This document shows, one piece after another, positions 1 through 64,000 of a DNA stretch of 64,000 bases. This stretch comes from Lachnospiraceae bacterium (lineage in GTDB: Bacteria; Bacillota; Clostridia; Lachnospirales; Lachnospiraceae). The stretch lies in assembly GCA_017521605.1 (NCBI GenBank), contig JAFXCD010000009.1:62001-126000 (forward strand). Reading direction: 5' to 3'. A program made the translations under genes and the position numbers. A model generated the notes under the pieces. It was given only the letters and a program-made list of their open reading frames with translations, ran no database searches and was not told where the DNA came from. The number at the start of each line of letters is the position of its first letter. Positions within the stretch are counted from its first letter, which is position 1.

Positions 1-200
1 TATCCTTCTTTGGCAAGGGCAATGGAATATCTGCCGGTACCGGCTCCTACCTCCAGAATCTTGGCTCTGTCGAGTACCAATCCATGAATATACTCCATGG
101 TAGTTCGAAACTCCAACTGTCCGTGTCGGCTTTTCTGCAGTCGCTGCTCTTCATCCACTTCCTCATAAAAAGACTTTACAATATTAACTCTCTCACTCAT
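1..200 (-). CDS. class I SAM-dependent methyltransferase, N-terminal part (runs off the window)
   Basis: This reads from an ATG at 200 off the left edge, giving about 66 residues. The segment contains methyltransferase motif I (ILEVGAGTGRYSIALAKEG), the loop that binds S-adenosylmethionine, preceded by a short helical region. The substrate cannot be told. It starts 13 bp after the stop of the upstream GNAT gene, so the two are likely co-transcribed. It is a close paralog of the methyltransferase at 57496-58281, which also follows a GNAT gene and shares the stretches TTMEYIH/TTMKYIH and the whole of motif I. Confidence 0.85.
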   Translation of the reverse strand, partial: MSERVNIVKSFYEEVDEEQRLQKSRHGQLEFRTTMEYIHGLVLDRAKILEVGAGTGRYSIALAKEG

Positions 201-213
201 ATTTGCACCTCTC

Positions 214-765
214 TTACATCTTTCTTACCATCAAATATTCATTCAAAAGTGTTCCGTCCTTTAAACGCAGGGCATCCTGTTTCACGCCGGTAATCCGAAA
301 GCCCATCTTCTCATACAGCGCTCTGGCTCTGGAATTGCCCTCTGCAAACTCCAGCTCCATCTGCAAAATATCTCCCCTCTCCTCAGCCAGACGGATCAAC
401 TCCTGAAACATCCTGGTACCGATGCCCTGATTCCAAAACTCGCTGATAAGGGCGATGGCTACACTGGCTCTATGCCTGGTTTTCAGATTGGTGCGAAAAC
501 TAATCGCACAATTTCCCACTACCCTGCCGTCTACGATACACATAATCATAGCCTCATTGGGAGATGCATTCCTTTGTTCAAAGAGCTTCTTCTCCCCCTC
601 CAAAGTGTATTTCTCACATTCCTCCGGATACCGCAGGATAAACTCAGTTTCACCTGCAGAAATTCTAAGATACTCCAAGGTACCCTCTGCGTCCTCTTCC
701 TTTGGACTGCGAAGCAAAGCCTTTCGACCGTCTTTTAAATCAAACCATATATCGTTGATTACCAT
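214..765 (-). CDS. GNAT family N-acetyltransferase
   Basis: A 183-residue GNAT protein expected to move an acetyl group from acetyl-CoA to an amine. The acetyl-CoA pyrophosphate-binding motif A is seen as FWNQGIGTRMFQELI near residue 115, followed by the family C-terminal segment ending in ARALYEKMGFRITGV. GGGAGG lies 8 bases before the ATG at 765. It resembles the GNAT at 7773-8282 (both have a WNQGIGT core). It lies 12 bp after the nucleosidase gene and just before the methyltransferase at the window edge. The substrate is unknown. Confidence 0.9.
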   Translation of the reverse strand: MVINDIWFDLKDGRKALLRSPKEEDAEGTLEYLRISAGETEFILRYPEECEKYTLEGEKKLFEQRNASPNEAMIMCIVDGRVVGNCAISFRTNLKTRHRASVAIALISEFWNQGIGTRMFQELIRLAEERGDILQMELEFAEGNSRARALYEKMGFRITGVKQDALRLKDGTLLNEYLMVRKM

Positions 766-777
766 AGCTCTTCCTCC

Positions 778-1470
778 CTATTTGTCCCGTATCTCTGCCA
801 ATAAAGCCACTGTAATATCCTTGGCAATTATAGACGCCTTTTCACAGTTTTTCTCAAAGTACTCTGAACCACTATGAGATGGCGTATCCGTAATGCTTCT
901 GATGGCAATAAAGGGGACTTTATTTACATAACAAACATGAGCAATGCTTCCGGTTTCCATATCCACCGTCAATGGGCCAAATTGTGCATTAATCTCATCC
1001 CTGCCTTCATCGGTAATAAAAGCTTCTCCGGTTACCATTCGTCCCCAAAGGATTTTATAATCCGTTTTCATATTTGCTACTGCTTTTTCGGACAGCTTCA
1101 ATAGCTCTTTATCTGCCTTGAAAAATACATTCTCCATCCAGGGATGAAACTCTGTTAATATCTCCTCGTGAACATCATGGTAAGCCACCTCCATAGATAT
1201 CACTGTATCAAAAATATCCAACTTAGAATCCATACCCCCTGCCGTACCTGCATTAATAATCATGTCTACTTGGTATGTATCAATTAATATCTGAGTAGCG
1301 ATAGCTGCATTTACTTTACATACTCCACAAAATAAAGTCACTACATTTACATTCTCTATCTTCCCCTCATAAATTCTAAGCATGGCTTTTTCAGATGTTT
1401 TACCATCTTTAATAATGGGTAAAAAGGGGGCCAGCTCTGTATCCCCTGCACAGATGATTCCTACTTTCAT
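778..1470 (-). CDS. 5'-methylthioadenosine/S-adenosylhomocysteine nucleosidase-like protein
   Basis: A 230-residue member of the PNP/UDP phosphorylase superfamily, closest in look to MTA/SAH nucleosidases that cleave the glycosidic bond of methylthioadenosine and S-adenosylhomocysteine. Visible signs are the N-terminus MKVGIICAGDTELAPF, the glycine-rich GTAGGMD loop, the VDMETGSIAHVCY segment with the substrate-binding Met-Glu pair, and the late RSITDTP motif with the catalytic Asp. The start at 1470 is chosen for the GGAGG 9 bases upstream; a longer frame to 1539 would overlap the upstream gene. SAH removal would suit a neighbourhood rich in methyltransferases, which is inference. Confidence 0.87.
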   Translation of the reverse strand: MKVGIICAGDTELAPFLPIIKDGKTSEKAMLRIYEGKIENVNVVTLFCGVCKVNAAIATQILIDTYQVDMIINAGTAGGMDSKLDIFDTVISMEVAYHDVHEEILTEFHPWMENVFFKADKELLKLSEKAVANMKTDYKILWGRMVTGEAFITDEGRDEINAQFGPLTVDMETGSIAHVCYVNKVPFIAIRSITDTPSHSGSEYFEKNCEKASIIAKDITVALLAEIRDK

Positions 1471-1495
1471 GATTTGCTTCCTCCAAATATTACAA

Positions 1496-2533
1496 CTATT
1501 CTGTCGCCTTCTCCAGTAGCGTAAAAGTCTTCTTATCACAATCTATCTCATAGGTTAATCCCAGCGGGAACACCCCGATAGGATAGGCATGTCCCACATT
1601 CACATTGTAAAGAATGGGCAAATCCGGTAAGCCGGCCTCAAATCCTACTATCTGTTTATACACCTTCTTATATTTCTCTACCTTGTCTTCTACTACCGGT
1701 TTTCCCACCACGATACCTTCCAGCACATGCAGGATACCCTGGGCATGGAGATTGCGTAAAAACCACTCTAATACCATCTCCGGCATATCCACTTCACTGG
1801 TTTCGATTAATAAAAGCTTACCCTTCCACTCCTCTAAGCCAGGCCACAAAGGCGTTCCCAGAAGCTCCACAAATACATCAATACATCCACCCAGCAGCTC
1901 TCCGGATACTTTCCCTCTACCCTGAAGGATTTCATAACCGGTATTGGGGTGACGGGGAGTAGACTCATTTATATTCTCCTCCATCCACCACACTTTTTCA
2001 TTTTCATAGCTACAGAAATCACTACACTTGATTTCCAGCTTCTCCTGCGGATAAAACAGTGTCTTCTCCATGGCCTCTTTGGTATATTCATTTATGGACA
2101 CATACTCTGCAATATTGTTCATGACAGACAGCCCGTAATAAGACACCAACCCCGCCTTATACATCATAAAGTGATTACTGGTGGTATCCGAAAAACCGGT
2201 GAAAATCTTGGGATTCTCCCGCAATACATCAAAATCAATATAAGGTAGCAGTCTGATTGTATCATCCCCACCAATAGCATTGAATACCGCCTTGATTTCC
2301 GGGTCTCTAAAGGCGTCCATTAAGTCCTGTGCCCTTGCTTCCGGATGCTCATACAGATAATCAATCCCCTTTAAGGCATTAGGCATGACAATCACTTCTA
2401 AGCTGTAATCCTCCTCCAAACGCTTCTTGGCAATCTCATACTTGTGGATAAACATACTCTCACCAAGCATCCCCCTGGATAGGGAAACGATGGCCACTTT
2501 ATCTCCTTTTTGCAGTCTTTTGGGTTTTATCAT
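1496..2533 (-). CDS. S66 family LD-carboxypeptidase / MccF-like serine peptidase
   Basis: 345 residues, usual for family S66, which includes LdcA (cleaves the terminal D-Ala of muropeptide tetrapeptides) and MccF (detoxifies microcin C). Visible motifs are AIGGDDTIRLL (oxyanion region), GFSDTTSNHF with the nucleophile Ser, LLIETSE with the expected Glu and NVGHAYPIG with the expected His. No signal peptide is seen, so it acts in the cytoplasm. In a locus of acetyltransferases a self-immunity or detoxification role like MccF is as plausible as wall recycling; the sequence alone does not decide. Confidence 0.9.
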   Translation of the reverse strand: MIKPKRLQKGDKVAIVSLSRGMLGESMFIHKYEIAKKRLEEDYSLEVIVMPNALKGIDYLYEHPEARAQDLMDAFRDPEIKAVFNAIGGDDTIRLLPYIDFDVLRENPKIFTGFSDTTSNHFMMYKAGLVSYYGLSVMNNIAEYVSINEYTKEAMEKTLFYPQEKLEIKCSDFCSYENEKVWWMEENINESTPRHPNTGYEILQGRGKVSGELLGGCIDVFVELLGTPLWPGLEEWKGKLLLIETSEVDMPEMVLEWFLRNLHAQGILHVLEGIVVGKPVVEDKVEKYKKVYKQIVGFEAGLPDLPILYNVNVGHAYPIGVFPLGLTYEIDCDKKTFTLLEKATE

Positions 2534-2581
2534 AATTCTACTCCAATCCTTTCCGCAATTTTTGTATTAACACCTTTCACA

Positions 2582-3358
2582 TCACTTTACAGCAACAAAC
2601 ATACCCGGATCTTTGGGCAATCTCAACACGCCATCTTCCATACAACTCAACAATTTATTTCTAACCTCATCCGTGGGCATTTTACAGGCATTCTTAAATG
2701 TAATACCCGAATAAATATACTCCATCAGATCATCTATATTAGTAACCTCTAAGGAATCCTTATATCTCTCTATTTCTATTTTCGAAAAATACGGCTTTAG
2801 CTTTTCTGTACCATTCTCCAACGAAAAGGTATTTACATAAACTAAATCTATTTCCAATATCCTTGTAATAGTTTCCATGATACCATTTCCGCCTGTGGTG
2901 CTGGCATAAAAATGACCACCCTTTTTTAAAACTCGGCTAACCTCAGCAAGTGCCTTATCTATGTTAGGTACATGATATAGCATGCAATTAGCAATCACTA
3001 TGTCAAAATAATCATCTTCAAACGGAATCTCCTGAATATCAATTACTTTATACTCTGCATTTGCCGCCTCACCAATATTTTTCTTAGCCTCTGCAAGCAT
3101 ACCCTCAGACAAGTCTGAAAATACAATATGGAAGCATTTGCTAATAGCATCTTTATGTTTTATCCACATGGATCCCGTGCCACATCCCAGCTCCAGAAGC
3201 TTCATTCCATTTTCAATTTTGTATATGGTAAAATACCAGTTCCCAATCCCCATCTTATTTGTAGAATACTTATCATGAATGGATATTCTGGTTTTTAAAT
3301 TATCGGATTTCTGATATTGTTCTTTTACACTAGAGGGTTCGTTCATTTTTAAGCTCAT
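2582..3358 (-). CDS. class I SAM-dependent methyltransferase (free-standing version of the MerR-fused type)
   Basis: 258 residues. Motif I is LLELGCGTGSMWIKHKD near residue 62, followed by VFSDLSEGMLAEAKKN and an IANCMLYHVP motif. It closely matches the methyltransferase half of the MerR fusion at 44893-46086 (shared ELGCGTG, DxSEGML and NxMLxHV stretches and the same NLxxRIxIH entry), but has no DNA-binding domain. GAGGAG lies 9 bases before the ATG at 3358. The substrate is unknown. Genes on both sides are on the same strand. Confidence 0.9.
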   Translation of the reverse strand: MSLKMNEPSSVKEQYQKSDNLKTRISIHDKYSTNKMGIGNWYFTIYKIENGMKLLELGCGTGSMWIKHKDAISKCFHIVFSDLSEGMLAEAKKNIGEAANAEYKVIDIQEIPFEDDYFDIVIANCMLYHVPNIDKALAEVSRVLKKGGHFYASTTGGNGIMETITRILEIDLVYVNTFSLENGTEKLKPYFSKIEIERYKDSLEVTNIDDLMEYIYSGITFKNACKMPTDEVRNKLLSCMEDGVLRLPKDPGMFVAVK

Positions 3359-3377
3359 TTTTGTTACTCCTCAAACT

Positions 3378-3836
3378 CTATAAAAACAATTGCCAGGTAC
3401 CATCCTCAAACTTTGGATTCACATATTCACTTAATCTCAAAATTTCTTTTCCGGCATCCAACACCGCTTTTACAAGCTCTCGAGAGGTTTCTACCACCTG
3501 CTCGGAAGTAAGTGCCTCCTCTATGGGCATAAATACCGCTTCCTCATTCTCGCAATTGTCGGAAGCCGGCTCCCCTTCTATATAGGTCGCCAAAAAGATG
3601 CACCAAACTTCTTGCGTCGTAAATCTTACTGCTGCCAGGCTACCAGCCTTTACTTTCACGCCGGTCTCTTCCAACACTTCCCTCTCTGCAGTCATTTGTG
3701 GCATTTCGCCCTCTTCACTAAAGCCTCCGGGAATTAAATACTTCCCCTTTGCTGCCCCATAGGTATGCTTCACCAATAACACTTTATCATCTTTTATCAC
3801 AATACAGCTTGCTGAAAGCTTTCTGCTATTCCCCAT
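3378..3836 (-). CDS. NUDIX hydrolase
   Basis: 152 residues with a clear NUDIX box starting at GGFSEEGE and ending REVLEETGV (pattern GX5EX7REUXEEXGU). NUDIX enzymes hydrolyse nucleoside diphosphates linked to another group. A residual N-terminal strand (SASCIVIKDDKVLLVKH) is typical. The substrate is unresolved. It sits 19 bp upstream of the methyltransferase at 2582-3358 on the same transcript. Confidence 0.92.
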   Translation of the reverse strand: MGNSRKLSASCIVIKDDKVLLVKHTYGAAKGKYLIPGGFSEEGEMPQMTAEREVLEETGVKVKAGSLAAVRFTTQEVWCIFLATYIEGEPASDNCENEEAVFMPIEEALTSEQVVETSRELVKAVLDAGKEILRLSEYVNPKFEDGTWQLFL

Positions 3837-3868
3837 ATGTATCTGCCTTCCCTGCTACCTCATCACCA

Positions 3869-4309
3869 TTACTTTCTCATCTGATAATGGTAAGGAGTCT
3901 CACCACACTGCTGAAACCCTAGTCTTTCATATAGCCTGCCTACCGGATTTTGCTTGAAATATTGTAGGCGTATTTCTCTGTCTGCATACTTTTCTAATAC
4001 ATCCTGCAAAATTACCGTTCCAATCCCTCTATTCTGATACTCCGGCAAAATACAGATGTTACCAATTTCGTATGTGCCTTCTGTTTCACAGTCATTATAA
4101 AAGCCAATGTCTGTCCCTTGGAAGGTTATAATATAGGCTCCTTCCTTGTATGTTTCAATAAATTGCTTGAAAAATTCCTGTTGCTGTTCTTCATCCCAGC
4201 CACCAAAATTCATTTCTACATACTTTTTATAAGCCTCTTTTTTTACCTGATAAATAAAGTCGTAATCCTGCTCTGTGATGGCTCTTAGTCCATATTTCTG
4301 ATTATTCAT
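3869..4309 (-). CDS. GNAT family N-acetyltransferase
   Basis: 146 residues, a single GNAT domain. Motif A is ICILPEYQNRGIGTVIL around residues 85-100, and the C-terminal substrate strand is FKQNPVGRLYERLGFQQ. These are the acetyl-CoA-binding features of the family; the acceptor is unknown. The ATG at 4309 has GGAGG about 13 bases upstream, a slightly long spacing. Confidence 0.9.
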   Translation of the reverse strand: MNNQKYGLRAITEQDYDFIYQVKKEAYKKYVEMNFGGWDEEQQQEFFKQFIETYKEGAYIITFQGTDIGFYNDCETEGTYEIGNICILPEYQNRGIGTVILQDVLEKYADREIRLQYFKQNPVGRLYERLGFQQCGETPYHYQMRK

Positions 4310-4372
4310 GACGAAATGTGAACCTCCTATTTCTCTCCCTTTTAAAACCTATAACCACATACTCCTTCAAAA

Positions 4373-5122
4373 CTACACTCTCAGTGCCACTTCAAAGCCA
4401 ATATACAACTTCCCAAAATCATGGTTGGCATTATGGAGTCCTTCCACCTCATAGCCGCTTGCTTCCAGTACATCTCCTGCTTCCAGAAAATCATACAATT
4501 CCAAACCATAAAAGTCACACACAGCCTGTACGCCTGCCAGTTCCATTTCTACAGAGATACATCCCTCTTCCTTTCTCTTGGCTACTAGACCCTTGGTTTC
4601 CCGCAACATGGAGTCGGTGGTCCAGTTTCTTCCCAATACATGGGGAACACCCATTTCCTCAAAAATAGACGCCAGCTTATGACAGTTCTTGATTTCTATA
4701 TAATCCGCCGGCTCAGCATAGTAGTAAGAGGCTCCTTCCCCACGATAGCTTTCTGTGGGAACAATATACTTGCCGTGTGTCTGCTCTCTGTCCAGACTTC
4801 CGCAGGAACCAAACATGATAAACTTAGCAGCGCCAATTGCCCAGCTGGCCTCATAACACAGGCTGGATGCAACAGCGGAACCAATTCCCGTCAAATAGAA
4901 AGCCACATCCTTCCCCTTATAATTTATTTTGTAAATAGGAATCTTTCCGTTACAAACGCCCAGTTCTCCTATTTTCTCACATTTAAAGGTATTCAATAAA
5001 TGCTCTTGAATTTCCCACGAATAGAGAATCAGACATACATCAACCAAATGTTTCTTCTCTCCATAAAAATCGCTCACGTTGATAATGGGTTCTGTTTCTA
5101 TATCAAAACAATCTGTAATCAT
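4373..5122 (-). CDS. nucleoside phosphorylase (PNP/UDP family, uridine phosphorylase-like)
   Basis: 249 residues. Family signs are GIGSAVASSLCYEASWAIG, the phosphate-loop-like FIMFGSCGSL and CISVEMELAGVQAVCDFYG with the ribose-binding Met-Glu. Such enzymes cleave nucleosides to a base plus ribose-1-phosphate. The N-terminal 60 residues are unlike those of classical Udp or DeoD, so the base preference is unclear. It follows the MerR-methyltransferase gene by 14 bp. A strong GGGAGGAAGGA lies before the ATG. Confidence 0.85.
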   Translation of the reverse strand: MITDCFDIETEPIINVSDFYGEKKHLVDVCLILYSWEIQEHLLNTFKCEKIGELGVCNGKIPIYKINYKGKDVAFYLTGIGSAVASSLCYEASWAIGAAKFIMFGSCGSLDREQTHGKYIVPTESYRGEGASYYYAEPADYIEIKNCHKLASIFEEMGVPHVLGRNWTTDSMLRETKGLVAKRKEEGCISVEMELAGVQAVCDFYGLELYDFLEAGDVLEASGYEVEGLHNANHDFGKLYIGFEVALRV

Positions 5123-5136
5123 ACTTTCCTTCCTCC

Positions 5137-6315
5137 CTACTTAAAACAATGCTGGAAATCACTACTGGTGGGTACTACTATAGCTCCCTGGGCTTCTATT
5201 TCCTTCACAAAATATTCCTTAATCACTTTTTCCTTGTCCGTCAGGTACTTCTTGTTCTCCGGATATCTTGCCAGCAGGCGGGCAAACAATTCATCAGCAT
5301 CCTCATAGCGCATCCCATTGTCAATGATGGTATTTTCCACCTTAGTAAAATACTTCTCGAGTATTGTCAGGAAGCCCTCCAACCTTTTCCGTGATTTAGC
5401 CTCGCTCTCTTTCATAAAGTCTGTCTTTAACTGTAGCTTCGTGAAAGTCTCCTGCCAAAAGGCATGCTCTCTACTTGCACCGGACACATTAACGGAAAAC
5501 ATACCTCCCGGTGCCAAAGCATCTCCCACTCGTGCCAAAAACAGCTCGCAATCCTTCAAAAATCCGGTTAAATAGTGAGCCACGACAAAATCGTAAGGCT
5601 CCCGCTTTTCGATAGACTCCCAAGTCTCCTGCTCTTCCACATCTTCAAAATACAAATCTATAAACGTTCCCTCTGCCAGAGTATCCTTGTTTTCCGTCAA
5701 ATATTTCTCAAAATCATCCGCCCAGCTACCGTGTAAATCATAGCAGTCTATATGCACATTCTCCGGTATGGTTTTCCAGTTATTTCTCCAAAGCTTGGCA
5801 TAACCACAACCCAAATCCAGGACCCTTGCATCTGCTCTCAGGTCCAGATTCTTGTAAATCATCACATACCAATCCTCCGGGGATGCGTGATGCTTCAGGG
5901 CATTGTAATGGTATTTATCCGCCTCCTGGTCAATCTGCATCATCTTCACAATATCCGCTACACTATCCCAATCCGGCTCACTCTCTCGCACCAATACACT
6001 ATTGATGCTGGCGATGGCCTTCTCGATTTCATACCGCTTACCTATAAGGATATTCAATTGGCGGTTCAAGGTCTCGGTAATATCCACCTCGCTGTCCTCT
6101 GACAGATTCTGATGAATCTCCTCCAGGGAAAAGCCAATCTGCTTAAGGGCAATGATTTTCTCCAGAACGGACAGCGCTTCCTTGTCATACAATCTATAAT
6201 TTCCTTCCGTATAATCCGTGGGCTTTAGCAGCCCCTTCTCATCATATAAACGTATGGCTTTCTGAGAAACCCCTGTTTTCTTGGCGATTTCGCCGGATGT
6301 CATCTTCTTGTCCAT
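5137..6315 (-). CDS. MerR-type DNA-binding domain fused to a SAM-dependent methyltransferase
   Basis: 392 residues. Residues 1 to about 75 are a MerR winged helix-turn-helix (SGEIAKKTGVSQKAIRLYDE, then LLKP and YRLYDKEAL), followed by the usual dimerisation helix to about 120. From about 130 a class I methyltransferase follows, with motif I at VLDLGCGYAKLWRNNW. In ordinary MerR proteins the C-terminus is a small effector-binding domain; here it is an enzyme fold that binds SAM. The start has GGAGGAG 5 bases upstream. Its upstream region has GC-rich dyads (6364-6387). A paralog with the same architecture is at 44893-46086. Confidence 0.9.
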   Translation of the reverse strand: MDKKMTSGEIAKKTGVSQKAIRLYDEKGLLKPTDYTEGNYRLYDKEALSVLEKIIALKQIGFSLEEIHQNLSEDSEVDITETLNRQLNILIGKRYEIEKAIASINSVLVRESEPDWDSVADIVKMMQIDQEADKYHYNALKHHASPEDWYVMIYKNLDLRADARVLDLGCGYAKLWRNNWKTIPENVHIDCYDLHGSWADDFEKYLTENKDTLAEGTFIDLYFEDVEEQETWESIEKREPYDFVVAHYLTGFLKDCELFLARVGDALAPGGMFSVNVSGASREHAFWQETFTKLQLKTDFMKESEAKSRKRLEGFLTILEKYFTKVENTIIDNGMRYEDADELFARLLARYPENKKYLTDKEKVIKEYFVKEIEAQGAIVVPTSSDFQHCFK

Positions 6316-6355
6316 GGTACTCCTCCGTTAGATTAAGTGAGTCTATTGCACCTTT

Positions 6356-6395
6356 ATTATGTACACCCTAAGGGGTGCCCCAAGGGGAGAGTCAA
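6356..6395 (-). promoter_or_regulatory. candidate MerR-type promoter/operator of the MerR-methyltransferase gene
   Basis: On the minus strand a TTGACT box (6390-6395) is followed by two adjacent dyads: CCCC-AA-GGGG at 6378-6387 and CACCC-TAAG-GGGTG at 6364-6377. A 19-bp spacer from TTGACT leads to a weak TAGGGT, while a better CATAAT lies at 6356-6361. MerR regulators typically bind dyads inside long spacers, so autoregulation is likely, but which boxes are used is not clear. Confidence 0.45.
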
Positions 6396-6410
6396 GGGGA
6401 AATGTGAACT

Positions 6411-7076
6411 TTATTTGAAATATTCCGTATCAAACACTTCCAGCAAATTCTGAACGGCAGTAACTCCCTCCGGTACCGGCTTTCCGCTTCGATTAATCCA
6501 TATTGCATTGATTCCCACAGAGGATGCTCCCCTAATATCACTGCTTAAAGAATCCCCAATATGTACCACTTCATCAGCCGATAAGCCTGCGCTCTTTAAT
6601 GCCAGTTCAAACAATTCTTTCCTGGGTTTATAAGATTTTGCATCCTCACTGGTAAATACATCTTTAGGACTTAAGCCATGATAATCAATTGCAGCTAAAA
6701 TATCTGCTCTGTCAATATTGGACACAATATAAACAGGTACCGGACACTCCCTGAAAAACTGCTTTGATTCTTCAAAAATCGGTGGCTTTACCCAATATTC
6801 AAACATTTCATTACTAAGCTTGATACCATCTTCGGATGAGTCGAAATGCTCGATAGTATCTATTAATGACTGGGTTTCCAGTTCCCGTTGGGTCTGAAAA
6901 TTCTCTCTATAAGAATTTTCAAATAAGGTTTTAAATACGTTCCACCAATAAGAGTCCACCTGGGATGGACTTTCTGCCTTGCCGGTTTCAAAAATCCGGT
7001 TACTAATCTTAGCGACATTCTCTCCATCCTCAAATACTACTGTTCCATAAAAATCAATAAAAATAGCTTTAACCAT
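6411..7076 (-). CDS. HAD superfamily hydrolase
   Basis: 221 residues. HAD motif I is IFIDFYGTVV (first Asp nucleophile; DFYGT in place of DxDGT), motif II is VYIVSNID, and motif III/IV is KPRKELFELAL with HIGDSLSSDIRGA, matching a phosphoglycolate-phosphatase/pyrophosphatase-like class with an alpha-helical cap. The start at 7076 follows GGAAGGAG; the longer frame to 7169 runs into the upstream gene. The substrate is probably a small phosphate ester. Confidence 0.88.
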   Translation of the reverse strand: MVKAIFIDFYGTVVFEDGENVAKISNRIFETGKAESPSQVDSYWWNVFKTLFENSYRENFQTQRELETQSLIDTIEHFDSSEDGIKLSNEMFEYWVKPPIFEESKQFFRECPVPVYIVSNIDRADILAAIDYHGLSPKDVFTSEDAKSYKPRKELFELALKSAGLSADEVVHIGDSLSSDIRGASSVGINAIWINRSGKPVPEGVTAVQNLLEVFDTEYFK

Positions 7077-7129
7077 TACATTCTCCTTCCATATCTGCGA
7101 ATTACTGCTCCTTCTTGGTTTTCCCTGTT

Positions 7130-7747
7130 TTATGAATGATAGTTCAGCTCCGTTGGTAAATCCTCCCAAAGCTTCGGTCTTGTTTTATACTTCCTCAATC
7201 TTTCTAATACCTTTGTGTCCGGATGGGGATAAATGGTAAGGTCATCTTCCTCCCCCATATCAGGACGAACAGGAAAAGCCAAATATTCTTCCTCTAAGGA
7301 GAACTGGGCATTGACGCCTTCTTTGTTTCCTCTTGCATCCAGGCGTATCCATTTTTGCTGTTCATTGACATACACCGCGTTAAGGCCATGATATATCAAT
7401 ATCGGTGCGGTTTCGTCATCCAGAATCAGCTTCTGATAACAAAAGCCCGCCAGAATAGATTTACAACGAAGTAGCGCTGCTAACAAATGTGATTTTGCAA
7501 AACAAATACCATGCCTTGCACTTAATACTTCTGATGCCGAACAAGTCAGTTGCTCTGCATTTATATCCGCTGAATGCGAAATATCATCTCTTACAAATTC
7601 ATACACTCTTTTTATGTAGTCGGTTTCGTTATCAGCCTCTTGCCAAAATGCATCTGCAAGCTGAGTAATAGCTACATTTTTGTAATCAACTACATCATCC
7701 TCTTGTAAATATTCATCCAGGTTATTTGTAAATAGCTTTGTGCTCAA
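7130..7747 (-). CDS. transglutaminase-like domain protein
   Basis: 205 residues. The papain-like catalytic triad is visible: Cys in RHGICFAKSHLLAALLR, His in IYHGLNAVYV and Asp in IRLDARGNKEG. Bacterial members usually act as cysteine proteases or amidases. There is no signal peptide, so it is cytoplasmic. Initiation is at a TTG at 7747 with GGGGAGGA 8 bases upstream. It lies 53 bp upstream of the HAD gene and 25 bp downstream of a GNAT gene. Confidence 0.85.
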   Translation of the reverse strand: MSTKLFTNNLDEYLQEDDVVDYKNVAITQLADAFWQEADNETDYIKRVYEFVRDDISHSADINAEQLTCSASEVLSARHGICFAKSHLLAALLRCKSILAGFCYQKLILDDETAPILIYHGLNAVYVNEQQKWIRLDARGNKEGVNAQFSLEEEYLAFPVRPDMGEEDDLTIYPHPDTKVLERLRKYKTRPKLWEDLPTELNYHS

Positions 7748-7772
7748 AATAGTTCCTCCCCAAACATTTTTC

Positions 7773-8282
7773 CTATAATATTTTCTGCATTACTACAGCA
7801 TCTTTAAACATCCCATTTACATAAAAATAATTTTTATATATTCCTATATCAACAAATCCCATTTTATGGTACAAATTAATGCCTCTTACATTATCAGAGA
7901 TTACTTCCAGTTCTATAATGCTAATCTTCATCTTCTTTGCTTGCTCCACAATTCTTTTTAACATTTCTGTTCCTATTCCCTGATTCCAGTACTCCTTTCT
8001 TACTGAAATCGAGAATTTAGCCCTATGACGAATTCTTGCTTTATAATATCCCTCTAATTCTGCTCTCGCAATAATCTGTTCGTTTTTAAGAGCTATCAAA
8101 ACAATACTATTCTCCGATTCTTTACTCATAGCTAATTTTCGTTTTACGCCTTCAATTGGAACAATAAATTCATTTTCTCCATGTAACAAATTATCAGATT
8201 CTCCACCTACTTGATTCAGATATAAAATCATTTTCTCTGCATCATCTGAAACAGCCTCTCTAATTATATATGTATTATTCAT
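7773..8282 (-). CDS. GNAT family N-acetyltransferase
   Basis: 169 residues. Motif A is EYWNQGIGTEMLKRIVEQA and the C-terminal part has VISDNVRGINLYHKMGF. It is a paralog of the GNAT at 214-765 (same WNQGIGT core, same upstream RHRA.F/RHRASV segment and overall length). GGAGG lies 10 bases before the ATG. The acceptor is unknown. Confidence 0.9.
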   Translation of the reverse strand: MNNTYIIREAVSDDAEKMILYLNQVGGESDNLLHGENEFIVPIEGVKRKLAMSKESENSIVLIALKNEQIIARAELEGYYKARIRHRAKFSISVRKEYWNQGIGTEMLKRIVEQAKKMKISIIELEVISDNVRGINLYHKMGFVDIGIYKNYFYVNGMFKDAVVMQKIL

Positions 8283-8349
8283 TTAATCCCTTAACCTCCA
8301 CAACTTCTTATTTATGAAACTCATTTGCCCCATACAATTCTGGATTTCT

Positions 8350-9252
8350 CTAAACTTTCTTTATAAATTCTTCCATAATATCAAGCACCTGATTAGACCA
8401 AAATTCTCTGCCACCATGATGAGCATTGTCTATTGCATAGAATGTTGCCTTTTTATTACATTTCACCAGTTTATCATAAAGCATACAGCTTTGACCAAAT
8501 GGAACAAGTTCATCATTTGTACCGTGAAATATCAAAATAGGCGGTATTTCTCTGGCAGAATCTATATAATTCATGACAACAGTAGGTCCGGTAAGCTCAG
8601 GATGCTCAAGAACATTAAATCCGCCTATTAAGCATCCTTCAGGACTATCAGGCTCAATATGACTTAATGATGACAATTCGTCATTCATTTTAGTGATATC
8701 TGTTGGTCCGTATAAATCAATAATACCCTTTACACTGGAAGATACTTCACTATATATTTCTTCTTCAAACTTCTCAATACCTGCAGTTAGTCCTGCCATA
8801 AGAGCAGTATGTCCGCCCGATGAATCACCCATAAGATACACATTATCCGGATTAAGTCCATATTTATGTGCGTTGTTTTTCATAAAGCGAACAGCTGCTT
8901 TCGTATCAAGCATCTGTGCCGGAAAGGGCGAAACCTCAGAACCTCTATACTGAACCATTGCAATCGCAAACCCACGGTTTGCAAGCAGACTGATAGAAGG
9001 AATTACTCTTTTGACATTCTGCCAACGAAATGCCGAACCCGGCACATAAATAACCAGTGGCGTATTTTCTGTCCTGTCATAAGGCAATATAAGTTGAATA
9101 TATAGCGAAATACCATCTCTGTTTATATACTCAATATCGGGAATATATTCCATAGAACTATTATCACAGCATATATTCAGTGTTATCATACCATCAGACT
9201 TCACATTACTTTTGGGAAACTGTTCCCTCGAAATATTTATAGGTTGTATCAT
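8350..9252 (-). CDS. alpha/beta hydrolase (esterase/lipase, BD-FAE type)
   Basis: 300 residues. The nucleophile elbow is YLMGDSSGGHTALMA, the catalytic Asp lies in IFHGTNDELVPFGQ and the His in IDNAHHGG. The oxyanion region is YVPGSAFRW rather than the usual HGGG. The family includes acyl esterases such as acetyl-xylan or feruloyl esterases; the exact ester is not predictable. The ATG at 9252 overlaps the stop of the upstream NUDIX gene as ATGA, which supports this start over a longer frame to 9306. Confidence 0.87.
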   Translation of the reverse strand: MIQPINISREQFPKSNVKSDGMITLNICCDNSSMEYIPDIEYINRDGISLYIQLILPYDRTENTPLVIYVPGSAFRWQNVKRVIPSISLLANRGFAIAMVQYRGSEVSPFPAQMLDTKAAVRFMKNNAHKYGLNPDNVYLMGDSSGGHTALMAGLTAGIEKFEEEIYSEVSSSVKGIIDLYGPTDITKMNDELSSLSHIEPDSPEGCLIGGFNVLEHPELTGPTVVMNYIDSAREIPPILIFHGTNDELVPFGQSCMLYDKLVKCNKKATFYAIDNAHHGGREFWSNQVLDIMEEFIKKV

Positions 9253-9767
9253 AATCCTTTTCCTCGAATCAAAATCTCCAATATCCTTGCTTCTCTTTCT
9301 ATCCAAACTCCACCATTCTCTTCTTTATGGTCGTCAAATCTGTTTTTTCGCAATGCCTCCTCCGGTGACACAAAAACTAAGGTATATCCTTCTTCGGCCT
9401 CTTCCTCATCCAGCATCTGTTCGCCTAAGGTATCGTAGGCTTTGCATGTATAATAAAAATTTTCCTGCTCGAAGATGGTTTTCTCAAATCTATGGCTACT
9501 ACCCCGTCTTAATGCAGAACCAAATTCTTCAATGGTTTCCGGAATAACCATTAGGCCAACCTCTTCCCTTACTTCACGAATTAAGGCTTGCTGAAAGCTT
9601 TCTCCCTCTTCAATGCCACCACCGGGAAATCCGTAGTAGTCGTACTTTTGGTCGTACACCATAGCCAGTTTATCGCCGCACTTAATAATTGCACGAACTG
9701 ACGGGCGTTTAGAACGTTGCCAGTCCTCATCATAATCTTTTAAGTCTATCACAAAAAGTCTTTCCAC
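9249..9767 (-). CDS. NUDIX hydrolase
   Basis: 172 residues with the NUDIX box beginning GGGIEEGESFQQALIREV and ending REEVGL. Its N-terminus (ERLFVIDLKDYDEDWQRSKR) and the segment FEQENFYYTCKA are shared with the NUDIX protein at 15907-16443, so the two are paralogs. The start is GTG at 9767 with GGAGGAG upstream. It is translationally coupled (ATGA) to the esterase gene. Confidence 0.92.
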   Translation of the reverse strand: MERLFVIDLKDYDEDWQRSKRPSVRAIIKCGDKLAMVYDQKYDYYGFPGGGIEEGESFQQALIREVREEVGLMVIPETIEEFGSALRRGSSHRFEKTIFEQENFYYTCKAYDTLGEQMLDEEEAEEGYTLVFVSPEEALRKNRFDDHKEENGGVWIEREARILEILIRGKGL

Positions 9768-9793
9768 TTAACGCTCCTCCACAAAGATAAGTA

Positions 9794-10567
9794 TTATTTT
9801 ACAACCACAAAAAACAATCGTGGGAAATTAAAGATTACTTTGTTATTCTTCTGTAAAGGATAATTTATCCTAATCTCTTCCATAATATCTTTCTTAAACT
9901 CATCCTTCATGGAATCATCAATTTGAGAAAGATAGGGTCTTAACCCTGTTCCCTCATACCAAGTCCAAATGGCTTCATGCGATGGTAATACGTGATGATA
10001 AGTCGTGGTCCAGATATCAAATTTCTCAGACAAGCTTGAAATCACATTAAAGTATTCCTCAATCGTTCCCATCACATAATCTCTTTGCTGTTTTATTATG
10101 GTTTTCCACTTATCACCGGTCACTACCTTATTGATCAAATGATGAATGGGTTCATTAAAATTACAGGGAATCTGAACTGCCATAATTCCGTTATCATTCA
10201 AAAGTTTATAAAGATTTGTAATGGTCTTAAACTGATCCGGAAGCCACTGAAGACAAGCATTTGAAAAGATTAGATCAAATTTTTGATTCGTCTCTTCCGT
10301 AAACACATCTGCATCCCACTGCTCAAATCTTATATCCGGATAATCCTTCTTTGCTCTTTCTATCATGTCAGAAGAAAAATCGATTCCCAATATATCTGCA
10401 TTGGGAAATATACTCTTTATCACAGCAGAACTGTTCCCGGGACCGCAGCCCACATCCAGAGCGGAAGCCACATTTCGCCCTTCCACCCGTCTGGCCAAAT
10501 CAATGGCCGGCTGCGTTCGCTCTTTCTCAAACTGTAAATACTTTTCTGAATCCCATTTATTCACCAT
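9794..10567 (-). CDS. tam: trans-aconitate 2-methyltransferase family protein
   Basis: 257 residues, the length of Tam. It follows the Tam pattern along its whole length: W-x6-Y-L-F near the N-terminus, ERTQPAIDLARRV, motif I VGCGPGNSSAVI, IFSNACLQWLPD, MAVQIPCNFNEP, WTTTYHHVLPSHEAI, TGLRPYLSQ and a C-terminal YPLQKNNKVIFNFPRLF. Tam methylates trans-aconitate, an aberrant by-product that inhibits aconitase; related proteins have other substrates, so the assignment is by family resemblance. Confidence 0.85.
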   Translation of the reverse strand: MVNKWDSEKYLQFEKERTQPAIDLARRVEGRNVASALDVGCGPGNSSAVIKSIFPNADILGIDFSSDMIERAKKDYPDIRFEQWDADVFTEETNQKFDLIFSNACLQWLPDQFKTITNLYKLLNDNGIMAVQIPCNFNEPIHHLINKVVTGDKWKTIIKQQRDYVMGTIEEYFNVISSLSEKFDIWTTTYHHVLPSHEAIWTWYEGTGLRPYLSQIDDSMKDEFKKDIMEEIRINYPLQKNNKVIFNFPRLFFVVVK

Positions 10568-10579
10568 ACATTAACCCTC

Positions 10580-11212
10580 CTATTTGTTGTTCTTCTTATC
10601 TCCAAAGTCTAACCTGACAAGTTTCTTTCCGTTGGGCAATATCTGCTCCGTGGTTTGCTTCAGCTCATAGCCAATCTGACTCATACAATCCGTCAAATTC
10701 TTCTCATCCATTTGATGGTGGACTTCCTCCAAACAATCAAAGGCATGTACATAGGGAGAATCTGACACAAAGGATTCGCCTGTATTGATTTGGATAATGC
10801 ATGATACATAGAAAGGCTTCACCAATCCCACAACCCTCTGAAAACACTCATAGCCGATATATTCCACCAACAGATTAGCCACCAGCAACCCGGAATGGGG
10901 CAGTTGTAAATTATTATCCAGTAAATCCGCACCGATGGTCTCCAATACATCTCCCAATGCCCCATAGCGCTTCTTACATTCCGCAAGAAAATCCTGATTC
11001 ACATCCACTCCATAGACCTTCTTGATTTTACTTTTATCAATGTGCTCCAAACCATTTCCCCCCGCGATACCCAGAATCATAATGGTATCTATATCATAGG
11101 CTTCAAACTGCTCCCCCATCATTTTATTCAAAACCTGCAGCTGGTAAACACTTTCCAAACTCATATGGTTTTCGTAATCACTTAATTCTATCTTTTCCCA
11201 TGGATTGGCCAT
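10580..11212 (-). CDS. class I SAM-dependent methyltransferase-like protein
   Basis: 210 residues. A motif I-like loop (MILGIAGGNGLEHI) is followed by VYGVDVNQDFLAECKKRY and GADLLDN, the layout of a Rossmann SAM-binding domain. The glycine loop is degenerate compared with its neighbours. It starts 12 bp upstream of tam on the same strand. Function unknown. Confidence 0.75.
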   Translation of the reverse strand: MANPWEKIELSDYENHMSLESVYQLQVLNKMMGEQFEAYDIDTIMILGIAGGNGLEHIDKSKIKKVYGVDVNQDFLAECKKRYGALGDVLETIGADLLDNNLQLPHSGLLVANLLVEYIGYECFQRVVGLVKPFYVSCIIQINTGESFVSDSPYVHAFDCLEEVHHQMDEKNLTDCMSQIGYELKQTTEQILPNGKKLVRLDFGDKKNNK

Positions 11213-11262
11213 AGTCTTCGTCTCCAGTCATTTCAATCAATTGTATCGTACATCCTTCCGTT

Positions 11263-12054
11263 TTATCCAATCGTACAGAGTTTTCCCTGAAGAATATAAC
11301 CAATCTTCTCATAGCAGGCATTTGATGCCGCATAATCCGCATCTGTATAAAGCATGGGAAGGCAGCCTTCGGCTTTCGCCATCTCGGTAACCTGATATAC
11401 CAGATTCTCTGCAAAATGTTTTCTTCGATGTTCCGGTCTCGTAAAAACCATTCCAATACTTGCCAGCTCGCCTTTCAAAGTGTAAGCGCATGTGCCCACA
11501 TGATTTCCTCCTGCATCCGTCCAAAAATAAGTTTTCCCTTCCTTTATTTTAAACTCTGCATGCTCCAAACAGCCTTTTCGGTCCATTTGGCCCACTCCAG
11601 TTTCGTCATGGAACATCTCTATAAAATCAGCAAGTTCTTCCTTATCTTTCATCTCACATTTATAGACTTCACCCTCTGCCATCTTATCCGGTTTTATGGG
11701 ATTGGGACAATCGTAAGCAAAAAGATTGGTGGTAAGAGATAAGTGAATTCCATCTTTCAAAGCCCTTTTGATGAAGTAATCTGCTAGCTCATACTTAATG
11801 TTAAAAGTATGTTCCTTGTCCATCAAATTATTTTCCACTACAAGCTGATAAGCCTTTTCCATCTCTTCTTCCGTTGCGTCATCTGCCGTCCAAATCCAAG
11901 TGGGAAAAGGCTCCGTTGAAAAGCAGATGATTAATCGTTCATGGTCAGATAATAGTAGTTTACACGACCCGTCAATAATACGTCTTAAAACAAAAAATGT
12001 GTATTTGTCACTCTCCAATAGTTTATAATCTCTTTCATCTACAAAATGGTCCAT
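11263..12054 (-). CDS. GNAT family N-acetyltransferase with an N-terminal extension
   Basis: 263 residues. The GNAT domain occupies the second half: GTCAYTLKGELASIGMVFTR, then RPEHRRKHFAENLVYQVTE as motif A, and ASNACYEKIGYILQG. The first 120 residues form an extra domain (with a WIWTADDATEEEM segment) seen in a subgroup of Firmicute GNATs. GAGGAGAG lies 5 bases before the ATG at 12054. The 50 bases between it and the next gene show no site. Confidence 0.85.
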   Translation of the reverse strand: MDHFVDERDYKLLESDKYTFFVLRRIIDGSCKLLLSDHERLIICFSTEPFPTWIWTADDATEEEMEKAYQLVVENNLMDKEHTFNIKYELADYFIKRALKDGIHLSLTTNLFAYDCPNPIKPDKMAEGEVYKCEMKDKEELADFIEMFHDETGVGQMDRKGCLEHAEFKIKEGKTYFWTDAGGNHVGTCAYTLKGELASIGMVFTRPEHRRKHFAENLVYQVTEMAKAEGCLPMLYTDADYAASNACYEKIGYILQGKLCTIG

Positions 12055-12090
12055 GTCGCTCTCCTCTTTCTCCTGCTAATCTAATGCCGC

Positions 12091-12576
12091 TTACAACCTC
12101 ATAACCACCTCATATTGCTCCACTTGTCTGCTTCCGTTAAGGGTTTTTAAAGTTGTTACTACCTCATCCTTTATTTCAAATCCTATGGACCGATACATAC
12201 TCTGGGCTATCAGATTGTCCCTCTTTGTTTCCGTGGTATATGTCTCAATTCCTCTTTCTTTCAACAAAGCAAATACTTTCTCGAACATCCCCCTTGCAAT
12301 TCCCCTTCTCCTATATTCCGGAATGGTACAGGTTATGATATCGTAGGCTGTTTTCTCCTTATCCTTTAATATACTGTTCAAGACAAGACCTACACATTCC
12401 CCGGTCTTTGTATCAAAAGCACCTACGGAAATACCAGAGTCATAACCCTGTTCTCTAAGCATTTCAGAAAACCGCTCCAGGTTCACTTCCTTTTTCAGCC
12501 GATCACTCATGGTTTTCCAGTTGGTTTCAAACAGTACCTCATATGATACATTTTCCAGTGTAAAATATTGAATCAT
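12091..12576 (-). CDS. GNAT family N-acetyltransferase
   Basis: 161 residues, single GNAT domain. Motif A is CTIPEYRRRGIARGMFEKVF; the C-terminal strand is RDNLIAQSMYRSIGFEI. GGAAAGGAG precedes the ATG at 12576. The acceptor is unknown. Confidence 0.88.
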   Translation of the reverse strand: MIQYFTLENVSYEVLFETNWKTMSDRLKKEVNLERFSEMLREQGYDSGISVGAFDTKTGECVGLVLNSILKDKEKTAYDIITCTIPEYRRRGIARGMFEKVFALLKERGIETYTTETKRDNLIAQSMYRSIGFEIKDEVVTTLKTLNGSRQVEQYEVVMRL

Positions 12577-12596
12577 AACAGGAGTTCTCCTTTCCT

Positions 12597-12998
12597 TTAT
12601 TTAAATCGAACCTTCTCGAAAATCTCTTCCGTCTCACACTTTGCGCCGCCAAACTCAGGCCATGCTTCAATATTGTCATTGGTACGTCTGGGGATGATAT
12701 GTATATGAAAATGGGGAACACACTGGTCCGCGCTTCTGCCATTTGTACTAATCAGGTTGATACCCTCATAACCGCAATCATCCACACAATGATTGGAAAC
12801 CTTCTTTACGGTATGCATTAGATGATTCAGTGTCTCCTCATCACAATCTAAAATGTTTTCAACATGTTTTTTTGTCATTGCTACCATATGACCGTCCACA
12901 TCCTTCATCCTATCCATAAAAACAATTGTGTACTCATCTTCATACACCCTTAAGTATGGTTTTTCCCCTTTTACCATTTTACAAAATATGCACTCCAT
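12597..12998 (-). CDS. HIT family protein (histidine-triad nucleotide hydrolase)
   Basis: 133 residues. It carries a zinc-type N-terminus (CIFCKMVKGE), VFMDRMKDVDGHM and the histidine triad HFHIHIIPR. HIT enzymes cleave nucleotidyl phosphoramidates or dinucleoside polyphosphates. The start at 12998 has GGAGG 8 bases upstream; a longer in-frame reading to 13034 lacks a site and overlaps the upstream gene. Together with four NUDIX enzymes it makes this locus rich in nucleotide-derivative hydrolases. Confidence 0.92.
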   Translation of the reverse strand: MECIFCKMVKGEKPYLRVYEDEYTIVFMDRMKDVDGHMVAMTKKHVENILDCDEETLNHLMHTVKKVSNHCVDDCGYEGINLISTNGRSADQCVPHFHIHIIPRRTNDNIEAWPEFGGAKCETEEIFEKVRFK

Positions 12999-13021
12999 CT
13001 TTTGTTCCTCCTGTGTATCTA

Positions 13022-13642
13022 TTAGTCCGTACACTGTCTGTTAACATACCGCACCACCACACGGCCGCTTTCTTCCAGCTCAAACCGGGAGATGGAGCCG
13101 GAGCTGCCGATAAAACGTCTCTTTGGGATATCCTCCAGGCTGTCTCCAAAGAGCATGGTCTGCAAATAACTCAAGGCCGTACCATGGGAAACAATAAGGA
13201 TCTTCTCCTCATTATTGTTCTTGATTTCCTCATAGAACTTATAAATACGGTTCCACAAATCCCTGTCGGATTCTGCATCCGGGAAGGGACGATAGTCAGG
13301 ATCATAGGTTGGCGGGTGAGGCAATTCGTTTTCTCTAAACCAAGCCACCGGCTTGCCGTTGCCTTCTCCTGCATTTACCTCTCGGATAGCACCGGTCACC
13401 ACCGGGGTAAGGTGCAAATATTCATTGATTTCTTCTGCGGTCTGGAGAGCACGCTTTCTGTCGGACACATACATGTGATACTCCTCAATTCCCTTGATAC
13501 TGCTTAACCACTGACCAATCCGGTTGGCCTGCTTTTTACCATTTTCCGTAAGCTCCCAGTCATAGCAGGCCCCAATCATACCATTTAAATGATGCTCTGA
13601 TTCTGTGTGTTGTACCATAATAATTGTTTTGTTCATAAGCAT
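13022..13642 (-). CDS. histidine phosphatase family protein (phosphoglycerate-mutase fold)
   Basis: 206 residues. The N-terminal catalytic His sits in IIMVQHTESEHH, where the classical RHG motif reads QHT. The other family signs are intact: DWELTENGKKQANRIGQWL, YVSDRKRALQTAEEI and ILIVSHGTALSYLQTM with the second His. The start at 13642 (AAGGAG 6 bases upstream) overlaps the stop of a 40-residue reading frame as TAATG; an internal ATG at 13636 is the alternative. Confidence 0.88.
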   Translation of the reverse strand: MLMNKTIIMVQHTESEHHLNGMIGACYDWELTENGKKQANRIGQWLSSIKGIEEYHMYVSDRKRALQTAEEINEYLHLTPVVTGAIREVNAGEGNGKPVAWFRENELPHPPTYDPDYRPFPDAESDRDLWNRIYKFYEEIKNNNEEKILIVSHGTALSYLQTMLFGDSLEDIPKRRFIGSSGSISRFELEESGRVVVRYVNRQCTD

Positions 13643-13764
13643 TAACACTCCTTCCTAAATATAAGGTTGTTTACTTTCTCGGTAATCCAAACCTCATCCT
13701 CTATTATCTCCACTTCATATCCTCTAATGACTTCCTCTTTATGCCTACTAATAATATCTTCCAA
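13642..13764 (-). CDS. possible 40-residue protein or gene remnant
   Basis: A short frame from a TTG at 13764 (preceded by AGGAAG) to a TAA that overlaps the ATG of the phosphatase gene. The product is charged (begins MEDIISRHKEEVIRGYEVEI, ends FRKEC) and resembles the end of a real protein. The frame stays open a further 14 codons upstream without a good start. It may be a small coupled gene or the tail of a degraded one; no family is recognised. Confidence 0.35.
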   Translation of the reverse strand: MEDIISRHKEEVIRGYEVEIIEDEVWITEKVNNLIFRKEC

Positions 13765-13837
13765 CTTCCTACACCTTTTAATTATGAAATAATATTTCCG
13801 GCTTTCTCATAGGACTTTTTCACACAATTCACCCTCG

Positions 13838-14320
13838 TTATTTCTCTTCCCCGGGATAACTGATTTCCTCCCCCCAGGACTTCAATTCATCGAAAAAGCC
13901 CTCAACGGAAAGTAATCCGTAGAACCATAAAAAGGCTCTGTCCTTTTCACTGATTTCGTTAAGGTTCATCCAAAGCACTTCCTTCAAAGGCGGATTCTCT
14001 CCGGTTTCCTCCGGGTCGTAGCCGGTGATAGCTTCCTGGTCTTTTGGCACTTCTACCTCAAAGGAATATTCCGCACTGCCGTCGAACTTATGCTGCACGG
14101 CCAAGGGGCGGAGGATTCTGCCCTCCAAGCCGCATTCCTCTTTCAACTCTCGAAGTGCAGCCTGCTCGGGCGTCTCTCCTTCTTCGATGCCGCCACCGGG
14201 CACGGTGTAAAACTCCCGTCCGAAATAAACCACTCTTTCCATAAGAATCTTTCCGTCGCGAACTACGATAGCCACGCTGCGGCTGCGCTTATATACGTAT
14301 TTGTTTTCTTCCTCTTGCAT
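13838..14320 (-). CDS. NUDIX hydrolase
   Basis: 160 residues. The NUDIX box runs from GGGIEEGETPEQAAL to RELKEECGL. The N-terminal strand is RSVAIVVRDGKILMERVVY, and the late segment with LWMNLNEISEKDRAFLWFYG is typical of family members. Substrate unknown. On the same strand, 32 bp downstream of the small pyrophosphatase-family gene. Confidence 0.92.
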   Translation of the reverse strand: MQEEENKYVYKRSRSVAIVVRDGKILMERVVYFGREFYTVPGGGIEEGETPEQAALRELKEECGLEGRILRPLAVQHKFDGSAEYSFEVEVPKDQEAITGYDPEETGENPPLKEVLWMNLNEISEKDRAFLWFYGLLSVEGFFDELKSWGEEISYPGEEK

Positions 14321-14352
14321 TCCGTTCCCTCCGCCATATGGGCTATCCTGTT

Positions 14353-14790
14353 TTAGTGAGTCTTAAAATACTCCTCAATCACCTGTTTCGCTCTCTCTGC
14401 ACCAAACCAGCCTTCTCCTTCAAACACATAAGGATAAAGTCGGAACAGATTATCCTTTTCTTCATCAGTGAGCTGATCAAACTCGGTGATATTGCGCTTG
14501 GTCAGCACGCTCATAAGCTTGTGGTCCCCGTCGTTGCGGATAAAAACGCCGATGATACGCACCTTTGCCTCATCTCCCAGCTCAAAATGATCCTTGGTCA
14601 GAATCATCACATCCAGGTGATCATTGGGTGGTGTACCCGACTCTGTCATCCAGCCATAGGGATACTGGTAAACATTTCTCACATAATGGAGACTGTCACA
14701 ATCCTTCTCCACAAAGGAATCCGTCTCCGGGATATATTTCATACGTCTCTGATAATCATTGGTCTGCTCAATTTTTACAGTATAAATCAT
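14353..14790 (-). CDS. soluble inorganic pyrophosphatase-like protein (family I fold)
   Basis: 145 residues. It shows a family I pyrophosphatase pattern: YPYGWMTESGTPPNDHLDV with the first metal-binding Asp pair, GDEAKVRIIGVF, the NDGDHKLMSV strand and the C-terminal GEGWFGAERAKQVIEEYF. It is shorter than E. coli Ppa (about 175 residues) and lacks its N-terminal strands, so it may act on PPi or another phosphoanhydride. The gene starts 14 bp after a methyltransferase-pyrophosphatase fusion, giving two such domains side by side. Confidence 0.75.
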   Translation of the reverse strand: MIYTVKIEQTNDYQRRMKYIPETDSFVEKDCDSLHYVRNVYQYPYGWMTESGTPPNDHLDVMILTKDHFELGDEAKVRIIGVFIRNDGDHKLMSVLTKRNITEFDQLTDEEKDNLFRLYPYVFEGEGWFGAERAKQVIEEYFKTH

Positions 14791-14804
14791 TTGTTTATCC
14801 TCCT

Positions 14805-15815
14805 TTATTTTCGAAATAACACTCCATCAAAAAACTTCTCCTGAAAACTAATCTGCTCCAGGATTTCCTCATCGGAAAAATCCATTCCCTCCGGCGCCAC
14901 AATCCAGGAATCCTCCACATCATTGTGTCGATGAAATACTGCAATCACCTTACCTGTAATGGTTTCCAAAGGTTTATCCACGCCCAATATGTATACATCC
15001 TGCTCTGCACCATCCCCGGCCATCACACCGTTCACATATCCGTAGTTGATGGGATAGTAAATATCCGGAAACCTGGGATGGTAGGTGCCCATGGGTCTGT
15101 CCATGGTACATTCCACGATGCTGCCGATAATGTGGGAATAATCCAAAGGTGAAGCATCCTTCTGTACTACCGCCTCTATAAAGAAGTGGCTTCTTTCTTT
15201 GCCGGCATTTTCATTCATGATGCATTCTGTAATATGTCGTACATACTCAAATTCATAACCTGCAAACAGTTTCTTCAAGATTTCCTTATCCGCAAAGAAA
15301 TGGGGCACTTCCACCTCGGCTACTTCGGTTTTTAGCACTGTATTCTCATCCAATCTAGGGAAGTCACTTTGCGAAAAGGCGTAATGCTCCTTGGAGCAAA
15401 GGGTTAAAAATACCTTGCCCCCGGGCTTTAATACCCTGGCGATTTCCTGAAGTACCTGCTGCACTCCTGTCGTATCCTGATGGGAAATCACATGATAGGA
15501 AAAGACCCTGTCAAAGGCATCATTTGCAAAGGGCAAGTTCATCATATCCGCCCGCTTGCACAGGTAATCCACGCCCTGCTCTTTTTGAATTCTTATGTTA
15601 TATTCAATCGCCTCTGCCGACAAATCCACGGCAGTTACCTTAAATCCCTTCTGCGTAAAATACAAAGCATGTCTGCCTCGTCCGCAGCCTAGATCCAAGA
15701 TGGAATGAACCCCTTCCTCCTGCCACTTCTTTGCCAGATACACACTGTCTTCGGAAGGGCGAACCCATTTATCCTGCTCTACACTGCTCCAATCCCACTC
15801 TTTTGATTGCACCAT
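14805..15815 (-). CDS. SAM-dependent methyltransferase fused to a C-terminal pyrophosphatase-like domain
   Basis: 336 residues. Residues 1 to about 225 are a class I methyltransferase: motif I ILDLGCGRGRHALYF near residue 38, VTAVDLSAEAIEYNIR, FSYHVISHQD and RVLKPGGKVFLTL. From about 230 to the end is a compact pyrophosphatase-like domain: GSIVECTMDRPMGTYHP, then DIYYPINYGYVNGVMAGDG with the Asp residues of the metal site, VYILGVDKP, and HRHNDVEDSWIVAPEG. The second half matches small Clostridial proteins annotated as inorganic pyrophosphatase. I see no stop or frameshift between the parts, so it is a genuine fusion. Confidence 0.85.
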   Translation of the reverse strand: MVQSKEWDWSSVEQDKWVRPSEDSVYLAKKWQEEGVHSILDLGCGRGRHALYFTQKGFKVTAVDLSAEAIEYNIRIQKEQGVDYLCKRADMMNLPFANDAFDRVFSYHVISHQDTTGVQQVLQEIARVLKPGGKVFLTLCSKEHYAFSQSDFPRLDENTVLKTEVAEVEVPHFFADKEILKKLFAGYEFEYVRHITECIMNENAGKERSHFFIEAVVQKDASPLDYSHIIGSIVECTMDRPMGTYHPRFPDIYYPINYGYVNGVMAGDGAEQDVYILGVDKPLETITGKVIAVFHRHNDVEDSWIVAPEGMDFSDEEILEQISFQEKFFDGVLFRK

Positions 15816-15838
15816 TTTCTATCCCTCCTGCAACAAAA

Positions 15839-15883
15839 CGGATACCAGCGTATCCGCTTGGGAGAATTGCAAAGCAATTCTCC
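15839..15883 (-). terminator. two adjacent hairpins, the second terminator-like
   Basis: Minus strand: first GGAGAATTGC-TTT-GCAATTCTCC (15861-15883), then CGGATAC-GCTG-GTATCCG (15839-15856) followed by TTTTGTT. The second hairpin plus U-rich tail may partly terminate transcription from the NUDIX gene before the fusion gene. The first has an unusually perfect 10-bp stem and is one of several palindromes in this window. Confidence 0.5.
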
Positions 15884-15906
15884 TTAACCTCCTATATTGT
15901 ACTCGC

Positions 15907-16443
15907 TCAATTCCTATCACAGAAGTAACCTTCCTGCACTAAGCGCTCCAATACCATATTTTCACGCAGTAACATGCCTGCAAAGGTCTGGGAGGTCGCT
16001 TTTTCCCCATGATCGCTCTGTTTGTTGGTGGTTATGGCATGTTCGGGTGTGACGAATTCCAGAGTAAACTCCTCAAATGCTTCGTAATCATCTAAGTTTC
16101 TCTGCCCCGACTCATCCTCCGCCTCACATACAAAATAGAAGTTTTCCTGAAGGAAAATAGGATCCGATTTTCCCTTTTCGATCCGCTTCACATATCCAAA
16201 TTCCTGTATGGAGTCCTTCTTCACCAGCAGCCCGCTTTCCTCCTGTACTTCGCGGACTAAAGTTTCTTCCAGACTCTCCCCCGGCTCAATACCTCCACCG
16301 GGAAGTTTGTAATAATCATATCTGCAGCTGTGCATCATAGCAATACGTCCGTCTTTAATAATAATACCCCTTACCGACGGACGCCTTCCCACGGTTCCGT
16401 TAGGGTCATAATTCTTCAAATCCATGGTAAATAATTCTCTCAT
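15907..16443 (-). CDS. NUDIX hydrolase
   Basis: 178 residues. The NUDIX box runs from GGGIEPGESLEETL to REVQEESGL. The N-terminus RELFTMDLKNYDPNG and the LQENFYFVCEAED segment make it a paralog of the protein at 9249-9767. The start at 16443 has AGGAGG 5 bases upstream; a longer frame to 16530 would read through two hairpins. Confidence 0.92.
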   Translation of the reverse strand: MRELFTMDLKNYDPNGTVGRRPSVRGIIIKDGRIAMMHSCRYDYYKLPGGGIEPGESLEETLVREVQEESGLLVKKDSIQEFGYVKRIEKGKSDPIFLQENFYFVCEAEDESGQRNLDDYEAFEEFTLEFVTPEHAITTNKQSDHGEKATSQTFAGMLLRENMVLERLVQEGYFCDRN

Positions 16444-16457
16444 ATACACCTCCTGAA

Positions 16458-16518
16458 TAACGCAAGCAGCGCTTGCGTTACTGCTGAAATAGAAAGTGAA
16501 AAATCTTTGATTTTTCAC
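16458..16518. repeat. pair of short perfect palindromes between the GGDEF-RHH and NUDIX genes
   Basis: TAACGCAAGC-AGC-GCTTGCGTTA occupies 16458-16480 (10-bp stem, 3-base loop) and GTGAAAAAT-CTTTG-ATTTTTCAC occupies 16496-16518 (9-bp stem). Neither is followed by a good U-tract on the minus strand, so they are not clear terminators. The first lies just before the NUDIX ribosome site and could affect translation or protect the message. Confidence 0.7.
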
Positions 16519-16529
16519 ACTGTCCCCCA

Positions 16530-17177
16530 TTAAATGTCGTACTTTTTCAGTAACATATCCAATGCCTCTCTAAGCAGAATGGCTTCGCCCACGCCCTCTC
16601 TCTTGGAAAGCTTAGTTAAGCACTTCAACTGATCATTGGTGTAGTGAGAGGTTTTAGGTACCATCTTTTCCTCCTTCGCAAGTGCAATCTTGTTATGGCC
16701 GTTGGCCTTGGCACGGAAAAGAGCACTTTCTGCTTTACGAATCAACTCCTGCACACGGGTAGCATCCTCAAAGGCTGCCGCAATGCCGATAGAAATCGTC
16801 ATCTCCTCATTATTAGGAAGCTTCACATTATAGCCTTTTCGTACCTCCTCCAGAAACAGGAACACATCCTCCTTCTCCATATCGTTGTTAAAAATAATAC
16901 CAAATTCATCCCCTGACACACGATAAATAGTAACTCCTGACGGAAGCTTCCCTTCCAGATAGCGTCCCGTATCAATCAGTATTTTGTCTCCGTATTCCCT
17001 GCCGAAGTCCGTATTCACACGCAGGAAATTATCGCTATCTACCAGTGCAATAATAATCGGGCCGCTACCTTCCCCCTCTGCTTCATTCATCAGGCGAATC
17101 AGTTCCGCCTCAAATTCCTCCATTTTAGGAAATCCTAATGCCTTGTTCACTAAATTCTCTACTCTGTTTTCGCTCAT
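16530..17177 (-). CDS. GGDEF domain protein with a C-terminal ribbon-helix-helix-like tail
   Basis: 215 residues. Residues about 25-175 form a GGDEF domain: IIIALVDSDNFLRVN, then the signature IYRVSGDEFGIIF (SGDEF variant), EEMTISIGIAAAF and ESALFRAKANGHNKIA. An RxxD inhibitory site is not visible before the signature. The last 40 residues, TSHYTNDQLKCLTKLSKREG and then LREALDMLLKKY, match the pattern of ribbon-helix-helix DNA-binding domains. This suggests a transcription factor responding to c-di-GMP or GTP, which is inference. The start at 17177 is set by GGAGG 6 bases upstream. No transmembrane segment. Confidence 0.85.
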   Translation of the reverse strand: MSENRVENLVNKALGFPKMEEFEAELIRLMNEAEGEGSGPIIIALVDSDNFLRVNTDFGREYGDKILIDTGRYLEGKLPSGVTIYRVSGDEFGIIFNNDMEKEDVFLFLEEVRKGYNVKLPNNEEMTISIGIAAAFEDATRVQELIRKAESALFRAKANGHNKIALAKEEKMVPKTSHYTNDQLKCLTKLSKREGVGEAILLREALDMLLKKYDI

Positions 17178-17243
17178 ACCATACCTCCGCATTTTCAAAA
17201 TATGTTTTTATCAATATTATTTCAGAAATCATATCATAAGATA

Positions 17244-17272
17244 AATATATTTGGCGCAGTATTATTTGTCAA
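17244..17272 (-). promoter_or_regulatory. sigma-A promoter of the GGDEF-RHH gene
   Basis: TTGACA (17267-17272) and TATATT (17244-17249) on the minus strand, separated by 17 bp, 67 bp before the start codon. The -35 box is perfect. Confidence 0.8.
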
Positions 17273-17306
17273 GTATTATTTGGAGAATCATATGTATCCA
17301 TACAAA

Positions 17307-17360
17307 AAATCTGCTGTAAGTACCCTTTCTCTAAAAAAGGTTTCTTACAACAGATTTTTC
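17307..17360 (-). terminator. intrinsic terminator after sdpI
   Basis: An imperfect long stem pairs AAAAATCTG(T)TGTAAG with CTTACAGCAGATTTTT across a loop of about 20 bases, followed on the minus strand by a run of T. It lies 30-85 bp after the sdpI stop and before the GGDEF promoter. Confidence 0.8.
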
Positions 17361-17391
17361 CTATAGGTCTTTAGGAAATGCTCCCTACACT

Positions 17392-18477
17392 CTACTTTCC
17401 TACCTTTCCAATCAGTTCCTCATAAAGTGCCTTGGTTTCTTCCACAGTCTCCCGATTAACCACCATGATTTTATCTTCTGTATAAATGACTATATGTGCA
17501 TTACTTTTCTCATAAACATACCCGGTGAATTTACCTAATTCGCTATTGGAACAGTCGCCCATGGTAATACGGGGGGTGCCGAAGCCCATATCTCTATGTG
17601 CATTGGCAGGCTTTTGTACATATTCTATCCTATCCATTTCCTCATAACGAATTTCCGCGTCACTCCAGCAGAAAGCCTCTATTTGCAGGCTTTCCTCACC
17701 TATTTCCACTTCGAAATCTCCTGAAAACAAAAACATCATTGCTGCCACAAACAGGATAATACCAACCACTGCAGATGCCTTAGTAAAAGTCTTATCTGCC
17801 TTACTCAGCTTTACATCCTCCTTTGTAATCTTCCCTTCCTTCAACTGCTTCCGATAATACAGATAAGAATACAATACGGGCGAAAGAAGCAAAATCAATG
17901 CTACGATTCTGGCAGATACTCCCACACTTCTTGGCATAGCCAGTGACAATAGGAAAAGCACACCTCCCAGTACCCATGCCCTACCTGCAAAGCGGTGGGT
18001 CTTCACCCAGTTATCTTCACTCTTAAATGCCCATACAACTTTAATACCCAGTGTGTGATTCTGTTTACACTTAGGTAAATAATTGCCTACAAGGATAAAT
18101 ACCACACCCACAAAGCTCATGGTCAGAAGCATGATAATATTTGATTCACTATCCATAGCAAAAGCATAAATATAGCTGTTGGTTAACAGTGAGATAATTG
18201 GAACAATCCAGAAAAAGATACTTACCACTTTGCCGCTTTGCTCCTTATTCTTCGGATCTCCCAAAGTAAAGAATACACAAGTTAAGTGCAATAGCAAGCT
18301 GATTACCGGTATCAGAAACACAGCAAATGCCTTACCCATGGCTCCATCCGATGTACCCTGACTTCCCCAATGGGTAATCATGGTATCCGGTAGCTGATTC
18401 CACAAAATCACCCCCAACAACATAGGCAACAATATTACAATCGATGAAACTATAATCTGTCCTTTATACTTCTTCAT
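17392..18477 (-). CDS. sdpI: SdpI family membrane protein (DUF1648) with a PH-like C-terminal domain
   Basis: 361 residues. The N-terminal helix followed by LPDTMITHWGSQGTSDGAMG is the DUF1648 signature; then come further hydrophobic segments (about 45-70, 85-105, 115-135, 170-190, 195-210) including an SdpI-like segment with LPKCKQNHTLGIKVVWAF. A last helix near 245-265 leads to a soluble domain of about 100 residues resembling a bacterial PH domain. SdpI in Bacillus gives immunity to the SDP toxin and signals to SdpR. No toxin gene (sdpABC) is seen here. The start at 18477 overlaps sdpR by 14 bp. Confidence 0.85.
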   Translation of the reverse strand: MKKYKGQIIVSSIVILLPMLLGVILWNQLPDTMITHWGSQGTSDGAMGKAFAVFLIPVISLLLHLTCVFFTLGDPKNKEQSGKVVSIFFWIVPIISLLTNSYIYAFAMDSESNIIMLLTMSFVGVVFILVGNYLPKCKQNHTLGIKVVWAFKSEDNWVKTHRFAGRAWVLGGVLFLLSLAMPRSVGVSARIVALILLLSPVLYSYLYYRKQLKEGKITKEDVKLSKADKTFTKASAVVGIILFVAAMMFLFSGDFEVEIGEESLQIEAFCWSDAEIRYEEMDRIEYVQKPANAHRDMGFGTPRITMGDCSNSELGKFTGYVYEKSNAHIVIYTEDKIMVVNRETVEETKALYEELIGKVGK

Positions 18478-18745
18478 TTTCACCCACTCCTTTCAAATCA
18501 CTGATCCAAAGCATAATCTCCTCCAATACGGAGGCATTCAATTCATAATAAATGAACTTCCCTTCTCTGGAATCCCTAATCAAATCTGCATCCTTCAGTA
18601 CTGACAAATGCCTGGATATACTGGCTCCCGTCACAGGGAACTTGTCAACAATCTCTCCCGCAGACATCCTTCCACCCTTTAACATATTCAAAATCTCGCG
18701 TCGTATGGGGTCTGCCAAGGCCTTTAAGGTATTTTGTAATGCCAC
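18464..18745 (-). CDS. sdpR: ArsR family repressor (SdpR-like)
   Basis: 93 residues, single winged helix: LKALADPIRREILNMLKGG, then ISRHLSVLKDADLIRDSREG and the wing KFIYYELN. No CxC metal site is present, which fits SdpR rather than a metal sensor. The start is GTG at 18745 with AGGAGG 7 bases upstream. It overlaps sdpI and has its own promoter with a dyad over the transcription start, so it probably represses the pair. Confidence 0.9.
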   Translation of the reverse strand: MALQNTLKALADPIRREILNMLKGGRMSAGEIVDKFPVTGASISRHLSVLKDADLIRDSREGKFIYYELNASVLEEIMLWISDLKGVGENEEV

Positions 18746-18764
18746 AGATGCACCTCCTCATTTA

Positions 18765-18788
18765 ACATTTAACCTAATTGTTAAATGT
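18765..18788 (-). promoter_or_regulatory. candidate SdpR operator
   Basis: A perfect dyad of 9-bp arms, ACATTTAAC and GTTAAATGT, with a 6-base spacer. It lies immediately downstream of the -10 box, over the expected transcription start and just before the ribosome site of sdpR. Position and symmetry fit an ArsR-family autorepressor site. Confidence 0.75.
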
Positions 18789-18817
18789 ATCGTAATATGA
18801 GTTCCTTTTTTTGTCAA
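18789..18817 (-). promoter_or_regulatory. sigma-A promoter of sdpR-sdpI
   Basis: TTGACA at 18812-18817 and TACGAT at 18789-18794 with a 17-bp spacer that contains a run of seven A. Confidence 0.8.
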
Positions 18818-19096
18818 TATAGTTCCCATTAAACTTTCCAGTGGTCTATATAAAAGAATTGCAAACTCCCATTCTATCTAAAATCATCCCAAATCTTTTA
18901 AGTCGTAAAGAATGGCTTAATTTTTTCTGCTATTCTCAAGCAAACATCTCTGAAAGCTAATCCACATTAATCATAATTCTAAATTTGGGACTATTTTCTA
19001 GCTGAAAATCACTTAAATAATTAAGAAAGACTAAGCCATTTTTCCATTTTCTCTGATATGGGACTAATTTCTACTACCCACTTCCTTCAAACACAC
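18818..19096. other. gene-free AT-rich spacer with repeats of a TGGCTTA unit
   Basis: No reading frame or promoter is convincing here. The unit TGGCTTA occurs at 18913-18919, and inverted as TAAGCCA at 19032-19038; the same unit forms the stem of the terminator at 19101-19143. The repeats could allow alternative pairing in a read-through transcript. Confidence 0.4.
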
Positions 19097-19143
19097 AAAA
19101 AAACTAAGCCATAAACTACAAATCTGTAATTCTGGCTTAGTTT
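19097..19143 (-). terminator. intrinsic terminator after the HTH-DUF2441-like gene
   Basis: Perfect 11-bp stem AAACTAAGCCA (19101-19111) with TGGCTTAGTTT (19133-19143), followed on the minus strand by seven T. It lies 55-100 bp after the stop codon at 19198. Confidence 0.85.
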
Positions 19144-19197
19144 GTGCCTTGACTTTTATATATTGACACCAACCGGCATCATTTTAGTTCATTATTC

Positions 19198-20022
19198 TTA
19201 CAAAACCACTTCTTTCACAATCTCTACTACCTCTATATCACCATCCACCAGCATTTCCACAATGCCGCGCTCTCCGGGCGGGTTCTCCTTATTTTCCCAA
19301 TACTTCTCTGCCTGACTCAGATTTTCTTCCTTTTCCAATGCGGCATCAAAGCATTTGGTAGCATCTCCTACAAAGCATCTTCCCTTCACCTTTACCTTTA
19401 TGATTTGGTAGGTGGGTCTGCCCAGTCCGGTAAAATAATCAAACCATTGTTGAGACTCCTCCTGAGTAGGGGAGGTATACAAGCAATTCATTCTGGAAGG
19501 ATAGTGGGGATACTTCTTCGCCCTTACCTCTTCCAAGGCAAATTCCCTTATTGCTACCGACAATGGATAATCTAAAGTGTCAATATCATATCTTTCTGGA
19601 TGTTCATAAAAGTCCTTCACCAGTTCCTTTTTTGCCATCACTCGCTCATAAACACCGCTATGATGCTCCTCGTCAAAAAGAATGTGCTGACCCAGCTGCA
19701 TGGGTCTGTCCGTTACCACATGATATGCATAAATCACTTTTTCTTCTTTCATAGCCGCTTTCCTCTCTCGTAGTATTCTCTGTATACTTTTCTCTGACAG
19801 GCAATATTTCACTGCCAGTTCACAGACCTTACTACCGGCAGAAAACTCCCGGGAAATGGCACAGTTTCTCTCTTCCAGCTCCTTTCGGGTCAGGGTACCC
19901 GTGCCCCATCCCTGTCTGCTTCCCACTTTCTTAGGGATATAGATGCTTTTTCCTTCTATGTGATTTTGTATTTCTTCAATTAATTCCTTTGGCAGAATCT
20001 CCTCTGCTTTTATATAGCCCAT
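19198..20022 (-). CDS. CD3324-type HTH domain fused to a DUF2441-like domain
   Basis: 274 residues. Residues 1 to about 90 match the CD3324 family: YIKAEEILPKELIEEIQNHI, YIPKK, an RKELEERN segment and a helix-turn-helix with VKYCLSEKSIQRILRERK. Residues about 98-274 resemble DUF2441: YAYHVVTDRPMQLGQHILFD, SGVYERVM, FALEEVRAKKYPHYPSRMNC, LYTSPTQEESQQWFDYF and CFVGDATKCFDAA. The second part looks like a small enzyme fold of unknown activity. The fusion suggests a DNA-binding protein with an enzymatic or sensory half. A short leader frame and a dyad precede it (20059-20125). Confidence 0.75.
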   Translation of the reverse strand: MGYIKAEEILPKELIEEIQNHIEGKSIYIPKKVGSRQGWGTGTLTRKELEERNCAISREFSAGSKVCELAVKYCLSEKSIQRILRERKAAMKEEKVIYAYHVVTDRPMQLGQHILFDEEHHSGVYERVMAKKELVKDFYEHPERYDIDTLDYPLSVAIREFALEEVRAKKYPHYPSRMNCLYTSPTQEESQQWFDYFTGLGRPTYQIIKVKVKGRCFVGDATKCFDAALEKEENLSQAEKYWENKENPPGERGIVEMLVDGDIEVVEIVKEVVL

Positions 20023-20058
20023 GTTTGCCTCCTATTTATGCTTAAATTCTTAAGGATG

Positions 20059-20099
20059 GCACAGGCCTGATACAATTTCTTCCTTGCAATAGCCTGTGC
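20059..20099 (-). promoter_or_regulatory. dyad in the leader of the HTH-DUF2441-like gene
   Basis: Arms GCACAGGC (20059-20066) and GCCTGTGC (20092-20099) are perfect complements separated by 25 bases. It begins exactly at the stop codon of an 8-codon leader frame and ends some 36 bases before the gene, so it could be an attenuation hairpin or an operator for the HTH domain. Confidence 0.4.
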
Positions 20100-20125
20100 T
20101 ATGCAAACATTACATATTTTCTCAT
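20099..20125 (-). CDS. possible 8-residue leader peptide
   Basis: ATG at 20125 with AGGAGG 10 bases upstream, encoding MRKYVMFA, stop TAG at the edge of the downstream dyad. The strong ribosome site for so short a frame is the only support. It may serve translation-coupled control of the next gene. Confidence 0.3.
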   Translation of the reverse strand: MRKYVMFA

Positions 20126-20227
20126 ATAGTATTTTCCTCCTAAAGTGCAATCTTTCTTATACAATCTGCAAGAACTTTGTATAAAAACTCATTATCATTT
20201 TAACACGCTACCGCGGCTCCTGCCACC

Positions 20228-21223
20228 TTAATCTTTTTTAGAAAAAAGCATGTTCCCAAAAACATTCTCTAAAAAGGCTTGCTTCGCTTCTTCCTGCTCC
20301 AGTACCTTGCTTAATTTCTCCATATTTTTCTCGGGTATCCAGGACTTGCGGGAATTCATATAGAAATTAGCAATCTTCCAGAACTTCTCGGGATAGGCCA
20401 GCCGGTAATATAAATCTATATAATCGTAGGCCGGAATGGGGCGCACCTTCTGGTAAGCATCCAACAGTTCCTTTCCCAACTCCTGAGGCCAATCACTTTT
20501 CTCCAAAAGCTTACGCATGAGAAGATAAATATCCGTCACCTGACTACCCTGATGGCATTTCTCAAAATTTACCACATACCACTGCCCCTCTGCAAAAAGG
20601 ATATTGTGGTATTGATAATCCCCGTGGCAAAAACCTCCTGTTACCTGTCTCAAGCTTCGTTCCTCCTCATACAGTCGCCATCCTTCTGTAATCTGTTTCG
20701 CTTGTTCCAAATAAAAATCCATGCAACTCTTCAAATATCGCTCAAATGGTTGTTTCTGTCCTTTCTTTCCTAAAAAACTACGAATATGAGCCAGCTCTCG
20801 GTTGCGCTTTTCATATTCCTTTAAAGCCGAATCCGTTGCACACTTTCCTTCTGTATCTGCGCTTTCCATTGCATTATGTAAACCTGCAAGCAACTCCATG
20901 GCTACCCCACACTCTGCTCTGTCATAAATATCGCATTCCCTGCCATCCACATAGGTTTTCAGTATATAGCTGATACCGTCCCTGTCTTTTACGCTAAAAC
21001 ATCCTTCTTTCGTAGGTAGCAGTGTATCCGTATGCACCTGCCCTTTCGCTGCAATAGTTTGCAACAATTGATTTTCCGCCGCCAAACGAGCCTCTGTCCC
21101 TGCATATTCCTTAAAAGCCAAGGTCCCTTGAGAAGTATCGCACAGAATCGCTCCCCGGCCCTTTCGGGTTTTCAAAATCTCTATATCATATTGCTCTAAA
21201 AGAGTCACAGCTCTGTCATTCAT
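20228..21223 (-). CDS. CotS/aminoglycoside-phosphotransferase-fold kinase-like protein
   Basis: 331 residues of the CotS family (spore-coat-associated kinases). Visible are the ATP-lobe Lys in GTLAFKEYAG, SYILKTYVDGREC, the catalytic loop GGFCHGDYQYHNILF and the segment WYVVNFEKC. In active members the last motif carries a metal-binding Asp (DFD/DFE); here it is Asn, so activity may be lost or altered. C-terminal YRLAYPEKFWKIANFYMNS is typical. The initiator at 21223 is followed downstream by a structured 182-bp element upstream of the gene. Confidence 0.85.
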   Translation of the reverse strand: MNDRAVTLLEQYDIEILKTRKGRGAILCDTSQGTLAFKEYAGTEARLAAENQLLQTIAAKGQVHTDTLLPTKEGCFSVKDRDGISYILKTYVDGRECDIYDRAECGVAMELLAGLHNAMESADTEGKCATDSALKEYEKRNRELAHIRSFLGKKGQKQPFERYLKSCMDFYLEQAKQITEGWRLYEEERSLRQVTGGFCHGDYQYHNILFAEGQWYVVNFEKCHQGSQVTDIYLLMRKLLEKSDWPQELGKELLDAYQKVRPIPAYDYIDLYYRLAYPEKFWKIANFYMNSRKSWIPEKNMEKLSKVLEQEEAKQAFLENVFGNMLFSKKD

Positions 21224-21250
21224 TTTCCGTCCTCCCGATCATGCAGATTC

Positions 21251-21432
21251 GGAAGAAGGTTAATCGGGATCGAGGGTCAATAATATTCCAACGCAAGGCT
21301 CTTGCAAAACGTCGCTCCTTGGCGAGGTCAAGCCGCTTGCGGCTTCGAGCCTAGTGACGCTACGTTTTGGACGAAGCGAGAGCGCGCCTAAGTGGAATAT
21401 TATTGACCCCCCATTTCGGTGTAACCTTCTCC
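21251..21432. repeat. 182-bp imperfect inverted-repeat element (MITE-like) between cca and the CotS-like gene
   Basis: The left end GGAAGAAGGTTA (21251-21262) pairs with TAACCTTCTCC (21422-21432), and inside it a perfect 17-bp arm at 21274-21290 (begins GGGTCAATAAT) pairs with 21393-21409. Further in, CAAAACGT pairs with ACGTTTTG and the centre is AAGCCGC-TT-GCGGCTT (21330-21345). The whole can fold into one long branched hairpin. It has no coding frame; base composition in the core is more GC-rich than nearby spacers. It may be a non-autonomous mobile element or a structured RNA. Confidence 0.7.
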
Positions 21433-21467
21433 ACTTCCTACCCTATCTTATGAAGGGAGGAGGAAAA

Positions 21468-22796
21468 TTATAACTGTACTTTTTGAATCAATATTTCTTT
21501 CACATTATCCTCCGGGTGGTCCAGTACATGATCCAGAAGAACATGTAGGGTTTCTCCTATCTGTTTACCCGGTTTCATGCCTAAGGCAATTAAATCCGAG
21601 CCGTTTACTGCCAGGGTCTTTAAGGAAACACACTGGCTCTTTTCCTGAATTTCAGCAAAAAGCTGTTCCCACATATCGATAGCACTCAGCTTCTCCTCTC
21701 GTTTGTACTCACTCTGAGCCAATACATCCGCTCTGTAAACCGGCATCAGTAAGGGGAAAATATCCTCACCAATCTTGTTCACCGCTCTTCTTGCCAGGCG
21801 CAAATTCGGCTTCACTCCTTTGCCGAAATCATGATATTCCACCAAACGGGTCACCTTGTAAATGGTATCATTGTCATAGCGTAGCCTCTTCAAAATGTCC
21901 TCTGCCATCTTGGCACTCACTCCGGGATGACCATGAAAATGGGTGGTTCCATCTTCGTCTTTGTTCAAAGTCTGTGGCTTGCCAATATCATGAAACAGCA
22001 TGGCCAGACGCAGCTCCTTTACTGCCGGCACCTTATTCAAAGACTGTAAAATATGCTCTCCTACAGAGTAGCAATGGTGACGGTGGTTCTGCTCCGTCTC
22101 CATACAGACATCCAGCTCCGGGAGTATCACTGCTGTCACTTTCGTTTCATAAGCCACACGGATATAATCCGGATGGGGTGAGGTAAGTAACTTGGTCAGT
22201 TCCACCTGAATACGCTCCGCACTGATATTCCTCAGATTCCCAGCCAACAAGCGGATGCCCTCCTTGGTGGATTCCTCTATTTCATAACCCAGCTGGGCTG
22301 AAAAACGAATGGCACGTAATATTCGCAATGCATCCTCTGTAAATCTCTCTTTTGCTTCTCCCACACAACGGATTACACCATTTTCAATATCTTTCAAACC
22401 TTCAAAAGCATCCACCAGACCGGTGGTTTCATTATAGGCAAAAGCATTAATGGTAAAATCCCTACGCTTTAAATCTTCTATAAGATTGGAGGTAAAGGTT
22501 ACCTCTTTAGGATGGCGGCTGTCCTCATACTCTCCATCAATACGATAAGTAGTTACCTCGAAGCCTTCTTTTTCCAACATTATGGTAACTGTGCCGTGTG
22601 CGATCCCCGTATCAATGGTTCGGCGAAACAATGCCTTCACCTGCTCCGGCTTAGCTGAAGTAGTGATATCCCAGTCATTGGGTTCCCTGCCCAGAATGGA
22701 GTCACGGATACACCCCCCCACTGCAAAGGCCTCAAAACCTGCCTCCGTTATGGTATCAATTATGAACTTTACTTTCTCCGGTAACTGAATCTTCAC
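21468..22796 (-). CDS. cca: CCA tRNA nucleotidyltransferase with HD domain
   Basis: 442 residues. The class II nucleotidyltransferase head shows AVGGCIRDSILGREPNDWDI with the metal-binding DxD, then RRDFTINAFAY and the RNA-binding region with GEAKERFTEDALRILRAIRF. An HD domain follows (HCYSVGEHILQSL, LFHDIGKPQTL), giving phosphohydrolase activity as in E. coli Cca. It adds or repairs the CCA end of tRNAs. The start is placed at a GTG (22796) with GGAGGT 5 bases upstream, after the stop of the preceding gene; an ATG at 22817 would overlap that gene and has no site. Confidence 0.92.
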   Translation of the reverse strand: MKIQLPEKVKFIIDTITEAGFEAFAVGGCIRDSILGREPNDWDITTSAKPEQVKALFRRTIDTGIAHGTVTIMLEKEGFEVTTYRIDGEYEDSRHPKEVTFTSNLIEDLKRRDFTINAFAYNETTGLVDAFEGLKDIENGVIRCVGEAKERFTEDALRILRAIRFSAQLGYEIEESTKEGIRLLAGNLRNISAERIQVELTKLLTSPHPDYIRVAYETKVTAVILPELDVCMETEQNHRHHCYSVGEHILQSLNKVPAVKELRLAMLFHDIGKPQTLNKDEDGTTHFHGHPGVSAKMAEDILKRLRYDNDTIYKVTRLVEYHDFGKGVKPNLRLARRAVNKIGEDIFPLLMPVYRADVLAQSEYKREEKLSAIDMWEQLFAEIQEKSQCVSLKTLAVNGSDLIALGMKPGKQIGETLHVLLDHVLDHPEDNVKEILIQKVQL

Positions 22797-22809
22797 ACAA
22801 ACCTCCGTA

Positions 22810-23616
22810 CTATTCACATATAAACTTTCTTATCACATCTACCAACCCGTCCTCATCATTGGTAGGCGCAATATAATCTGCTGCTTCCTTAACGGCCGGT
22901 TGGGCATTGCCCATGGCCACACCCACTTTAGCATATTTTATCATAGAAATATCATTATAGCCATCCCCACAGCATACAGCCTGCTCTGGACCCATGCCCA
23001 ATCCTTTTAGCACTCGGTCCAGTCCTACTGCTTTATGAATGTCTTTTGGCATAATCTCAATAAAGAAAGGTTCCGAACGGTAGATGCTGATGATATCTCC
23101 AAATCTCTCTTGTAACTCCTTTTCATAAACAGCTGCCAGCTCACCCGGTGCAGTCATAAGGCATTTGTTCACATCATAATTTACATATTCTACAAAATCA
23201 GGCTGATGACGGATTGGCAGCCAGTTAATTCCTGCCTCAAGCTTAATATACTCATCCGGTTCAAATGCAGAAATCACTATATCACCATCATAGGTAATGA
23301 GTCCGGCACCTCTTTCCTTAGCAAACTCATAAAGCCTGGGTACTACATGCAGGGGCAAGAAATTTTGATGCACCACTTCTCCGCTCTTACACTCTACAAT
23401 TTTTGCTCCATTATAGGATAGCAGATAACCACCTCTTTTATCCAGCTCCAGCTCCTTTTCATAATGACGCATACCCGGTGTGGGCCGTCCGGAAGCCAGC
23501 GCCACCAGGTGACCTCTATCCATTATATCCCAAATAGCCTGCTTGGTCGCTTCTGTAATTTGCTTTTTTGAATTGGTTAATGTTCCGTCTATATCCAACA
23601 CCAGTATTTTCTTCAT
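22810..23616 (-). CDS. Cof-type HAD-IIB family phosphatase
   Basis: 268 residues. Motif I is ILVLDIDGTLTNSKKQIT, motif II LVALASGRPT, then the C2 cap, a Lys in a conserved MPKDIHKAVGL segment and motif IV CCGDGYNDISMIKYA. These enzymes dephosphorylate small sugar phosphates or flavin/pyridoxal precursors. It directly precedes cca on the same strand. Confidence 0.92.
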   Translation of the reverse strand: MKKILVLDIDGTLTNSKKQITEATKQAIWDIMDRGHLVALASGRPTPGMRHYEKELELDKRGGYLLSYNGAKIVECKSGEVVHQNFLPLHVVPRLYEFAKERGAGLITYDGDIVISAFEPDEYIKLEAGINWLPIRHQPDFVEYVNYDVNKCLMTAPGELAAVYEKELQERFGDIISIYRSEPFFIEIMPKDIHKAVGLDRVLKGLGMGPEQAVCCGDGYNDISMIKYAKVGVAMGNAQPAVKEAADYIAPTNDEDGLVDVIRKFICE

Positions 23617-23653
23617 AATTCCTCCATCCTATTACAAGTTCCTTTACCACAAG

Positions 23654-23686
23654 TGGCGGCAGTGCATCCATCACACACTGCCGCCA
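23654..23686 (-). terminator. hairpin after the peptidyl-prolyl isomerase gene
   Basis: A perfect 11-bp GC-rich stem TGGCGGCAGTG / CACTGCCGCCA with an 11-base loop, 11 bp after the stop at 23697. There is no clear U-run behind it, so it may act as a message-stabilising end rather than a strong terminator. Confidence 0.55.
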
Positions 23687-23696
23687 AATCATTCTC

Positions 23697-25178
23697 TTAA
23701 TTCATCTGCATAGCTTCCTGGATAATCAGATACTTCAATCTATCTTCCAGATTCTCAATAGTATACTTGGAAGTCATCTCTTCAAAATACAAAGACATCT
23801 CTTCTGCAAGTAAAGTATTGCTAATCATACTCATCCATCTGGGTTCTGTTTTACCCACATAGTAAAGTACATAATTGGCTTCACCTTCAATATTCTTGGC
23901 AAAGGTATCTCCCTGCTTACGCTCCGGTGCAGACATCCAACTATATAACTCTTCATTTACCATATTGGGTCCGATACCCTCATACAAACCGTCATTGATA
24001 ATGCTTCCTGCTTCATCATACTTATCCAAAATCTCGATAAAACTTTCTTCCGTAGCTACTCCTGCCTTCCACTCATCCAGAATAGTCTGTGCATCTGTGG
24101 AAGAGGTAATAATAACTCTGGCACTTTCTGTAGGAGTTTCGTCCAGATAACGCTTATCAAAAGAAGCTACCAGATATCCATTGTAAGGAGTGTTTTCAAC
24201 TACGCAGGTATCTCCGGGCTTTCTGGCGTCATCATACAGGAAGTTATAGAGATTCTCATGGAAATAACTGGTCTGCATGGATTCATTTACATGGGCTTCA
24301 CCCTTCTGTGCTACAGTAGCTTCTGCCTCATCTGCCTGCTTCTTTACTGCTTCCATAGCTGCCGTAATCTCTTCTTCTGTTGGTTGGTAAGCTATTTCAT
24401 TACCCGCTTCATCAGTGGTTGTGGTGGGTAATTCAGCCGAAAAATTAAGTAAATGATAATCTACAGAATCATATTTGCCCTTATTTTCTTCATAATATGC
24501 CTTAATAACATCCTCTGTTGGCTTCTTTTCCTCTTCTAACTTCAGATTATATGCCATGGCATATATATTCTCTTTCATAACCTCTTGCAAACGCTTTTCT
24601 GTAGCCAGAGGACCATAAATAAGTTTGAAATACTCACCATAAGCAATATCCTGTTCCTTTGCCATTTCCTTAATATTGGAAATGGATTGCTCATACTCCG
24701 GCATAGTATCGTAAACAAATCCTTCTGCTTCTGCTGCATCGCGCAAAACTTTGGTTCTTACAATCTGTTCTGCTGCTAACTGGTCAAAATACTCTGCAAA
24801 AGTCATATAATCGTCATAGGCCTGTTCCTCTATTACGGAAATATCTAAACCAAACATGCTGAAATATGAGCTGTTCTGGCTTAAGAAATTCGCCTTTTCA
24901 ATGGCACGATAATAGTCAAATTCTACCTTAGTAATATCTTCACCGTTTACCCTGATATAAGGTTCTTTTATTGCCATAGACTTACGAATGGGGAAAGAAG
25001 CAATAAAAGCGCCTAATAACACAATTACTACCACTGCAATAATGGTTTTTTTCAACTTTTCCTTTTTTGCCTTTTCCTCTTCCTTTTTGCGTCGCTCTAT
25101 CTTTTTATCATAACTGGTTTGCACTTTTTTATCCGCCGCCTTTTCTTCAGGCTTGGTATTTACATCCTGTTTTGACAT
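23697..25178 (-). CDS. membrane-anchored SurA/PrsA-like peptidyl-prolyl isomerase
   Basis: 493 residues. A highly charged N-terminal tail (KKIERRKKEEEKAKKEK) is followed by one membrane helix near 45-65, then an extracytoplasmic chain with a SurA N-like helical region (INVNGE-type start RVNGEDITKVEFDYYRAIEK) and a degenerate parvulin-like part near 265-420. Such proteins fold secreted proteins. A lipobox is absent, so it is anchored by the helix. The start at 25178 has AGGAGG upstream. Preceded by a promoter at 25221-25249. Confidence 0.75.
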   Translation of the reverse strand: MSKQDVNTKPEEKAADKKVQTSYDKKIERRKKEEEKAKKEKLKKTIIAVVVIVLLGAFIASFPIRKSMAIKEPYIRVNGEDITKVEFDYYRAIEKANFLSQNSSYFSMFGLDISVIEEQAYDDYMTFAEYFDQLAAEQIVRTKVLRDAAEAEGFVYDTMPEYEQSISNIKEMAKEQDIAYGEYFKLIYGPLATEKRLQEVMKENIYAMAYNLKLEEEKKPTEDVIKAYYEENKGKYDSVDYHLLNFSAELPTTTTDEAGNEIAYQPTEEEITAAMEAVKKQADEAEATVAQKGEAHVNESMQTSYFHENLYNFLYDDARKPGDTCVVENTPYNGYLVASFDKRYLDETPTESARVIITSSTDAQTILDEWKAGVATEESFIEILDKYDEAGSIINDGLYEGIGPNMVNEELYSWMSAPERKQGDTFAKNIEGEANYVLYYVGKTEPRWMSMISNTLLAEEMSLYFEEMTSKYTIENLEDRLKYLIIQEAMQMN

Positions 25179-25220
25179 TACTTGTCTCCTCCTAAAGTTT
25201 ATGAAATCTTCAACTTTTAT

Positions 25221-25249
25221 ATCATAACTTCTTTTTCTTAAAAAGTAAA
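25221..25249 (-). promoter_or_regulatory. promoter of the peptidyl-prolyl isomerase gene
   Basis: TTTACT (25244-25249) and TATGAT (25221-25226) with a 17-bp spacer, 42 bases before the start codon. Confidence 0.6.
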
Positions 25250-25326
25250 TTGTTTTCACAGAAAATTCGCATTTATTCCCCACGGAAAAAGGGCACTACT
25301 GTATTCGCATAATTTCCTATAATCTA

Positions 25327-25363
25327 GAAAAGGCATTTACAAGAGTATTCCTGTAAATGCCTT
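25327..25363 (-). terminator. intrinsic terminator after the LCP gene
   Basis: Perfect 12-bp stem AAGGCATTTACA / TGTAAATGCCTT (25330-25341 with 25352-25363) followed by TTTT on the minus strand, 5 bp after the LCP stop codon. Confidence 0.85.
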
Positions 25364-25368
25364 ACTAC

Positions 25369-26493
25369 TTATTTTATGTAAGGTGCCGTATCCTTCAAAA
25401 TTCTTTGACTACATTCCTTTACAATATCCGAAACCTGGTAGTTCTCCTCCTCAAAAAGAAATTCATGTAACCATACCACATTTTCCTCTAAATTAAGTGG
25501 AATAATACAGCTTCCGTGTGATTTTCCTATGGTTTCCACCATACGATTATCTTCTGTGGGAAATCCTCCCTCCTCTACGATGGTATATTTTGTAATATTC
25601 TTCAACAGTTCTACCATATCTGTTTCATCAATATCCGTATACACATACTTAAGCACCTTGGGTAAAAGGTCTGTCAACTCACCAATACTCTTGGTCTTAG
25701 CCTGGGCTTCCATGGCCTTAATAAGCTCTCTCTGGCGTTCTGCACGTTTAAAATCGTCACCACCCCCATAACGGATACGACAATACGCTGCCGCCTGCAA
25801 ACCATTAAGAAGCTGATAGCCTGTTTCTGTTACTGCTACATACTCACTCTGAGGAATATCTGTATCGCGGATGATACTGGTCTGGTAATTATTGATATGC
25901 TTGATTTCTTCCTTGTCCACATCTATCCAGACACCACCCAGACCATCCACTGCTTCTTTAATGGCATGATAATCCACAGTCACAAAATCCGTAATCGCCA
26001 AGTCTAAATTGGTATTCAACATACTCATGGCCTGTGCCGCTCCATTATACGCATATGCCGCATTACATTTACCATAGGTATCATTACCACGGTTCAAAAA
26101 AGTATCACGATACACGGAAACCAGTTTGATTTCTCCATTGTCCATGTTAATGGATGCTATCATAATGGTATCACTACGACTACCTTTATACAACTGCTCC
26201 GTTTTTACTGCATCCACACCGAAAAGAGCAATGTTCCAATAACCCTTACTCTTTTCTTCTTCTTTATTGGCTGCTGCCTGATTCATACTCTCTTGCACCT
26301 GCGGATTAATCTTGATGTCCTCCTCCTGCAACTCCACCATATGAGGACCCTCCGCTGCTTCCGTAGTCTGAAATACCTTCCAAACCAAAGCCAGCATCAC
26401 TGCAATAATCAATATTTCCACTGCGAAAATAATAAGCTTTGCCTTTGACTTTCCATTCTTTTTTCTATTGGCATAACTAACACCTGCTGCCAT
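25369..26493 (-). CDS. LytR-CpsA-Psr (LCP) family protein
   Basis: 374 residues. One N-terminal membrane helix (about 20-40) followed by an extracellular LCP domain: FGVDAVKTEQLYKGSRSDTI, KLVSVYRDTFL, MLNTNLDLAITDFVTVDYHA, GLNGLQAAAYCRIRY-like AYCRIRYGGGDDFKRAERQR. LCP enzymes attach anionic polymers to peptidoglycan from lipid-linked precursors. The Arg residues of the active site are present. The start at 26493 has GGGAGGA 7 bases upstream. Confidence 0.92.
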   Translation of the reverse strand: MAAGVSYANRKKNGKSKAKLIIFAVEILIIAVMLALVWKVFQTTEAAEGPHMVELQEEDIKINPQVQESMNQAAANKEEEKSKGYWNIALFGVDAVKTEQLYKGSRSDTIMIASINMDNGEIKLVSVYRDTFLNRGNDTYGKCNAAYAYNGAAQAMSMLNTNLDLAITDFVTVDYHAIKEAVDGLGGVWIDVDKEEIKHINNYQTSIIRDTDIPQSEYVAVTETGYQLLNGLQAAAYCRIRYGGGDDFKRAERQRELIKAMEAQAKTKSIGELTDLLPKVLKYVYTDIDETDMVELLKNITKYTIVEEGGFPTEDNRMVETIGKSHGSCIIPLNLEENVVWLHEFLFEEENYQVSDIVKECSQRILKDTAPYIK

Positions 26494-26614
26494 CTTTTTT
26501 CCTCCCGTAAATGCATATCTACTAATTTTACAATAGCTATCATACGGCAGGATTATCACCTTGTTTTTATGAAAATGTTACGAAGTTGTAAATTCTGGAA
26601 AGTCTTAAAGATCT

Positions 26615-28261
26615 TTAATGACCCTCTGCCATGGATATTTTTACCATTTCATCGGAAATATTCAAGGCATGGTCACCTATACGTTCAAAGTCTGTCAGCA
26701 TTTCTGAAAACAGGATACTGCCTTCATCAGAACAAACTCCTTTGTGGATACGCTCATACATATTGCTACGAAAATCCTTGGTCAGGTCATCAATCCTTTG
26801 CTCCATACCGGCTACTCTTGAGTGCCAGTCAACAATATCATCATACTTTTCCTGTAAAAGTTCAAACAAACTCTTACAAACATTTTGCATCTGCCAGATT
26901 TCCTTTTCTGCCTCTTCTGAAAACTGAATCTGCTTTTCCTCCAGAATTCTGGAATAGCCGGCAATATTGATTGCATGGTCGCTGAGACGTTCGATATTAC
27001 TGGTAATGGTAAAATAGGAATTAAACTGCTGACTTCCGCTTTGTGTGTTTTCATATGCCGCCACCTTAGTAATATACTTGGAAATCTCCTTATTCAAGAA
27101 GTCAACATATGCTTCCCTCTGCTCGATTTCCTTAAACTGCTCTGTATCTTTTTTTGCAAATACCCAGAATGCCTCAATTACATTTTCTCTGGCCATATCC
27201 AGCATACGCTGAAGCTCCTTACGAATACCCTCAGTACTAATAGTCGCTGCCCCCAGCTTATCTGCGTTAATATGGGACAAATCTAATAGATAAAGAAGTG
27301 TTGGTCCTTCCTCCTTTGTGTCTCCCTTGTCCGGTAAAAGCTTTTCTGCCAAGAATGTTAAAAAGCCTCCAAATGGGATCAATAGTAACGAAGTAACCAC
27401 ATTAAAGGTGGTATGTAAATTTGCAATTTGTGCTGATGGATTGGTAGGTGTCAGACCTTCTATGAAAACAATCATTGGAGTCACCAGACACAAGGTGGTA
27501 AATATAACTGTACCAATCATATTAAAGGAAATATGTATTACTGTGGTACGGCGAGCATTACGACTGGTACCGATGGAAGCCAGAAGAGCAGTAACACAAG
27601 TACCGATATTCTGACCAAAAAGTACAAATGCTGCACTTCCCAATCCAATTGCACCACTGTTTGCCAGTGCCTGCAGAATACCTACTGAAGCAGAAGATGA
27701 CTGTATCAATGCAGTAAATACAGTACCAGCCAGAATACCCAGCAACGGGTTTTCAAACTTGGTTAACAATCCCACAAATTCTTTAGAATTCGCTAATGGC
27801 TTCATAGCGCCGCTCATCATATCCATACCGATAAACAGCACACCCAGACCGGCCAGAATACTACCTATATGGTGTAGCTTCTCATTTTTCAAAAATACAA
27901 TCATGGCTACACCAACAAACGCAATAATGGGAGCAAAAGCCCCTACATCCAATGCAATTAACTGACCTGTAATAGTGGTGCCGATATTAGCCCCCATGAT
28001 AATCCAGACTGCCTGACGCAGGGTCATCATACCGGAATTTACAAAACCTACTACCATAACCGTAGTAGCGGAGGATGACTGTATTACTGCTGTAATACCC
28101 GCACCCACCAGCACCCCTAAAAATCGATTGGCTGTCAGCTTTTCTAAGATTTGTTTCATTTTATTACCGGCTACGGATTCCAAGCCGGAGCTCATCATTT
28201 GCATGCCATACAAAAATAGGGCCAGTCCGCCTAAAAGGCTCATAACGTCTGTAAATGTCAT
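26615..28261 (-). CDS. Na+/phosphate cotransporter family protein with a PhoU-like tail
   Basis: 548 residues. Two PNaS repeats are visible, each with the QSSSA motif (ITAVIQSSSATTVMVVGF and VFTALIQSSSASVGILQA), within about eight membrane segments to residue 310. The soluble C-terminus (350-548) is a PhoU-like helical domain (IERLSDHAINIAGYSRIL, FERIGDHALNISDEMVKI). It would take up phosphate with sodium; the PhoU part may regulate it. The start at 28261 has GAGAGG upstream and a dyad overlaps its promoter. Confidence 0.9.
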   Translation of the reverse strand: MTFTDVMSLLGGLALFLYGMQMMSSGLESVAGNKMKQILEKLTANRFLGVLVGAGITAVIQSSSATTVMVVGFVNSGMMTLRQAVWIIMGANIGTTITGQLIALDVGAFAPIIAFVGVAMIVFLKNEKLHHIGSILAGLGVLFIGMDMMSGAMKPLANSKEFVGLLTKFENPLLGILAGTVFTALIQSSSASVGILQALANSGAIGLGSAAFVLFGQNIGTCVTALLASIGTSRNARRTTVIHISFNMIGTVIFTTLCLVTPMIVFIEGLTPTNPSAQIANLHTTFNVVTSLLLIPFGGFLTFLAEKLLPDKGDTKEEGPTLLYLLDLSHINADKLGAATISTEGIRKELQRMLDMARENVIEAFWVFAKKDTEQFKEIEQREAYVDFLNKEISKYITKVAAYENTQSGSQQFNSYFTITSNIERLSDHAINIAGYSRILEEKQIQFSEEAEKEIWQMQNVCKSLFELLQEKYDDIVDWHSRVAGMEQRIDDLTKDFRSNMYERIHKGVCSDEGSILFSEMLTDFERIGDHALNISDEMVKISMAEGH

Positions 28262-28278
28262 AAAAAATCCTCTCTGAT

Positions 28279-28314
28279 ATAATTGTCGTTGGTATTTTAC
28301 CAATGACGATTATA
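28279..28314 (-). promoter_or_regulatory. -10 box overlapped by a 35-bp dyad before the Na/Pi transporter
   Basis: Arms of 16 bp (28279-28294 and 28298-28313, two mismatches, 3-base centre) include TTGGTA/TACCAA. A TATAAT at 28309-28314 on the minus strand overlaps one arm, so the transcription start would lie inside the dyad. That geometry fits a repressor operator better than an RNA switch. No -35 box of note is seen. Confidence 0.5.
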
Positions 28315-28431
28315 ACAAAGAGGTCACCTAAGATTCAGCAAAATTGCTTCTTTACACCACAACCACTTAAAAGTAGTGTTCGTAAGACTGTAGTTACTAA
28401 ACTTTTACTTTTTTCACCTTACTTCTTTCTC

Positions 28432-28785
28432 CTACATCAGCAATTCCTTATACAACTTTAGCTTCACCTTATTGAGTGAAATGTCCACCTCCGCCTTATC
28501 TAACATCATGCCTACCAGCAACAGCTGGCTGCTTTCGCCGGGGTCGCCGCTTCCTGCCAACTCCCAGTAGATATCCTCTACACCGTCGTTTTTAGGCTCA
28601 CTTAAATATTCCTTTAAACGATGTAGTCCATATTCACAGTCAGGCGCATAATCGCTTTCCATGGTGATGGTTACATGATTTCCCTTACGATCAATATTGG
28701 TACTAATGTGCTCCGCTCCCACGCTGAAAAAGAACATGGTTAGTTCTTCTATGATTTTACCCACCTTTTTTTCTTCATGCGTCAT
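28432..28785 (-). CDS. small uncharacterised protein at the end of the HerA/DUF1576 operon
   Basis: 117 residues, soluble, acidic, with no signal or membrane segment. Notable stretches are MFFFSVGAEHISTNIDRKG and YWELAGSGDPGESSQLLLVG. I do not recognise the family. It overlaps the DUF1576 gene by 4 bp (ATGA), so the two are translationally coupled and probably functionally linked. Confidence 0.75.
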   Translation of the reverse strand: MTHEEKKVGKIIEELTMFFFSVGAEHISTNIDRKGNHVTITMESDYAPDCEYGLHRLKEYLSEPKNDGVEDIYWELAGSGDPGESSQLLLVGMMLDKAEVDISLNKVKLKLYKELLM

Positions 28786-30074
28786 TTGTCCATTCCTCCC
28801 CTGTTCCCTCTACGGCTTTCAAAACGTTTTATGAAGCTTTCAGCAAAGGGCACCATGATAATGGCCACCCAGCCACAGCTGAAACCATTGTTATATAAAT
28901 TTAGTCCCCCATACATATCATTGGTACAGGTCACAATAGCCACATGCAAAAAGCCTGCCAAAAGGCCTGCTACCGGACCAAATTGTCCGGCGATAGGTGC
29001 AATCCCCATGGAAAAAACAGCTGCCAGCTGTATAGCAGGGGTGGTTATTTCAAAAACATTCACAAAGGTAGCCAGGAAAACGCCTAACAGCACCGGAGCA
29101 TAATTACGTAAATGTACACCGAAGGCGCCAAATCCATATACTGTCAAAATGGCTCCCACCACCGGACCGGACAAATCTCCGCCCACAAGCAGGATAAAGG
29201 TAGTGGCCATAATTCCTACCATGCCCATATTTAAGAAGGTAGCTCCCACACCATCCATGTACACAAAATCCGCCACCGCACGACCGGGATGACGCATTAT
29301 CTTAATCCAGCCCCTCCACTGTCCCTTACTAAGAATCAGTCCATACATAAAGGTTAACAGGAAATACCCAAAACAGGCAATCATAAGTGGCAACGGCACA
29401 CCTTCCTTCCAAATCAGTGTGGGCTCAGATTCCAAACCAAAGGAACGTAGTACACAAACCATGACAAAGGCTACGATTCCTGCGGAAAAGCCCACATTAA
29501 ACAGATTGTAACCCATATGCATGGAGGCTGTATGCATGGACAATGGTGGCAATATAAAACCGATTAGGATACCTACCACAATGGCCACTGCCATGTTCAC
29601 CCATTTACTGTATGGCAGAATATAGATGATTTCTGTCACAAGCGGCGCCAGACAGGTACCAAACAGCGCTGTATAAATATATCGATTCAGCCGGGTATGA
29701 TGAAACTTGGCGTACAAAAAGGTACCCAGTAAAATGGGCCACACATTTAAAGGGTTCTTGCCAAAAAAAGCGAAACCTGCATTCATAAACAATGCCGCCA
29801 TGGTTAATCCTGTAAAGGTGGTTTTTTCTATCAGCAAAAGTAAATATCCCAACAACAATACGAACCCTGCATTAAAAAATGCAGCACCATACCCACCCAG
29901 CTCAAAATAATCCGTAATTAACGCATCTCTGGAGGACACGATTTTAACCATGCCCTCCAGAATCCTTATGGGAGTATCTGTGAGAAACGCAGCCAGCCAG
30001 AACAAAGAAACGGTAAACACCACAAAAACCTGTATCTCCTTCCCAGCCATCCTTTCCAAAAAGGGTTTCTTCAT
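28782..30074 (-). CDS. DUF1576 family multi-pass membrane protein
   Basis: 430 residues with roughly ten hydrophobic segments. It matches DUF1576 by the AFFNAGFVLLLGYLLL, MNAGFAFFGKNPLNVWPI, HMGYNLFNVGFSAGIVAF and FGAFGVHLRNYAPVLLGV stretches: repeated small-residue motifs with N-x-G, suggesting internally duplicated halves and a transporter-like fold. Function unknown. It starts 18 bp after the HerA-like gene. Confidence 0.82.
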   Translation of the reverse strand: MKKPFLERMAGKEIQVFVVFTVSLFWLAAFLTDTPIRILEGMVKIVSSRDALITDYFELGGYGAAFFNAGFVLLLGYLLLLIEKTTFTGLTMAALFMNAGFAFFGKNPLNVWPILLGTFLYAKFHHTRLNRYIYTALFGTCLAPLVTEIIYILPYSKWVNMAVAIVVGILIGFILPPLSMHTASMHMGYNLFNVGFSAGIVAFVMVCVLRSFGLESEPTLIWKEGVPLPLMIACFGYFLLTFMYGLILSKGQWRGWIKIMRHPGRAVADFVYMDGVGATFLNMGMVGIMATTFILLVGGDLSGPVVGAILTVYGFGAFGVHLRNYAPVLLGVFLATFVNVFEITTPAIQLAAVFSMGIAPIAGQFGPVAGLLAGFLHVAIVTCTNDMYGGLNLYNNGFSCGWVAIIMVPFAESFIKRFESRRGNRGGMDK

Positions 30075-30092
30075 ACAACTTCCTTTCTTAAA

Positions 30093-31604
30093 CTAAAACT
30101 TAAACAGGGTACTTAAGATACCTCTACCCAAGGTTGCTCCCACATTGCCACCCAGCTTCTTGCCGAATTTACCACCGATGGATTTACCTATGGTGTTGCC
30201 GATTTCACGGCCAATGGTACCACCTGCGGAATTGGCTACACTCTTTGCCAGCTTCTTAGACTGCTTCTGCCTCTCTGTAGCAGCCTTCTGCTCCTGAGCA
30301 GTTTTGGCCACATCTGCTGTTCTTCTCTGTAGGAACTCATAAGCAGAATCCCTGTCATAATAATCATGATATCTGGTATAAAGGAGATTGCCCTTAATCT
30401 GGCTGTCTCTCTCTGCGTCAGTAATAGGTCCCATCTGGCTCTGAGGGGGCAGAATGGTAGTCTTTTTCACGATGGTAGGCACACCCTTCTCATCCAATAC
30501 GGAAACCAGTGCCTCACCAATACCTAAATTCAGCAAGGTCTCATAAGTATCAAACTCCGGATTCTCGCGGAAAGACATGGATACTGCCTTAGCTGCCTTC
30601 TGTTCTGCAGGAGTATAAGCATGTAACGCATGCTCCACCTTATTACCCAACTGCGCCAGTACCTCATCCGGGATATCTCTGGGGTTCTGTGTGATAAAGT
30701 AAATACCCACACCCTTGGAACGAATCAACTTCACCACTTGGGCAATACGCTCTAACAGTGCCTTAGAAGCATTGTCAAAAAGCATATGTGCTTCGTCAAA
30801 GAAAAATACCATCTTAGGCTTTTCCATATCTCCTGCCTCAGGCAGGTTCTCAAAAAGCTCACTCATCATCCACAATAAGAAGGTGGAATACATGGTAGGA
30901 TTATTAATCAGCTTCTGACAATCCAGCACCTGAATCTTCCCCTTACCGGTATAGTCTGTTCCAAACCAGTCTGCAATATTCAGCGCCGGCTCTCCAAAGA
31001 ACTGATCACCGCCCTGACCTTCCAGTGCCACTACTGCACGAATGATGGCTGCCAGACTCTGCTTAGACATATTACCATACTGCAGGGAAAGGTCCTTGGC
31101 ATATTCTCCTGCAAACTGCAGAAGTGCCCGTAAATCCTTGGTATCAATCAAAAGTAAATCATTATCATCTGCCACTTTAAAGAGGATACTCATAATATCT
31201 GTCTGGGTATTGTTTAAACCCAGGATACGACTTAACAGTAAAGGTCCCATTTCTGTAATGGTAGTACGAAGGGGCAGACCCTTTTCCCCGTATACATCCC
31301 AGTAAGTGGTGGGATACTGATCCAGCTGAAAGCCCAGCTTGTCCAGGCTCATGGCCTCCACACGCTCCTGCACATTCTTATTCATGGTGCCCATATTGCA
31401 CATACCTGCCAGGTCACCCTTTACATCTGCCAGAAAAACCGGCACTCCGCAGGCACTGAAGGACTCTGCCATCACCTTAAGAGTCACCGTCTTACCGGTA
31501 CCCGTAGCTCCCGCAATCAATCCGTGACGATTGGCCATCTTCGGATAAATATATACCTTTTCCTCTCCTGACATACCTACCAATATTTTCGAATCCTGAT
31601 ACAT
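30093..31604 (-). CDS. HerA/FtsK-like ATPase (DUF853, YjgR type)
   Basis: 503 residues. Walker A is AGATGTGKTVTLKVMAESF near residue 33, Walker B is KMVFFFDEAHMLFD near 270, followed by IYFITQNPRDIPDEVLAQLG. The C-terminus is glycine-rich (GGTIGREIGNTIGKSIGG). This is the bacterial DUF853 branch of helicase HerA-like ATPases, of unknown role; HerA relatives pump DNA or work with nucleases. Here no nuclease is adjacent: it lies 14 bp after four paralogous membrane-protein genes and before DUF1576. Confidence 0.88.
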   Translation of the reverse strand: MYQDSKILVGMSGEEKVYIYPKMANRHGLIAGATGTGKTVTLKVMAESFSACGVPVFLADVKGDLAGMCNMGTMNKNVQERVEAMSLDKLGFQLDQYPTTYWDVYGEKGLPLRTTITEMGPLLLSRILGLNNTQTDIMSILFKVADDNDLLLIDTKDLRALLQFAGEYAKDLSLQYGNMSKQSLAAIIRAVVALEGQGGDQFFGEPALNIADWFGTDYTGKGKIQVLDCQKLINNPTMYSTFLLWMMSELFENLPEAGDMEKPKMVFFFDEAHMLFDNASKALLERIAQVVKLIRSKGVGIYFITQNPRDIPDEVLAQLGNKVEHALHAYTPAEQKAAKAVSMSFRENPEFDTYETLLNLGIGEALVSVLDEKGVPTIVKKTTILPPQSQMGPITDAERDSQIKGNLLYTRYHDYYDRDSAYEFLQRRTADVAKTAQEQKAATERQKQSKKLAKSVANSAGGTIGREIGNTIGKSIGGKFGKKLGGNVGATLGRGILSTLFKF

Positions 31605-31618
31605 AATATACCTCCTGT

Positions 31619-32743
31619 TTATTTTTTCTTTGTCTCTATATTAATGACACTCCAGTCATTATAAAAATCTGCTTCCATAATGCCCTGAAGGGGTCTGGCC
31701 AGTTGCAGCACTATGTTTTCCGAACTAAAACCAATTTGGTCTCCCAAATCCCTATCCAGGAAAACCCTATAAGACATATCCAGATACATATAGTCCTTAT
31801 CTTCCCGAAAATCTATAAACCAGAAATTCTGAAATTCACAATTCACTACATCTGCATGTTCCTGTAAAAATCCTGCCATATCACAGCTGATTAAATCACC
31901 CACATCCTCTACTCCATCGGCATATATGAGACGCAGTACTTTGTTGTTTAAGATACCGAGAAACTTCTCCAAGCAAAAATCCGATACCCTTTCATGCAAC
32001 TGGCCGGTTACCTTTCGGGAAACCAAACGCCTAATCTTCAAACGCTTACATTTCCCCTTTACCGCAATGGTAATTACCGTTCCCACTACAAAGGGAAAAA
32101 GCATCACGAGTATACCAAAAATAACAAAAAATCCCTCAAAATCAAATGTCGGTGTAAACAATATATTTAAAACCAAAACTACTAAAACAAATAAAAATAG
32201 GAGAGACATAAGGCCACATAGAAATAATAAAATGTTGAGACAAAGTAAAAGGCCCTTTCCTATAAAATCCCCGTATTCCCCACTTCTCCCATACCATTCT
32301 ACAAATTTTGACGTATACATGGAAGATACCTTATTGCCTTCTCCCGGTTCCTTCAAAAAATAATATGAAATCCACGGCATCTTCTGAGGGCTTAACATCC
32401 TTTGATGTCCACGCACATAAGTTGTTTTTCTGTCCCACTTTTTCCTTAAACAGCCAATATGATAATTTCCCTCTTCTAAAACTGTCTGACTGCCGGAATT
32501 CATAGTATCTCCCTGGCTTCCGGGCTTCTGTCCCCAGTCCATACTTTGTCTGTGCATCTGTAGCTTACGGGTCTGTAATCGTTTCCTTTGGGCATTTACA
32601 CCCTCTAAAAATGCTTCCGTTACCGGAAGTTGTGCTACGCCATCCGGGCTGACAGGGTGACATACCTGAGTGGTTGACAGAATACTGTCTGCATCACGCA
32701 TATCTTGCCTTATTTCATTCCACTCTACCAATACATTTTCCAT
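31619..32743 (-). CDS. uncharacterised membrane protein, paralog A of a four-gene tandem family
   Basis: 374 residues. About 155 soluble N-terminal residues (with QRKRLQTRKLQMHRQSMDW and GCLRKKWDRKTTYVRGHQR) are followed by a two-helix membrane hairpin (about 163-195 and 203-228) and a soluble C-terminal domain. That domain carries the family signature: DFCLEKF, LIYADGVEDVGDLISCD, VVNCE, NFWF, YMYLDMSYRV, LDRDLG and PLQGIMEADFYNDW. No known family is recognised. It is most like paralog B upstream. The ATG at 32743 follows GAGGGGAAG. Confidence 0.85.
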   Translation of the reverse strand: MENVLVEWNEIRQDMRDADSILSTTQVCHPVSPDGVAQLPVTEAFLEGVNAQRKRLQTRKLQMHRQSMDWGQKPGSQGDTMNSGSQTVLEEGNYHIGCLRKKWDRKTTYVRGHQRMLSPQKMPWISYYFLKEPGEGNKVSSMYTSKFVEWYGRSGEYGDFIGKGLLLCLNILLFLCGLMSLLFLFVLVVLVLNILFTPTFDFEGFFVIFGILVMLFPFVVGTVITIAVKGKCKRLKIRRLVSRKVTGQLHERVSDFCLEKFLGILNNKVLRLIYADGVEDVGDLISCDMAGFLQEHADVVNCEFQNFWFIDFREDKDYMYLDMSYRVFLDRDLGDQIGFSSENIVLQLARPLQGIMEADFYNDWSVINIETKKK

Positions 32744-32758
32744 ACGTTTCTTCCCCTC

Positions 32759-33889
32759 TTATTTCTCATGTGTCTCTATCTTTACCACGCTCCAATCATG
32801 ATAAAGATCCTCCGACATAATACCTTGTATGGGTTTCATTAATTGTAGCATAATGGTTTGCTTCTTTCGTTCTATCCGTCCACCCAGATCTCTGTCCAAT
32901 CGCACTCTCAGGGTTACGTCCATATACATGTAATTTCCATCCTCCCGGAAGCCGGTGAACCAGAAATTTAATGTTTCACAGTTTACGACATTGGCGTGAT
33001 TTCTTAAGAAACCAGAGATGTCACAGCTGATAATATCTCCTACCTCCGTTACTGCATCTGCGTAATAAAGCCTCTGTACCCTGCTGCATACAATACTGAT
33101 AAACTTCTCTATACAGAAATCTGCCACTTTTTCCCGAATGGCTGTTATTACTCTATGGGAATCAATACGCCATTTACGCCAAAGCTTGAATTTACTTGCC
33201 AGCCAGGTACCTGTAACAGAAAAAACCACACACCACACAAGACATCCCAACACAATGGGCGCGTAAGACCTGATACTTGGTATCAAAAGAATAATCAGCC
33301 AAAGGGGCACCTGAACGGCACTAAGGAGCCATCCTACAATAGAAAGGAATATGGTGGTTATTTGAAGTGCTCTCCCCGGATATTTGCCGTTTATTATTCT
33401 ATACTCATCACTTCTTCCATACAGCTCCACCAGGTTAATGGTATCTATAGAAGAGATTCTGCATTCTTCCCCGGATTCCTTTATCAAATAATAATGTAAC
33501 CAGGATGTATTATTAAAAGAGGACACTTTCCTTTGATTTCGCATATAAGTGGTAATACGTTTCCAGTGTTTACGTAAGCAGCCTATTTTGTACTCTCCAT
33601 CTATATACATCTGACCACCTTGTGCAAAAATACCTCCGCCAAACCTGGGCGATTGCTGTGCCCAATCCAGACTCTGCCTATGTATCTGGAGATTACGGGA
33701 ACGTAATCTTTTCCGCTGCGCCGTAATTCCTTGCAGAAATTCTTCTGTTACAGGTACCTGCCAGGACTCCTGATTACCGTCAAGGCTGATAGGAAGGGAT
33801 ACTCCCGTACTTGCAAAAATATGATTTATTCTTTCCATGTCCTGCCTTGTTACACAGAGCTGGGCAGGCTGTGTTAATTCTTTTTCCAT
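32759..33889 (-). CDS. uncharacterised membrane protein, paralog B
   Basis: 376 residues with the same layout as paralog A: soluble N-terminus (QRKRLRSRNLQIHRQSLDW, GCLRKHWKRITTYMRNQRK), two membrane helices (about 175-203 and 208-230), and the C-terminal signature DFCIEKF, LYYADAVTEVGDIISCD, VVNCE, NFWF, YMYMDVTLRVRLDRDLG, PIQGIMSEDLYHDW. B and A are the closest pair in the array, suggesting a recent duplication. Its start overlaps the end of paralog C by 16 bp. Confidence 0.85.
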   Translation of the reverse strand: MEKELTQPAQLCVTRQDMERINHIFASTGVSLPISLDGNQESWQVPVTEEFLQGITAQRKRLRSRNLQIHRQSLDWAQQSPRFGGGIFAQGGQMYIDGEYKIGCLRKHWKRITTYMRNQRKVSSFNNTSWLHYYLIKESGEECRISSIDTINLVELYGRSDEYRIINGKYPGRALQITTIFLSIVGWLLSAVQVPLWLIILLIPSIRSYAPIVLGCLVWCVVFSVTGTWLASKFKLWRKWRIDSHRVITAIREKVADFCIEKFISIVCSRVQRLYYADAVTEVGDIISCDISGFLRNHANVVNCETLNFWFTGFREDGNYMYMDVTLRVRLDRDLGGRIERKKQTIMLQLMKPIQGIMSEDLYHDWSVVKIETHEK

Positions 33890-35037
33890 TTAAGGACCTC
33901 CATATTTTCTATATACCAATCCTCTGTCATAATACCATTTATAGGTCTTGTAAATCTTACCTTCACATACAATATGTTTCTCTTCACCTGGTTGCCCTGT
34001 TCTTTATTGGTGAGCCTTAGCATTTGCTTGATATCAATATACTGATTCTCTCCATCCTGGCCAAAATCCTGAAACCAGAAATTTAGTGTTTCACAATTTA
34101 TTACATAGGCATGGCGAAGTAAAAATGGATGCACATCAAAATTTACAAACTGAGCCACATGTTCCATACGCTCCGCATAAAATATACTTTTTATCCGATT
34201 CTGGGCCATGGACACAAAATCATTCATACAGAAATCCGAAATTGTTAATCGAATGTTTTGCAGTACCCGGATAGAAGCTCTTCTGTACTTATAAGAAGTA
34301 ATCTTTTTATAATCATATAGTACCAATGGGAATACACCACCAACACTGCTTAACCATAGCATAAGTGACAGTCCTAAAGCCATATAATCCAGCTTCCCCA
34401 AAACACATAAGATAAAGACAACATAACTTGACAAATGAATCAGTCCAAAGAATCCCAAAGCAAATAAGCTAAATCCTATTCCCAGCTTTTCCCGGTTCCA
34501 CTTTTTTTCATCCCAATAGTCGCAACTGCGATTATACTCTTCCGACTGTAACAGCACATCCTCTGCAGTAATCTGAAAGCTTCCATTCTCTGCTTCTTTA
34601 AAATAATAATCCTTCTGAATATTGTCCCAAAATGAAGTTCCCGGCCCCCACTTATAATGGGGTTTTTTGTAATAGGTAACAACACTCTTCATCTGTTTAC
34701 GCAAATGCCCTACCAGATTTCCCCCATCATAAATAAACTCCGGCTGCTTTGAAAATCTCTTAATACCACCCATGGATACCAGCCATTCTTCATGGGCTTC
34801 CATGTTTATATCCAGCTTCCGAAGCCTCTCTGACTGTAGTGTCAAACTTAACAGCATATCTTCTGTCAAACCCGGTGACGGTGTAAATACTCTTCCATCA
34901 TTTTCGTGACCACAAAACAGATTCCTGCTAGCCAGATATGTTGCCATGGCATTCAATACCTTCTGTTCCGTTTCAGAGGGTTCAACGATATTTTTATTTG
35001 ATTTATTGACAATTTTGTACTTTACTTCCTCTTCCAC
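33874..35037 (-). CDS. uncharacterised membrane protein, paralog C
   Basis: 387 residues and the most divergent in its C-terminus: DFCMNDF, IFYAERMEHVAQFVNFDVHPF, VINCE, NFWF, YIDIKQMLRL, PINGIMTEDWY. Two membrane helices lie near 195-220 and 225-250. The SCD residues conserved in A, B and D read NFD here. The start is placed at a GTG (35037) with AAGGA 6 bases upstream; an earlier GTG at 35064 lacks a site and would overlap paralog D. Confidence 0.82.
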   Translation of the reverse strand: MEEEVKYKIVNKSNKNIVEPSETEQKVLNAMATYLASRNLFCGHENDGRVFTPSPGLTEDMLLSLTLQSERLRKLDINMEAHEEWLVSMGGIKRFSKQPEFIYDGGNLVGHLRKQMKSVVTYYKKPHYKWGPGTSFWDNIQKDYYFKEAENGSFQITAEDVLLQSEEYNRSCDYWDEKKWNREKLGIGFSLFALGFFGLIHLSSYVVFILCVLGKLDYMALGLSLMLWLSSVGGVFPLVLYDYKKITSYKYRRASIRVLQNIRLTISDFCMNDFVSMAQNRIKSIFYAERMEHVAQFVNFDVHPFLLRHAYVINCETLNFWFQDFGQDGENQYIDIKQMLRLTNKEQGNQVKRNILYVKVRFTRPINGIMTEDWYIENMEVLKWKKN

Positions 35038-35050
35038 ACCTTGTTTCCTT

Positions 35051-36172
35051 CTATACTTCCACACTTGTCACATACCAGTCATGATAGAAATCCATGGACA
35101 TGATACTTTCTAATGGTTTCATAAAACGAAGCTTTACTATCAACCTCTTTCTTTTCATGCGCTTTCCCAAGTCGCCGGTCAGTAGTACCTTTTGTCGCAC
35201 ATCCATATACTGACAAGTATCATCCTGTGACATTCCTTCAAACCAAAAATCTATAGTTTCACAGTCTACCACATTTTCATAATCCTTCAAAAAGGAGGAC
35301 AAATCACAACTGACAAAATCTCCTATTTCTTCCATGCTGTCTGCATAAAAAATACGTTTCAGCCGGCTACTGGTCATAGCGATAAACTTCTCCATACAAA
35401 AAAGCGGCCATTGCTGTCGGATAATTTGCAAGGCTTTGTGGGACTTCCATCTATCTCTAAAGCGTACACCTTGTCGAATTATAAAGAGCTTTGTTACCCA
35501 ATCCATCCCGCAGAAACCGGCCATAATTAGGTAAAGTACAACCTCAAGATGACAAAATAGTTCTATCACACTAGTGATACAATAGGATACAAATCCTATG
35601 GCTACACCTGTTACTATCCACCAATAGAAGAGCTGTGCAATAAACTTTGCTTTTTCCTTTTTCAGATTCTGTTCCATAGGATATTCCTGTTCCCAACCAA
35701 TTTCAGTCCTTGGCACTCTCCTCTCAAAAGACAGTTTATTCCCTTCTTCCGGCTCCTGCCGCATGGTATAGTAGTGCCAGCTTTTGGCTTTCCATCGGTC
35801 AATTACCTGGTGCCCTCGACTATATTCCAAAGTATGTTTTGTCAGCTTCTGCAAAACTCTTACCCGGAATGCTCCATCCTGCCAAATCTTTTCATTTTGT
35901 ATAAATTGCAGTTCTTCATCCTTAGTTTTGTAAAATTCATCCTGCTCATAAATCTTAAGCGTCAGTCCCTGTTTCTTTAATCTCTTCTGTTGCATCAGCA
36001 ATGCATCCACAATCTCCGGACTGACTCTTTTTTGAAATTCTTTCCAATCCGGTTCTTCTATTCGGTTTTCCAGCAATTCACTCTTGCTAATTCTGTAGGA
36101 TGTGATTGTGGCAATCAATTCCCTTTCTTCTATGTTCCGCATTTCTATTTCAGGGTTATTATTATCAGACAT
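35051..36172 (-). CDS. uncharacterised membrane protein, paralog D (first gene of the operon)
   Basis: 373 residues. It has the family pattern: N-terminal QQKRLKKQGLTLKIYEQDEF, VRVLQKLTKHTLEYSRGHQ, two membrane helices (about 180-208 and 213-235), then LFCMEKF, IFYADSMEEIGDFVSCD, VVDCE, DFWF, YMDVRQKVLLTGDLG and PLESIMSMDFYHDW. The start at 36172 has AGGAGAGG upstream. A possible promoter lies at 36339-36344. Confidence 0.85.
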   Translation of the reverse strand: MSDNNNPEIEMRNIEERELIATITSYRISKSELLENRIEEPDWKEFQKRVSPEIVDALLMQQKRLKKQGLTLKIYEQDEFYKTKDEELQFIQNEKIWQDGAFRVRVLQKLTKHTLEYSRGHQVIDRWKAKSWHYYTMRQEPEEGNKLSFERRVPRTEIGWEQEYPMEQNLKKEKAKFIAQLFYWWIVTGVAIGFVSYCITSVIELFCHLEVVLYLIMAGFCGMDWVTKLFIIRQGVRFRDRWKSHKALQIIRQQWPLFCMEKFIAMTSSRLKRIFYADSMEEIGDFVSCDLSSFLKDYENVVDCETIDFWFEGMSQDDTCQYMDVRQKVLLTGDLGKRMKRKRLIVKLRFMKPLESIMSMDFYHDWYVTSVEV

Positions 36173-36413
36173 CCTGTTTTTCCTCTCCTCATGGTACGAA
36201 CCATCATCTGCTGTACATAAACAAGTATATCAAAGGTCACTATTTTTGACAATGAAATAGGGAAAGCTGGTGATAGGTTACTTTGTTTAACCTCCACCAA
36301 GTAAGTTCCCTTATTTCTACTTATATCTACACGCACATATTATACCATATTTCACCATTTCCTGCATAAATATATTCTGTTTCCTGTTTGCGTCTTCTGT
36401 CCTCTCTCCCAAT
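36173..36413. other. spacer before the four-paralog operon
   Basis: No reading frame of note. A TATAAT on the minus strand at 36339-36344 is the best -10 candidate for the operon; its -35 is poor. Nothing else structured is seen apart from the terminator of the neighbouring gene that starts at 36414. Confidence 0.4.
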
Positions 36414-36457
36414 CAAAAAAGACAGCCACCCGCCGCCTTTTCAAGCACAGGTGTCTG
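36414..36457 (-). terminator. likely terminator after the cytidylate-kinase-like gene
   Basis: Minus strand: AGACA-CC pairs with GG-(TGGC)-TGTCT in an imperfect GC-rich stem, followed by six T. It begins 16 bp after the stop at 36473. Confidence 0.6.
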
Positions 36458-36472
36458 CCCTAATATACTTAC

Positions 36473-37075
36473 TTATTTACTTTCCCCTCTGCGGGCACGG
36501 ATGTAATCCGCCAGCATAGCCACGGTACCGTCTATACCTAAACGGCTACTGTTTACACACAAGTCGTAGCTTCTTGAATCGCCCCATTTACTGTCACAGT
36601 AGGAGTTGTGATACTGTTTTCTATATACGTCATGGCGCTCCATTTTCTTGCGTGCTTCCTCTTTAGAGATATCATACACCTCCTGTACGCGCTTGGTCTT
36701 ACATTCCTTATCACCCAGGATAAAGATGGATATCATTCCTTCAAAATCCTTCAGCACCATCTCCGCACAACGACCTACAATAACAAAGGATTCTCCCTTT
36801 TCTGCTTTTCTCTTAATATAGTCAAACTGCATCATGGCAATATGATCGCTGGGAGATGAAGAGTGACCTTTTATGGTTCTGGACAAAAGCACATTTCTGG
36901 GCTTCTCGTCGAATTTCTTCAAGGTTGCCAAGTCCAGATTCTTCTCTTCTGCAATATGATCCAACAGATTGTGGTCATACATGGGTATATTGAACTTCTT
37001 GGACAAAGCCTCCGCAATTACATGACCTCCACTGCCGAACTCTCGTCCGATTGAAATAATTAATTGTTTCTCCAT
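36473..37075 (-). CDS. cytidylate kinase-like family protein
   Basis: 200 residues. P-loop-like N-terminus IISIGREFGSGGHVIAEALS, then MYDHNLLDHIAEE, SFVIVGRCAEMVLKD and RVQEVYDISKEEARKKMERHD, with KQYHNSYCDSKWGDSRSYDL. This is the Firmicute cytidylate-kinase-like group, usually of unknown substrate and distinct from housekeeping Cmk. The start at 37075 has GGAGGG upstream. It is 11 bp downstream of the permease gene. Confidence 0.88.
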   Translation of the reverse strand: MEKQLIISIGREFGSGGHVIAEALSKKFNIPMYDHNLLDHIAEEKNLDLATLKKFDEKPRNVLLSRTIKGHSSSPSDHIAMMQFDYIKRKAEKGESFVIVGRCAEMVLKDFEGMISIFILGDKECKTKRVQEVYDISKEEARKKMERHDVYRKQYHNSYCDSKWGDSRSYDLCVNSSRLGIDGTVAMLADYIRARRGESK

Positions 37076-37086
37076 AAGCACCCTCC

Positions 37087-38436
37087 TTACAGATATCGTA
37101 CATAAATACATACCATGGAAATCACCATGACTAAGATAGTTGCCGGTACCGCATATTTACAATACTTACCCCAACCGATAATATGCCCTTCCTTGGCTGC
37201 CATGGAGATACCCACTACATTGGCAGAAGCTCCGATGGGAGTTGCACTGCCACCGATATCCGTACCCATAGACAGAGTCCATGCCAGTACATCCAAATCC
37301 ACACCCTGCGTTGCAGATAAAGTCTTAATAACGGGAATCATAGTGGCTGCAAAAGGAATATTATCCACAAAAGCGCTGGCAATGGCAGAAACCCAAAGCA
37401 CGATGGCAATCATCAGATAGATATTTCCTTCACTGACCTGACCGATATATTCTGCCACCTTGGTCAATGCGCCGGTCTGTTCCAAACCGCCCACTACCAC
37501 AAACAAACCAATGAAGAAAAAGATGGTTTCATAATCCAGCTTCTTTATGATAATCATAGCATCTTTTCCGGAAGTTATCAATGTTACAATGGCAATAAAT
37601 AAACCGATTGTTGCTACTGTCAATCCGGTCTGGGCATGAGTCACCAACAATACAACTGCTGTTGCAAAAATCACACAGCTGATAGCAAAGGCTCTCTTGT
37701 TTTCAATGGCCTCGCCGGGGTTGGGATAGCTTACAGTACCAGCTGTGTTGTTATTCTTGGAAAGCTCCTTCCGGAAGCAGAAATAAAAATACAATACAAT
37801 AAATACCATGGAAATCAGTGCTATCAAACCGGTATTCGTAACAAAGTCCGAAAAACTATAGTGCAAAGAGGTACCGATAATAATATTCGGGGGATCTCCG
37901 CACATAGTAGCAGAACCACCTAAATTGGCACAGAAAATCTCTGCCAGAATCATGGGAACCGGATTAAATTTAAGAAGCTGCGCCAACTCCACAGTGACTG
38001 CTGCCAGGAATAAAATAACCGTAATACTATCAATAAACATAGCCAGTACTGCAGACATCAGCATAAAGGTAATAAGAATCGGTACTGCACGATATTTTAC
38101 AGCCTTGGCAATACTTAAACATAACCAACGGAAGAAACCGGCTCTTCCCATACCTTCTACCATAACCATCATACCTGCGATAAATACAATGGTAGCCCAG
38201 TTAATACCTGCTACTGCCTCCTCATGCTCACCGGCCGCATACCAAAAACTTGGCTCGATAAAACTATGTAAACTCAAGGTTTCCATAATAGCGGGCATAC
38301 TGTGCATGCAGAATCCAAACACCACTACCAGGGTCAGCAAACCACACCCCAAGGTCACATAATGTCTCTTAATTTTGTCCAACACGATTAATACAAACAT
38401 TAACACAAAAATCGTTACTGCTGCTACTGTTGCCAT
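37087..38436 (-). CDS. ArsB/NhaD family ion permease
   Basis: 449 residues, about eleven membrane helices. Family signs are FCANLGGSATMCGDPPNIII in the first half and SMGTDIGGSATPIGASANVV in the second, the two re-entrant loop motifs of the ion transporter superfamily, plus AFVDNIPFAATMIPVI. It exports or exchanges ions such as Na+ or an oxyanion; the substrate cannot be assigned. Co-transcribed with the kinase-like gene. Confidence 0.88.
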   Translation of the reverse strand: MATVAAVTIFVLMFVLIVLDKIKRHYVTLGCGLLTLVVVFGFCMHSMPAIMETLSLHSFIEPSFWYAAGEHEEAVAGINWATIVFIAGMMVMVEGMGRAGFFRWLCLSIAKAVKYRAVPILITFMLMSAVLAMFIDSITVILFLAAVTVELAQLLKFNPVPMILAEIFCANLGGSATMCGDPPNIIIGTSLHYSFSDFVTNTGLIALISMVFIVLYFYFCFRKELSKNNNTAGTVSYPNPGEAIENKRAFAISCVIFATAVVLLVTHAQTGLTVATIGLFIAIVTLITSGKDAMIIIKKLDYETIFFFIGLFVVVGGLEQTGALTKVAEYIGQVSEGNIYLMIAIVLWVSAIASAFVDNIPFAATMIPVIKTLSATQGVDLDVLAWTLSMGTDIGGSATPIGASANVVGISMAAKEGHIIGWGKYCKYAVPATILVMVISMVCIYVRYL

Positions 38437-38487
38437 CTCAAGTTCCTCTTTTCATAAATTCTAAAAATTCTATAAACACCGTCCCTT

Positions 38488-38516
38488 AACTTACTCCTCT
38501 TCTTTACAAAAGTCAA
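38488..38516 (-). promoter_or_regulatory. promoter of the ArsB/NhaD-kinase operon
   Basis: TTGACT (38511-38516) and TAAGTT (38488-38493) separated by 17 bp, 51 bp before the permease start codon. Confidence 0.65.
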
Positions 38517-38590
38517 GTGCTAAAGCATTTTTTCAGCTAATTTATGGTAAAGAAATCCTTTCCCCTTGTCCGATTTGGAAAAAATAACAA

Positions 38591-38616
38591 GAAAAGAGGC
38601 ACGCTTTTCGCATGCC
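38591..38616 (-). terminator. intrinsic terminator after the xylanase gene
   Basis: Stem GGCATGC-GAAAA-GCGTGCC (one G-U pair) at 38598-38616 followed by TCTTTTC on the minus strand, 12 bp after the stop at 38629. Confidence 0.8.
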
Positions 38617-38628
38617 CCCCAGAATCAA

Positions 38629-40785
38629 TTATTCTTTTGTTTGCGTTTCCTGTGCTTCTGCTGTCGGCTCTTCAGTCTTCACTACCTCTGCTTTTGAACC
38701 CTTTTTCTTTCCGGATAATAATATAAGTCCCACTCCTGCAACTGCTGCCACACCGGCAATCACTGCCGGTAATACTAACTTTCCTTTTCCCTCTGTCTTT
38801 TGAACCTGTGGTGATTCTGTAGACTTAGGTGTCTCTGTCACCTCCGGAGCTTTCGTCAATTGTGGTTCCTCCGTAGGTTTGGGAGCTTCTGTTGCTTTCG
38901 GCTCCTCTGTCGGTTCCGGGGTAGGATTGTTCTTGGCACTCAGCATGGTAGGGTCTACAAAGGCCCAATATGCCGGCTTTGCCTTATAATCATCATCAAA
39001 AAGTAATGGACACTGCTTCCTCTTACCATTGGAACCACCTCCCACATTGGACGAACTCTGCAACCAGGAATACTTATCCACCACTCCCCACCAGGTTAAG
39101 CCCGTTACCTTATAGCCTTCCTGCATGGCCATCTTCACTGCATTATTATAGATTCTCATATAATAAAGAGCCTGACGTCTGTACTCATCTGCCTTGGTGG
39201 CATCCGTACCATCATAGTTGGTAGAGGATGACACATCCCACTCTGTAATCTGTACCGAACCAGCTGCCTTGGCATATTCAATGATATAGCCGGTGAGCAA
39301 ACTGGCATCGGGAGAATTCAGACCATAATGGCCCTGCATACCAAAACCGTCCAAACGGGTGCCCTCGGCAGCCTTTACATCATTAATCAGTTTAACAATA
39401 CCATCCTTTTTATGTAGGTTAAACTCGTTATAATCATTGTAATACAATTCCAACTCTGCGGGCGCATATTTATTGGCATAACGGAAAGCATTGATAATGT
39501 ACTCATTGCTCTGGTATACATGCCACCAGCTGGAATTACTGCCATGAGTAGCCTGGCTTAAGGACTCATTGGGATTTTCTGCGTCCGTACGATACTTCTT
39601 ACCCTGGTCACTGACTGCCTCATTTACCACATCCCAGCCATAAAACATACCCTTATAAGGACTGTCCTCACCGGTGAAATGCTCCAGCACTGTAGCTATA
39701 TACCACTCCAGACGCTTGTTCATTTCTTCTTTGCTTACATAATCCTTGGATGCATCATAATCCTCATGGAAAAACCACTCAGGAGTCTGGGAATGCCATA
39801 CCAACACATGGCCTCGCACCTTAATCTGCTTATCCGGATTCTCCTCATTCCACTCCGATATCACATTCAAGAGCTTCTCTGCCCGTGAATAATTCAATAC
39901 AGGAACTACCATCTTCTCTCCGTTAAATACCACTTCTTCGGTACCCGGTACGTTATTGTTGCTATAGCCAAACAGAGCATCCGGCTTCAACGCATTCCCT
40001 AAAGTAACTGCATTGAAATGTTTGGTAACCAGTGCCATACAATATTCATCATTAATATCTGCCGTATCAATGGAGGTACCTACGATAAAGTCCTCCCCCA
40101 TCTCTGCTGTAACAGCATCTCTGAGAGCCGGTACATCTTCAATTTCCACCGGTTCCTTTTCAATTTCTTTCAAGGTCACTCCGGTTACATAATACTCACC
40201 CTTTACGCAATCCCCCTGACCATAATTGGTACCCTGCTCCAAAAGACGAATCACTACCTGCTCCGGTGCCTTACCGTTATTTAGCTTAAAGGTACCTTCG
40301 TATTTGGTCCACTTGCCCGGCTCTAAGGTCTGACTGGCGGTTCCCTGAATCTCCGGTGAATAGGAACCAAGATAAGCAGTCTGTCCATCCACTGTTACAT
40401 AGGGGGCAAATTCCAGCACTCTCTGGTCCGCAGGTGCTCCCTGATAATCCTCGCTCAACTTTGCATAGAAGGAGAATTCATACTCTTTACCATCACGCAC
40501 CCGGTCCGTAATATCCTGAGCAAAGCAATCGTAAGCAGAAGTTCTGCCTGAAATCTTACCACAGGTAACCACATCTCCATAGATGGGAGCTTCCATAGTT
40601 TCTGCACTAATGGTGGCTTCTCCTGCTCCTGCCTTCCATGCAGAAACATCAGCTTCTGCAAAATCAGGGTTCGCAATCAAATTCTTGCTTTCTGCCCAAG
40701 TCTTTAAGGATAAACCACTAAAAGTACTCAAAGATAACATGCCTGCCAGACAGAGGGCTGCGCCTCTTTTTAATCTTTTCTTCAT
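38629..40785 (-). CDS. secreted, membrane-anchored GH10 endo-1,4-beta-xylanase with an N-terminal CBM22-like module
   Basis: 718 residues. A signal peptide covers residues 1-31 (KKRLKRGAALCLAGML, TWAES). A carbohydrate-binding module of CBM22 type spans about 33-190, then the GH10 barrel: VRGHVLVWHSQTPEWF, the acid/base Glu in WDVVNEAVSD, LYYNDYNEF and the nucleophile Glu in VQITEWDVSS. A Thr/Pro/Glu-rich linker leads to a C-terminal membrane helix (VLPAVIAGVAAVAGVGLILL) and a short charged tail, so the enzyme stays on the cell. It cuts xylan chains. Expression is probably under CcpA (cre at 40893-40906). Confidence 0.93.
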   Translation of the reverse strand: MKKRLKRGAALCLAGMLSLSTFSGLSLKTWAESKNLIANPDFAEADVSAWKAGAGEATISAETMEAPIYGDVVTCGKISGRTSAYDCFAQDITDRVRDGKEYEFSFYAKLSEDYQGAPADQRVLEFAPYVTVDGQTAYLGSYSPEIQGTASQTLEPGKWTKYEGTFKLNNGKAPEQVVIRLLEQGTNYGQGDCVKGEYYVTGVTLKEIEKEPVEIEDVPALRDAVTAEMGEDFIVGTSIDTADINDEYCMALVTKHFNAVTLGNALKPDALFGYSNNNVPGTEEVVFNGEKMVVPVLNYSRAEKLLNVISEWNEENPDKQIKVRGHVLVWHSQTPEWFFHEDYDASKDYVSKEEMNKRLEWYIATVLEHFTGEDSPYKGMFYGWDVVNEAVSDQGKKYRTDAENPNESLSQATHGSNSSWWHVYQSNEYIINAFRYANKYAPAELELYYNDYNEFNLHKKDGIVKLINDVKAAEGTRLDGFGMQGHYGLNSPDASLLTGYIIEYAKAAGSVQITEWDVSSSTNYDGTDATKADEYRRQALYYMRIYNNAVKMAMQEGYKVTGLTWWGVVDKYSWLQSSSNVGGGSNGKRKQCPLLFDDDYKAKPAYWAFVDPTMLSAKNNPTPEPTEEPKATEAPKPTEEPQLTKAPEVTETPKSTESPQVQKTEGKGKLVLPAVIAGVAAVAGVGLILLSGKKKGSKAEVVKTEEPTAEAQETQTKE

Positions 40786-40883
40786 CTAATTAATACCTCC
40801 TTATTCCTTTCCACTCAAGAAAAGTGGACATCCAACCATGTCCGTCGTACACACACTGTACTCACATAATTTTCTTTAATTAA

Positions 40884-40919
40884 AAGGGTACATGAAAGCG
40901 TTTACATTCATGTACCCTT
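40884..40919 (-). terminator. inverted repeat: terminator of the antiporter gene enclosing a cre site
   Basis: Perfect 13-bp arms (40884-40896 and 40907-40919, AAGGGTACATGAA and its complement) with a 10-base loop, followed on the minus strand by TTTTAATT. It lies 65 bp after the antiporter stop and about 100 bp before the xylanase start. Confidence 0.7.
40893..40906 (-). promoter_or_regulatory. CcpA cre site before the xylanase gene
   Basis: TGAAAGCGTTTACA fits the Bacillus/Clostridium cre consensus TGWAANCGNTNWCA at every position. A TATAAT at 40920-40925 on the minus strand lies just upstream, so the cre overlaps the expected transcription start, the position expected for repression when preferred sugars are present. 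Confidence 0.8.
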
Positions 40920-40983
40920 ATTATATCGAAGTTTTTACCCCTCGGCTTATAGATTCTTGTGATTTAATACGCAATTCTTGCTA

Positions 40984-41910
40984 TTATCGCAACAAATACA
41001 CAAAATATGCTGCATAACATACTACCATAATAATTCCCCAAGGTCTGGTCAGCTTCTTCTTACCAATGGTTGCCACCCAAAGAAGCACACCTGCTGCAAT
41101 AGCAATAATGGTATCAATAGCGAAGCTGGATTCAAAGGTAATAGGAATAATCAATGCACTGGTACCCAGTACAAACAGGATGTTAAAAATATTACTTCCC
41201 ACAACGTTACCAATAGCAATATCTGCATTGCCTTTCTTTGCAGCAGTTACAGAGGTAACCAGCTCCGGCAGGGAGGTTCCCAATGCCACAATAGTCAGAC
41301 CTATAAACTTCTCAGACAAGCCGATAAGCTGTGCAATTTTTTTAGCAGCCTCTACAGCAATATTACTTCCTAAAACCACTACCACACCACCAATCAGTGC
41401 GAACAAAAGTAACTTCCAAAAAGGACGTTCTTCTTTTTTCTCTTCCTCAGCTGTACCTTTCTTAGCCAGCACAAACAGATAGGCCAGATATACAATGAAC
41501 ATAGCCCAGAAGACGATACCTTCCACGAAATTGATGCTGTTACCCATAACCCCCATGACTAACAACACACCTGTTACTACCAGCATATAAGGAATTTCAA
41601 TAAACAATGTGGACTTTTGTACTGCTACCGAGGTAATCAGACCGGTTAAGCCTAAAATAATAAAAATGTTTAAAATATTACTTCCTACTACATTACCTAC
41701 AGCAATACCTGCATTACCCTTTAGTGCTGCCGTAATACTTACTGCCGCTTCCGGAGCACTTGTACCCATGGCCACAATAGTCAGACCTACTACCAGCTGC
41801 GGAATACCAAACTTGGAGGCAATACCTGCAGCTCCGTCTACAAACCAGTCAGCACCCTTCACCAACATTACAAAACCTAATACCAATAATAATATTTGGC
41901 CAACTATCAT
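40984..41910 (-). CDS. calcium/sodium antiporter (CaCA superfamily)
   Basis: 308 residues, about ten membrane helices, made of two inverted halves. Each half has the alpha-repeat: TIVAMGTSAPEAAVSI with GNVVGSNILNIFIILG, and TIVALGTSLPELVTSV with GNVVGSNIFNILFVLG, the conserved ion-binding Glu in both. It exchanges Ca2+ for Na+ (or H+). The ATG at 41910 overlaps the stop of a 43-residue membrane protein gene (ATGA). Confidence 0.93.
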   Translation of the reverse strand: MIVGQILLLVLGFVMLVKGADWFVDGAAGIASKFGIPQLVVGLTIVAMGTSAPEAAVSITAALKGNAGIAVGNVVGSNILNIFIILGLTGLITSVAVQKSTLFIEIPYMLVVTGVLLVMGVMGNSINFVEGIVFWAMFIVYLAYLFVLAKKGTAEEEKKEERPFWKLLLFALIGGVVVVLGSNIAVEAAKKIAQLIGLSEKFIGLTIVALGTSLPELVTSVTAAKKGNADIAIGNVVGSNIFNILFVLGTSALIIPITFESSFAIDTIIAIAAGVLLWVATIGKKKLTRPWGIIMVVCYAAYFVYLLR

Positions 41911-42038
41911 TTTTTCTTCCCCTCATTATTTTCTTCTGTTTTTTTCTCTTTGGGTCCGATGTTTTCAAACCACCAGCACCAAACTCCGGCACCCAGAGCA
42001 ACTACTATCATGATTCCCACAAAAATATCACTAAACAT
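41907..42038 (-). CDS. 43-residue single-pass membrane protein coupled to the antiporter
   Basis: ATG at 42038 with AAGGAG 8 bases upstream. The chain has a hydrophobic segment (VGIMIVVALGAGVWCWWF) followed by a lysine/glutamate-rich tail ending EGKKK. The stop TGA overlaps the start of the antiporter gene, giving fixed translation coupling. The composition and coupling suggest a small subunit or regulator of the antiporter; no family is recognised. Confidence 0.8.
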   Translation of the reverse strand: MFSDIFVGIMIVVALGAGVWCWWFENIGPKEKKTEENNEGKKK

Positions 42039-42118
42039 ATGTAGACTCCTTTCACACATACCGAATTAGCATAAAGCAAAACGTACAGCAACGTACTCGC
42101 TCAATTTTCATACAACAA

Positions 42119-42148
42119 TGCCCGGTAGACAATATTGCTTACCGGGCA
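42119..42148 (-). terminator. hairpin after the L7/L12-tail membrane protein gene
   Basis: 9-bp stem TGCCCGGTA / TACCGGGCA with a 12-base loop. The following bases on the minus strand (TTGTTG) are only weakly U-rich. It separates this gene from the antiporter operon. Confidence 0.55.
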
Positions 42149-42203
42149 TGATACTATAATTTCTTATGCAATTCAATATTTTGGAAAAGGTCTTTACTAA
42201 GTC

Positions 42204-42566
42204 TTAACCATCTATGTTGTCCACAAAGTTCTTTGCATCATAAAGAGACATTCCGGTCAGCTCACGTACCAGCTTAATGGCCTGAATATCCTGACCTTTC
42301 GCCTTCATAGCTCGTACCTCATCCGGCAAATCTTGTGGAATTTGAGGTGCTTTCGCTTCCAATTCCTGTCGCTTTTCCTCATCCTCTCTATCTACCTTCC
42401 AATTATACACAAAGCTTACCACTAAAAGGAGCGCTGTGCCAATACCCAGAACGCCTCCCACATCATTACCATCCAGTAAGGCCCAAACACTATATGCAAT
42501 AAACAGCACAGTAGCAATAAGAGTTAATACATATTTTTTAGTCTTTTTTTTCTTACCTTTTTTCAT
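42204..42566 (-). CDS. membrane protein with a ribosomal L7/L12 C-terminal-like domain
   Basis: 120 residues. A lysine-rich start (KKGKKKKTKK), two membrane helices (about 12-30 and 36-55), then a soluble tail with DEVRAMKAKGQDIQAIKLVRE and LTGMSLYDAKNFVDNI, the fold of the L7/L12 C-terminal domain. In small membrane proteins of this type the role is unknown. The start at 42566 has AAAGGAG upstream. Confidence 0.8.
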   Translation of the reverse strand: MKKGKKKKTKKYVLTLIATVLFIAYSVWALLDGNDVGGVLGIGTALLLVVSFVYNWKVDREDEEKRQELEAKAPQIPQDLPDEVRAMKAKGQDIQAIKLVRELTGMSLYDAKNFVDNIDG

Positions 42567-42660
42567 GCTGGATACTCCTTTATAAGACTTCTTTTTCACA
42601 TCTATTTTATGCGAAAATCCCAGATTTGACAAGCCCTCTGCGACCGTCTTCTTTCACATC

Positions 42661-44415
42661 TTAGACAAGTAATTCCAGCAATTCCTCTACCTTCATTTCT
42701 CCTTTATCCTGCTTCTCCTCCTCTGCATCACGCATACGTACAGATACCGTACCATTAGCTTGCTCCTTTTCGCCCAGAATCACCATAAAGGGCACCTTAT
42801 CCATACGGGCTTCGCGGATTTTATAGCCCAGCTTCTCGCTACGCATATCCATTTCCACACGGATGCCCTTTTCCTTCAACTGCTGCATTACTTTCTTACC
42901 ATAGTCGGTATACTTATCCGATACAGGCAACAGCTTCACCTGCACGGGAGCCAGCCAAACCGGGAATTTGCCTGCAAAGTGCTCGATCAGGATACCGATG
43001 AAACGCTCGATGGAACCAAACAATACACGGTGAATCATAATGGGGCGATGCTTTTCACCGTCTGCTCCAATGTATTCTGCTTCGAAACGCTGAGGCAACT
43101 GGAAATCCAGCTGAATGGTTCCGCACTGCCAGGTTCTGCCAATAGAGTCCTTTAAGTGGAAATCCAGCTTGGGACCATAGAAGGCGCCGTCACCCTCATT
43201 AATCACATACGGTACGTTGATGGATTCCATAGCCTTACCCAAAGCTTCCGTAGCCAGCTCCCAGTCCTCGTCGCTACCAATACTGTTTTCCGGTCTGGTA
43301 GAAAGCTCTACTGAGTACTCGAATCCGAACTTGCTGTACACTTCGTCAATGAGTTTTGCTACATTTACAATTTCCGGAATTACCTGCTCCTGAGTCATGA
43401 AAATATGGGCATCATCCTGTTGGAAGCATCTGGCACGCATAAGCCCATGTAACGTACCTGACTTCTCGTTACGGTGCACAATACCCAACTCTCCCACTCG
43501 CATGGGCAAATCCCTGTAAGAATGAGGCTGGGACTTATATACCAGCATGCCGCCCGGACAACTCATGGGCTTTATAGCAAATTCCTCCTCATCCACTATC
43601 GTTGTATACATATTTTCACGATAATTGTCCCAATGTCCTGAGGTCTCCCACAAATGCTTATTCAGCATAATTGGCGTAGAAATCTCCACATATCCCTCTC
43701 TGTCATGGAGCTTTCTCCAATAATCAATAAGCAGATTCTTTAAAATCAAACCCTTTGGCAGGAAGAAGGGAAGTCCCGGACCTTCCTCCATGATGGCAAA
43801 GAGGCCCAGCTCCTTACCCAGCTTTCTGTGGTCACGCTTTTTGGCTTCCTCCAGCATTTCCAAATGCTGAGAAAGTTGAGATGCCTTAGGGAAAGAAATC
43901 CCGTAGATTCGCGTTAACATTGGATTCTTTTCACTACCTCTCCAGTAGGCCCCTGCCACACTTAACAACTTGATAGCCTTTACCTGGCAGGTATTGGAAA
44001 TGTGGGGGCCTGCACAGAATTCCACATAATCTCCCTGACTATAAAAGCTGATTTTCTCACCCTCTGGAAGTCCCTGAATCATCTCCAGCTTGTAGGGCTC
44101 CTGTATTTTTTCCATGTAGCTAAGAGCGTCTTCCCTGCTCATTTCCGTCACCTGAAGGGATAAAGATTCCTTCACGATTTTTTGCATTTCCTCCTCTACT
44201 GCTGCCAGATGCTCCTCACCAAAGGGGAAGTCAAAATCAAAATCATAATAAAAACCACTCTCGATGGCGGGACCGATGCCGCACTTTACATTAGGATACA
44301 AACGCTTCACTGCCTGTGCCAAAATATGTGCACTGGTATGCCAAAATGCCTCCTGTACCTCCTTTTGTTCAAAACTACCTTCCATAATTTGTCCGTCTTT
44401 TAATAGTACCTTCAT
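42661..44415 (-). CDS. thrS: threonyl-tRNA synthetase lacking the TGS domain
   Basis: 584 residues against about 640 in E. coli. The N2 editing domain is present (HTSAHILAQAVKRLYP, FCAGPHISNT), then the class II core: FAIKPMSCPGG with the Zn Cys, RNEKSGTLHGLMRARCF motif 2, FQQDDAHIFM with a Zn His, and IHRVLFGSIERFIGILIEH. The C-terminal anticodon domain begins PVQVKLLPVSDK. Only 25 residues precede the editing domain, so the N-terminal TGS domain is missing. It charges tRNA-Thr. The start at 44415 has GGAG upstream; transcription is controlled by a T-box. Confidence 0.93.
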   Translation of the reverse strand: MKVLLKDGQIMEGSFEQKEVQEAFWHTSAHILAQAVKRLYPNVKCGIGPAIESGFYYDFDFDFPFGEEHLAAVEEEMQKIVKESLSLQVTEMSREDALSYMEKIQEPYKLEMIQGLPEGEKISFYSQGDYVEFCAGPHISNTCQVKAIKLLSVAGAYWRGSEKNPMLTRIYGISFPKASQLSQHLEMLEEAKKRDHRKLGKELGLFAIMEEGPGLPFFLPKGLILKNLLIDYWRKLHDREGYVEISTPIMLNKHLWETSGHWDNYRENMYTTIVDEEEFAIKPMSCPGGMLVYKSQPHSYRDLPMRVGELGIVHRNEKSGTLHGLMRARCFQQDDAHIFMTQEQVIPEIVNVAKLIDEVYSKFGFEYSVELSTRPENSIGSDEDWELATEALGKAMESINVPYVINEGDGAFYGPKLDFHLKDSIGRTWQCGTIQLDFQLPQRFEAEYIGADGEKHRPIMIHRVLFGSIERFIGILIEHFAGKFPVWLAPVQVKLLPVSDKYTDYGKKVMQQLKEKGIRVEMDMRSEKLGYKIREARMDKVPFMVILGEKEQANGTVSVRMRDAEEEKQDKGEMKVEELLELLV

Positions 44416-44463
44416 TTCCTTATGTCTCCTTTCATTAGAAAAATTATTTGAAATGCAATTCAG

Positions 44464-44537
44464 AGCCATGCAGCTATATAAGAATAGCCTTACTCAAGCA
44501 AGCTTGAACAGCCTATTTTGTATAAATCTGCATGGCT
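44464..44537. repeat. 74-bp imperfect palindrome in the thrS leader
   Basis: Outer arms AGCCATGCAG (44464-44473) and CTGCATGGCT (44528-44537) are perfect; AATAGCC and CCTATT pair further in; the apex is TCAAGC-AA-GCTTGA (44494-44507). It lies between the T-box terminator and the thrS ribosome site, so it is transcribed when the T-box reads through. The GC-AA-GC apex recurs in palindromes at 21330-21345, 56722-56733 and 56766-56775. Confidence 0.7.
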
Positions 44538-44550
44538 TGAATCGCTAACA

Positions 44551-44815
44551 CAAGAAAAGCACCCCAAGAATACACTTCATGTATTCTAAGGGTGCATTTA
44601 GCACGGTTCCACCTTAACTTTTCACTTCGGATTCCATCAAATCCTATCCCTTAACGCGGGCTACGGTAGCACTTATCTGTCCTAAAACCTTGGGTACTAC
44701 AGCTCTGGAATGGTTTTCGTACAGCTTCCTCATAAGCGGCTTCCACCATATGCCGCTCTCTCTGGATGATTAACACCAACTACTCTTTTCCGTCGACGCT
44801 TTTCTTATGTTATTG
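44551..44815 (-). ncRNA. T-box leader of thrS
   Basis: Minus strand, 5' to 3': a long Stem I region with the AGAGAG-type distal motif, then the invariant T-box AAGGTGGAACCGTGC (44601-44615), then the terminator GCACCCTTAGAATAC / GTATTCTTGGGGTGC (44559-44595) and TTTTC. The T-box overlaps the terminator region so that binding of uncharged tRNA-Thr would permit read-through. A Thr codon ACC at 44693-44695 is one candidate specifier, not proven. Confidence 0.88.
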
Positions 44816-44820
44816 AGTGT

Positions 44821-44849
44821 AATATAGCACTGAGGTTAGTGGATGTCAA
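44821..44849 (-). promoter_or_regulatory. sigma-A promoter of the thrS T-box transcript
   Basis: Perfect TTGACA (44844-44849), 17-bp spacer and TATATT (44821-44826), immediately before the T-box leader. Confidence 0.85.
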
Positions 44850-44892
44850 CTGTTTTTTGCAAATTGATGCCTGAATAATCTACCAAACCTTC

Positions 44893-46086
44893 CTATTCCC
44901 TTACAAATGCCCGGAATGCGCCGGTACTCTTGTGGCAGAAGAAAGGATTTTCGGCACTTATCCTTTCTTCCAGAAAGCTCCGAAATTCCTCGCCACATTC
45001 TGCCAGAATACTCTTGGCACTACCCGGCCAGGATTCTATATAGTAATACAGGGCACTCGCATCCGGCACCAACAAATCGTTCACTTGCTCTTCCATATAC
45101 ACCTGCGCGAACACCTTCTGCAGCTGTTCTCCACCATTTTCCAGTTCAAAGCCTCCTGTTACCCATTGCGGCGGGTTTATCCTCTCATCAAACTCCTTCA
45201 CCAGCTCATACATTTCCCGGTTATGAGTGGCTCCTATGGTAGAGGCATAAAACATACCGTCTGTCTTTAATGCCTTTGCACAGTGTTCCAATACCAAAGG
45301 ACGCTTGTCCTCCGATACATGGAACAGCATATGATTGGCTATGATACGGTCATACTGCCGACCTTGACTTTCAAAATCTTCTGCGTCCATCTGCAAAAAG
45401 GTAAACCGGATATTTTTTGATGCAAAATATTCCCGAAACTGTCCGATTCCCGTTTTGGCGGTCTCCAGCATCCCTTCTGATTTGTCAGTCAGCAGGATTT
45501 CCAAATCCTTTGGCAAGCTTTCTCTTTGTTGAATCCACAGTGCACCGGTACCGCAACCCAGCTCCAGGATTTTCATACCCGGCTTCAGTTCCAACCCTTC
45601 CAACATCCAGGCAAACCAGGGTACCTTTGCCGTACTGTATACATGGATATTAATCCGTTTTTGCAGATTGTCACTTCCCTCATACTGCTTCACCAGCTCC
45701 TCCTTTTGAGTGGTCAGCCGAATAATATCCAACATCTTTTCCCAATGGTTGTCCGTCTCCAGATTTTGTATCTCCTCCACCGCCTGAAGTACATGTTCCA
45801 AATGCTTTTTACGCTTCCTCAAAAGCTCTGCCTGCTTGGCAAAGGCTTCCGTCTGCTCCTCCTTTTTCAGCATTTCACCGATTTCCTCCAAGGAAAAGTC
45901 CAGGTATTTCAGCATCAATATCTTCTGGAGCTGCTCCACTGCTACCTTGCTGAACTTCTTATACTTATTTTCCTCTACCCTCTCCGGTGTTAACAGCCCG
46001 CTTTCATAATAATGTCGTATGGTTTTATAGGATACTCCTGTCAGCTTTGCCAGTTCTCCTGTGGTATATAATTCTTTTTTCTTCAT
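44893..46086 (-). CDS. MerR-type DNA-binding domain fused to a SAM-dependent methyltransferase
   Basis: 397 residues. MerR winged helix at 1-75 (TGELAKLTGVSYKTIRHYYE, LLTPERVEENKYKKFS), coiled dimer helix to about 115, then a methyltransferase from about 135: MKILELGCGTGALWIQQRE, LLTDKSEGMLETAKTGI, IANHMLFHV and ALKTDGMFYAST. The catalytic half is closely related to the free-standing enzyme at 2582-3358. The gene has a MerR-type promoter (46182-46212) that it may itself control. The enzyme-domain effector site suggests sensing of a substrate or of SAM. Confidence 0.9.
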   Translation of the reverse strand: MKKKELYTTGELAKLTGVSYKTIRHYYESGLLTPERVEENKYKKFSKVAVEQLQKILMLKYLDFSLEEIGEMLKKEEQTEAFAKQAELLRKRKKHLEHVLQAVEEIQNLETDNHWEKMLDIIRLTTQKEELVKQYEGSDNLQKRINIHVYSTAKVPWFAWMLEGLELKPGMKILELGCGTGALWIQQRESLPKDLEILLTDKSEGMLETAKTGIGQFREYFASKNIRFTFLQMDAEDFESQGRQYDRIIANHMLFHVSEDKRPLVLEHCAKALKTDGMFYASTIGATHNREMYELVKEFDERINPPQWVTGGFELENGGEQLQKVFAQVYMEEQVNDLLVPDASALYYYIESWPGSAKSILAECGEEFRSFLEERISAENPFFCHKSTGAFRAFVRE

Positions 46087-46181
46087 CTGTTTTTCCTTTC
46101 ATCTACGCCCTATGCCTCATAGCATATATTTCCCGGGATATGATATAAGACTTTGGCTCATTTCTATTGAGCTCTATATAC

Positions 46182-46212
46182 ATAATAGACCTTGCCCAAT
46201 GGGCAAGGTCAA
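46182..46212 (-). promoter_or_regulatory. MerR-type promoter and operator of the MerR-methyltransferase gene
   Basis: On the minus strand TTGACC (46207-46212) and TATTAT (46182-46187) are separated by 19 bp, longer than the usual 17. The spacer is filled by a perfect dyad with 10-bp arms (GACCTTGCCC and its complement, 3-base centre, 46188-46210). A long spacer with a central dyad is the hallmark of MerR-activated promoters. A TTCAAT triplicate (46219-46239) lies just beyond. Confidence 0.85.
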
Positions 46213-46272
46213 GCGTTTTTCAATTTCAATTTCAATTTCTAATGGTTTTTCTGATTTCTTTGATTCGTACAG

Positions 46273-46302
46273 TTGCATACAACCATAATATTCCGCTATA
46301 AT
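46273..46302 (+). promoter_or_regulatory. promoter of the plus-strand membrane protein gene
   Basis: TTGCAT (46273-46278), 18-bp spacer, perfect TATAAT (46297-46302), 55 bp before the start codon at 46357. Confidence 0.7.
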
Positions 46303-46356
46303 AATGTTATACAAATATTTTCAAAGGATGAAGAAGTGTTTATTGAGGGGGATTCT

Positions 46357-47394
46357 ATGAAAACTACGAAAACCTACATTTCCAGAAGCGGTATTATCTG
46401 GTGTATTCCTTTTCTGATTGGCATGATTATGTTAATCAGTGGTATTTTTGAACAGGAGGCTTATGGCAAGCATTATTCCTTTGAGGAAATAACTCCTGAC
46501 TCTATCCAAATAGGTGATTATGTAGCTGGTGATATTACCTCCTTTTTGGTTACCGGAGATACCTATATTACAGCTGTTTCTGCGGAATATAATTCTTCAC
46601 AGGTTTATAATGTGCCTGTAGGCGACGGATACTATATTCGTGTGCTGGTATCTAATCCCCTTACGCAGCAAAACCTATTCGATAATATGAATGGCTCCTC
46701 TAAAAAAGTAGGATTTAGTGGAGTTGTAACATCTTCCCCCATTGGATTCAATGACGGCTGGTATCGACAGGTTATCGGATTTGATCCCTCCCGAGTGATA
46801 CAGGATGTAGTGATTCAACAGATTTCCACCAACTGGAGTATAACACGTAGCCTGTTGGGCTTGGAGATTGTGGTTATCTGTCTTATATTCCGACTCAGCG
46901 GTGTTCTGCCCCCTATCCTTAGCCGGGAAGAAGAAGAGGCCTATTTACAGGCTAAAAAGTATACCCGCTCTCACAACATAGAGTATGAGTTGGAGCATGA
47001 ACGCAAAAAACTGAAAACCTTGGAAGAACGAATGGTACAGCTTCAAAAGGAATACCGGCTGGGACTTGTATTATTACTGTTGAGTGTATTAGGACTGGCC
47101 TTTGCTTCCAGTGTCTCCCAAATATATCCCAATGTCTTTCCCAAACTACAGACCCTGCTGTTTTCTCTCCCCAGTATTCTGATTCTAATGCTTGGCGGAA
47201 ATATGGTTTATCAATATCTGAAACATGCCCCTGGGAAACTTTCCCGATATTATAGCGGAATCAAAAACTATATTCCCTTACCCCTCGAAATAGAGAAATG
47301 TAAGCTGAATATTGAAGCATTGGAAGAAAAACTGGCACAGGAAAACGCTTTGGGCCCCATATATTGTGATGAAATAATTTATGCAGATTTTTAA
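46357..47394 (+). CDS. uncharacterised four-helix membrane protein with a coiled coil
   Basis: 345 residues, the only plus-strand gene accepted here. Membrane helices lie near 13-32, 170-188, 240-258 and 270-287. Between the first two is an extracytoplasmic domain of about 135 residues (SIQIGDYVAGDITSF, SSPIGFNDGWYRQVI). A helical, charged segment (HNIEYELEHERKKLKTLEER) follows the second helix. No family is recognised with confidence. The start at 46357 has GAGGGGG 6 bases upstream; an earlier in-frame start at 46273 lies inside the promoter and is rejected. Confidence 0.85.
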   Translation: MKTTKTYISRSGIIWCIPFLIGMIMLISGIFEQEAYGKHYSFEEITPDSIQIGDYVAGDITSFLVTGDTYITAVSAEYNSSQVYNVPVGDGYYIRVLVSNPLTQQNLFDNMNGSSKKVGFSGVVTSSPIGFNDGWYRQVIGFDPSRVIQDVVIQQISTNWSITRSLLGLEIVVICLIFRLSGVLPPILSREEEEAYLQAKKYTRSHNIEYELEHERKKLKTLEERMVQLQKEYRLGLVLLLLSVLGLAFASSVSQIYPNVFPKLQTLLFSLPSILILMLGGNMVYQYLKHAPGKLSRYYSGIKNYIPLPLEIEKCKLNIEALEEKLAQENALGPIYCDEIIYADF

Positions 47395-47400
47395 AATATA

Positions 47401-47444
47401 AAAACTCATCCTAAATTCTGTTTTAGAAAATTAGGATGAGTTTT
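47401..47444. terminator. bidirectional terminator between converging genes
   Basis: 14-bp stem AAAACTCATCCTAA / TTAGGATGAGTTTT with U-runs usable on both strands. It serves the plus-strand membrane protein gene and the minus-strand GH31 gene that end on either side. Confidence 0.85.
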
Positions 47445-47463
47445 TCTTTCTTTTCCAAACTCC

Positions 47464-49797
47464 CTACAGTTTCACAACCATCTGACCCTTCAAAGGCTTC
47501 AGCACTGTATTCTGACCATCTGCTACGGCCTCCGCACCATCTGCCTCAGTTACCTGCACATTCATCAGGCGTATGGTGCAAGGCTTTTCTGTATCCAATG
47601 AAATGGTAATGGTGTCTGCTGTCCGGACTGTCTTAATGGTAAGCTCTGCTTTACCACTCATACCATATACCGTCTTAGAGGCTCTTGCACCCTCCTGTAA
47701 CTCATAAATACGCAGCTCCACACCATCTGCATAATCATAATCCGGCTTCTCTTCACAAGCACCCAGTGGAATAATACTATTCTCCTTCACCATCAGAGGC
47801 AGGCTTAAGTAATCATAGGTATCGCTATACCACTTGTTGCCCTCATATACCTTTCCGCTGAAGAAGTCGGTCCATTTTCCCTCCGGCAAATAGTACTCGC
47901 CCACGCTTTCCTCATTAAAAATCGGTGCTACCAGCAGGCTGTCACCCAACATATACTGCTTGTCCAAATAGCAACAATTTCTATCCTTAGGAAACTCCAG
48001 CACCATACTACGCATAGTAGGAATTCCCTCTTTGCTTGCTACAATCGCCGCTTCATATAAATAAGGCATGATACGGGCTTTCAATCGGGTAAAGTAACGT
48101 ACCACATCTACCGCCTCTTCATCATAAAGCCAGGGCACACGATAGGACTGACTGCCATGGAGACGACTGTGAGAGGACAGCAGACCAAAAGCCACCCATC
48201 TCTTGTATACATCTGCCGTGGAAGTATGCTCGAAGCCTCCGATATCGTGAGCCCAGTATCCAAAGCCGCTCATCAAGAGACTAAGGCCACCACGCAGGCT
48301 CTCTTCCATAGATTCGTAATCGGACCAGCAGTCACCGCCCCAGTGAACAGGGAACTTCTGACCGCCCACCGTAGCGGAACGGGCAAATAGCACTGCCTCG
48401 CCCTTGCCACGCTTTCTCTCCAGCAATTCATAAACACATTTATTATATAGATAGGTATAGTAATTGTGCATCTTCTTAGGGTCGGAACCATCGTAATAAA
48501 CCACATCCGTAGGAATTCTCTCGCCGAAATCGGTTTTAAAACAGTCCACGCCCATATCCATGAGCACCTCCAGCTTATCCTGGAACCATTTGTAGGCATC
48601 CGGATTGGTGAAATCCACGATAGCCATACCCGGCTGCCACATATCCCACTGCCATACTTCACCGGTGGGACGCTTGATAAAATATCCCTTCTCCATACCC
48701 TCTGCAAACAAGGCAGATTCCTGGCCGATGTAAGAGTTAATCCATACACAAATATTTAAACCCTTTTTCTTGATTCTCTTTAACAATCCTGCCGGGTCCG
48801 GAAACACTCTCTCATCCCAGGCAAAGTCCGACCAGTGGAACTCCTTCATCCAAAAGCAGTCAAAATGAAAGGTCCTTAAGGGTATGCCTCTATCCAGCAT
48901 CCCATCAATGAAGCTCATAACCGTAGCCTCGTCGTAATTAGTGGTAAAGGAGGTGGATAGCCAAAGTCCAAAGGTCCAGGGTGCCGGCAAACTGGGTTTT
49001 CCGGTTACATCCGTGTAAGCCACCAACACATCCTTCATACTTTCCCCACTAAAGAGGAAATAATCCAGATAACCGCCCTCTACACTGAATTCAGCCTTAG
49101 TCACCATCTCCGTACCCAACTCCATGGATACATTTTCAGGATGGTTTACAAGGACTCCATACCCCTTGTTGGAAAGATAAAAAGGTATATTTTTATATGC
49201 CTGTTCCGTGCTGGTGCCACCGTCTTCATTCCAGATATCAATACTCTGCCCATTCTTTACAAAAGGAGTGAAACGCTCACCGGTACCATAAAGCAGCTCG
49301 CCCACACCTATGGACAACTGTTGGCGCATATAAGTATCCGTCAAGTCACCCTTATCATAAGCATCTCCCTTCCAGTCGGTCTTCATAATGGCCAAATCCT
49401 TGCCCACACTCTTGGTAATCACCTTGCCATCCCGTTTGTAGGTCATGGACCAGGGATTTTTGGTGATCTCCAGACTTAAAAGCCCGGTCTTTATGATAAT
49501 CTGATTCTCTTCCTCTGTTACATCCAACTGCTGATTATCTATATTCAGTTCAAATTCAGGATTCTTTTTTACAGTCCCTAAATGATGATAGGTCTGTACC
49601 CGCAGCACTTCCTTATGTGGTGCTGTAATCTTAATGGTTAAATTGATCCCCCCCAAGGTACATCCCCTATTATACACCGGATTGGTAGGTGCACAAATGG
49701 TCACTTCCTTGTCGCTTACCTTTACAAAATAGCCTTGCGCCGGGCCAAAGGCAGAACAGCCTTCCTTCTGTAGCCAGCATCCATTACTGAATTTCAT
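47464..49797 (-). CDS. yicI: GH31 alpha-xylosidase (YicI family)
   Basis: 777 residues, the length of E. coli YicI (772). The nucleophile Asp lies in DCFKTDFGERIPTDVVYYDG and the following DPKKMHNYYTYLYN matches YicI. The acid/base Asp is in HWGGDCWSDYESMEESLRGG. It removes alpha-linked xylose from xyloglucan oligosaccharides such as isoprimeverose. No signal peptide, so cytoplasmic. It lies 52 bp downstream of the STM4011-type gene with no terminator visible between, so it may share that transcript. Confidence 0.92.
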   Translation of the reverse strand: MKFSNGCWLQKEGCSAFGPAQGYFVKVSDKEVTICAPTNPVYNRGCTLGGINLTIKITAPHKEVLRVQTYHHLGTVKKNPEFELNIDNQQLDVTEEENQIIIKTGLLSLEITKNPWSMTYKRDGKVITKSVGKDLAIMKTDWKGDAYDKGDLTDTYMRQQLSIGVGELLYGTGERFTPFVKNGQSIDIWNEDGGTSTEQAYKNIPFYLSNKGYGVLVNHPENVSMELGTEMVTKAEFSVEGGYLDYFLFSGESMKDVLVAYTDVTGKPSLPAPWTFGLWLSTSFTTNYDEATVMSFIDGMLDRGIPLRTFHFDCFWMKEFHWSDFAWDERVFPDPAGLLKRIKKKGLNICVWINSYIGQESALFAEGMEKGYFIKRPTGEVWQWDMWQPGMAIVDFTNPDAYKWFQDKLEVLMDMGVDCFKTDFGERIPTDVVYYDGSDPKKMHNYYTYLYNKCVYELLERKRGKGEAVLFARSATVGGQKFPVHWGGDCWSDYESMEESLRGGLSLLMSGFGYWAHDIGGFEHTSTADVYKRWVAFGLLSSHSRLHGSQSYRVPWLYDEEAVDVVRYFTRLKARIMPYLYEAAIVASKEGIPTMRSMVLEFPKDRNCCYLDKQYMLGDSLLVAPIFNEESVGEYYLPEGKWTDFFSGKVYEGNKWYSDTYDYLSLPLMVKENSIIPLGACEEKPDYDYADGVELRIYELQEGARASKTVYGMSGKAELTIKTVRTADTITISLDTEKPCTIRLMNVQVTEADGAEAVADGQNTVLKPLKGQMVVKL

Positions 49798-49849
49798 CTT
49801 TAAATATCTCCTGACTTAACAATATTTTTATTAGAATAACCAAACTTTA

Positions 49850-51343
49850 TTAAATCGCTTCTATATTTCTTCGTAGCACTGACATGGGAAAGAAATCCAA
49901 CATGTCCTTGTCATTTTCTGAATCACCGGCTGCCAGAACCTTATCCTTCTCATAACCATAATATTCACAAATTCGCTGTACCCCGGTCAGCTTATTTGCC
50001 TCCCGTCCTGTGATTTCCAGATATTTCCCCTCCAAAACCAGTGTCAATTTTGCATTGTCTGCGTTCACTGCTAATTTCTCCCGTAAAACATCATATGTCT
50101 GCGAGAGCTTTCGTCCGGTTCCGGTTATTTTATAAACCTTTCCATCCTGTTCGTATATCCTCACCTTCACAGAATGTGCTCGCAACAGCTGTAGTACCGT
50201 TTGCACTACCTCTTGTTCTATGGATGTTATCCAAGTTTTCTTCTCCTGAAACAAGCAAACCATTCCTCCGTTAGCAAAAACACCACCGGACAAAAATGGT
50301 TTTATGGCATGACACTTTTTCAAGGCATGGACCAGAGGCAAAGAGGTTGCCAGATAAATCCCTGCATATTGACTCCAATGTGCAAGCTGCTTTACCACCT
50401 GCTCATCAATGCTCTCACAGCCTTCCTTTATTAATGTTCCATCTACATCCAGAAACATGGCCTGTGGAACGGTTGCCACGCGAAAAGCCGGGTATTTGCC
50501 ATAGCATACCATCTCAGGCATATCCATACGATTGCTATAGGCCAGATAGCAACTGCACTCACGTTGACCGCAGCCTTTTATCTCTAAGGGTGGCTCCAAA
50601 TCATAGGACTGGTAAATATTCCCCAGCCTTTTCCTGCTGATATTGCAGGGTGTAACATCCCCATTAGAATGTACAAACAGTGCCTTACCCTGACAACCCT
50701 TACATTGTGCTGCCTGCGCCTTTGTATGCTTCAACAGATATGGGAAAAATGCATCTATTTTCACAAAATCTGCAATTTCGGCTTCGGTATAGGGTCTTCC
50801 CAAACCATCCATAGGATTTACCCACATATAAACAGCCTTTGATAGCTTTTCACGTAACTGAGTCAGCCTTTCCCTCTGTTCAGGTACACCTACCGAGCCT
50901 ACGCAAAAGCCTACCTGCTCCTTTTCCAACAATTTACATTGGTTTAAAAAACACTCACCACTAACCATAGTAGGGTGAAATGTACACCACAGACGAAGCT
51001 TCTCTCTACAACCGCCTGCCTGTTGAAATACCTTCAGCATATGCTCCACCGGAAAGCTAAGATTGGTTTGACAACCTACCAGCTCCAGCTGTGGTAATTT
51101 GCTCAGGACTGCCATAGCCTCCCAGTAATATTCATGAATCAAAGCCTCTCCATATGGAACTATCTGAACTGCTCCTACATCCGTTCTTTGCTCCACAAAA
51201 TGCACAAAGCGTACCAGCTCTACTGCATCCGCTTCCAACTCTCGCTTAGAAACATGCTTAGAAAAGGGGCAATATGCACAAGAATAATTACAGGACTTTA
51301 TCAAGCCCCTATAAAAAATCTGTTTCAGACTCTTATTCTCCAT
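49850..51343 (-). CDS. STM4011 family radical SAM protein fused to a HAD phosphatase
   Basis: 497 residues. The radical SAM cluster motif is CNYSCAYC at residues 18-25; further Cys (214, 217, 233, 258, 263, 265) may bind a second cluster (CKGCQG, SNGDVTPCNIS). From about 295 a Cof-like HAD phosphatase follows: MFLDVDGTLIKEG, ATSLPLVHALKKC, GGVFANGGM and VLAAGDSENDKDMLDFF. Family members without the HAD are about 290 residues, so this is a fusion. The start at 51343 has AAGGA 5 bases upstream and overlaps the STM4012 gene by 11 bp. Confidence 0.87.
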   Translation of the reverse strand: MENKSLKQIFYRGLIKSCNYSCAYCPFSKHVSKRELEADAVELVRFVHFVEQRTDVGAVQIVPYGEALIHEYYWEAMAVLSKLPQLELVGCQTNLSFPVEHMLKVFQQAGGCREKLRLWCTFHPTMVSGECFLNQCKLLEKEQVGFCVGSVGVPEQRERLTQLREKLSKAVYMWVNPMDGLGRPYTEAEIADFVKIDAFFPYLLKHTKAQAAQCKGCQGKALFVHSNGDVTPCNISRKRLGNIYQSYDLEPPLEIKGCGQRECSCYLAYSNRMDMPEMVCYGKYPAFRVATVPQAMFLDVDGTLIKEGCESIDEQVVKQLAHWSQYAGIYLATSLPLVHALKKCHAIKPFLSGGVFANGGMVCLFQEKKTWITSIEQEVVQTVLQLLRAHSVKVRIYEQDGKVYKITGTGRKLSQTYDVLREKLAVNADNAKLTLVLEGKYLEITGREANKLTGVQRICEYYGYEKDKVLAAGDSENDKDMLDFFPMSVLRRNIEAI

Positions 51344-52628
51344 AAGTATCCTTCCATTCACTCATGCGTTGCCGTATTTCCTTTGATATCAGAGCGGGAC
51401 CAATATAATCAGACAGCGCCATACCCTCCTCGGAAAGATGCAACCGTTTTCCCTCTAACACCAAATAGTCTTTTTCCAAACAATCTTGTAGTATATCATA
51501 ATCCTTAAATAAATCGGACCCAAATCTATCCTGATACTCCCGCAACAGAATTCCTCTGCCGGCCAACAGATTCTTAATTACATACCTACGCCGTACCTCC
51601 TCTTCAGACAAAATGCATCCGTAAGCAATTTGACGATAGTCCTGACATTGTATATAATCCTTCAGAATTCTTTGACAAGTCTCCTGTTTCACACCATAGG
51701 GTGTACAAAAATGTACATTTCCGATATAGCTCCTTCCCCCACAGCCTATGGAGATTGTATTCTCAAAGCCGCACTCTGACGCTGCCATCTTTTCTGTCTT
51801 TCCGGCCTTTGTTGCCACAAACCTGCGCATAGAAGTTTGATGATACCCTCTATTACACAAAAAGTCCCGAATAAAACAATAAAACATGTAGCGACTGTCA
51901 GAGGCTTTTTCCTGCTTCCTGTCTAAAATAGTTCCGGGCTTTATATATAGCGGATAAATAAATATTTCATCCGGCTCATAAGAAACTGCTTCTTCCAGAG
52001 AGCTTCTTATAGTTTCTAAGGTTTGTCCCTTGATTCCATAGATGAAGTCCAGATTCAAACAAGGAAACATTGCCTGCTTTAGCAGCTTTATGGCTTCCCT
52101 CGCCTGTTTTACCGTATGATGACGGCATAACCGGTCAAGCTCTGCCTGACAAAAGCTCTGTACACCAATACTCACTCTTGATACCTTATTTTCCTTCATA
52201 ATACATAGTTTCTCCCAAGTGGTCTGATTGGGGGCAGTTTCAATAATAATGGTGGGGGAAACATCCCAGCCAAACCCTGCTTTTGCCATAGCAAACAGTC
52301 TCTCCAATTGCTCCTTAGACAACAATAACGGTGTTCCGCCACCTATAGTCAAATCCGAAAATACAATATCCTGCAAGGCATATTGCTCTATCTGTCTCTG
52401 ACAGGCGTCTAAATACTCTGAAATAAAATCCTCCTTTTGTCCTGTTACAGAGAATAAATTACAGTAACCACATTTGCTTTCACAAAAAGGAATATGGAAA
52501 TACAAGCTATTCTTTTGTTGCTTCAAAAGTGGTTTATACTGCTCTATAAAGCTTTGTTCTATCTTCCTATAGGCTGTTTTATGAGGATAACTATACATAT
52601 ATTGTTGATAAATATCTTTGTAATCCAT
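51333..52628 (-). CDS. STM4012 family radical SAM protein (HemN/HemW-like)
   Basis: 431 residues. HemN-type radical SAM motif CESKCGYCNLFSV after YFHIPF; then DLTIGGGTPLLLSKEQLERL, RVSIGVQSFCQAELDRLCRHH, CLNLDFIYGIKGQTLETI and a C-terminal HemN-like winged region. It is distinct from housekeeping HemW by the partner genes on both sides. It probably performs an anaerobic radical reaction; the substrate is unknown. Confidence 0.88.
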   Translation of the reverse strand: MDYKDIYQQYMYSYPHKTAYRKIEQSFIEQYKPLLKQQKNSLYFHIPFCESKCGYCNLFSVTGQKEDFISEYLDACQRQIEQYALQDIVFSDLTIGGGTPLLLSKEQLERLFAMAKAGFGWDVSPTIIIETAPNQTTWEKLCIMKENKVSRVSIGVQSFCQAELDRLCRHHTVKQAREAIKLLKQAMFPCLNLDFIYGIKGQTLETIRSSLEEAVSYEPDEIFIYPLYIKPGTILDRKQEKASDSRYMFYCFIRDFLCNRGYHQTSMRRFVATKAGKTEKMAASECGFENTISIGCGGRSYIGNVHFCTPYGVKQETCQRILKDYIQCQDYRQIAYGCILSEEEVRRRYVIKNLLAGRGILLREYQDRFGSDLFKDYDILQDCLEKDYLVLEGKRLHLSEEGMALSDYIGPALISKEIRQRMSEWKDTYGE

Positions 52629-52651
52629 CCCTATCCTACTTTCTCGCTTTT

Positions 52652-53536
52652 CTATTCACCAATGAAAAAATGCTTGTAGGGAACTGTATTGACAATGGGA
52701 TGATTCATTCCATGAAATACACAATCATCCTCACCATAGCAACTTCCATGGTCAGAACAACAGATAACAAACGTCTTGTTTCTCTTGGCAAATGCATCAA
52801 ACAATCTTTCCAGCTCCCCATCTACATATTGAAGAGCTGCTGCATGGGTTTTTTTATTGTCCTTCTTCTCTCCCTCTAAATAAAAGTAGTTGGGATAATG
52901 AATGGCATCGATATTTATGTACATAAATATTCTCTGTTCTGTAGGCGTCTGACTTAATTTCTTAATAGCCAAATCTATCTGATTCTTCGCACTATCCTTC
53001 ACCGGACAGCCAAAGGAGGGATTCCAGTAGCTATGCTGGAAAAATCCCGGAAATACCTTGCCGATGTCGGAACGCTTGTCAAAAAAGGCCACACCTCCAA
53101 TGCAATGAGTCTCATATCCCACTTTTGCCAATCCTTCTACAAAGGTTGCACCCTCAAATGCAAAGGAATTCGGCGGTACTTTTTTTCCCATACCAATATT
53201 TCGTGGAAAAAACAACATCTCCCTGTCCATCATGGATTTTGCATCATAATCACATGGTAAAAATCCGGAAAACATGGCATGATGAGATGGATAGGTAAAA
53301 TTCCCCGGTGCCTGACACTTACACCAGCTGCCGTAGCGATTCAAAACAGGAGTGGTATTCTTCTCCTCTTCCTCCTTTGCCACATCATAGCGTAATGTAT
53401 CCAGACATACAAAAAGAATGTCATATGTCCCTACTACTTCATTCATATTTATAACAGCTTCTGTATTCTTTTTGGTTCTTTGCATGTCCCCAAAAGGAAC
53501 TTCTGTTATCAATTCATCTTTTACCAATGCATCCAT
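52652..53536 (-). CDS. STM4013/SEN3800 family hydrolase (alkaline-phosphatase/sulfatase fold)
   Basis: 294 residues. The metal-binding N-terminus is YDILFVCLDTLRYDVA, followed by TPVLNRYGSWCKCQAPGNFT, YPSHHAMFSGFLP and the C-terminal metal site VICCSDHGSCYGEDD. It resembles phosphatase/sulfatase-type hydrolases, with no sulfatase Cys-x-Pro-x-Arg signature. Cytoplasmic. It lies between the STM4012 and STM4014 genes on one transcript. Confidence 0.87.
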   Translation of the reverse strand: MDALVKDELITEVPFGDMQRTKKNTEAVINMNEVVGTYDILFVCLDTLRYDVAKEEEEKNTTPVLNRYGSWCKCQAPGNFTYPSHHAMFSGFLPCDYDAKSMMDREMLFFPRNIGMGKKVPPNSFAFEGATFVEGLAKVGYETHCIGGVAFFDKRSDIGKVFPGFFQHSYWNPSFGCPVKDSAKNQIDLAIKKLSQTPTEQRIFMYINIDAIHYPNYFYLEGEKKDNKKTHAAALQYVDGELERLFDAFAKRNKTFVICCSDHGSCYGEDDCVFHGMNHPIVNTVPYKHFFIGE

Positions 53537-53569
53537 ATCCCTGCCATCTCCTATATTCTTCCTTATTTA

Positions 53570-54571
53570 TCAATTCTGCTGTGCTAACTGATACATATGT
53601 AACAGTTGATTTTTATAAATACAATTATCCTGAAAAATATCCTGATACAGCAAGTCACCCTGTCCGTTTATTTCAATAATAAGCGGCTCCAAGGTATTCT
53701 TCTCCAGCATAATATCAATCCCTGCATAAGATAATGCAGGAAACAGCTTCATGGCATTGGTACATAGTGTAACTATTTCCTCTTGCTTTTGTGCAGGGAG
53801 CTTAAGCTCTTCTACCGGAAGCGCCTGATTATTCAGATGCAAATTGGTAATAGGACCCTTTGATTGTCTGGCTACTACAAAGTCCACCTTCCCAAACTGC
53901 CACACTACCCTCAAATCATACTTCTTACCTTGGTAATCCGCTTTAGGATACCATCTTTCTACCATGCTTTCCATAGAAAGAATCCTATCCAACAGGCTTC
54001 GTATTTGCACGCTATCTTCTATTCGATACAGCTTCTTTGTGTTAATCAGTTGCCCCTGTTCCAAATGTCCGCAGGTATATAAAACCTCTCTGTTTCTTTC
54101 AGGATAAAAACGATATGCCGCAATTCCTGCTGCACCGGAGCTTTGCACCGGCTTAATAAACACAGCATATTCCCTTTTTGAAAGCATCAACTGCTTTAAT
54201 TCTTCCAAACAATTAATGTGGGTACCTAGCATTTTTGTGACAGGTACCCCTTGCTCCATCAGTTTTTCCTTGCATCTTACCTTATGTAAAACTTCTTGAA
54301 TTGCATCCGGATGATTTAAGAACTGAAGTTTCTTATTTGCTGCAAAGCGATTCAATAGACCGGTATATTGCCCCAGTAAAGCTTCCATCTGCTCGATTTG
54401 GACCTCTTGATACACAAAAGGGTCTATTTTAACTACCGCCTCTTCTAATTCCTCCTGCACACATTGAAAAATATTTTCAAAGGACACCGGAATCTCCAAC
54501 TCCCTGGCTGCTTTCAAAAAGTAGTCCGTACGCTTTGTACCTTCACAACCTACTAAAATTATTTTTTTCAT
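53570..54571 (-). CDS. STM4014 family protein (ATP-grasp-like)
   Basis: 333 residues. Visible ATP-grasp features are VFIKPVQSSGAAGIAAYRF, DLRVVWQFGKVDFVVARQSK and SYAGIDIMLEKN...EINGQGDLL with the Glu-Ile-Asn of the metal site. ATP-grasp enzymes form amide or peptide-like bonds through an acyl phosphate. The start ATG overlaps the stop of the STM4015 gene (TAATG), giving coupling. Confidence 0.85.
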   Translation of the reverse strand: MKKIILVGCEGTKRTDYFLKAARELEIPVSFENIFQCVQEELEEAVVKIDPFVYQEVQIEQMEALLGQYTGLLNRFAANKKLQFLNHPDAIQEVLHKVRCKEKLMEQGVPVTKMLGTHINCLEELKQLMLSKREYAVFIKPVQSSGAAGIAAYRFYPERNREVLYTCGHLEQGQLINTKKLYRIEDSVQIRSLLDRILSMESMVERWYPKADYQGKKYDLRVVWQFGKVDFVVARQSKGPITNLHLNNQALPVEELKLPAQKQEEIVTLCTNAMKLFPALSYAGIDIMLEKNTLEPLIIEINGQGDLLYQDIFQDNCIYKNQLLHMYQLAQQN

Positions 54572-55431
54572 TATTCTGTCAACATGGCATAACGATATAC
54601 TTCATCATCATCCTCATCCGCTTCATTCTGCTCGTCCAAGTCAATGGAAATAGGCAATGCCTCTAACTTTTCCATCATTTCATCAGATAAATAGTGGAAG
54701 TGTAAATCTACTGTAGTAATGTTGGGATACTTGGGCAAAGCCTCCAGCAACATCTGACCACCCTTGTCGGACAATGTACCATTGGACAAATCCAATGTAG
54801 TAATCCTACTCATGTATTTAGAAGCCAATATAGCCTCCGTAACTTCATCCTGAATTTCACTGTCATTAATACCCAAATATTCTAATTTCGTAAAATCTGT
54901 CTTCTCCAACAAATCCTGAATGGTCTTTTCATCTCCGTCAAAGCCATAACCATCACTTCCCAAATAAAGATTTAATTTCTTTAAATTCGGCAGCTTAGCA
55001 TTTGCAATCTGTTCAATTACATCAGAAGGAAGTCCACCACAAATAATCTCCAGACTTTCCAGATTTTCATGACAAATCTCTCCCAAGGTCAACTCCATAC
55101 TACCCTTAATGGTTACTTCCTTCAAATTAGGTAGTGCTTTCCACAATTCAGAATAATTTCCCTGAATAATCCATGAAACCTCACAATCTTCATAGTCCAT
55201 ATCTCCGATAAACAATCTCTTAATATGGGCAAATTTGTCCTTGTTTTCTACAATTCCGTCAATAATAGGCTGGCAACTATCTTCCCATGCCCCTCCCCAG
55301 CATGCTATAACCAGCTCTTCGATTTGAGGCAACTCCTTATCTTCCATGATTTCTACAATCATGGTTTCTGCGGACTTACCGTTTTCATCATAATCCTCCC
55401 AGTCATAACCATATGTTTTGCTCTTATACAT
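54571..55431 (-). CDS. STM4015 family leucine-rich-repeat protein
   Basis: 286 residues. Residues about 70-270 contain repeated LRR units (LPNLKEVTIKGSMELTLGEI, LESLEIICGGLP, LPNLKKLNLYLG, LEYLGINDSEI, ITTLDLSNGTL, ITTVDLHFHYL), bounded by an acidic tail (NEADEDDDEVYRYAML). The start at 55431 has GGAGG upstream. It is the first gene of the five-gene cluster. LRR proteins bind partners, so it may deliver a substrate protein; that is inference. Confidence 0.87.
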   Translation of the reverse strand: MYKSKTYGYDWEDYDENGKSAETMIVEIMEDKELPQIEELVIACWGGAWEDSCQPIIDGIVENKDKFAHIKRLFIGDMDYEDCEVSWIIQGNYSELWKALPNLKEVTIKGSMELTLGEICHENLESLEIICGGLPSDVIEQIANAKLPNLKKLNLYLGSDGYGFDGDEKTIQDLLEKTDFTKLEYLGINDSEIQDEVTEAILASKYMSRITTLDLSNGTLSDKGGQMLLEALPKYPNITTVDLHFHYLSDEMMEKLEALPISIDLDEQNEADEDDDEVYRYAMLTE

Positions 55432-55506
55432 AAAAATACCTCCACAAAAAATTATTTCAGATGTCTTTTGTCTACTACATCCCACACCGTTATTTTCTTA
55501 ATTATA

Positions 55507-55772
55507 TAATAATTATCACTAATTTGCCACTAATTTTCATTACAAAAGGTGCGAAAATGGCTCTTGCATTGCCTACATCCATATGTTACTATCATTTTAA
55601 GCAAATGATTTCTATAATTCTTGGCAACATGCCTTTTGCAGTATCTACTGTCTTTCGGAGCCCATGCTCCACTCTTAAGAAATCCGGCTTATTATCCAAC
55701 TTATACTTTCAAATAGGTACTTACTACCCGCACCTTGATAACTTCATCAGGCTTTACACTTTTCTTTTACCT
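55507..55772. other. spacer before the STM4011-4015 operon
   Basis: No credible gene. A TATAAT-like element lies on the minus strand near 55500-55510 and could be the -10 of the STM4015 gene. A direct repeat of CACTAATTT occurs near 55515-55540. Nothing else stands out. Confidence 0.35.
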
Positions 55773-55806
55773 AAAAAGGTGCAGGTCTTGGAGTTCCAAG
55801 GCCTGC
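55773..55806 (-). terminator. intrinsic terminator after the P-loop kinase gene
   Basis: 12-bp stem with one G-U pair (GCAGGCCTTGGA... read on the minus strand, 55781-55792 with 55795-55806) and a 2-base loop, followed on the minus strand by TTTTT. It lies 18 bp after the stop at 55824. Confidence 0.8.
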
Positions 55807-55823
55807 CTCTTCTTACTATAATC

Positions 55824-56612
55824 CTAAATTAACTTCACTATTTCTTTTATATCGTACCCCTTCGATGGTAACACAACAGACTTCTCTCCCAGGACATCCC
55901 GGATAATGGTTAACTCCAACTGCTGCCTGTGTTTAAAATGTGCTATCAAATCCGCCTCTGTGCTGTAGCCATTCTTTTGGGCATAAGGAGAGTTAAGGAA
56001 ATACTCCATCATTATCCGAAACCAGGCTTCCCGGCCTTCCTCGTCACAACGTTCCTTTCGGATGATTTGGATATTTTTCGGAATGTCCTCTGAATACAGG
56101 TATAGTAACAGGAACTGCTCATTATCCACCTTCTCATAAAACTCCCGATAGAAATCCATAATCTCCTCATCACTCATCAGGTGAAACAGAATCATATCCT
56201 CCACCAGATTCTGGAAAAAGGCACATTCAAAGAGATATCCGTTTTCCCGGAAGCTTTCATATCTACTGAAAACAATCTCCTTGATTTTGGAGAGGGGCTT
56301 ACGACCGTTATAGATTTCATAAGTCTCCAGCTCCTCATAAAATTCTCTTTGCTCCGTCCTGATTTGGGTATACATAACAATGCAGTATCCATTCTCCCGA
56401 ACCGTATGCTCAATGATATCTTCCCGGAGTGCAGGATACTTCCTCAAAACTTCTTCATACTCCGCTTCTGTCATACGGGCACACCAGGCCAACTCCACCG
56501 GCGAGTAATCCCCTTCCCGACATACCTTTATCTCTGGCACTGCCTCACAAATTCCATTTACCAGGGTACTTTTTCCGGCTCCCTGAATTCCTTCTACAAA
56601 TACATTTTTCAT
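55824..56612 (-). CDS. P-loop kinase-like protein
   Basis: 262 residues. Walker A is VEGIQGAGKSTLVNGI at residues 5-20. The rest is acidic and helical (YSRDGREIGW-type segments are absent), with NLVEDMILFHLMSDEEIMD and LLYLYSEDIPKNIQII, a lid-like segment resembling deoxynucleoside-kinase and zeta-toxin-type kinases. Substrate unknown. The start at 56612 is the first ATG after AAAGGA, with the KNVFVEG strand. Confidence 0.75.
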   Translation of the reverse strand: MKNVFVEGIQGAGKSTLVNGICEAVPEIKVCREGDYSPVELAWCARMTEAEYEEVLRKYPALREDIIEHTVRENGYCIVMYTQIRTEQREFYEELETYEIYNGRKPLSKIKEIVFSRYESFRENGYLFECAFFQNLVEDMILFHLMSDEEIMDFYREFYEKVDNEQFLLLYLYSEDIPKNIQIIRKERCDEEGREAWFRIMMEYFLNSPYAQKNGYSTEADLIAHFKHRQQLELTIIRDVLGEKSVVLPSKGYDIKEIVKLI

Positions 56613-56679
56613 AAACGAAACCATCCTTTCTGCTGTTTGTTGCCAAAGAGGTCCCATTCCTATCCGATTTTACGCACAA

Positions 56680-56799
56680 TCGAGTAGGATGACTCCTACT
56701 CGATACGCAAACGAACAGTTCGAAGCAAGCTTCTCACTGTTCTTACGCCCTGCAAATGAAATTTTGTGCAAGCACAATTTCGCTTGCCGGACTTTTGCA
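56680..56799. repeat. array of three adjacent palindromes
   Basis: TCGAGTAGGA-TGAC-TCCTACTCGA at 56680-56703 is perfect. The second, 56706-56748, has outer CGCAAACGAACAGT / ACTGTTCTTACG and apex GAAGC-AA-GCTTC (56722-56733). The third, 56751-56799, has TGCAAA / TTTTGCA outside and apex GTGC-AA-GCAC (56766-56775). It fills the spacer between the kinase-like and GNAT genes and has no coding frame. The two inner apices match that of the thrS palindrome. Confidence 0.7.
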
Positions 56800-56980
56800 A
56801 CAAAAAAGAGAGGTTATGAGAACATAATCCACTTTTGGCAACATGACTACCAGTATGCGCACACCTGCCCACACTGTTGAAAACTTCATGTACTCAAAAG
56901 TAAACTATCTTCTCATCTTTTCACCTCTCTCCTGTTGATACCCATATTTTAGCATTGGGATTGTTTAATTGTCAAATGTA

Positions 56981-57484
56981 TTATTTCCTCACCCTCAGCA
57001 AGAAATGACTTTCATCCTCTCCTGCCACATAAGCTCCATTCTTGCAGATAGCTTTAAAGGAGGGGGTATTGCTCTTGAGCACTCGCAAATAGATTTCCTC
57101 TTCCGGTACGATTTGCCTTGCCAGCTCCAGTACCAAAGCCATTCCCTTAGTGCCATACCCCTTTCCACGATACTCTCTTTTGATACTGTAACCAATATGT
57201 CCGGCACCGGTTTTCAGCGCTTCCGTCAGGTAATGGCGGATACGAAACTCGCCTACCAGCACCTCTCCATCCCACAGATAGTAGTAGGTCTCGGGCACAA
57301 ACCAGTCCGGCATATTCACAGGCTTTTCATGCATCATAAGCTCCGGCAATACTTTATCCACATATTCCTGATAGGACACTCCTTCATAAGGATTGGTCAG
57401 CCCATTCTCATCTGCCGGCAAAGCGGTCACATATTCCCACTGATGCTTCGCATCTTCCATGTTCATTTTGCGTAATTCCAACAT
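56981..57484 (-). CDS. GNAT family N-acetyltransferase
   Basis: 167 residues. Motif A is IGYSIKREYRGKGYGTKGMA; the N-terminal half shows WDGEVLVGEFRIRHYL. C-terminal strand is LRVLKSNTPSFKAICKNGA. GNAT fold with unknown acceptor. It follows the methyltransferase gene by 11 bp. Confidence 0.9.
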   Translation of the reverse strand: MLELRKMNMEDAKHQWEYVTALPADENGLTNPYEGVSYQEYVDKVLPELMMHEKPVNMPDWFVPETYYYLWDGEVLVGEFRIRHYLTEALKTGAGHIGYSIKREYRGKGYGTKGMALVLELARQIVPEEEIYLRVLKSNTPSFKAICKNGAYVAGEDESHFLLRVRK

Positions 57485-57495
57485 ACTACTGCCTC

Positions 57496-58281
57496 CTATC
57501 TCTTCCTCAAAATATCCAAGCTGTGGGAGGTGGCGCCAATCAAGTCCATTCTCTCACACACGGTAAAATGGTACTTCAGCCACATCTCAAAGGTTTTCTC
57601 ATCCATGGCATCTATGGTCTCTCTCATATAGCTAGTGGCTCCGTCCGTAGCAACTATTTTAATTCTTTCTACTTCCTCGGAGAACTGTGCGTTCAGCTCG
57701 TCGATGTTTTCCAATCGAACCAGTTCAAACAAGTCCTTTTCTTCGGAAATGCAGAGGAAATCCTCCGTAAGCATATTGTTTTCCACACAATCCCACAAGT
57801 TGCCCATCTTAAATACATAGGTAAAAATCGTCTGCTCATTCATACAATATGCCACCAGAATATGTCCGCCCTTTTTCGTCACACGAATGGCCTCTGCCAT
57901 AGCCTTCTGTTTATCCTCCTTAGTATACAGATGATACATGGGACCCAGCACCATGGTAAGGTCAAAGCTCTCATCCGCAAACCTGGACAAATCCAGTGCA
58001 GTACCCTGATGGGTACGTATATTCTGAATGCCTTCGATTTTAGAATTCATAATTTCCAGATTGTGAATGGTGTACTCTAAGGCATCCACCTGATGACCTT
58101 CCTTGGCAAGAGCGATACTGTATCTGCCGGTTCCTGCTCCCACCTCCAGGATTTTCTTTTTGGAATCTCCCAGCAGCTCATGGATATATTTCATGGTAGT
58201 CAAATACTCTACACGTCCATGCCGCCTTAATAATCTTCCTTCTTCATCATAATTTGTATAGTAATTTTCTATGTAATTCAT
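57496..58281 (-). CDS. class I SAM-dependent methyltransferase
   Basis: 261 residues. Motif I is ILEVGAGTGRYSIALAKEG near residue 40, then VDALEYTIHNLEIM, LTMVLGPMYHLY and VTKKGGHILVAYC. It is a close paralog of the gene that runs off the left edge (1-200). The start at 58281 forms an ATGA overlap with the double-GNAT gene upstream; GGAGG lies 10 bases before it. Confidence 0.9.
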   Translation of the reverse strand: MNYIENYYTNYDEEGRLLRRHGRVEYLTTMKYIHELLGDSKKKILEVGAGTGRYSIALAKEGHQVDALEYTIHNLEIMNSKIEGIQNIRTHQGTALDLSRFADESFDLTMVLGPMYHLYTKEDKQKAMAEAIRVTKKGGHILVAYCMNEQTIFTYVFKMGNLWDCVENNMLTEDFLCISEEKDLFELVRLENIDELNAQFSEEVERIKIVATDGATSYMRETIDAMDEKTFEMWLKYHFTVCERMDLIGATSHSLDILRKR

Positions 58282-59330
58282 TCTCTGTTTACCTCCAATT
58301 CTATACATTTCCACTGCTCGCCCAACAGCTCAATCATAAAAGTCTTCTCTGTAGCAGATTCCCTAAAGCCTGCTGCCTTGTAGCAATAGTAAGCTGATGG
58401 ATTGTTTTCAAAAACACCCAGTGTAATCTTTTCTGCTTTCAGCATATCAAAGGCATAACGGATGGCCATTTGCAGCATCCTCTTACCGTAGCCCTTGCCC
58501 CGTCTGCTGTCATCTACGATTACAAAGCCAAAGCGGATTACTGACTTCTCCATATTGGTATATCTGAGAATCAAATGCCCTACGGGACCGCATTCATCTA
58601 CCAATGTCATGGGGTAAAAATTGTCCGGCTCCTCACAATCCCCATTGCATTCCAAATACTTATGATTAATATCCTCCGCGGTAATGGGATAGGCACCAAA
58701 TCTATCGGAACACCATTTGTGAAATGCCCGTTCATCCTTAATCCAGCTTACGATAGCCTCTGCATCGGAGGGCTTGTAGGGTCGCAACTTTAAATTATCC
58801 GTAAGTTTGCATAAACCAGAACTTAGATTTTTTTCACAGTGTTCCAGTTGTAAGCAAGGAGCTGCTGCCTGCTTCTTCAACTGCTTCTTCATGATTTCAT
58901 ACACCTGTATGACTCCATTCTTACATTCCCAAATGCCATGGTCTACAGTTTCATAACCCAAACGTGCATATAGTCTGCAAGCCGGCAGGGAAGCATCAAT
59001 ATCTATGGTATCGTAATGATCCTTTATCAGCTCCTCTAATCGGTTCATGATATAGGTGCCATACCCCTTTCCCTGAAACCGGGGCAATACATACACTCTG
59101 GTTATATGATTCTCCTGCTTGGTACCGGTGCCAACGATAGTCTCTCCTTGAAGAAGGATGTATGTATTTCTGGCTGATATATCCTGCAAAACATGCTCCC
59201 TGCTATGATATTCACTGAACATTTCCACGATTTCGGGTAAGTAATACTTAGGATAGACCGATTTTATGGTCTCCTGTACCAATGCGTAAACCTGTTCCAA
59301 ATTGTTTTTGTTTGCCAACTTAAACTCCAT
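58278..59330 (-). CDS. two GNAT acetyltransferase domains in one chain
   Basis: 350 residues. The first GNAT (about 1-155) has VYVLPRFQGKGYGTYIMNRL and ACRLYARLGYETVDH; a linker near 155-185 carries CLQLEHCEKN; the second GNAT (about 190-340) has VIVDDSRRGKGYGKRMLQMA and NPSAYYCYKAAGFRES. Each half has a complete acetyl-CoA motif, so both may be active. The start at 59330 has GGAGG upstream. It is coupled to the methyltransferase gene. Confidence 0.9.
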   Translation of the reverse strand: MEFKLANKNNLEQVYALVQETIKSVYPKYYLPEIVEMFSEYHSREHVLQDISARNTYILLQGETIVGTGTKQENHITRVYVLPRFQGKGYGTYIMNRLEELIKDHYDTIDIDASLPACRLYARLGYETVDHGIWECKNGVIQVYEIMKKQLKKQAAAPCLQLEHCEKNLSSGLCKLTDNLKLRPYKPSDAEAIVSWIKDERAFHKWCSDRFGAYPITAEDINHKYLECNGDCEEPDNFYPMTLVDECGPVGHLILRYTNMEKSVIRFGFVIVDDSRRGKGYGKRMLQMAIRYAFDMLKAEKITLGVFENNPSAYYCYKAAGFRESATEKTFMIELLGEQWKCIELEVNRE

Positions 59331-59357
59331 AGCTGTTCCTCCTATTCTTTGATATAT

Positions 59358-59471
59358 ATAAGTAGACTCTAAATGCCGACCGCATTTATCGTTCACGTTA
59401 CTCGTCAAATGCCCCTACTCAGTTGCCTGTATGCATCCGGTATCTGTATAGTGCCACTTGAGTCTGCTTAT
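59358..59471. repeat. imperfect inverted-repeat element before the double-GNAT gene
   Basis: Terminal arms ATAAGTAGACTC (59358-59369) and GAGTCTGCTTAT (59460-59471) pair over 12 bp with one G-U pair. Inside, AAATGC-CGACC-GCATTT forms a smaller hairpin. The element has no gene and lies in the leader of the double-GNAT operon, next to a terminator. Like the 182-bp element it may be a small mobile or structured sequence. Confidence 0.55.
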
Positions 59472-59477
59472 TCGTGC

Positions 59478-59519
59478 AAAAGAAAGCACCATCAAACAAA
59501 TCTACTTGTCTGATGGTGC
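59478..59519 (-). terminator. intrinsic terminator after the 42-residue gene
   Basis: Perfect 9-bp stem GCACCATCA / TGATGGTGC, extended by further pairing, followed on the minus strand by TTTCTTTT. It lies 41 bp after the stop at 59560. Confidence 0.8.
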
Positions 59520-59559
59520 CAAATCTTAGCAATATGGTTATTCTGAAAAATTACTAAAC

Positions 59560-59688
59560 TTACTCTTTATCGTAACTTAAAATTCTCACAATACCATTTT
59601 TACCATCAGCAATAAATCCCTGGGACCAGACATGGACGGGATTGACGTTAACATTATATAAATGTAAATTGCTGTGGTTTTTACGCAT
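59560..59688 (-). CDS. isolated 42-residue protein of unknown function
   Basis: ATG at 59688 with AAGGAG 8 bases upstream, own promoter (59724-59752) and own terminator (59478-59519). The product begins MRKNHSNLHLYNVNVNPVHV, continues WSQGFIADGKNG and ends ILSYDKE; it is soluble, rich in Asn, His and Val, without signal, helix-turn-helix or Cys. No family is recognised. Because it has promoter, ribosome site and terminator to itself it is probably real. Confidence 0.7.
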   Translation of the reverse strand: MRKNHSNLHLYNVNVNPVHVWSQGFIADGKNGIVRILSYDKE

Positions 59689-59723
59689 TGTGGGAACTCC
59701 TTTCGTAGGTTTAATTGTTTTAC

Positions 59724-59752
59724 ATATTACTACTTAGCTTTCATATTGTCAA
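59724..59752 (-). promoter_or_regulatory. promoter of the 42-residue gene
   Basis: TTGACA (59747-59752) and TAATAT (59724-59729) with a 17-bp spacer, 35 bp before the start codon. Confidence 0.75.
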
Positions 59753-59765
59753 TACAATTTTTTAC

Positions 59766-59800
59766 AAAAAACTCCCCACATCTTTACGATGTGAGGAGTT
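59766..59800 (-). terminator. intrinsic terminator after the GH51 gene
   Basis: 13-bp stem (59770-59782 with 59788-59800, AACTCC-CACATC type with one mismatch) and loop TTTAC, followed by six T on the minus strand, 20 bp after the GH51 stop. Confidence 0.85.
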
Positions 59801-59820
59801 CGAATTTTATCTATTCACTT

Positions 59821-61323
59821 TTACACTTCAATCGCCAAATGCAGTACACTACATGCAGGAATGGTGAACTTCACGTTGCCGCCTGCGAACTCTACCTTGT
59901 CGAAGCTTTCCGGACGAACTATGTCAGGATTGTCGAAGGTATTGTGTGCATCCATCTTATTGGTTAGGATGGTACCCTCCACAGCCTTGATTTCAGTCTC
60001 AGTAAATACTGCGTCAATATCATAGCTGTCGGTTACGGACAGGTTGTTCAAGGTTACATGAATCTTACCGTCCTTACCCAAGGATACAGACTCAGTCAGG
60101 TTAGGAACCTTCCATTCACCCATACCGATTTCCTCGGTTTCGATGTAGCTGTCAAGCAGCTCTGCATCCTGATGATACTTGAACATATTGAATACATGGT
60201 AGGTAGGTGTAAGAATCATCTTCTCGCCTTCGGTCAGAATTACGGACTGAAGTACATTTACCAGCTGTGCGATGTTTGCCATCTTCACACGGTCACAATG
60301 CTTGTTGAAGATGTTCAGGTTGATACCTGCTACCAAAGCATCTCTCATGGTATTTTGCTGATAAAGAAAGCCGGGGTTGGTGCCGGGCTCAACATCATAC
60401 CAGGTACCCCACTCGTCTACTACCATGGCAATCTTCTTCTCCGGATCATACTCATCCATATATGCACCATGATTGTTAATCAATTCTTCCATAAAGAGGG
60501 TCTTATTCAAGGTTCTGTACCAAAGCTCCTCATCAAACTCGGTCGCCTGACCCTTCTTTTCCCATACCAAAGGAACAGTATAGTAGTGGAGGGACAAACC
60601 GTCCATAAAGCCGTGAGCTCCGGGAGGATTATTCTTATGAGTGGTCTCTAACACGCCCTTGGTCCAGAAATAATCAGCCACGTTTGCACCACAGCAAATC
60701 TTAAAAATGGGTGAATCGGGCTTGTAGTTTCTTACATAGGTCTGGTAATGACGATAAAGATTTCCGTAGTACTCAGGAGTCATGTTACCACCGCAACCCC
60801 AGTTTTCGTTACCTACGCCAAAGTAGTCCACCTTCCAGCTGTCAGGATGGCCGTTCTTCGCACGCATATCTGCCATGGGAGATACACCATCAAAGGTCAT
60901 ATACTCTACCCATTCGCTCATTTCCTGTACGGTACCGCTACCTACATTACCATTGATATAGGTCTTACAGCCAAGCTGTTTACAAAGCTCCATAAATTCA
61001 TGGGTACCGAAGCTGTTGTCTTCTACCACGCCGCCCCAATGGGTGTTAATCATTTTCTTACGGGTTTCCTTGGGACCAATACCATCCTTCCAGTGGTACT
61101 CGTCTGCAAAGCAGCCGCCGGGCCAGCGAAGCACAGGAATCTGCATTTCCTTCAGAGCTGCCACCACATCATTACGCATACCATTGGTGTTGGGAATCTC
61201 GGAGTTTTCCCCTACATAAATACCTTCATAGATACATCTTCCCAAATGCTCAGAAAAATGACCCTGTAGTTCCGGATTCAAATGCCCCATCTGATGTTTG
61301 GAGTTTACATACAATTTTGCCAT
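59821..61323 (-). CDS. GH51 alpha-L-arabinofuranosidase
   Basis: 500 residues. The acid/base Glu lies in [12 protein letters not shown] and the nucleophile Glu in [10 protein letters not shown]; the N-terminal part has [18 protein letters not shown] and [20 protein letters not shown], typical of the GH51 barrel. C-terminal beta domain follows. No signal peptide: it acts on imported arabino-oligosaccharides. It is the last gene of the GH31-GH43-GH51 operon. The start at 61323 has GGAGGA upstream. Confidence 0.93.
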
Positions 61324-61342
61324 GAAAGTTTCCTCCTGTGAA

Positions 61343-62740
61343 TTATATTAATTCAAATGATCTCAAGCTTACGTTACCGGGACCACGATAGGTAATGTAA
61401 ATGGCCTGCTTGCCATCAGGGATACTGATGGGTGAAGAATATTCTTCCCAAACATTGGCATTCTCTACAGTAAGTTTAGCCAGCACCTCGCCATCCCATG
61501 AGGTCTTGATTTCAAAGGTACCACTGCCATAACCACGTACCCAGATTTTAATTTCCTTTACGCCCTGACAGTCGAAATATTTAAAGCCTGCTGTGGCTGA
61601 ATTGGTAATGTTTGCCACATAGCCCAATTCTTCGTCGCCATCTCTGCCATCCTGCATAACCTTGGGAGCATGGGCATCACCGATATACGCAGAAGGCTTG
61701 TCGTAGAACAGGTTACATGCCAGATAAGCAGGGTATTCGCCCTTGCCTTCCAAAGGTCCGCCGTTCAAGCCGCAGGAGGTGATTTCCACCTGAGGAATAG
61801 AACCATCTGCCAGGATTTCAATCTTTTCCGCACAACCCTGTCTGCTATACCAGGTACCATTGGTCTGACGATGATAGAATATGTACCAATCATCCTTAAT
61901 CTGTACAATACTTCCGTGATTGTTTGCACCATAAGCCATGGGCATATCTGCCGGCTTGTAGGTATCGATGTGCATATCACAATTGCTGACGATGACGCCA
62001 CCATATACAAAATCCTTGGTAGGATTCTTACTGGTTGCATAGCAAAGCTCGTGCATTACCTCGGAAGAATATATGAAATAATAGGTGTCTCCCACCTTAC
62101 GGATGGAAGGTGCCTCAAAAAATGCATGCTTTTCGAAGCCGGTACCTGCGGAATATTCATAACCCGGTGCCACAAAAACAGGCTCTTCGATAATAGTCAA
62201 CATATCCGGACCAAGTACAGTAGCCATAGCACCATGTCTGGACTTGTCACCTCTGCCACAGAAACCGGTGTAAAGATAAGTTCTATCGCCCTCTGTTAAT
62301 ACACCAGGGTCAAACTGAGGCTCATCTCCGGGTCTGTCACCCAGACGTGTACCGTCTTCATAATGTACATAACCATAGAATTCATAACGTCCGGCAGGTG
62401 TATCACATACAGCTACGGATACCACAGATACATGGTCCAGTACATAATACAAATAATATCTGCCATCCGGACCTATGGTTACATCCGGTGCATAAAGACA
62501 CATCTTGCCGTCCTTGTTAAGAGGATCCTCGTTACGGGGATAAATTACGCCTTCGTAGCGCCAGTTGCCCAAATCATCCACTGGTGCAGACCAGCATACA
62601 TAATCACCCATACAGAATACATAACCATTGTAAAAATCATGGGAACCGTATACATATACTCTGTCTCCGAATACGTAAGGTTCTCCGTCGGGAATATACT
62701 CCCATGATGGCAAATAAGGATTAAATGCCTGTTTCTTCAT
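61343..62740 (-). CDS. GH43 family arabinosidase/xylosidase with a C-terminal CBM6-like domain
   Basis: 465 residues. The five-bladed GH43 domain (about 1-320) shows the base Asp region [20 protein letters not shown], the middle Asp in [19 protein letters not shown] and the acid Glu in [20 protein letters not shown]. The C-terminal 125 residues resemble a CBM6-like beta-sandwich ([20 protein letters not shown]). No signal peptide. It removes arabinose or xylose units from oligosaccharides. Its start overlaps the GH31 gene by 20 bp and has AGGAGG upstream. Confidence 0.92.
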
Positions 62741-64000
62741 ACTCTTTTACCTCCTGAATGGTACCTTCTTTTTTCACCAGTGTCACTGCTTTTATACGAT
62801 ATCCATTCTCTTTCTTATATTTATTTACTTCTCTTTTCACCGTCAACTTCTGCTTCTGCTGTTCCCAGGCAAGTCTCGTTACACAGTGCCTTCCTTCTTC
62901 ATAACCGTAGCCGTCGTCCTCATCCTCATACAAAGTAAAGGAACCATCTGCACCTTCATAAAAGAAAATCTGTAACTGACTGCCCAGCAACTTGGTTGAA
63001 CGGGCAAATTCTACTTTTGGTAGTATTGCACCCTCCTTTACGAAAAGGGGCATCCTCTCTATGGTGGCTTCTGTGATAATCCACTGACCACCCTGATAAT
63101 AGGTGTTGGTATAAAAATCATACCAACCATTTCCCTCCGGCAGGTAAACCTTACGTACCCTGTCCACACCGGAAAGCTTCACAGAACCGGACTTATAATA
63201 CATCGGCTCCGTTACGGGACATACCATCAGACTCGGTCCAAACAGATACTGATCCATAATGCTCCATGTATTTTTATCCTTCTGATAAGCAAAGGCAAGA
63301 GGCATCATCATGGAAGCATCCTCCAGATAGCACTGCCCTGCCAGGGAATAAATATAGGGCATCAGCTCATAACGTAGGCGGTTTGCCGCCACCAGTGCGT
63401 CATAAAAAGGAACATCTGTATTTTCTATCTGCCACAGTTCCCGTCTGCAATCCGTACCATGTCCGCGAAAGACCGGTAAAAAAGCTGCCCACTGGAACCA
63501 TCTCACAAACAACTCCCGAAATCCTAAATCTTCGTTGGTTTTGTCATAATCGCCCTTCCAGTACCACATATTTCCGCGCTTTACAAAAAAGGCTCCGACA
63601 TCCACCGTCCAATAAGGTAATCCACTGGCGCTAAAGTGTAATCCTGCTGCAATCTGCTTACGCAAAGTTTCCCAGGTGGCATTGATATCTCCTGACCACA
63701 TAATAGTACCATATCTTTGCTGTCCTGTATAGGCACTACGTGTCAAATTGACAACTCGTTTTTCACTATTTTCTTTGCGCTGCCCTTCATAAATACCCAT
63801 AGCATGATATAAACCATAAGCATTAGTTTCCTCTGCCGGCAAATGTAACTCAGCAGTCTTGCAATACTCCTCATACATTTTCCCGGGTTCCATCCGCTCT
63901 CTGTGATTCCACTCCGGAGTAAAGGGCTCGCTGTTGTCGCACCACCAGGCATCGATACCATGAATAAACAACTCTCTGCTTACCTGTTCCCAGTAAATAT
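62721..64000 (-). CDS. GH31 glycosidase, C-terminal part (5' end lies beyond the window)
   Basis: About 426 residues are visible, open to the right edge. The nucleophile Asp lies in GIDAWWCDNSEP and the acid/base Asp in TIMWSGDINATWETL, followed by GLPYWTVDVGAF and FRGHGTDCRRELW. The GH31 C-terminal sheets end at 62721. The spacing fits an alpha-xylosidase or alpha-glucosidase; the missing N-terminus prevents choice. It leads an operon with the GH43 and GH51 genes, fitting arabinoxylan or xyloglucan breakdown. Confidence 0.9.
   Translation of the reverse strand, partial: IYWEQVSRELFIHGIDAWWCDNSEPFTPEWNHRERMEPGKMYEEYCKTAELHLPAEETNAYGLYHAMGIYEGQRKENSEKRVVNLTRSAYTGQQRYGTIMWSGDINATWETLRKQIAAGLHFSASGLPYWTVDVGAFFVKRGNMWYWKGDYDKTNEDLGFRELFVRWFQWAAFLPVFRGHGTDCRRELWQIENTDVPFYDALVAANRLRYELMPYIYSLAGQCYLEDASMMMPLAFAYQKDKNTWSIMDQYLFGPSLMVCPVTEPMYYKSGSVKLSGVDRVRKVYLPEGNGWYDFYTNTYYQGGQWIITEATIERMPLFVKEGAILPKVEFARSTKLLGSQLQIFFYEGADGSFTLYEDEDDGYGYEEGRHCVTRLAWEQQKQKLTVKREVNKYKKENGYRIKAVTLVKKEGTIQEVKEYEETGI

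Follow-up and report, generated by a model that had tools for sequence, protein, structure and literature searches.

A fast-evolving tandem array of membrane proteins beside a HerA gene in a Lachnospiraceae bacterium very probably belongs to a ribbon-less branch of the Tim44-like family

The Tim44/NTF2-like domain is familiar from protein import into mitochondria, and Tim44, like PARC6, is a membrane-held docking module. Bacterial Tim44 forms that carry zinc ribbons or are linked to SPFH proteins seem to be little described, and a literature search with words for both returned no on-topic paper, although a passage on YdjG exists (PMC11237479). In that passage YdjG has two zinc ribbons, an NTF2-like fold and a membrane segment, and a portion of a second paper treats the YdjG zinc ribbon and the Bacillus subtilis pspA-ydjGHI operon (PMC9239133).

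We analysed a 64,000-nt stretch of Lachnospiraceae DNA (the window), in which four consecutive paralogous genes run straight into genes for a HerA-type ATPase, a DUF1576 membrane protein and a 117-residue protein. The features, in the direction of transcription, are as follows:

36421-36434, minus strand: terminator-like hairpin with a T-run, lying between the array and the cytidylate kinase gene, in a region alignable in the sister genome
36224-36252, minus strand: promoter-like site 5' of the array, TTGTCA-17-TATACT, with TG ahead of the second hexamer
35051-36172, minus strand: paralog A, first in the array, 373 aa; predicted soluble N-terminal domain, membrane hairpin and C-terminal Tim44/NTF2-like domain, without CxxC
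33874-35037, minus strand: paralog C, second in the array, 387 aa, GTG start at 35037; the most divergent copy
32759-33889, minus strand: paralog B, third in the array, 376 aa
31619-32743, minus strand: paralog D, fourth in the array, 374 aa
30093-31604, minus strand: HerA-type ATPase of the HerA_C family (PF05872), 503 aa
28782-30074, minus strand: DUF1576 membrane protein, 430 aa
28432-28785, minus strand: 117-aa protein of no known family, adjoining the DUF1576 gene

The seven frames named in the preliminary description are all present on the minus strand, and its labels for HerA (PF05872, 2e-201) and DUF1576 (PF07613, 2.7e-110) are right. The paralog frames are intact at the 373-387 residues claimed, and an alternative in-frame GTG at 35064 would lengthen paralog C to 396 aa. 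From the array to the 117-aa gene the spacings are +13 (-14 with the earlier GTG), -16, +15, +14, +18 and -4 nt, in agreement with the tight packing (-16 to +15 bp) reported before; the array and HerA are thus 14 nt apart, and 19/20 positions of their junction are conserved across two species. Because nearly all genes of the window lie on the minus strand, co-orientation means little, and the short gaps together with the junction conserved in the sister genome are better evidence for an operon. The promoter scan found 21 sites overall against 20.8 expected, so the promoter-like site is credited on the conservation of its core, which is identical at 27/31 positions in the sister genome. These features support the view that the array, HerA, DUF1576 and the 117-aa gene form an operon-like unit in both array-bearing genomes, and HerA is probably co-transcribed with the array in the source genome. 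By profile, the flanking and neighbouring genes are of the cytidylate kinase, CitMHS transporter, HerA_C, DUF1576, Na/Pi cotransporter and LytR families. We also considered foreign origin on the basis of composition, but the array is only slightly lower in G+C than its neighbours (0.38-0.42 against 0.41-0.47 for nine window neighbours; 0.39-0.47 against 0.44-0.52 in the sister genome), which is not decisive.

Tandem paralogy was borne out when paralog B was searched against its own genome: its three companions matched with identities of 47, 33 and 30% (E 1.7e-95, 2.9e-50 and 7.5e-37), and there was no further copy at E <=10. The shared motifs listed earlier (FC, YAD, SCD and others) can be seen in the alignment of the four paralogs, as can the loss of SCD from paralog C, which has NFD at that place and YAE where the others have YAD. 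Divergence is uneven, as had been noted, with 31619/32759 the closest pair both by alignment (46%) and by path length among the four in the tree. AlphaFold2 models of paralog B (first model; pLDDT 81.5, pTM 0.80) and paralog C (second model; pLDDT 80.9, pTM 0.81) have the layout proposed in the preliminary description, of a soluble part, a two-helix hairpin and a second soluble domain, which supports its claim that the paralogs are membrane-anchored. Sequence and models together show one architecture for every array protein: a predicted soluble domain at the N terminus, a membrane hairpin of two helices and an NTF2-like domain at the C terminus.

The paralogs had been called members of an unknown family, and no Pfam, NCBIfam, PADLOC or PHROGs family was matched by them, no array protein matched Pfam Tim44 (PF04280), and a PDB sequence search with the array profile gave 0 matches to E 10. 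Weak Pfam matches to DUF2085, DUF4752, PKAT_KLD and SARG were dropped, all being far under the cut-off. The family can nevertheless be recognised as Tim44/NTF2-like through ribbon-bearing relatives. The 10 array proteins (four in the window and six in the sister genome) align with 21 ribbon-bearing Lachnospirales relatives across the N domain, hairpin and C domain (hhalign, 99.8%, E 3.6e-28, 327 columns). These 21, out of 25 family frames, also made up the family profile and first tree, the frames under 400 aa (L068, L072, L074 and L123) being left out; L072, a ribbon-less relative from another genus, gave an AU p of 0.25 in a test of membership in the array clade. In profile comparisons the array C-half matches the ribbon-type C-half at 99.2%, and the latter matches three Tim44-plus-ribbon proteins at 98.5% over 160 columns; those three proteins match Pfam Tim44 above cut-off (E 6.3e-17 to 8.7e-22). 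Direct comparison of the array C-half with this trio fails (1.7%), so the sequence link to Tim44 needs the intermediate family. Eight cysteines are invariant in all 17 ribbon-type proteins that were aligned, out of the 21, whereas none of the ten array proteins contains a CxxC. When N-half and C-half were compared for internal duplication, in which the N domain would be a second beta domain carrying a ribbon of its own, the ribbon-type family scored 95.5%, largely via the ribbon, and the array 0.2%.

The predicted fold points in the same direction. In both models the C-terminal domain consists of helices followed by four long strands, in keeping with the alpha+beta cone of the NTF2-like fold, and the top Foldseek matches over the two models are PARC6, ARC6, Tim44 and NTF2-like conjugation proteins. 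The second model matched 16 PARC6 chains (E 2.1e-5 to 9.5e-4, TM to target 0.62-0.73), ARC6 (E 1.1e-3 and 2.8e-3), mitoribosome chains that we take to be mL45 (E 5.9e-3 and weaker) and Tim44 (2fxt and 2cw9, E about 0.05), while the first model gave no match with E <0.001. With the PARC6/ARC6 domains counted as NTF2-like, the two models place the array C-terminal domain in the Tim44/PARC6 group of NTF2-like domains. We conclude with high confidence that the array is a ribbon-less branch of bacterial Tim44-like (NTF2-fold) membrane proteins.

In the sister genome the array comprises six genes instead of four, in the same order plus two extra and between the same flanks. The orthologs of the window genes are:

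L125:2358-3500, sister genome: ortholog of paralog A, 43.7% identity
L125:5758-6915, sister genome: ortholog of paralog C, 32.4% identity
L125:6905-8014, sister genome: positional ortholog of paralog B, 50.8% identity
L125:8032-9144, sister genome: positional ortholog of paralog D, 41.2% identity

In the tree, a branch with 100/100 support has all 10 array proteins on the same side, and the pairs A/A' and C/C' are supported at 99/99 and 100/99. The tree does not settle B and D, so these orthologies rest on gene order; paralog D shares more identity with the sister copy of B (46%) than with that of D. Identity between array orthologs is 32-51%, compared with a median of 88% over 20 syntenic genes, a set that excludes one more pair truncated where L118 ends. 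The dN of the array orthologs, from a simple counting method, is 0.40-0.66 against a median of 0.077 for the 20, or about seven times the protein-level rate. Against nine hand-picked flanking genes (83.5-95.8% identical) the contrast is about tenfold. Five of the 20 syntenic genes are also below 80% identity, and one small neighbour (42204-42632) has a dN of 0.41, equal to that of the slowest array gene. From these alignments we conclude that evolution of the array is much faster than that of most neighbouring genes and that array copy number differs between the two sister species.

A weakly selected duplicate set that had lost its zinc ribbons and was drifting might look similar. The absent ribbons, the fast change along the full length, the small neighbour that changes as fast and the lack of any match to the array profile in 129/138 genomes of the genus would all fit such relaxed constraint, as would synonymous differences that are also higher in the array and near saturation (pS 0.68-0.74 against 0.47-0.68 for the nine flanks), with a crude dN/dS of 0.12-0.38. 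However, full-length frames are kept in 10/10 array genes, the C-domain is still 40-68% identical between orthologs, ten columns besides the start are invariant across all ten proteins and the promoter-like core is conserved, and we therefore consider drift improbable. The intact frames, the difference of four and six copies, the roughly sevenfold dN and the several duplications that predate the species split would also be expected of a conflict locus, where the paralogs would act as membrane sensors or decoys and a changing foreign partner (phage, bacteriocin or mobile element) would drive both copy-number change and fast divergence. This too seems unlikely to us, because the paralogs matched no PADLOC or PHROGs model, no effector domain was found, the crude dN/dS is below 1, and divergence runs over the whole protein with its peak in the hairpin (7-32% identity) and not on one exposed face. 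The related idea that the array, having shed its ribbons, serves in phage-facing or self/non-self recognition, or as a partner-switching scaffold, within the operon of a core HerA ATPase is likewise unlikely.

The preliminary description had read the locus as a hetero-oligomeric membrane machine of tandem paralogs coupled to HerA; in such a machine HerA would drive the assembly of the four paralogs and DUF1576 would be a transporter part. The 14-nt gap and the conserved junction in both array-bearing genomes are consistent with this, as are the VirB8- and TraM-type secretion subunits that the first model matched more weakly in fold and the weak, below-cut-off matches of HerA to VirB4-type models; in PADLOC, HerA matches the HerA and mad8 ATPase models. 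Distribution argues against it. HerA occurs in 117/138 genomes of the genus and the array in 2/138, with no array beyond the source and sister among the 138 genus, 299 family and 392 order genomes searched (sets overlap). The genus also gave a weak match to the array profile in an 82-aa frame (G432), a further search of the family gave matches in 21/299 genomes that were mostly to the ribbon or short parts, three covering the C-terminal region and being Tim44 proteins, and the sole match of a contig scan with a single peptide pattern was JAFXFO010000002.1. At 21 HerA loci of other congeners (the HerA frame itself recovered in 20, ORF picking having missed L094 among a set of 15) neither the array nor DUF1576 lay in the stretch examined. 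DUF1576 was followed by the 117-aa gene, with no HerA nearby, at 5/5 other loci (5 of 9 other matches). Ribbon-bearing relatives adjoin unrelated genes: ten neighbours from 8/20 loci represent ten different families, and one further neighbour is a glucosaminidase. A conserved neighbourhood of the wider family was considered and rejected, since the most widespread neighbour clusters reach only 4/20 loci (in these 20 regions ORF picking missed the family gene in L070). HerA and DUF1576 are thus found apart from the array, and the relatives are scattered, which is largely the pattern that the preliminary description had named as telling against its own reading. Moreover, HerA is 95.8% identical between the source and sister genomes and its supposed partners 32-51%, which is not what a tight complex would show. 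We find the machine reading largely unsupported and a HerA-driven assembly very unlikely; most likely, HerA and DUF1576 are neighbours transcribed together with the array but are not fixed machine parts. Since HerA is always the next gene in both array-bearing genomes, a link between the two may be special to this lineage.

The lack of zinc ribbons and a rate of change above that of almost all neighbours favour a diversifying set of adaptors over a conserved ATPase machine. We suggest that the four genes arose by lineage-specific tandem expansion of a ribbon-less Tim44-like branch. Two membrane helices and the basic residues after the hairpin would place both soluble domains in the cytosol. 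The C-terminal domain may serve, as in Tim44 and PARC6, to dock partner proteins or peptides at the membrane, a function that we propose by analogy and tentatively, at somewhat short of an even chance. Divergence among the paralogs could reflect binding to partners that differ or change, perhaps in a setting of envelope stress or membrane quality like that of SPFH-linked Tim44-zinc-ribbon proteins. Taken whole, with the docking role, a lineage-specific and fast-diversifying set of membrane-tethered Tim44-like adaptors is an explanation that we regard as evenly balanced, and its family and evolutionary parts are very probably correct.

Compared with described systems, the array shares with the Tim44-like family (PF04280) an NTF2-like C-terminal domain within a membrane protein, as judged by the profile chain and the fold, but differs in having no direct Pfam match, a two-helix hairpin, an extra N-terminal domain, 4-6 tandem copies and no ribbon. 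One other gene of the own genome matches PF04280 above cut-off, and next to this gene, as next to each of the three Tim44-ribbon genes of other genomes, lies a gene that scores above cut-off for the SPFH model Band_7_1. None of the profile-matched neighbours of the array is an SPFH, PspA or TPM gene, and the array lacks the ribbons of the SPFH-linked Tim44-zinc-ribbon proteins and of YdjG, the latter likened by its published description. The two-ribbon Lachnospirales family (for example L076, L077 and L119-L122) is homologous to the array over almost its full length, yet has eight zinc-type cysteines, none of which the array retains, unrelated neighbours and no tandem array that we saw. Its rate of evolution is also close to normal in the single syntenic pair compared, from two congeners (92.7% identical, with neighbours at 94.1, 83.6 and 73.3%). 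The downstream ATPase is a plain member of HerA_C, a family of which the 21 other loci examined stand without array or DUF1576, and tight packing beside it is weak evidence for a machine. In fold, the second model is closest to the PARC6/ARC6 intermembrane-space domain of plastid division, where the biology is different and we claim no sequence relationship. Against these systems, a ribbon-less, tandem-multiplied and fast branch inside one operon offers a natural test of what the Tim44/NTF2-like domain recognises in bacteria.

The preliminary description of this locus noted four paralogs followed by a HerA-like ATPase, a DUF1576 protein and a 117-aa protein, and that observation is real, with all seven genes on the minus strand:

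35051-36172, minus strand: paralog A, first of the array
33874-35037, minus strand: paralog C, second of the array
32759-33889, minus strand: paralog B, third of the array
31619-32743, minus strand: paralog D, fourth of the array
30093-31604, minus strand: HerA_C ATPase, directly after paralog D
28782-30074, minus strand: DUF1576 protein, after the HerA_C ATPase
28432-28785, minus strand: 117-aa gene of no known family, after DUF1576

Intergenic spacings along the unit are +13 (or -14), -16, +15, +14, +18 and -4 nt. Paralog C has two possible starts, GTG 35037 or GTG 35064, the latter being the counterpart of the first ATG in the frame of a sister genome, G385. The four paralogs have 39 invariant columns in common in an alignment, and a search of the source genome (3.8 Mb, 125 contigs, completeness 92.87, contamination 5.99) with B as query matched A, C and D, with no fifth copy at E ≤ 10.

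Among 138 genomes of the genus, the array locus was found in one other, G385, whose contig agrees over 18,011 compared bases with JAFXFO010000002.1 (Lachnospiraceae bacterium isolate RGIG6370, sheep rectum). Both genomes have the order CitMHS transporter, cytidylate kinase, array, HerA, DUF1576, 117-aa gene and Na/Pi cotransporter, and this layout in two separate assemblies argues against a binning artefact. The sister array has six genes, in the order A, x, y, C, B, D, compared with four in the window. A promoter-like site ahead of A (TTGTCA-17-TATACT) keeps 27 of 31 positions in the sister and the array-HerA junction 19 of 20; the promoter scan as a whole was at chance level, with 21 sites found versus 20.8 expected. 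In both species the C start overlaps with, or directly adjoins, the tail (HDWYV) of the preceding paralog (window 35037-35064; sister locus L125:5736-5774), and this preceding gene is A in the window and y in the sister. Such an arrangement would be consistent with recombination at conserved 3′ ends that adds or removes units.

Searches of Pfam, NCBIfam, PADLOC and PHROGs gave no credible named family for the paralogs. With B as query, a search of 61 genomes found two distant homologues of 541 and 589 aa, which have the N-terminal domain, hairpin and C-terminal domain in common with the array paralogs and carry two CxxC...CxxC ribbons, one ahead of the hairpin and one past the C-terminal domain, that Pfam ribbon models match below cut-off. 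By profile, relatives occur in 17 of 299 genomes of the family and 8 of 138 of the genus besides the source genome, one of these eight being the array-bearing sister. Twenty-one of the 25 family frames read are at least 400 aa long, each with four or five CxxC pairs, and in the 17 of these that were aligned all eight cysteines are invariant. Comparison of the array profile with that of the 21 two-ribbon relatives gave 99.8% (E 3.6e-28, 327 columns), and in an unrooted tree a 100/100 branch sets apart all ten array proteins. The simplest reading is that both zinc ribbons were lost before or during the tandem expansion. A ribbon-less relative of 329 aa from another genus of the family (L072:8005-8994) has lost its ribbons independently or else is related to the array as a single-copy cousin (AU p 0.25). 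The two halves of the two-ribbon proteins matched each other at 95.5% by profile comparison, largely through the ribbon, and these proteins may, through internal duplication, carry a beta domain with its zinc ribbon twice, once on each side of the membrane hairpin.

AlphaFold models of B (pLDDT 81.5, pTM 0.80) and C (pLDDT 80.9, pTM 0.81) have two helices and a beta sheet in the N-terminal part, a two-helix membrane hairpin with an extended second helix, and C-terminal helices followed by four long strands. Foldseek matched the C model to 16 PARC6 chains (E 2.1e-5 to 9.5e-4), then ARC6 and, more weakly, mitoribosome chains from 5.9e-3, which we take to be mL45, and Tim44 (2fxt, 2cw9) at about 0.05. 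The B model had no Foldseek match with E < 0.001; its matches, at 5.5e-3 and weaker, were to the same kinds of entry and included the yeast TIM23 complex, VirB8 and TraM. The C-terminal half of the two-ribbon proteins matched, at 98.5% over 160 columns, three Tim44-zinc-ribbon proteins from other families of the phylum that score above the Pfam Tim44 cut-off. Direct comparison of the array C-terminal half with this trio failed (1.7%), and the Tim44 assignment therefore depends on the linking two-ribbon family together with the predicted fold. We conclude that the array proteins belong with the Tim44/NTF2-like membrane proteins, among which they are a new variant.

What stands out most at this locus is how fast the array diverges and that its copy number differs, all array rates being from the one pair of window genome and sister. 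Array orthologs are 43.7 (A), 32.4 (C), 50.8 (B) and 41.2% (D) identical, with dN of 0.40-0.66, versus a median identity of 87.7% and median dN of 0.077 for 20 syntenic genes, 15 of which are 83-96% identical and five 79.6, 76.8, 70.5, 62.9 and 44.5%. The last of these encodes a 119/142-aa protein (dN 0.41) as variable as the array (42204-42632; L117:8061-8420). Differences at four-fold sites are similar (0.46-0.59 in the array versus 0.35-0.61 in nine flanking genes) and the array has a slightly higher total pS (0.68-0.74 versus 0.47-0.68). The tree pairs A and C with their sister namesakes and does not resolve B and D, and window D is closer to sister B (46%) than to sister D, so the B and D orthologies rest on gene order. 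Between orthologs the C-terminal domain is best conserved (40-68%), followed by the N-terminal domain (25-53%) and the hairpin (7-32%). A two-ribbon ortholog pair, from one syntenic locus in two congeners, is 92.7% identical, its neighbours 94.1, 83.6 and 73.3%.

The proposal that the paralogs, HerA and DUF1576 form a hetero-oligomeric membrane machine is mostly contradicted by their distribution, as 117 of 138 congeneric genomes have HerA and two, the source genome and one other, have the array. Neither the array, DUF1576 nor the 117-aa gene was seen in 15 other HerA loci (HerA frame recovered in 14) and six more, with 6.7-19.5 kb read at each. DUF1576, present in seven of 25 genomes from the same genus, the source genome among them, is followed by the 117-aa gene in all five other loci fetched (L097-L101), as at 28432-30074 in the window, and no HerA was seen near it in those five; a search by name of the literature library used here returned no paper on DUF1576. 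The neighbours of the two-ribbon relatives are unrelated to one another. Because each part occurs in these separate settings, the seven genes look like three modules that have been joined.

The Tim44-like paralogs of the locus are intact, run in one direction and have predicted membrane hairpins, and the operon-like unit that holds them diversifies fast. The soluble domains of the paralogs would face the cytosol, where the NTF2-like domain could dock partner proteins, and each paralog may serve separate partners. The nearest functional parallel, by analogy, is the pairing of a Tim44-zinc-ribbon membrane protein with an SPFH/band-7 protein, found in 3 of 3 such loci read in other genomes. Our own genome has such a pair separate from the array (L192:6244-8494; G000:C30, about 42.7-45.0 kb), in which a Band_7_1 (SPFH) gene of 469 aa with a ribbon is directly followed by a Tim44 protein of 254 aa with a C-terminal zinc ribbon. 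The pairing resembles YdjG of the B. subtilis pspA-ydjGHI operon, as described in two papers (PMC11237479, PMC9239133). The array, however, has neither ribbon nor SPFH neighbor, and we therefore suggest that it may work like the Tim44-ribbon/SPFH system, though it is not a member of it.
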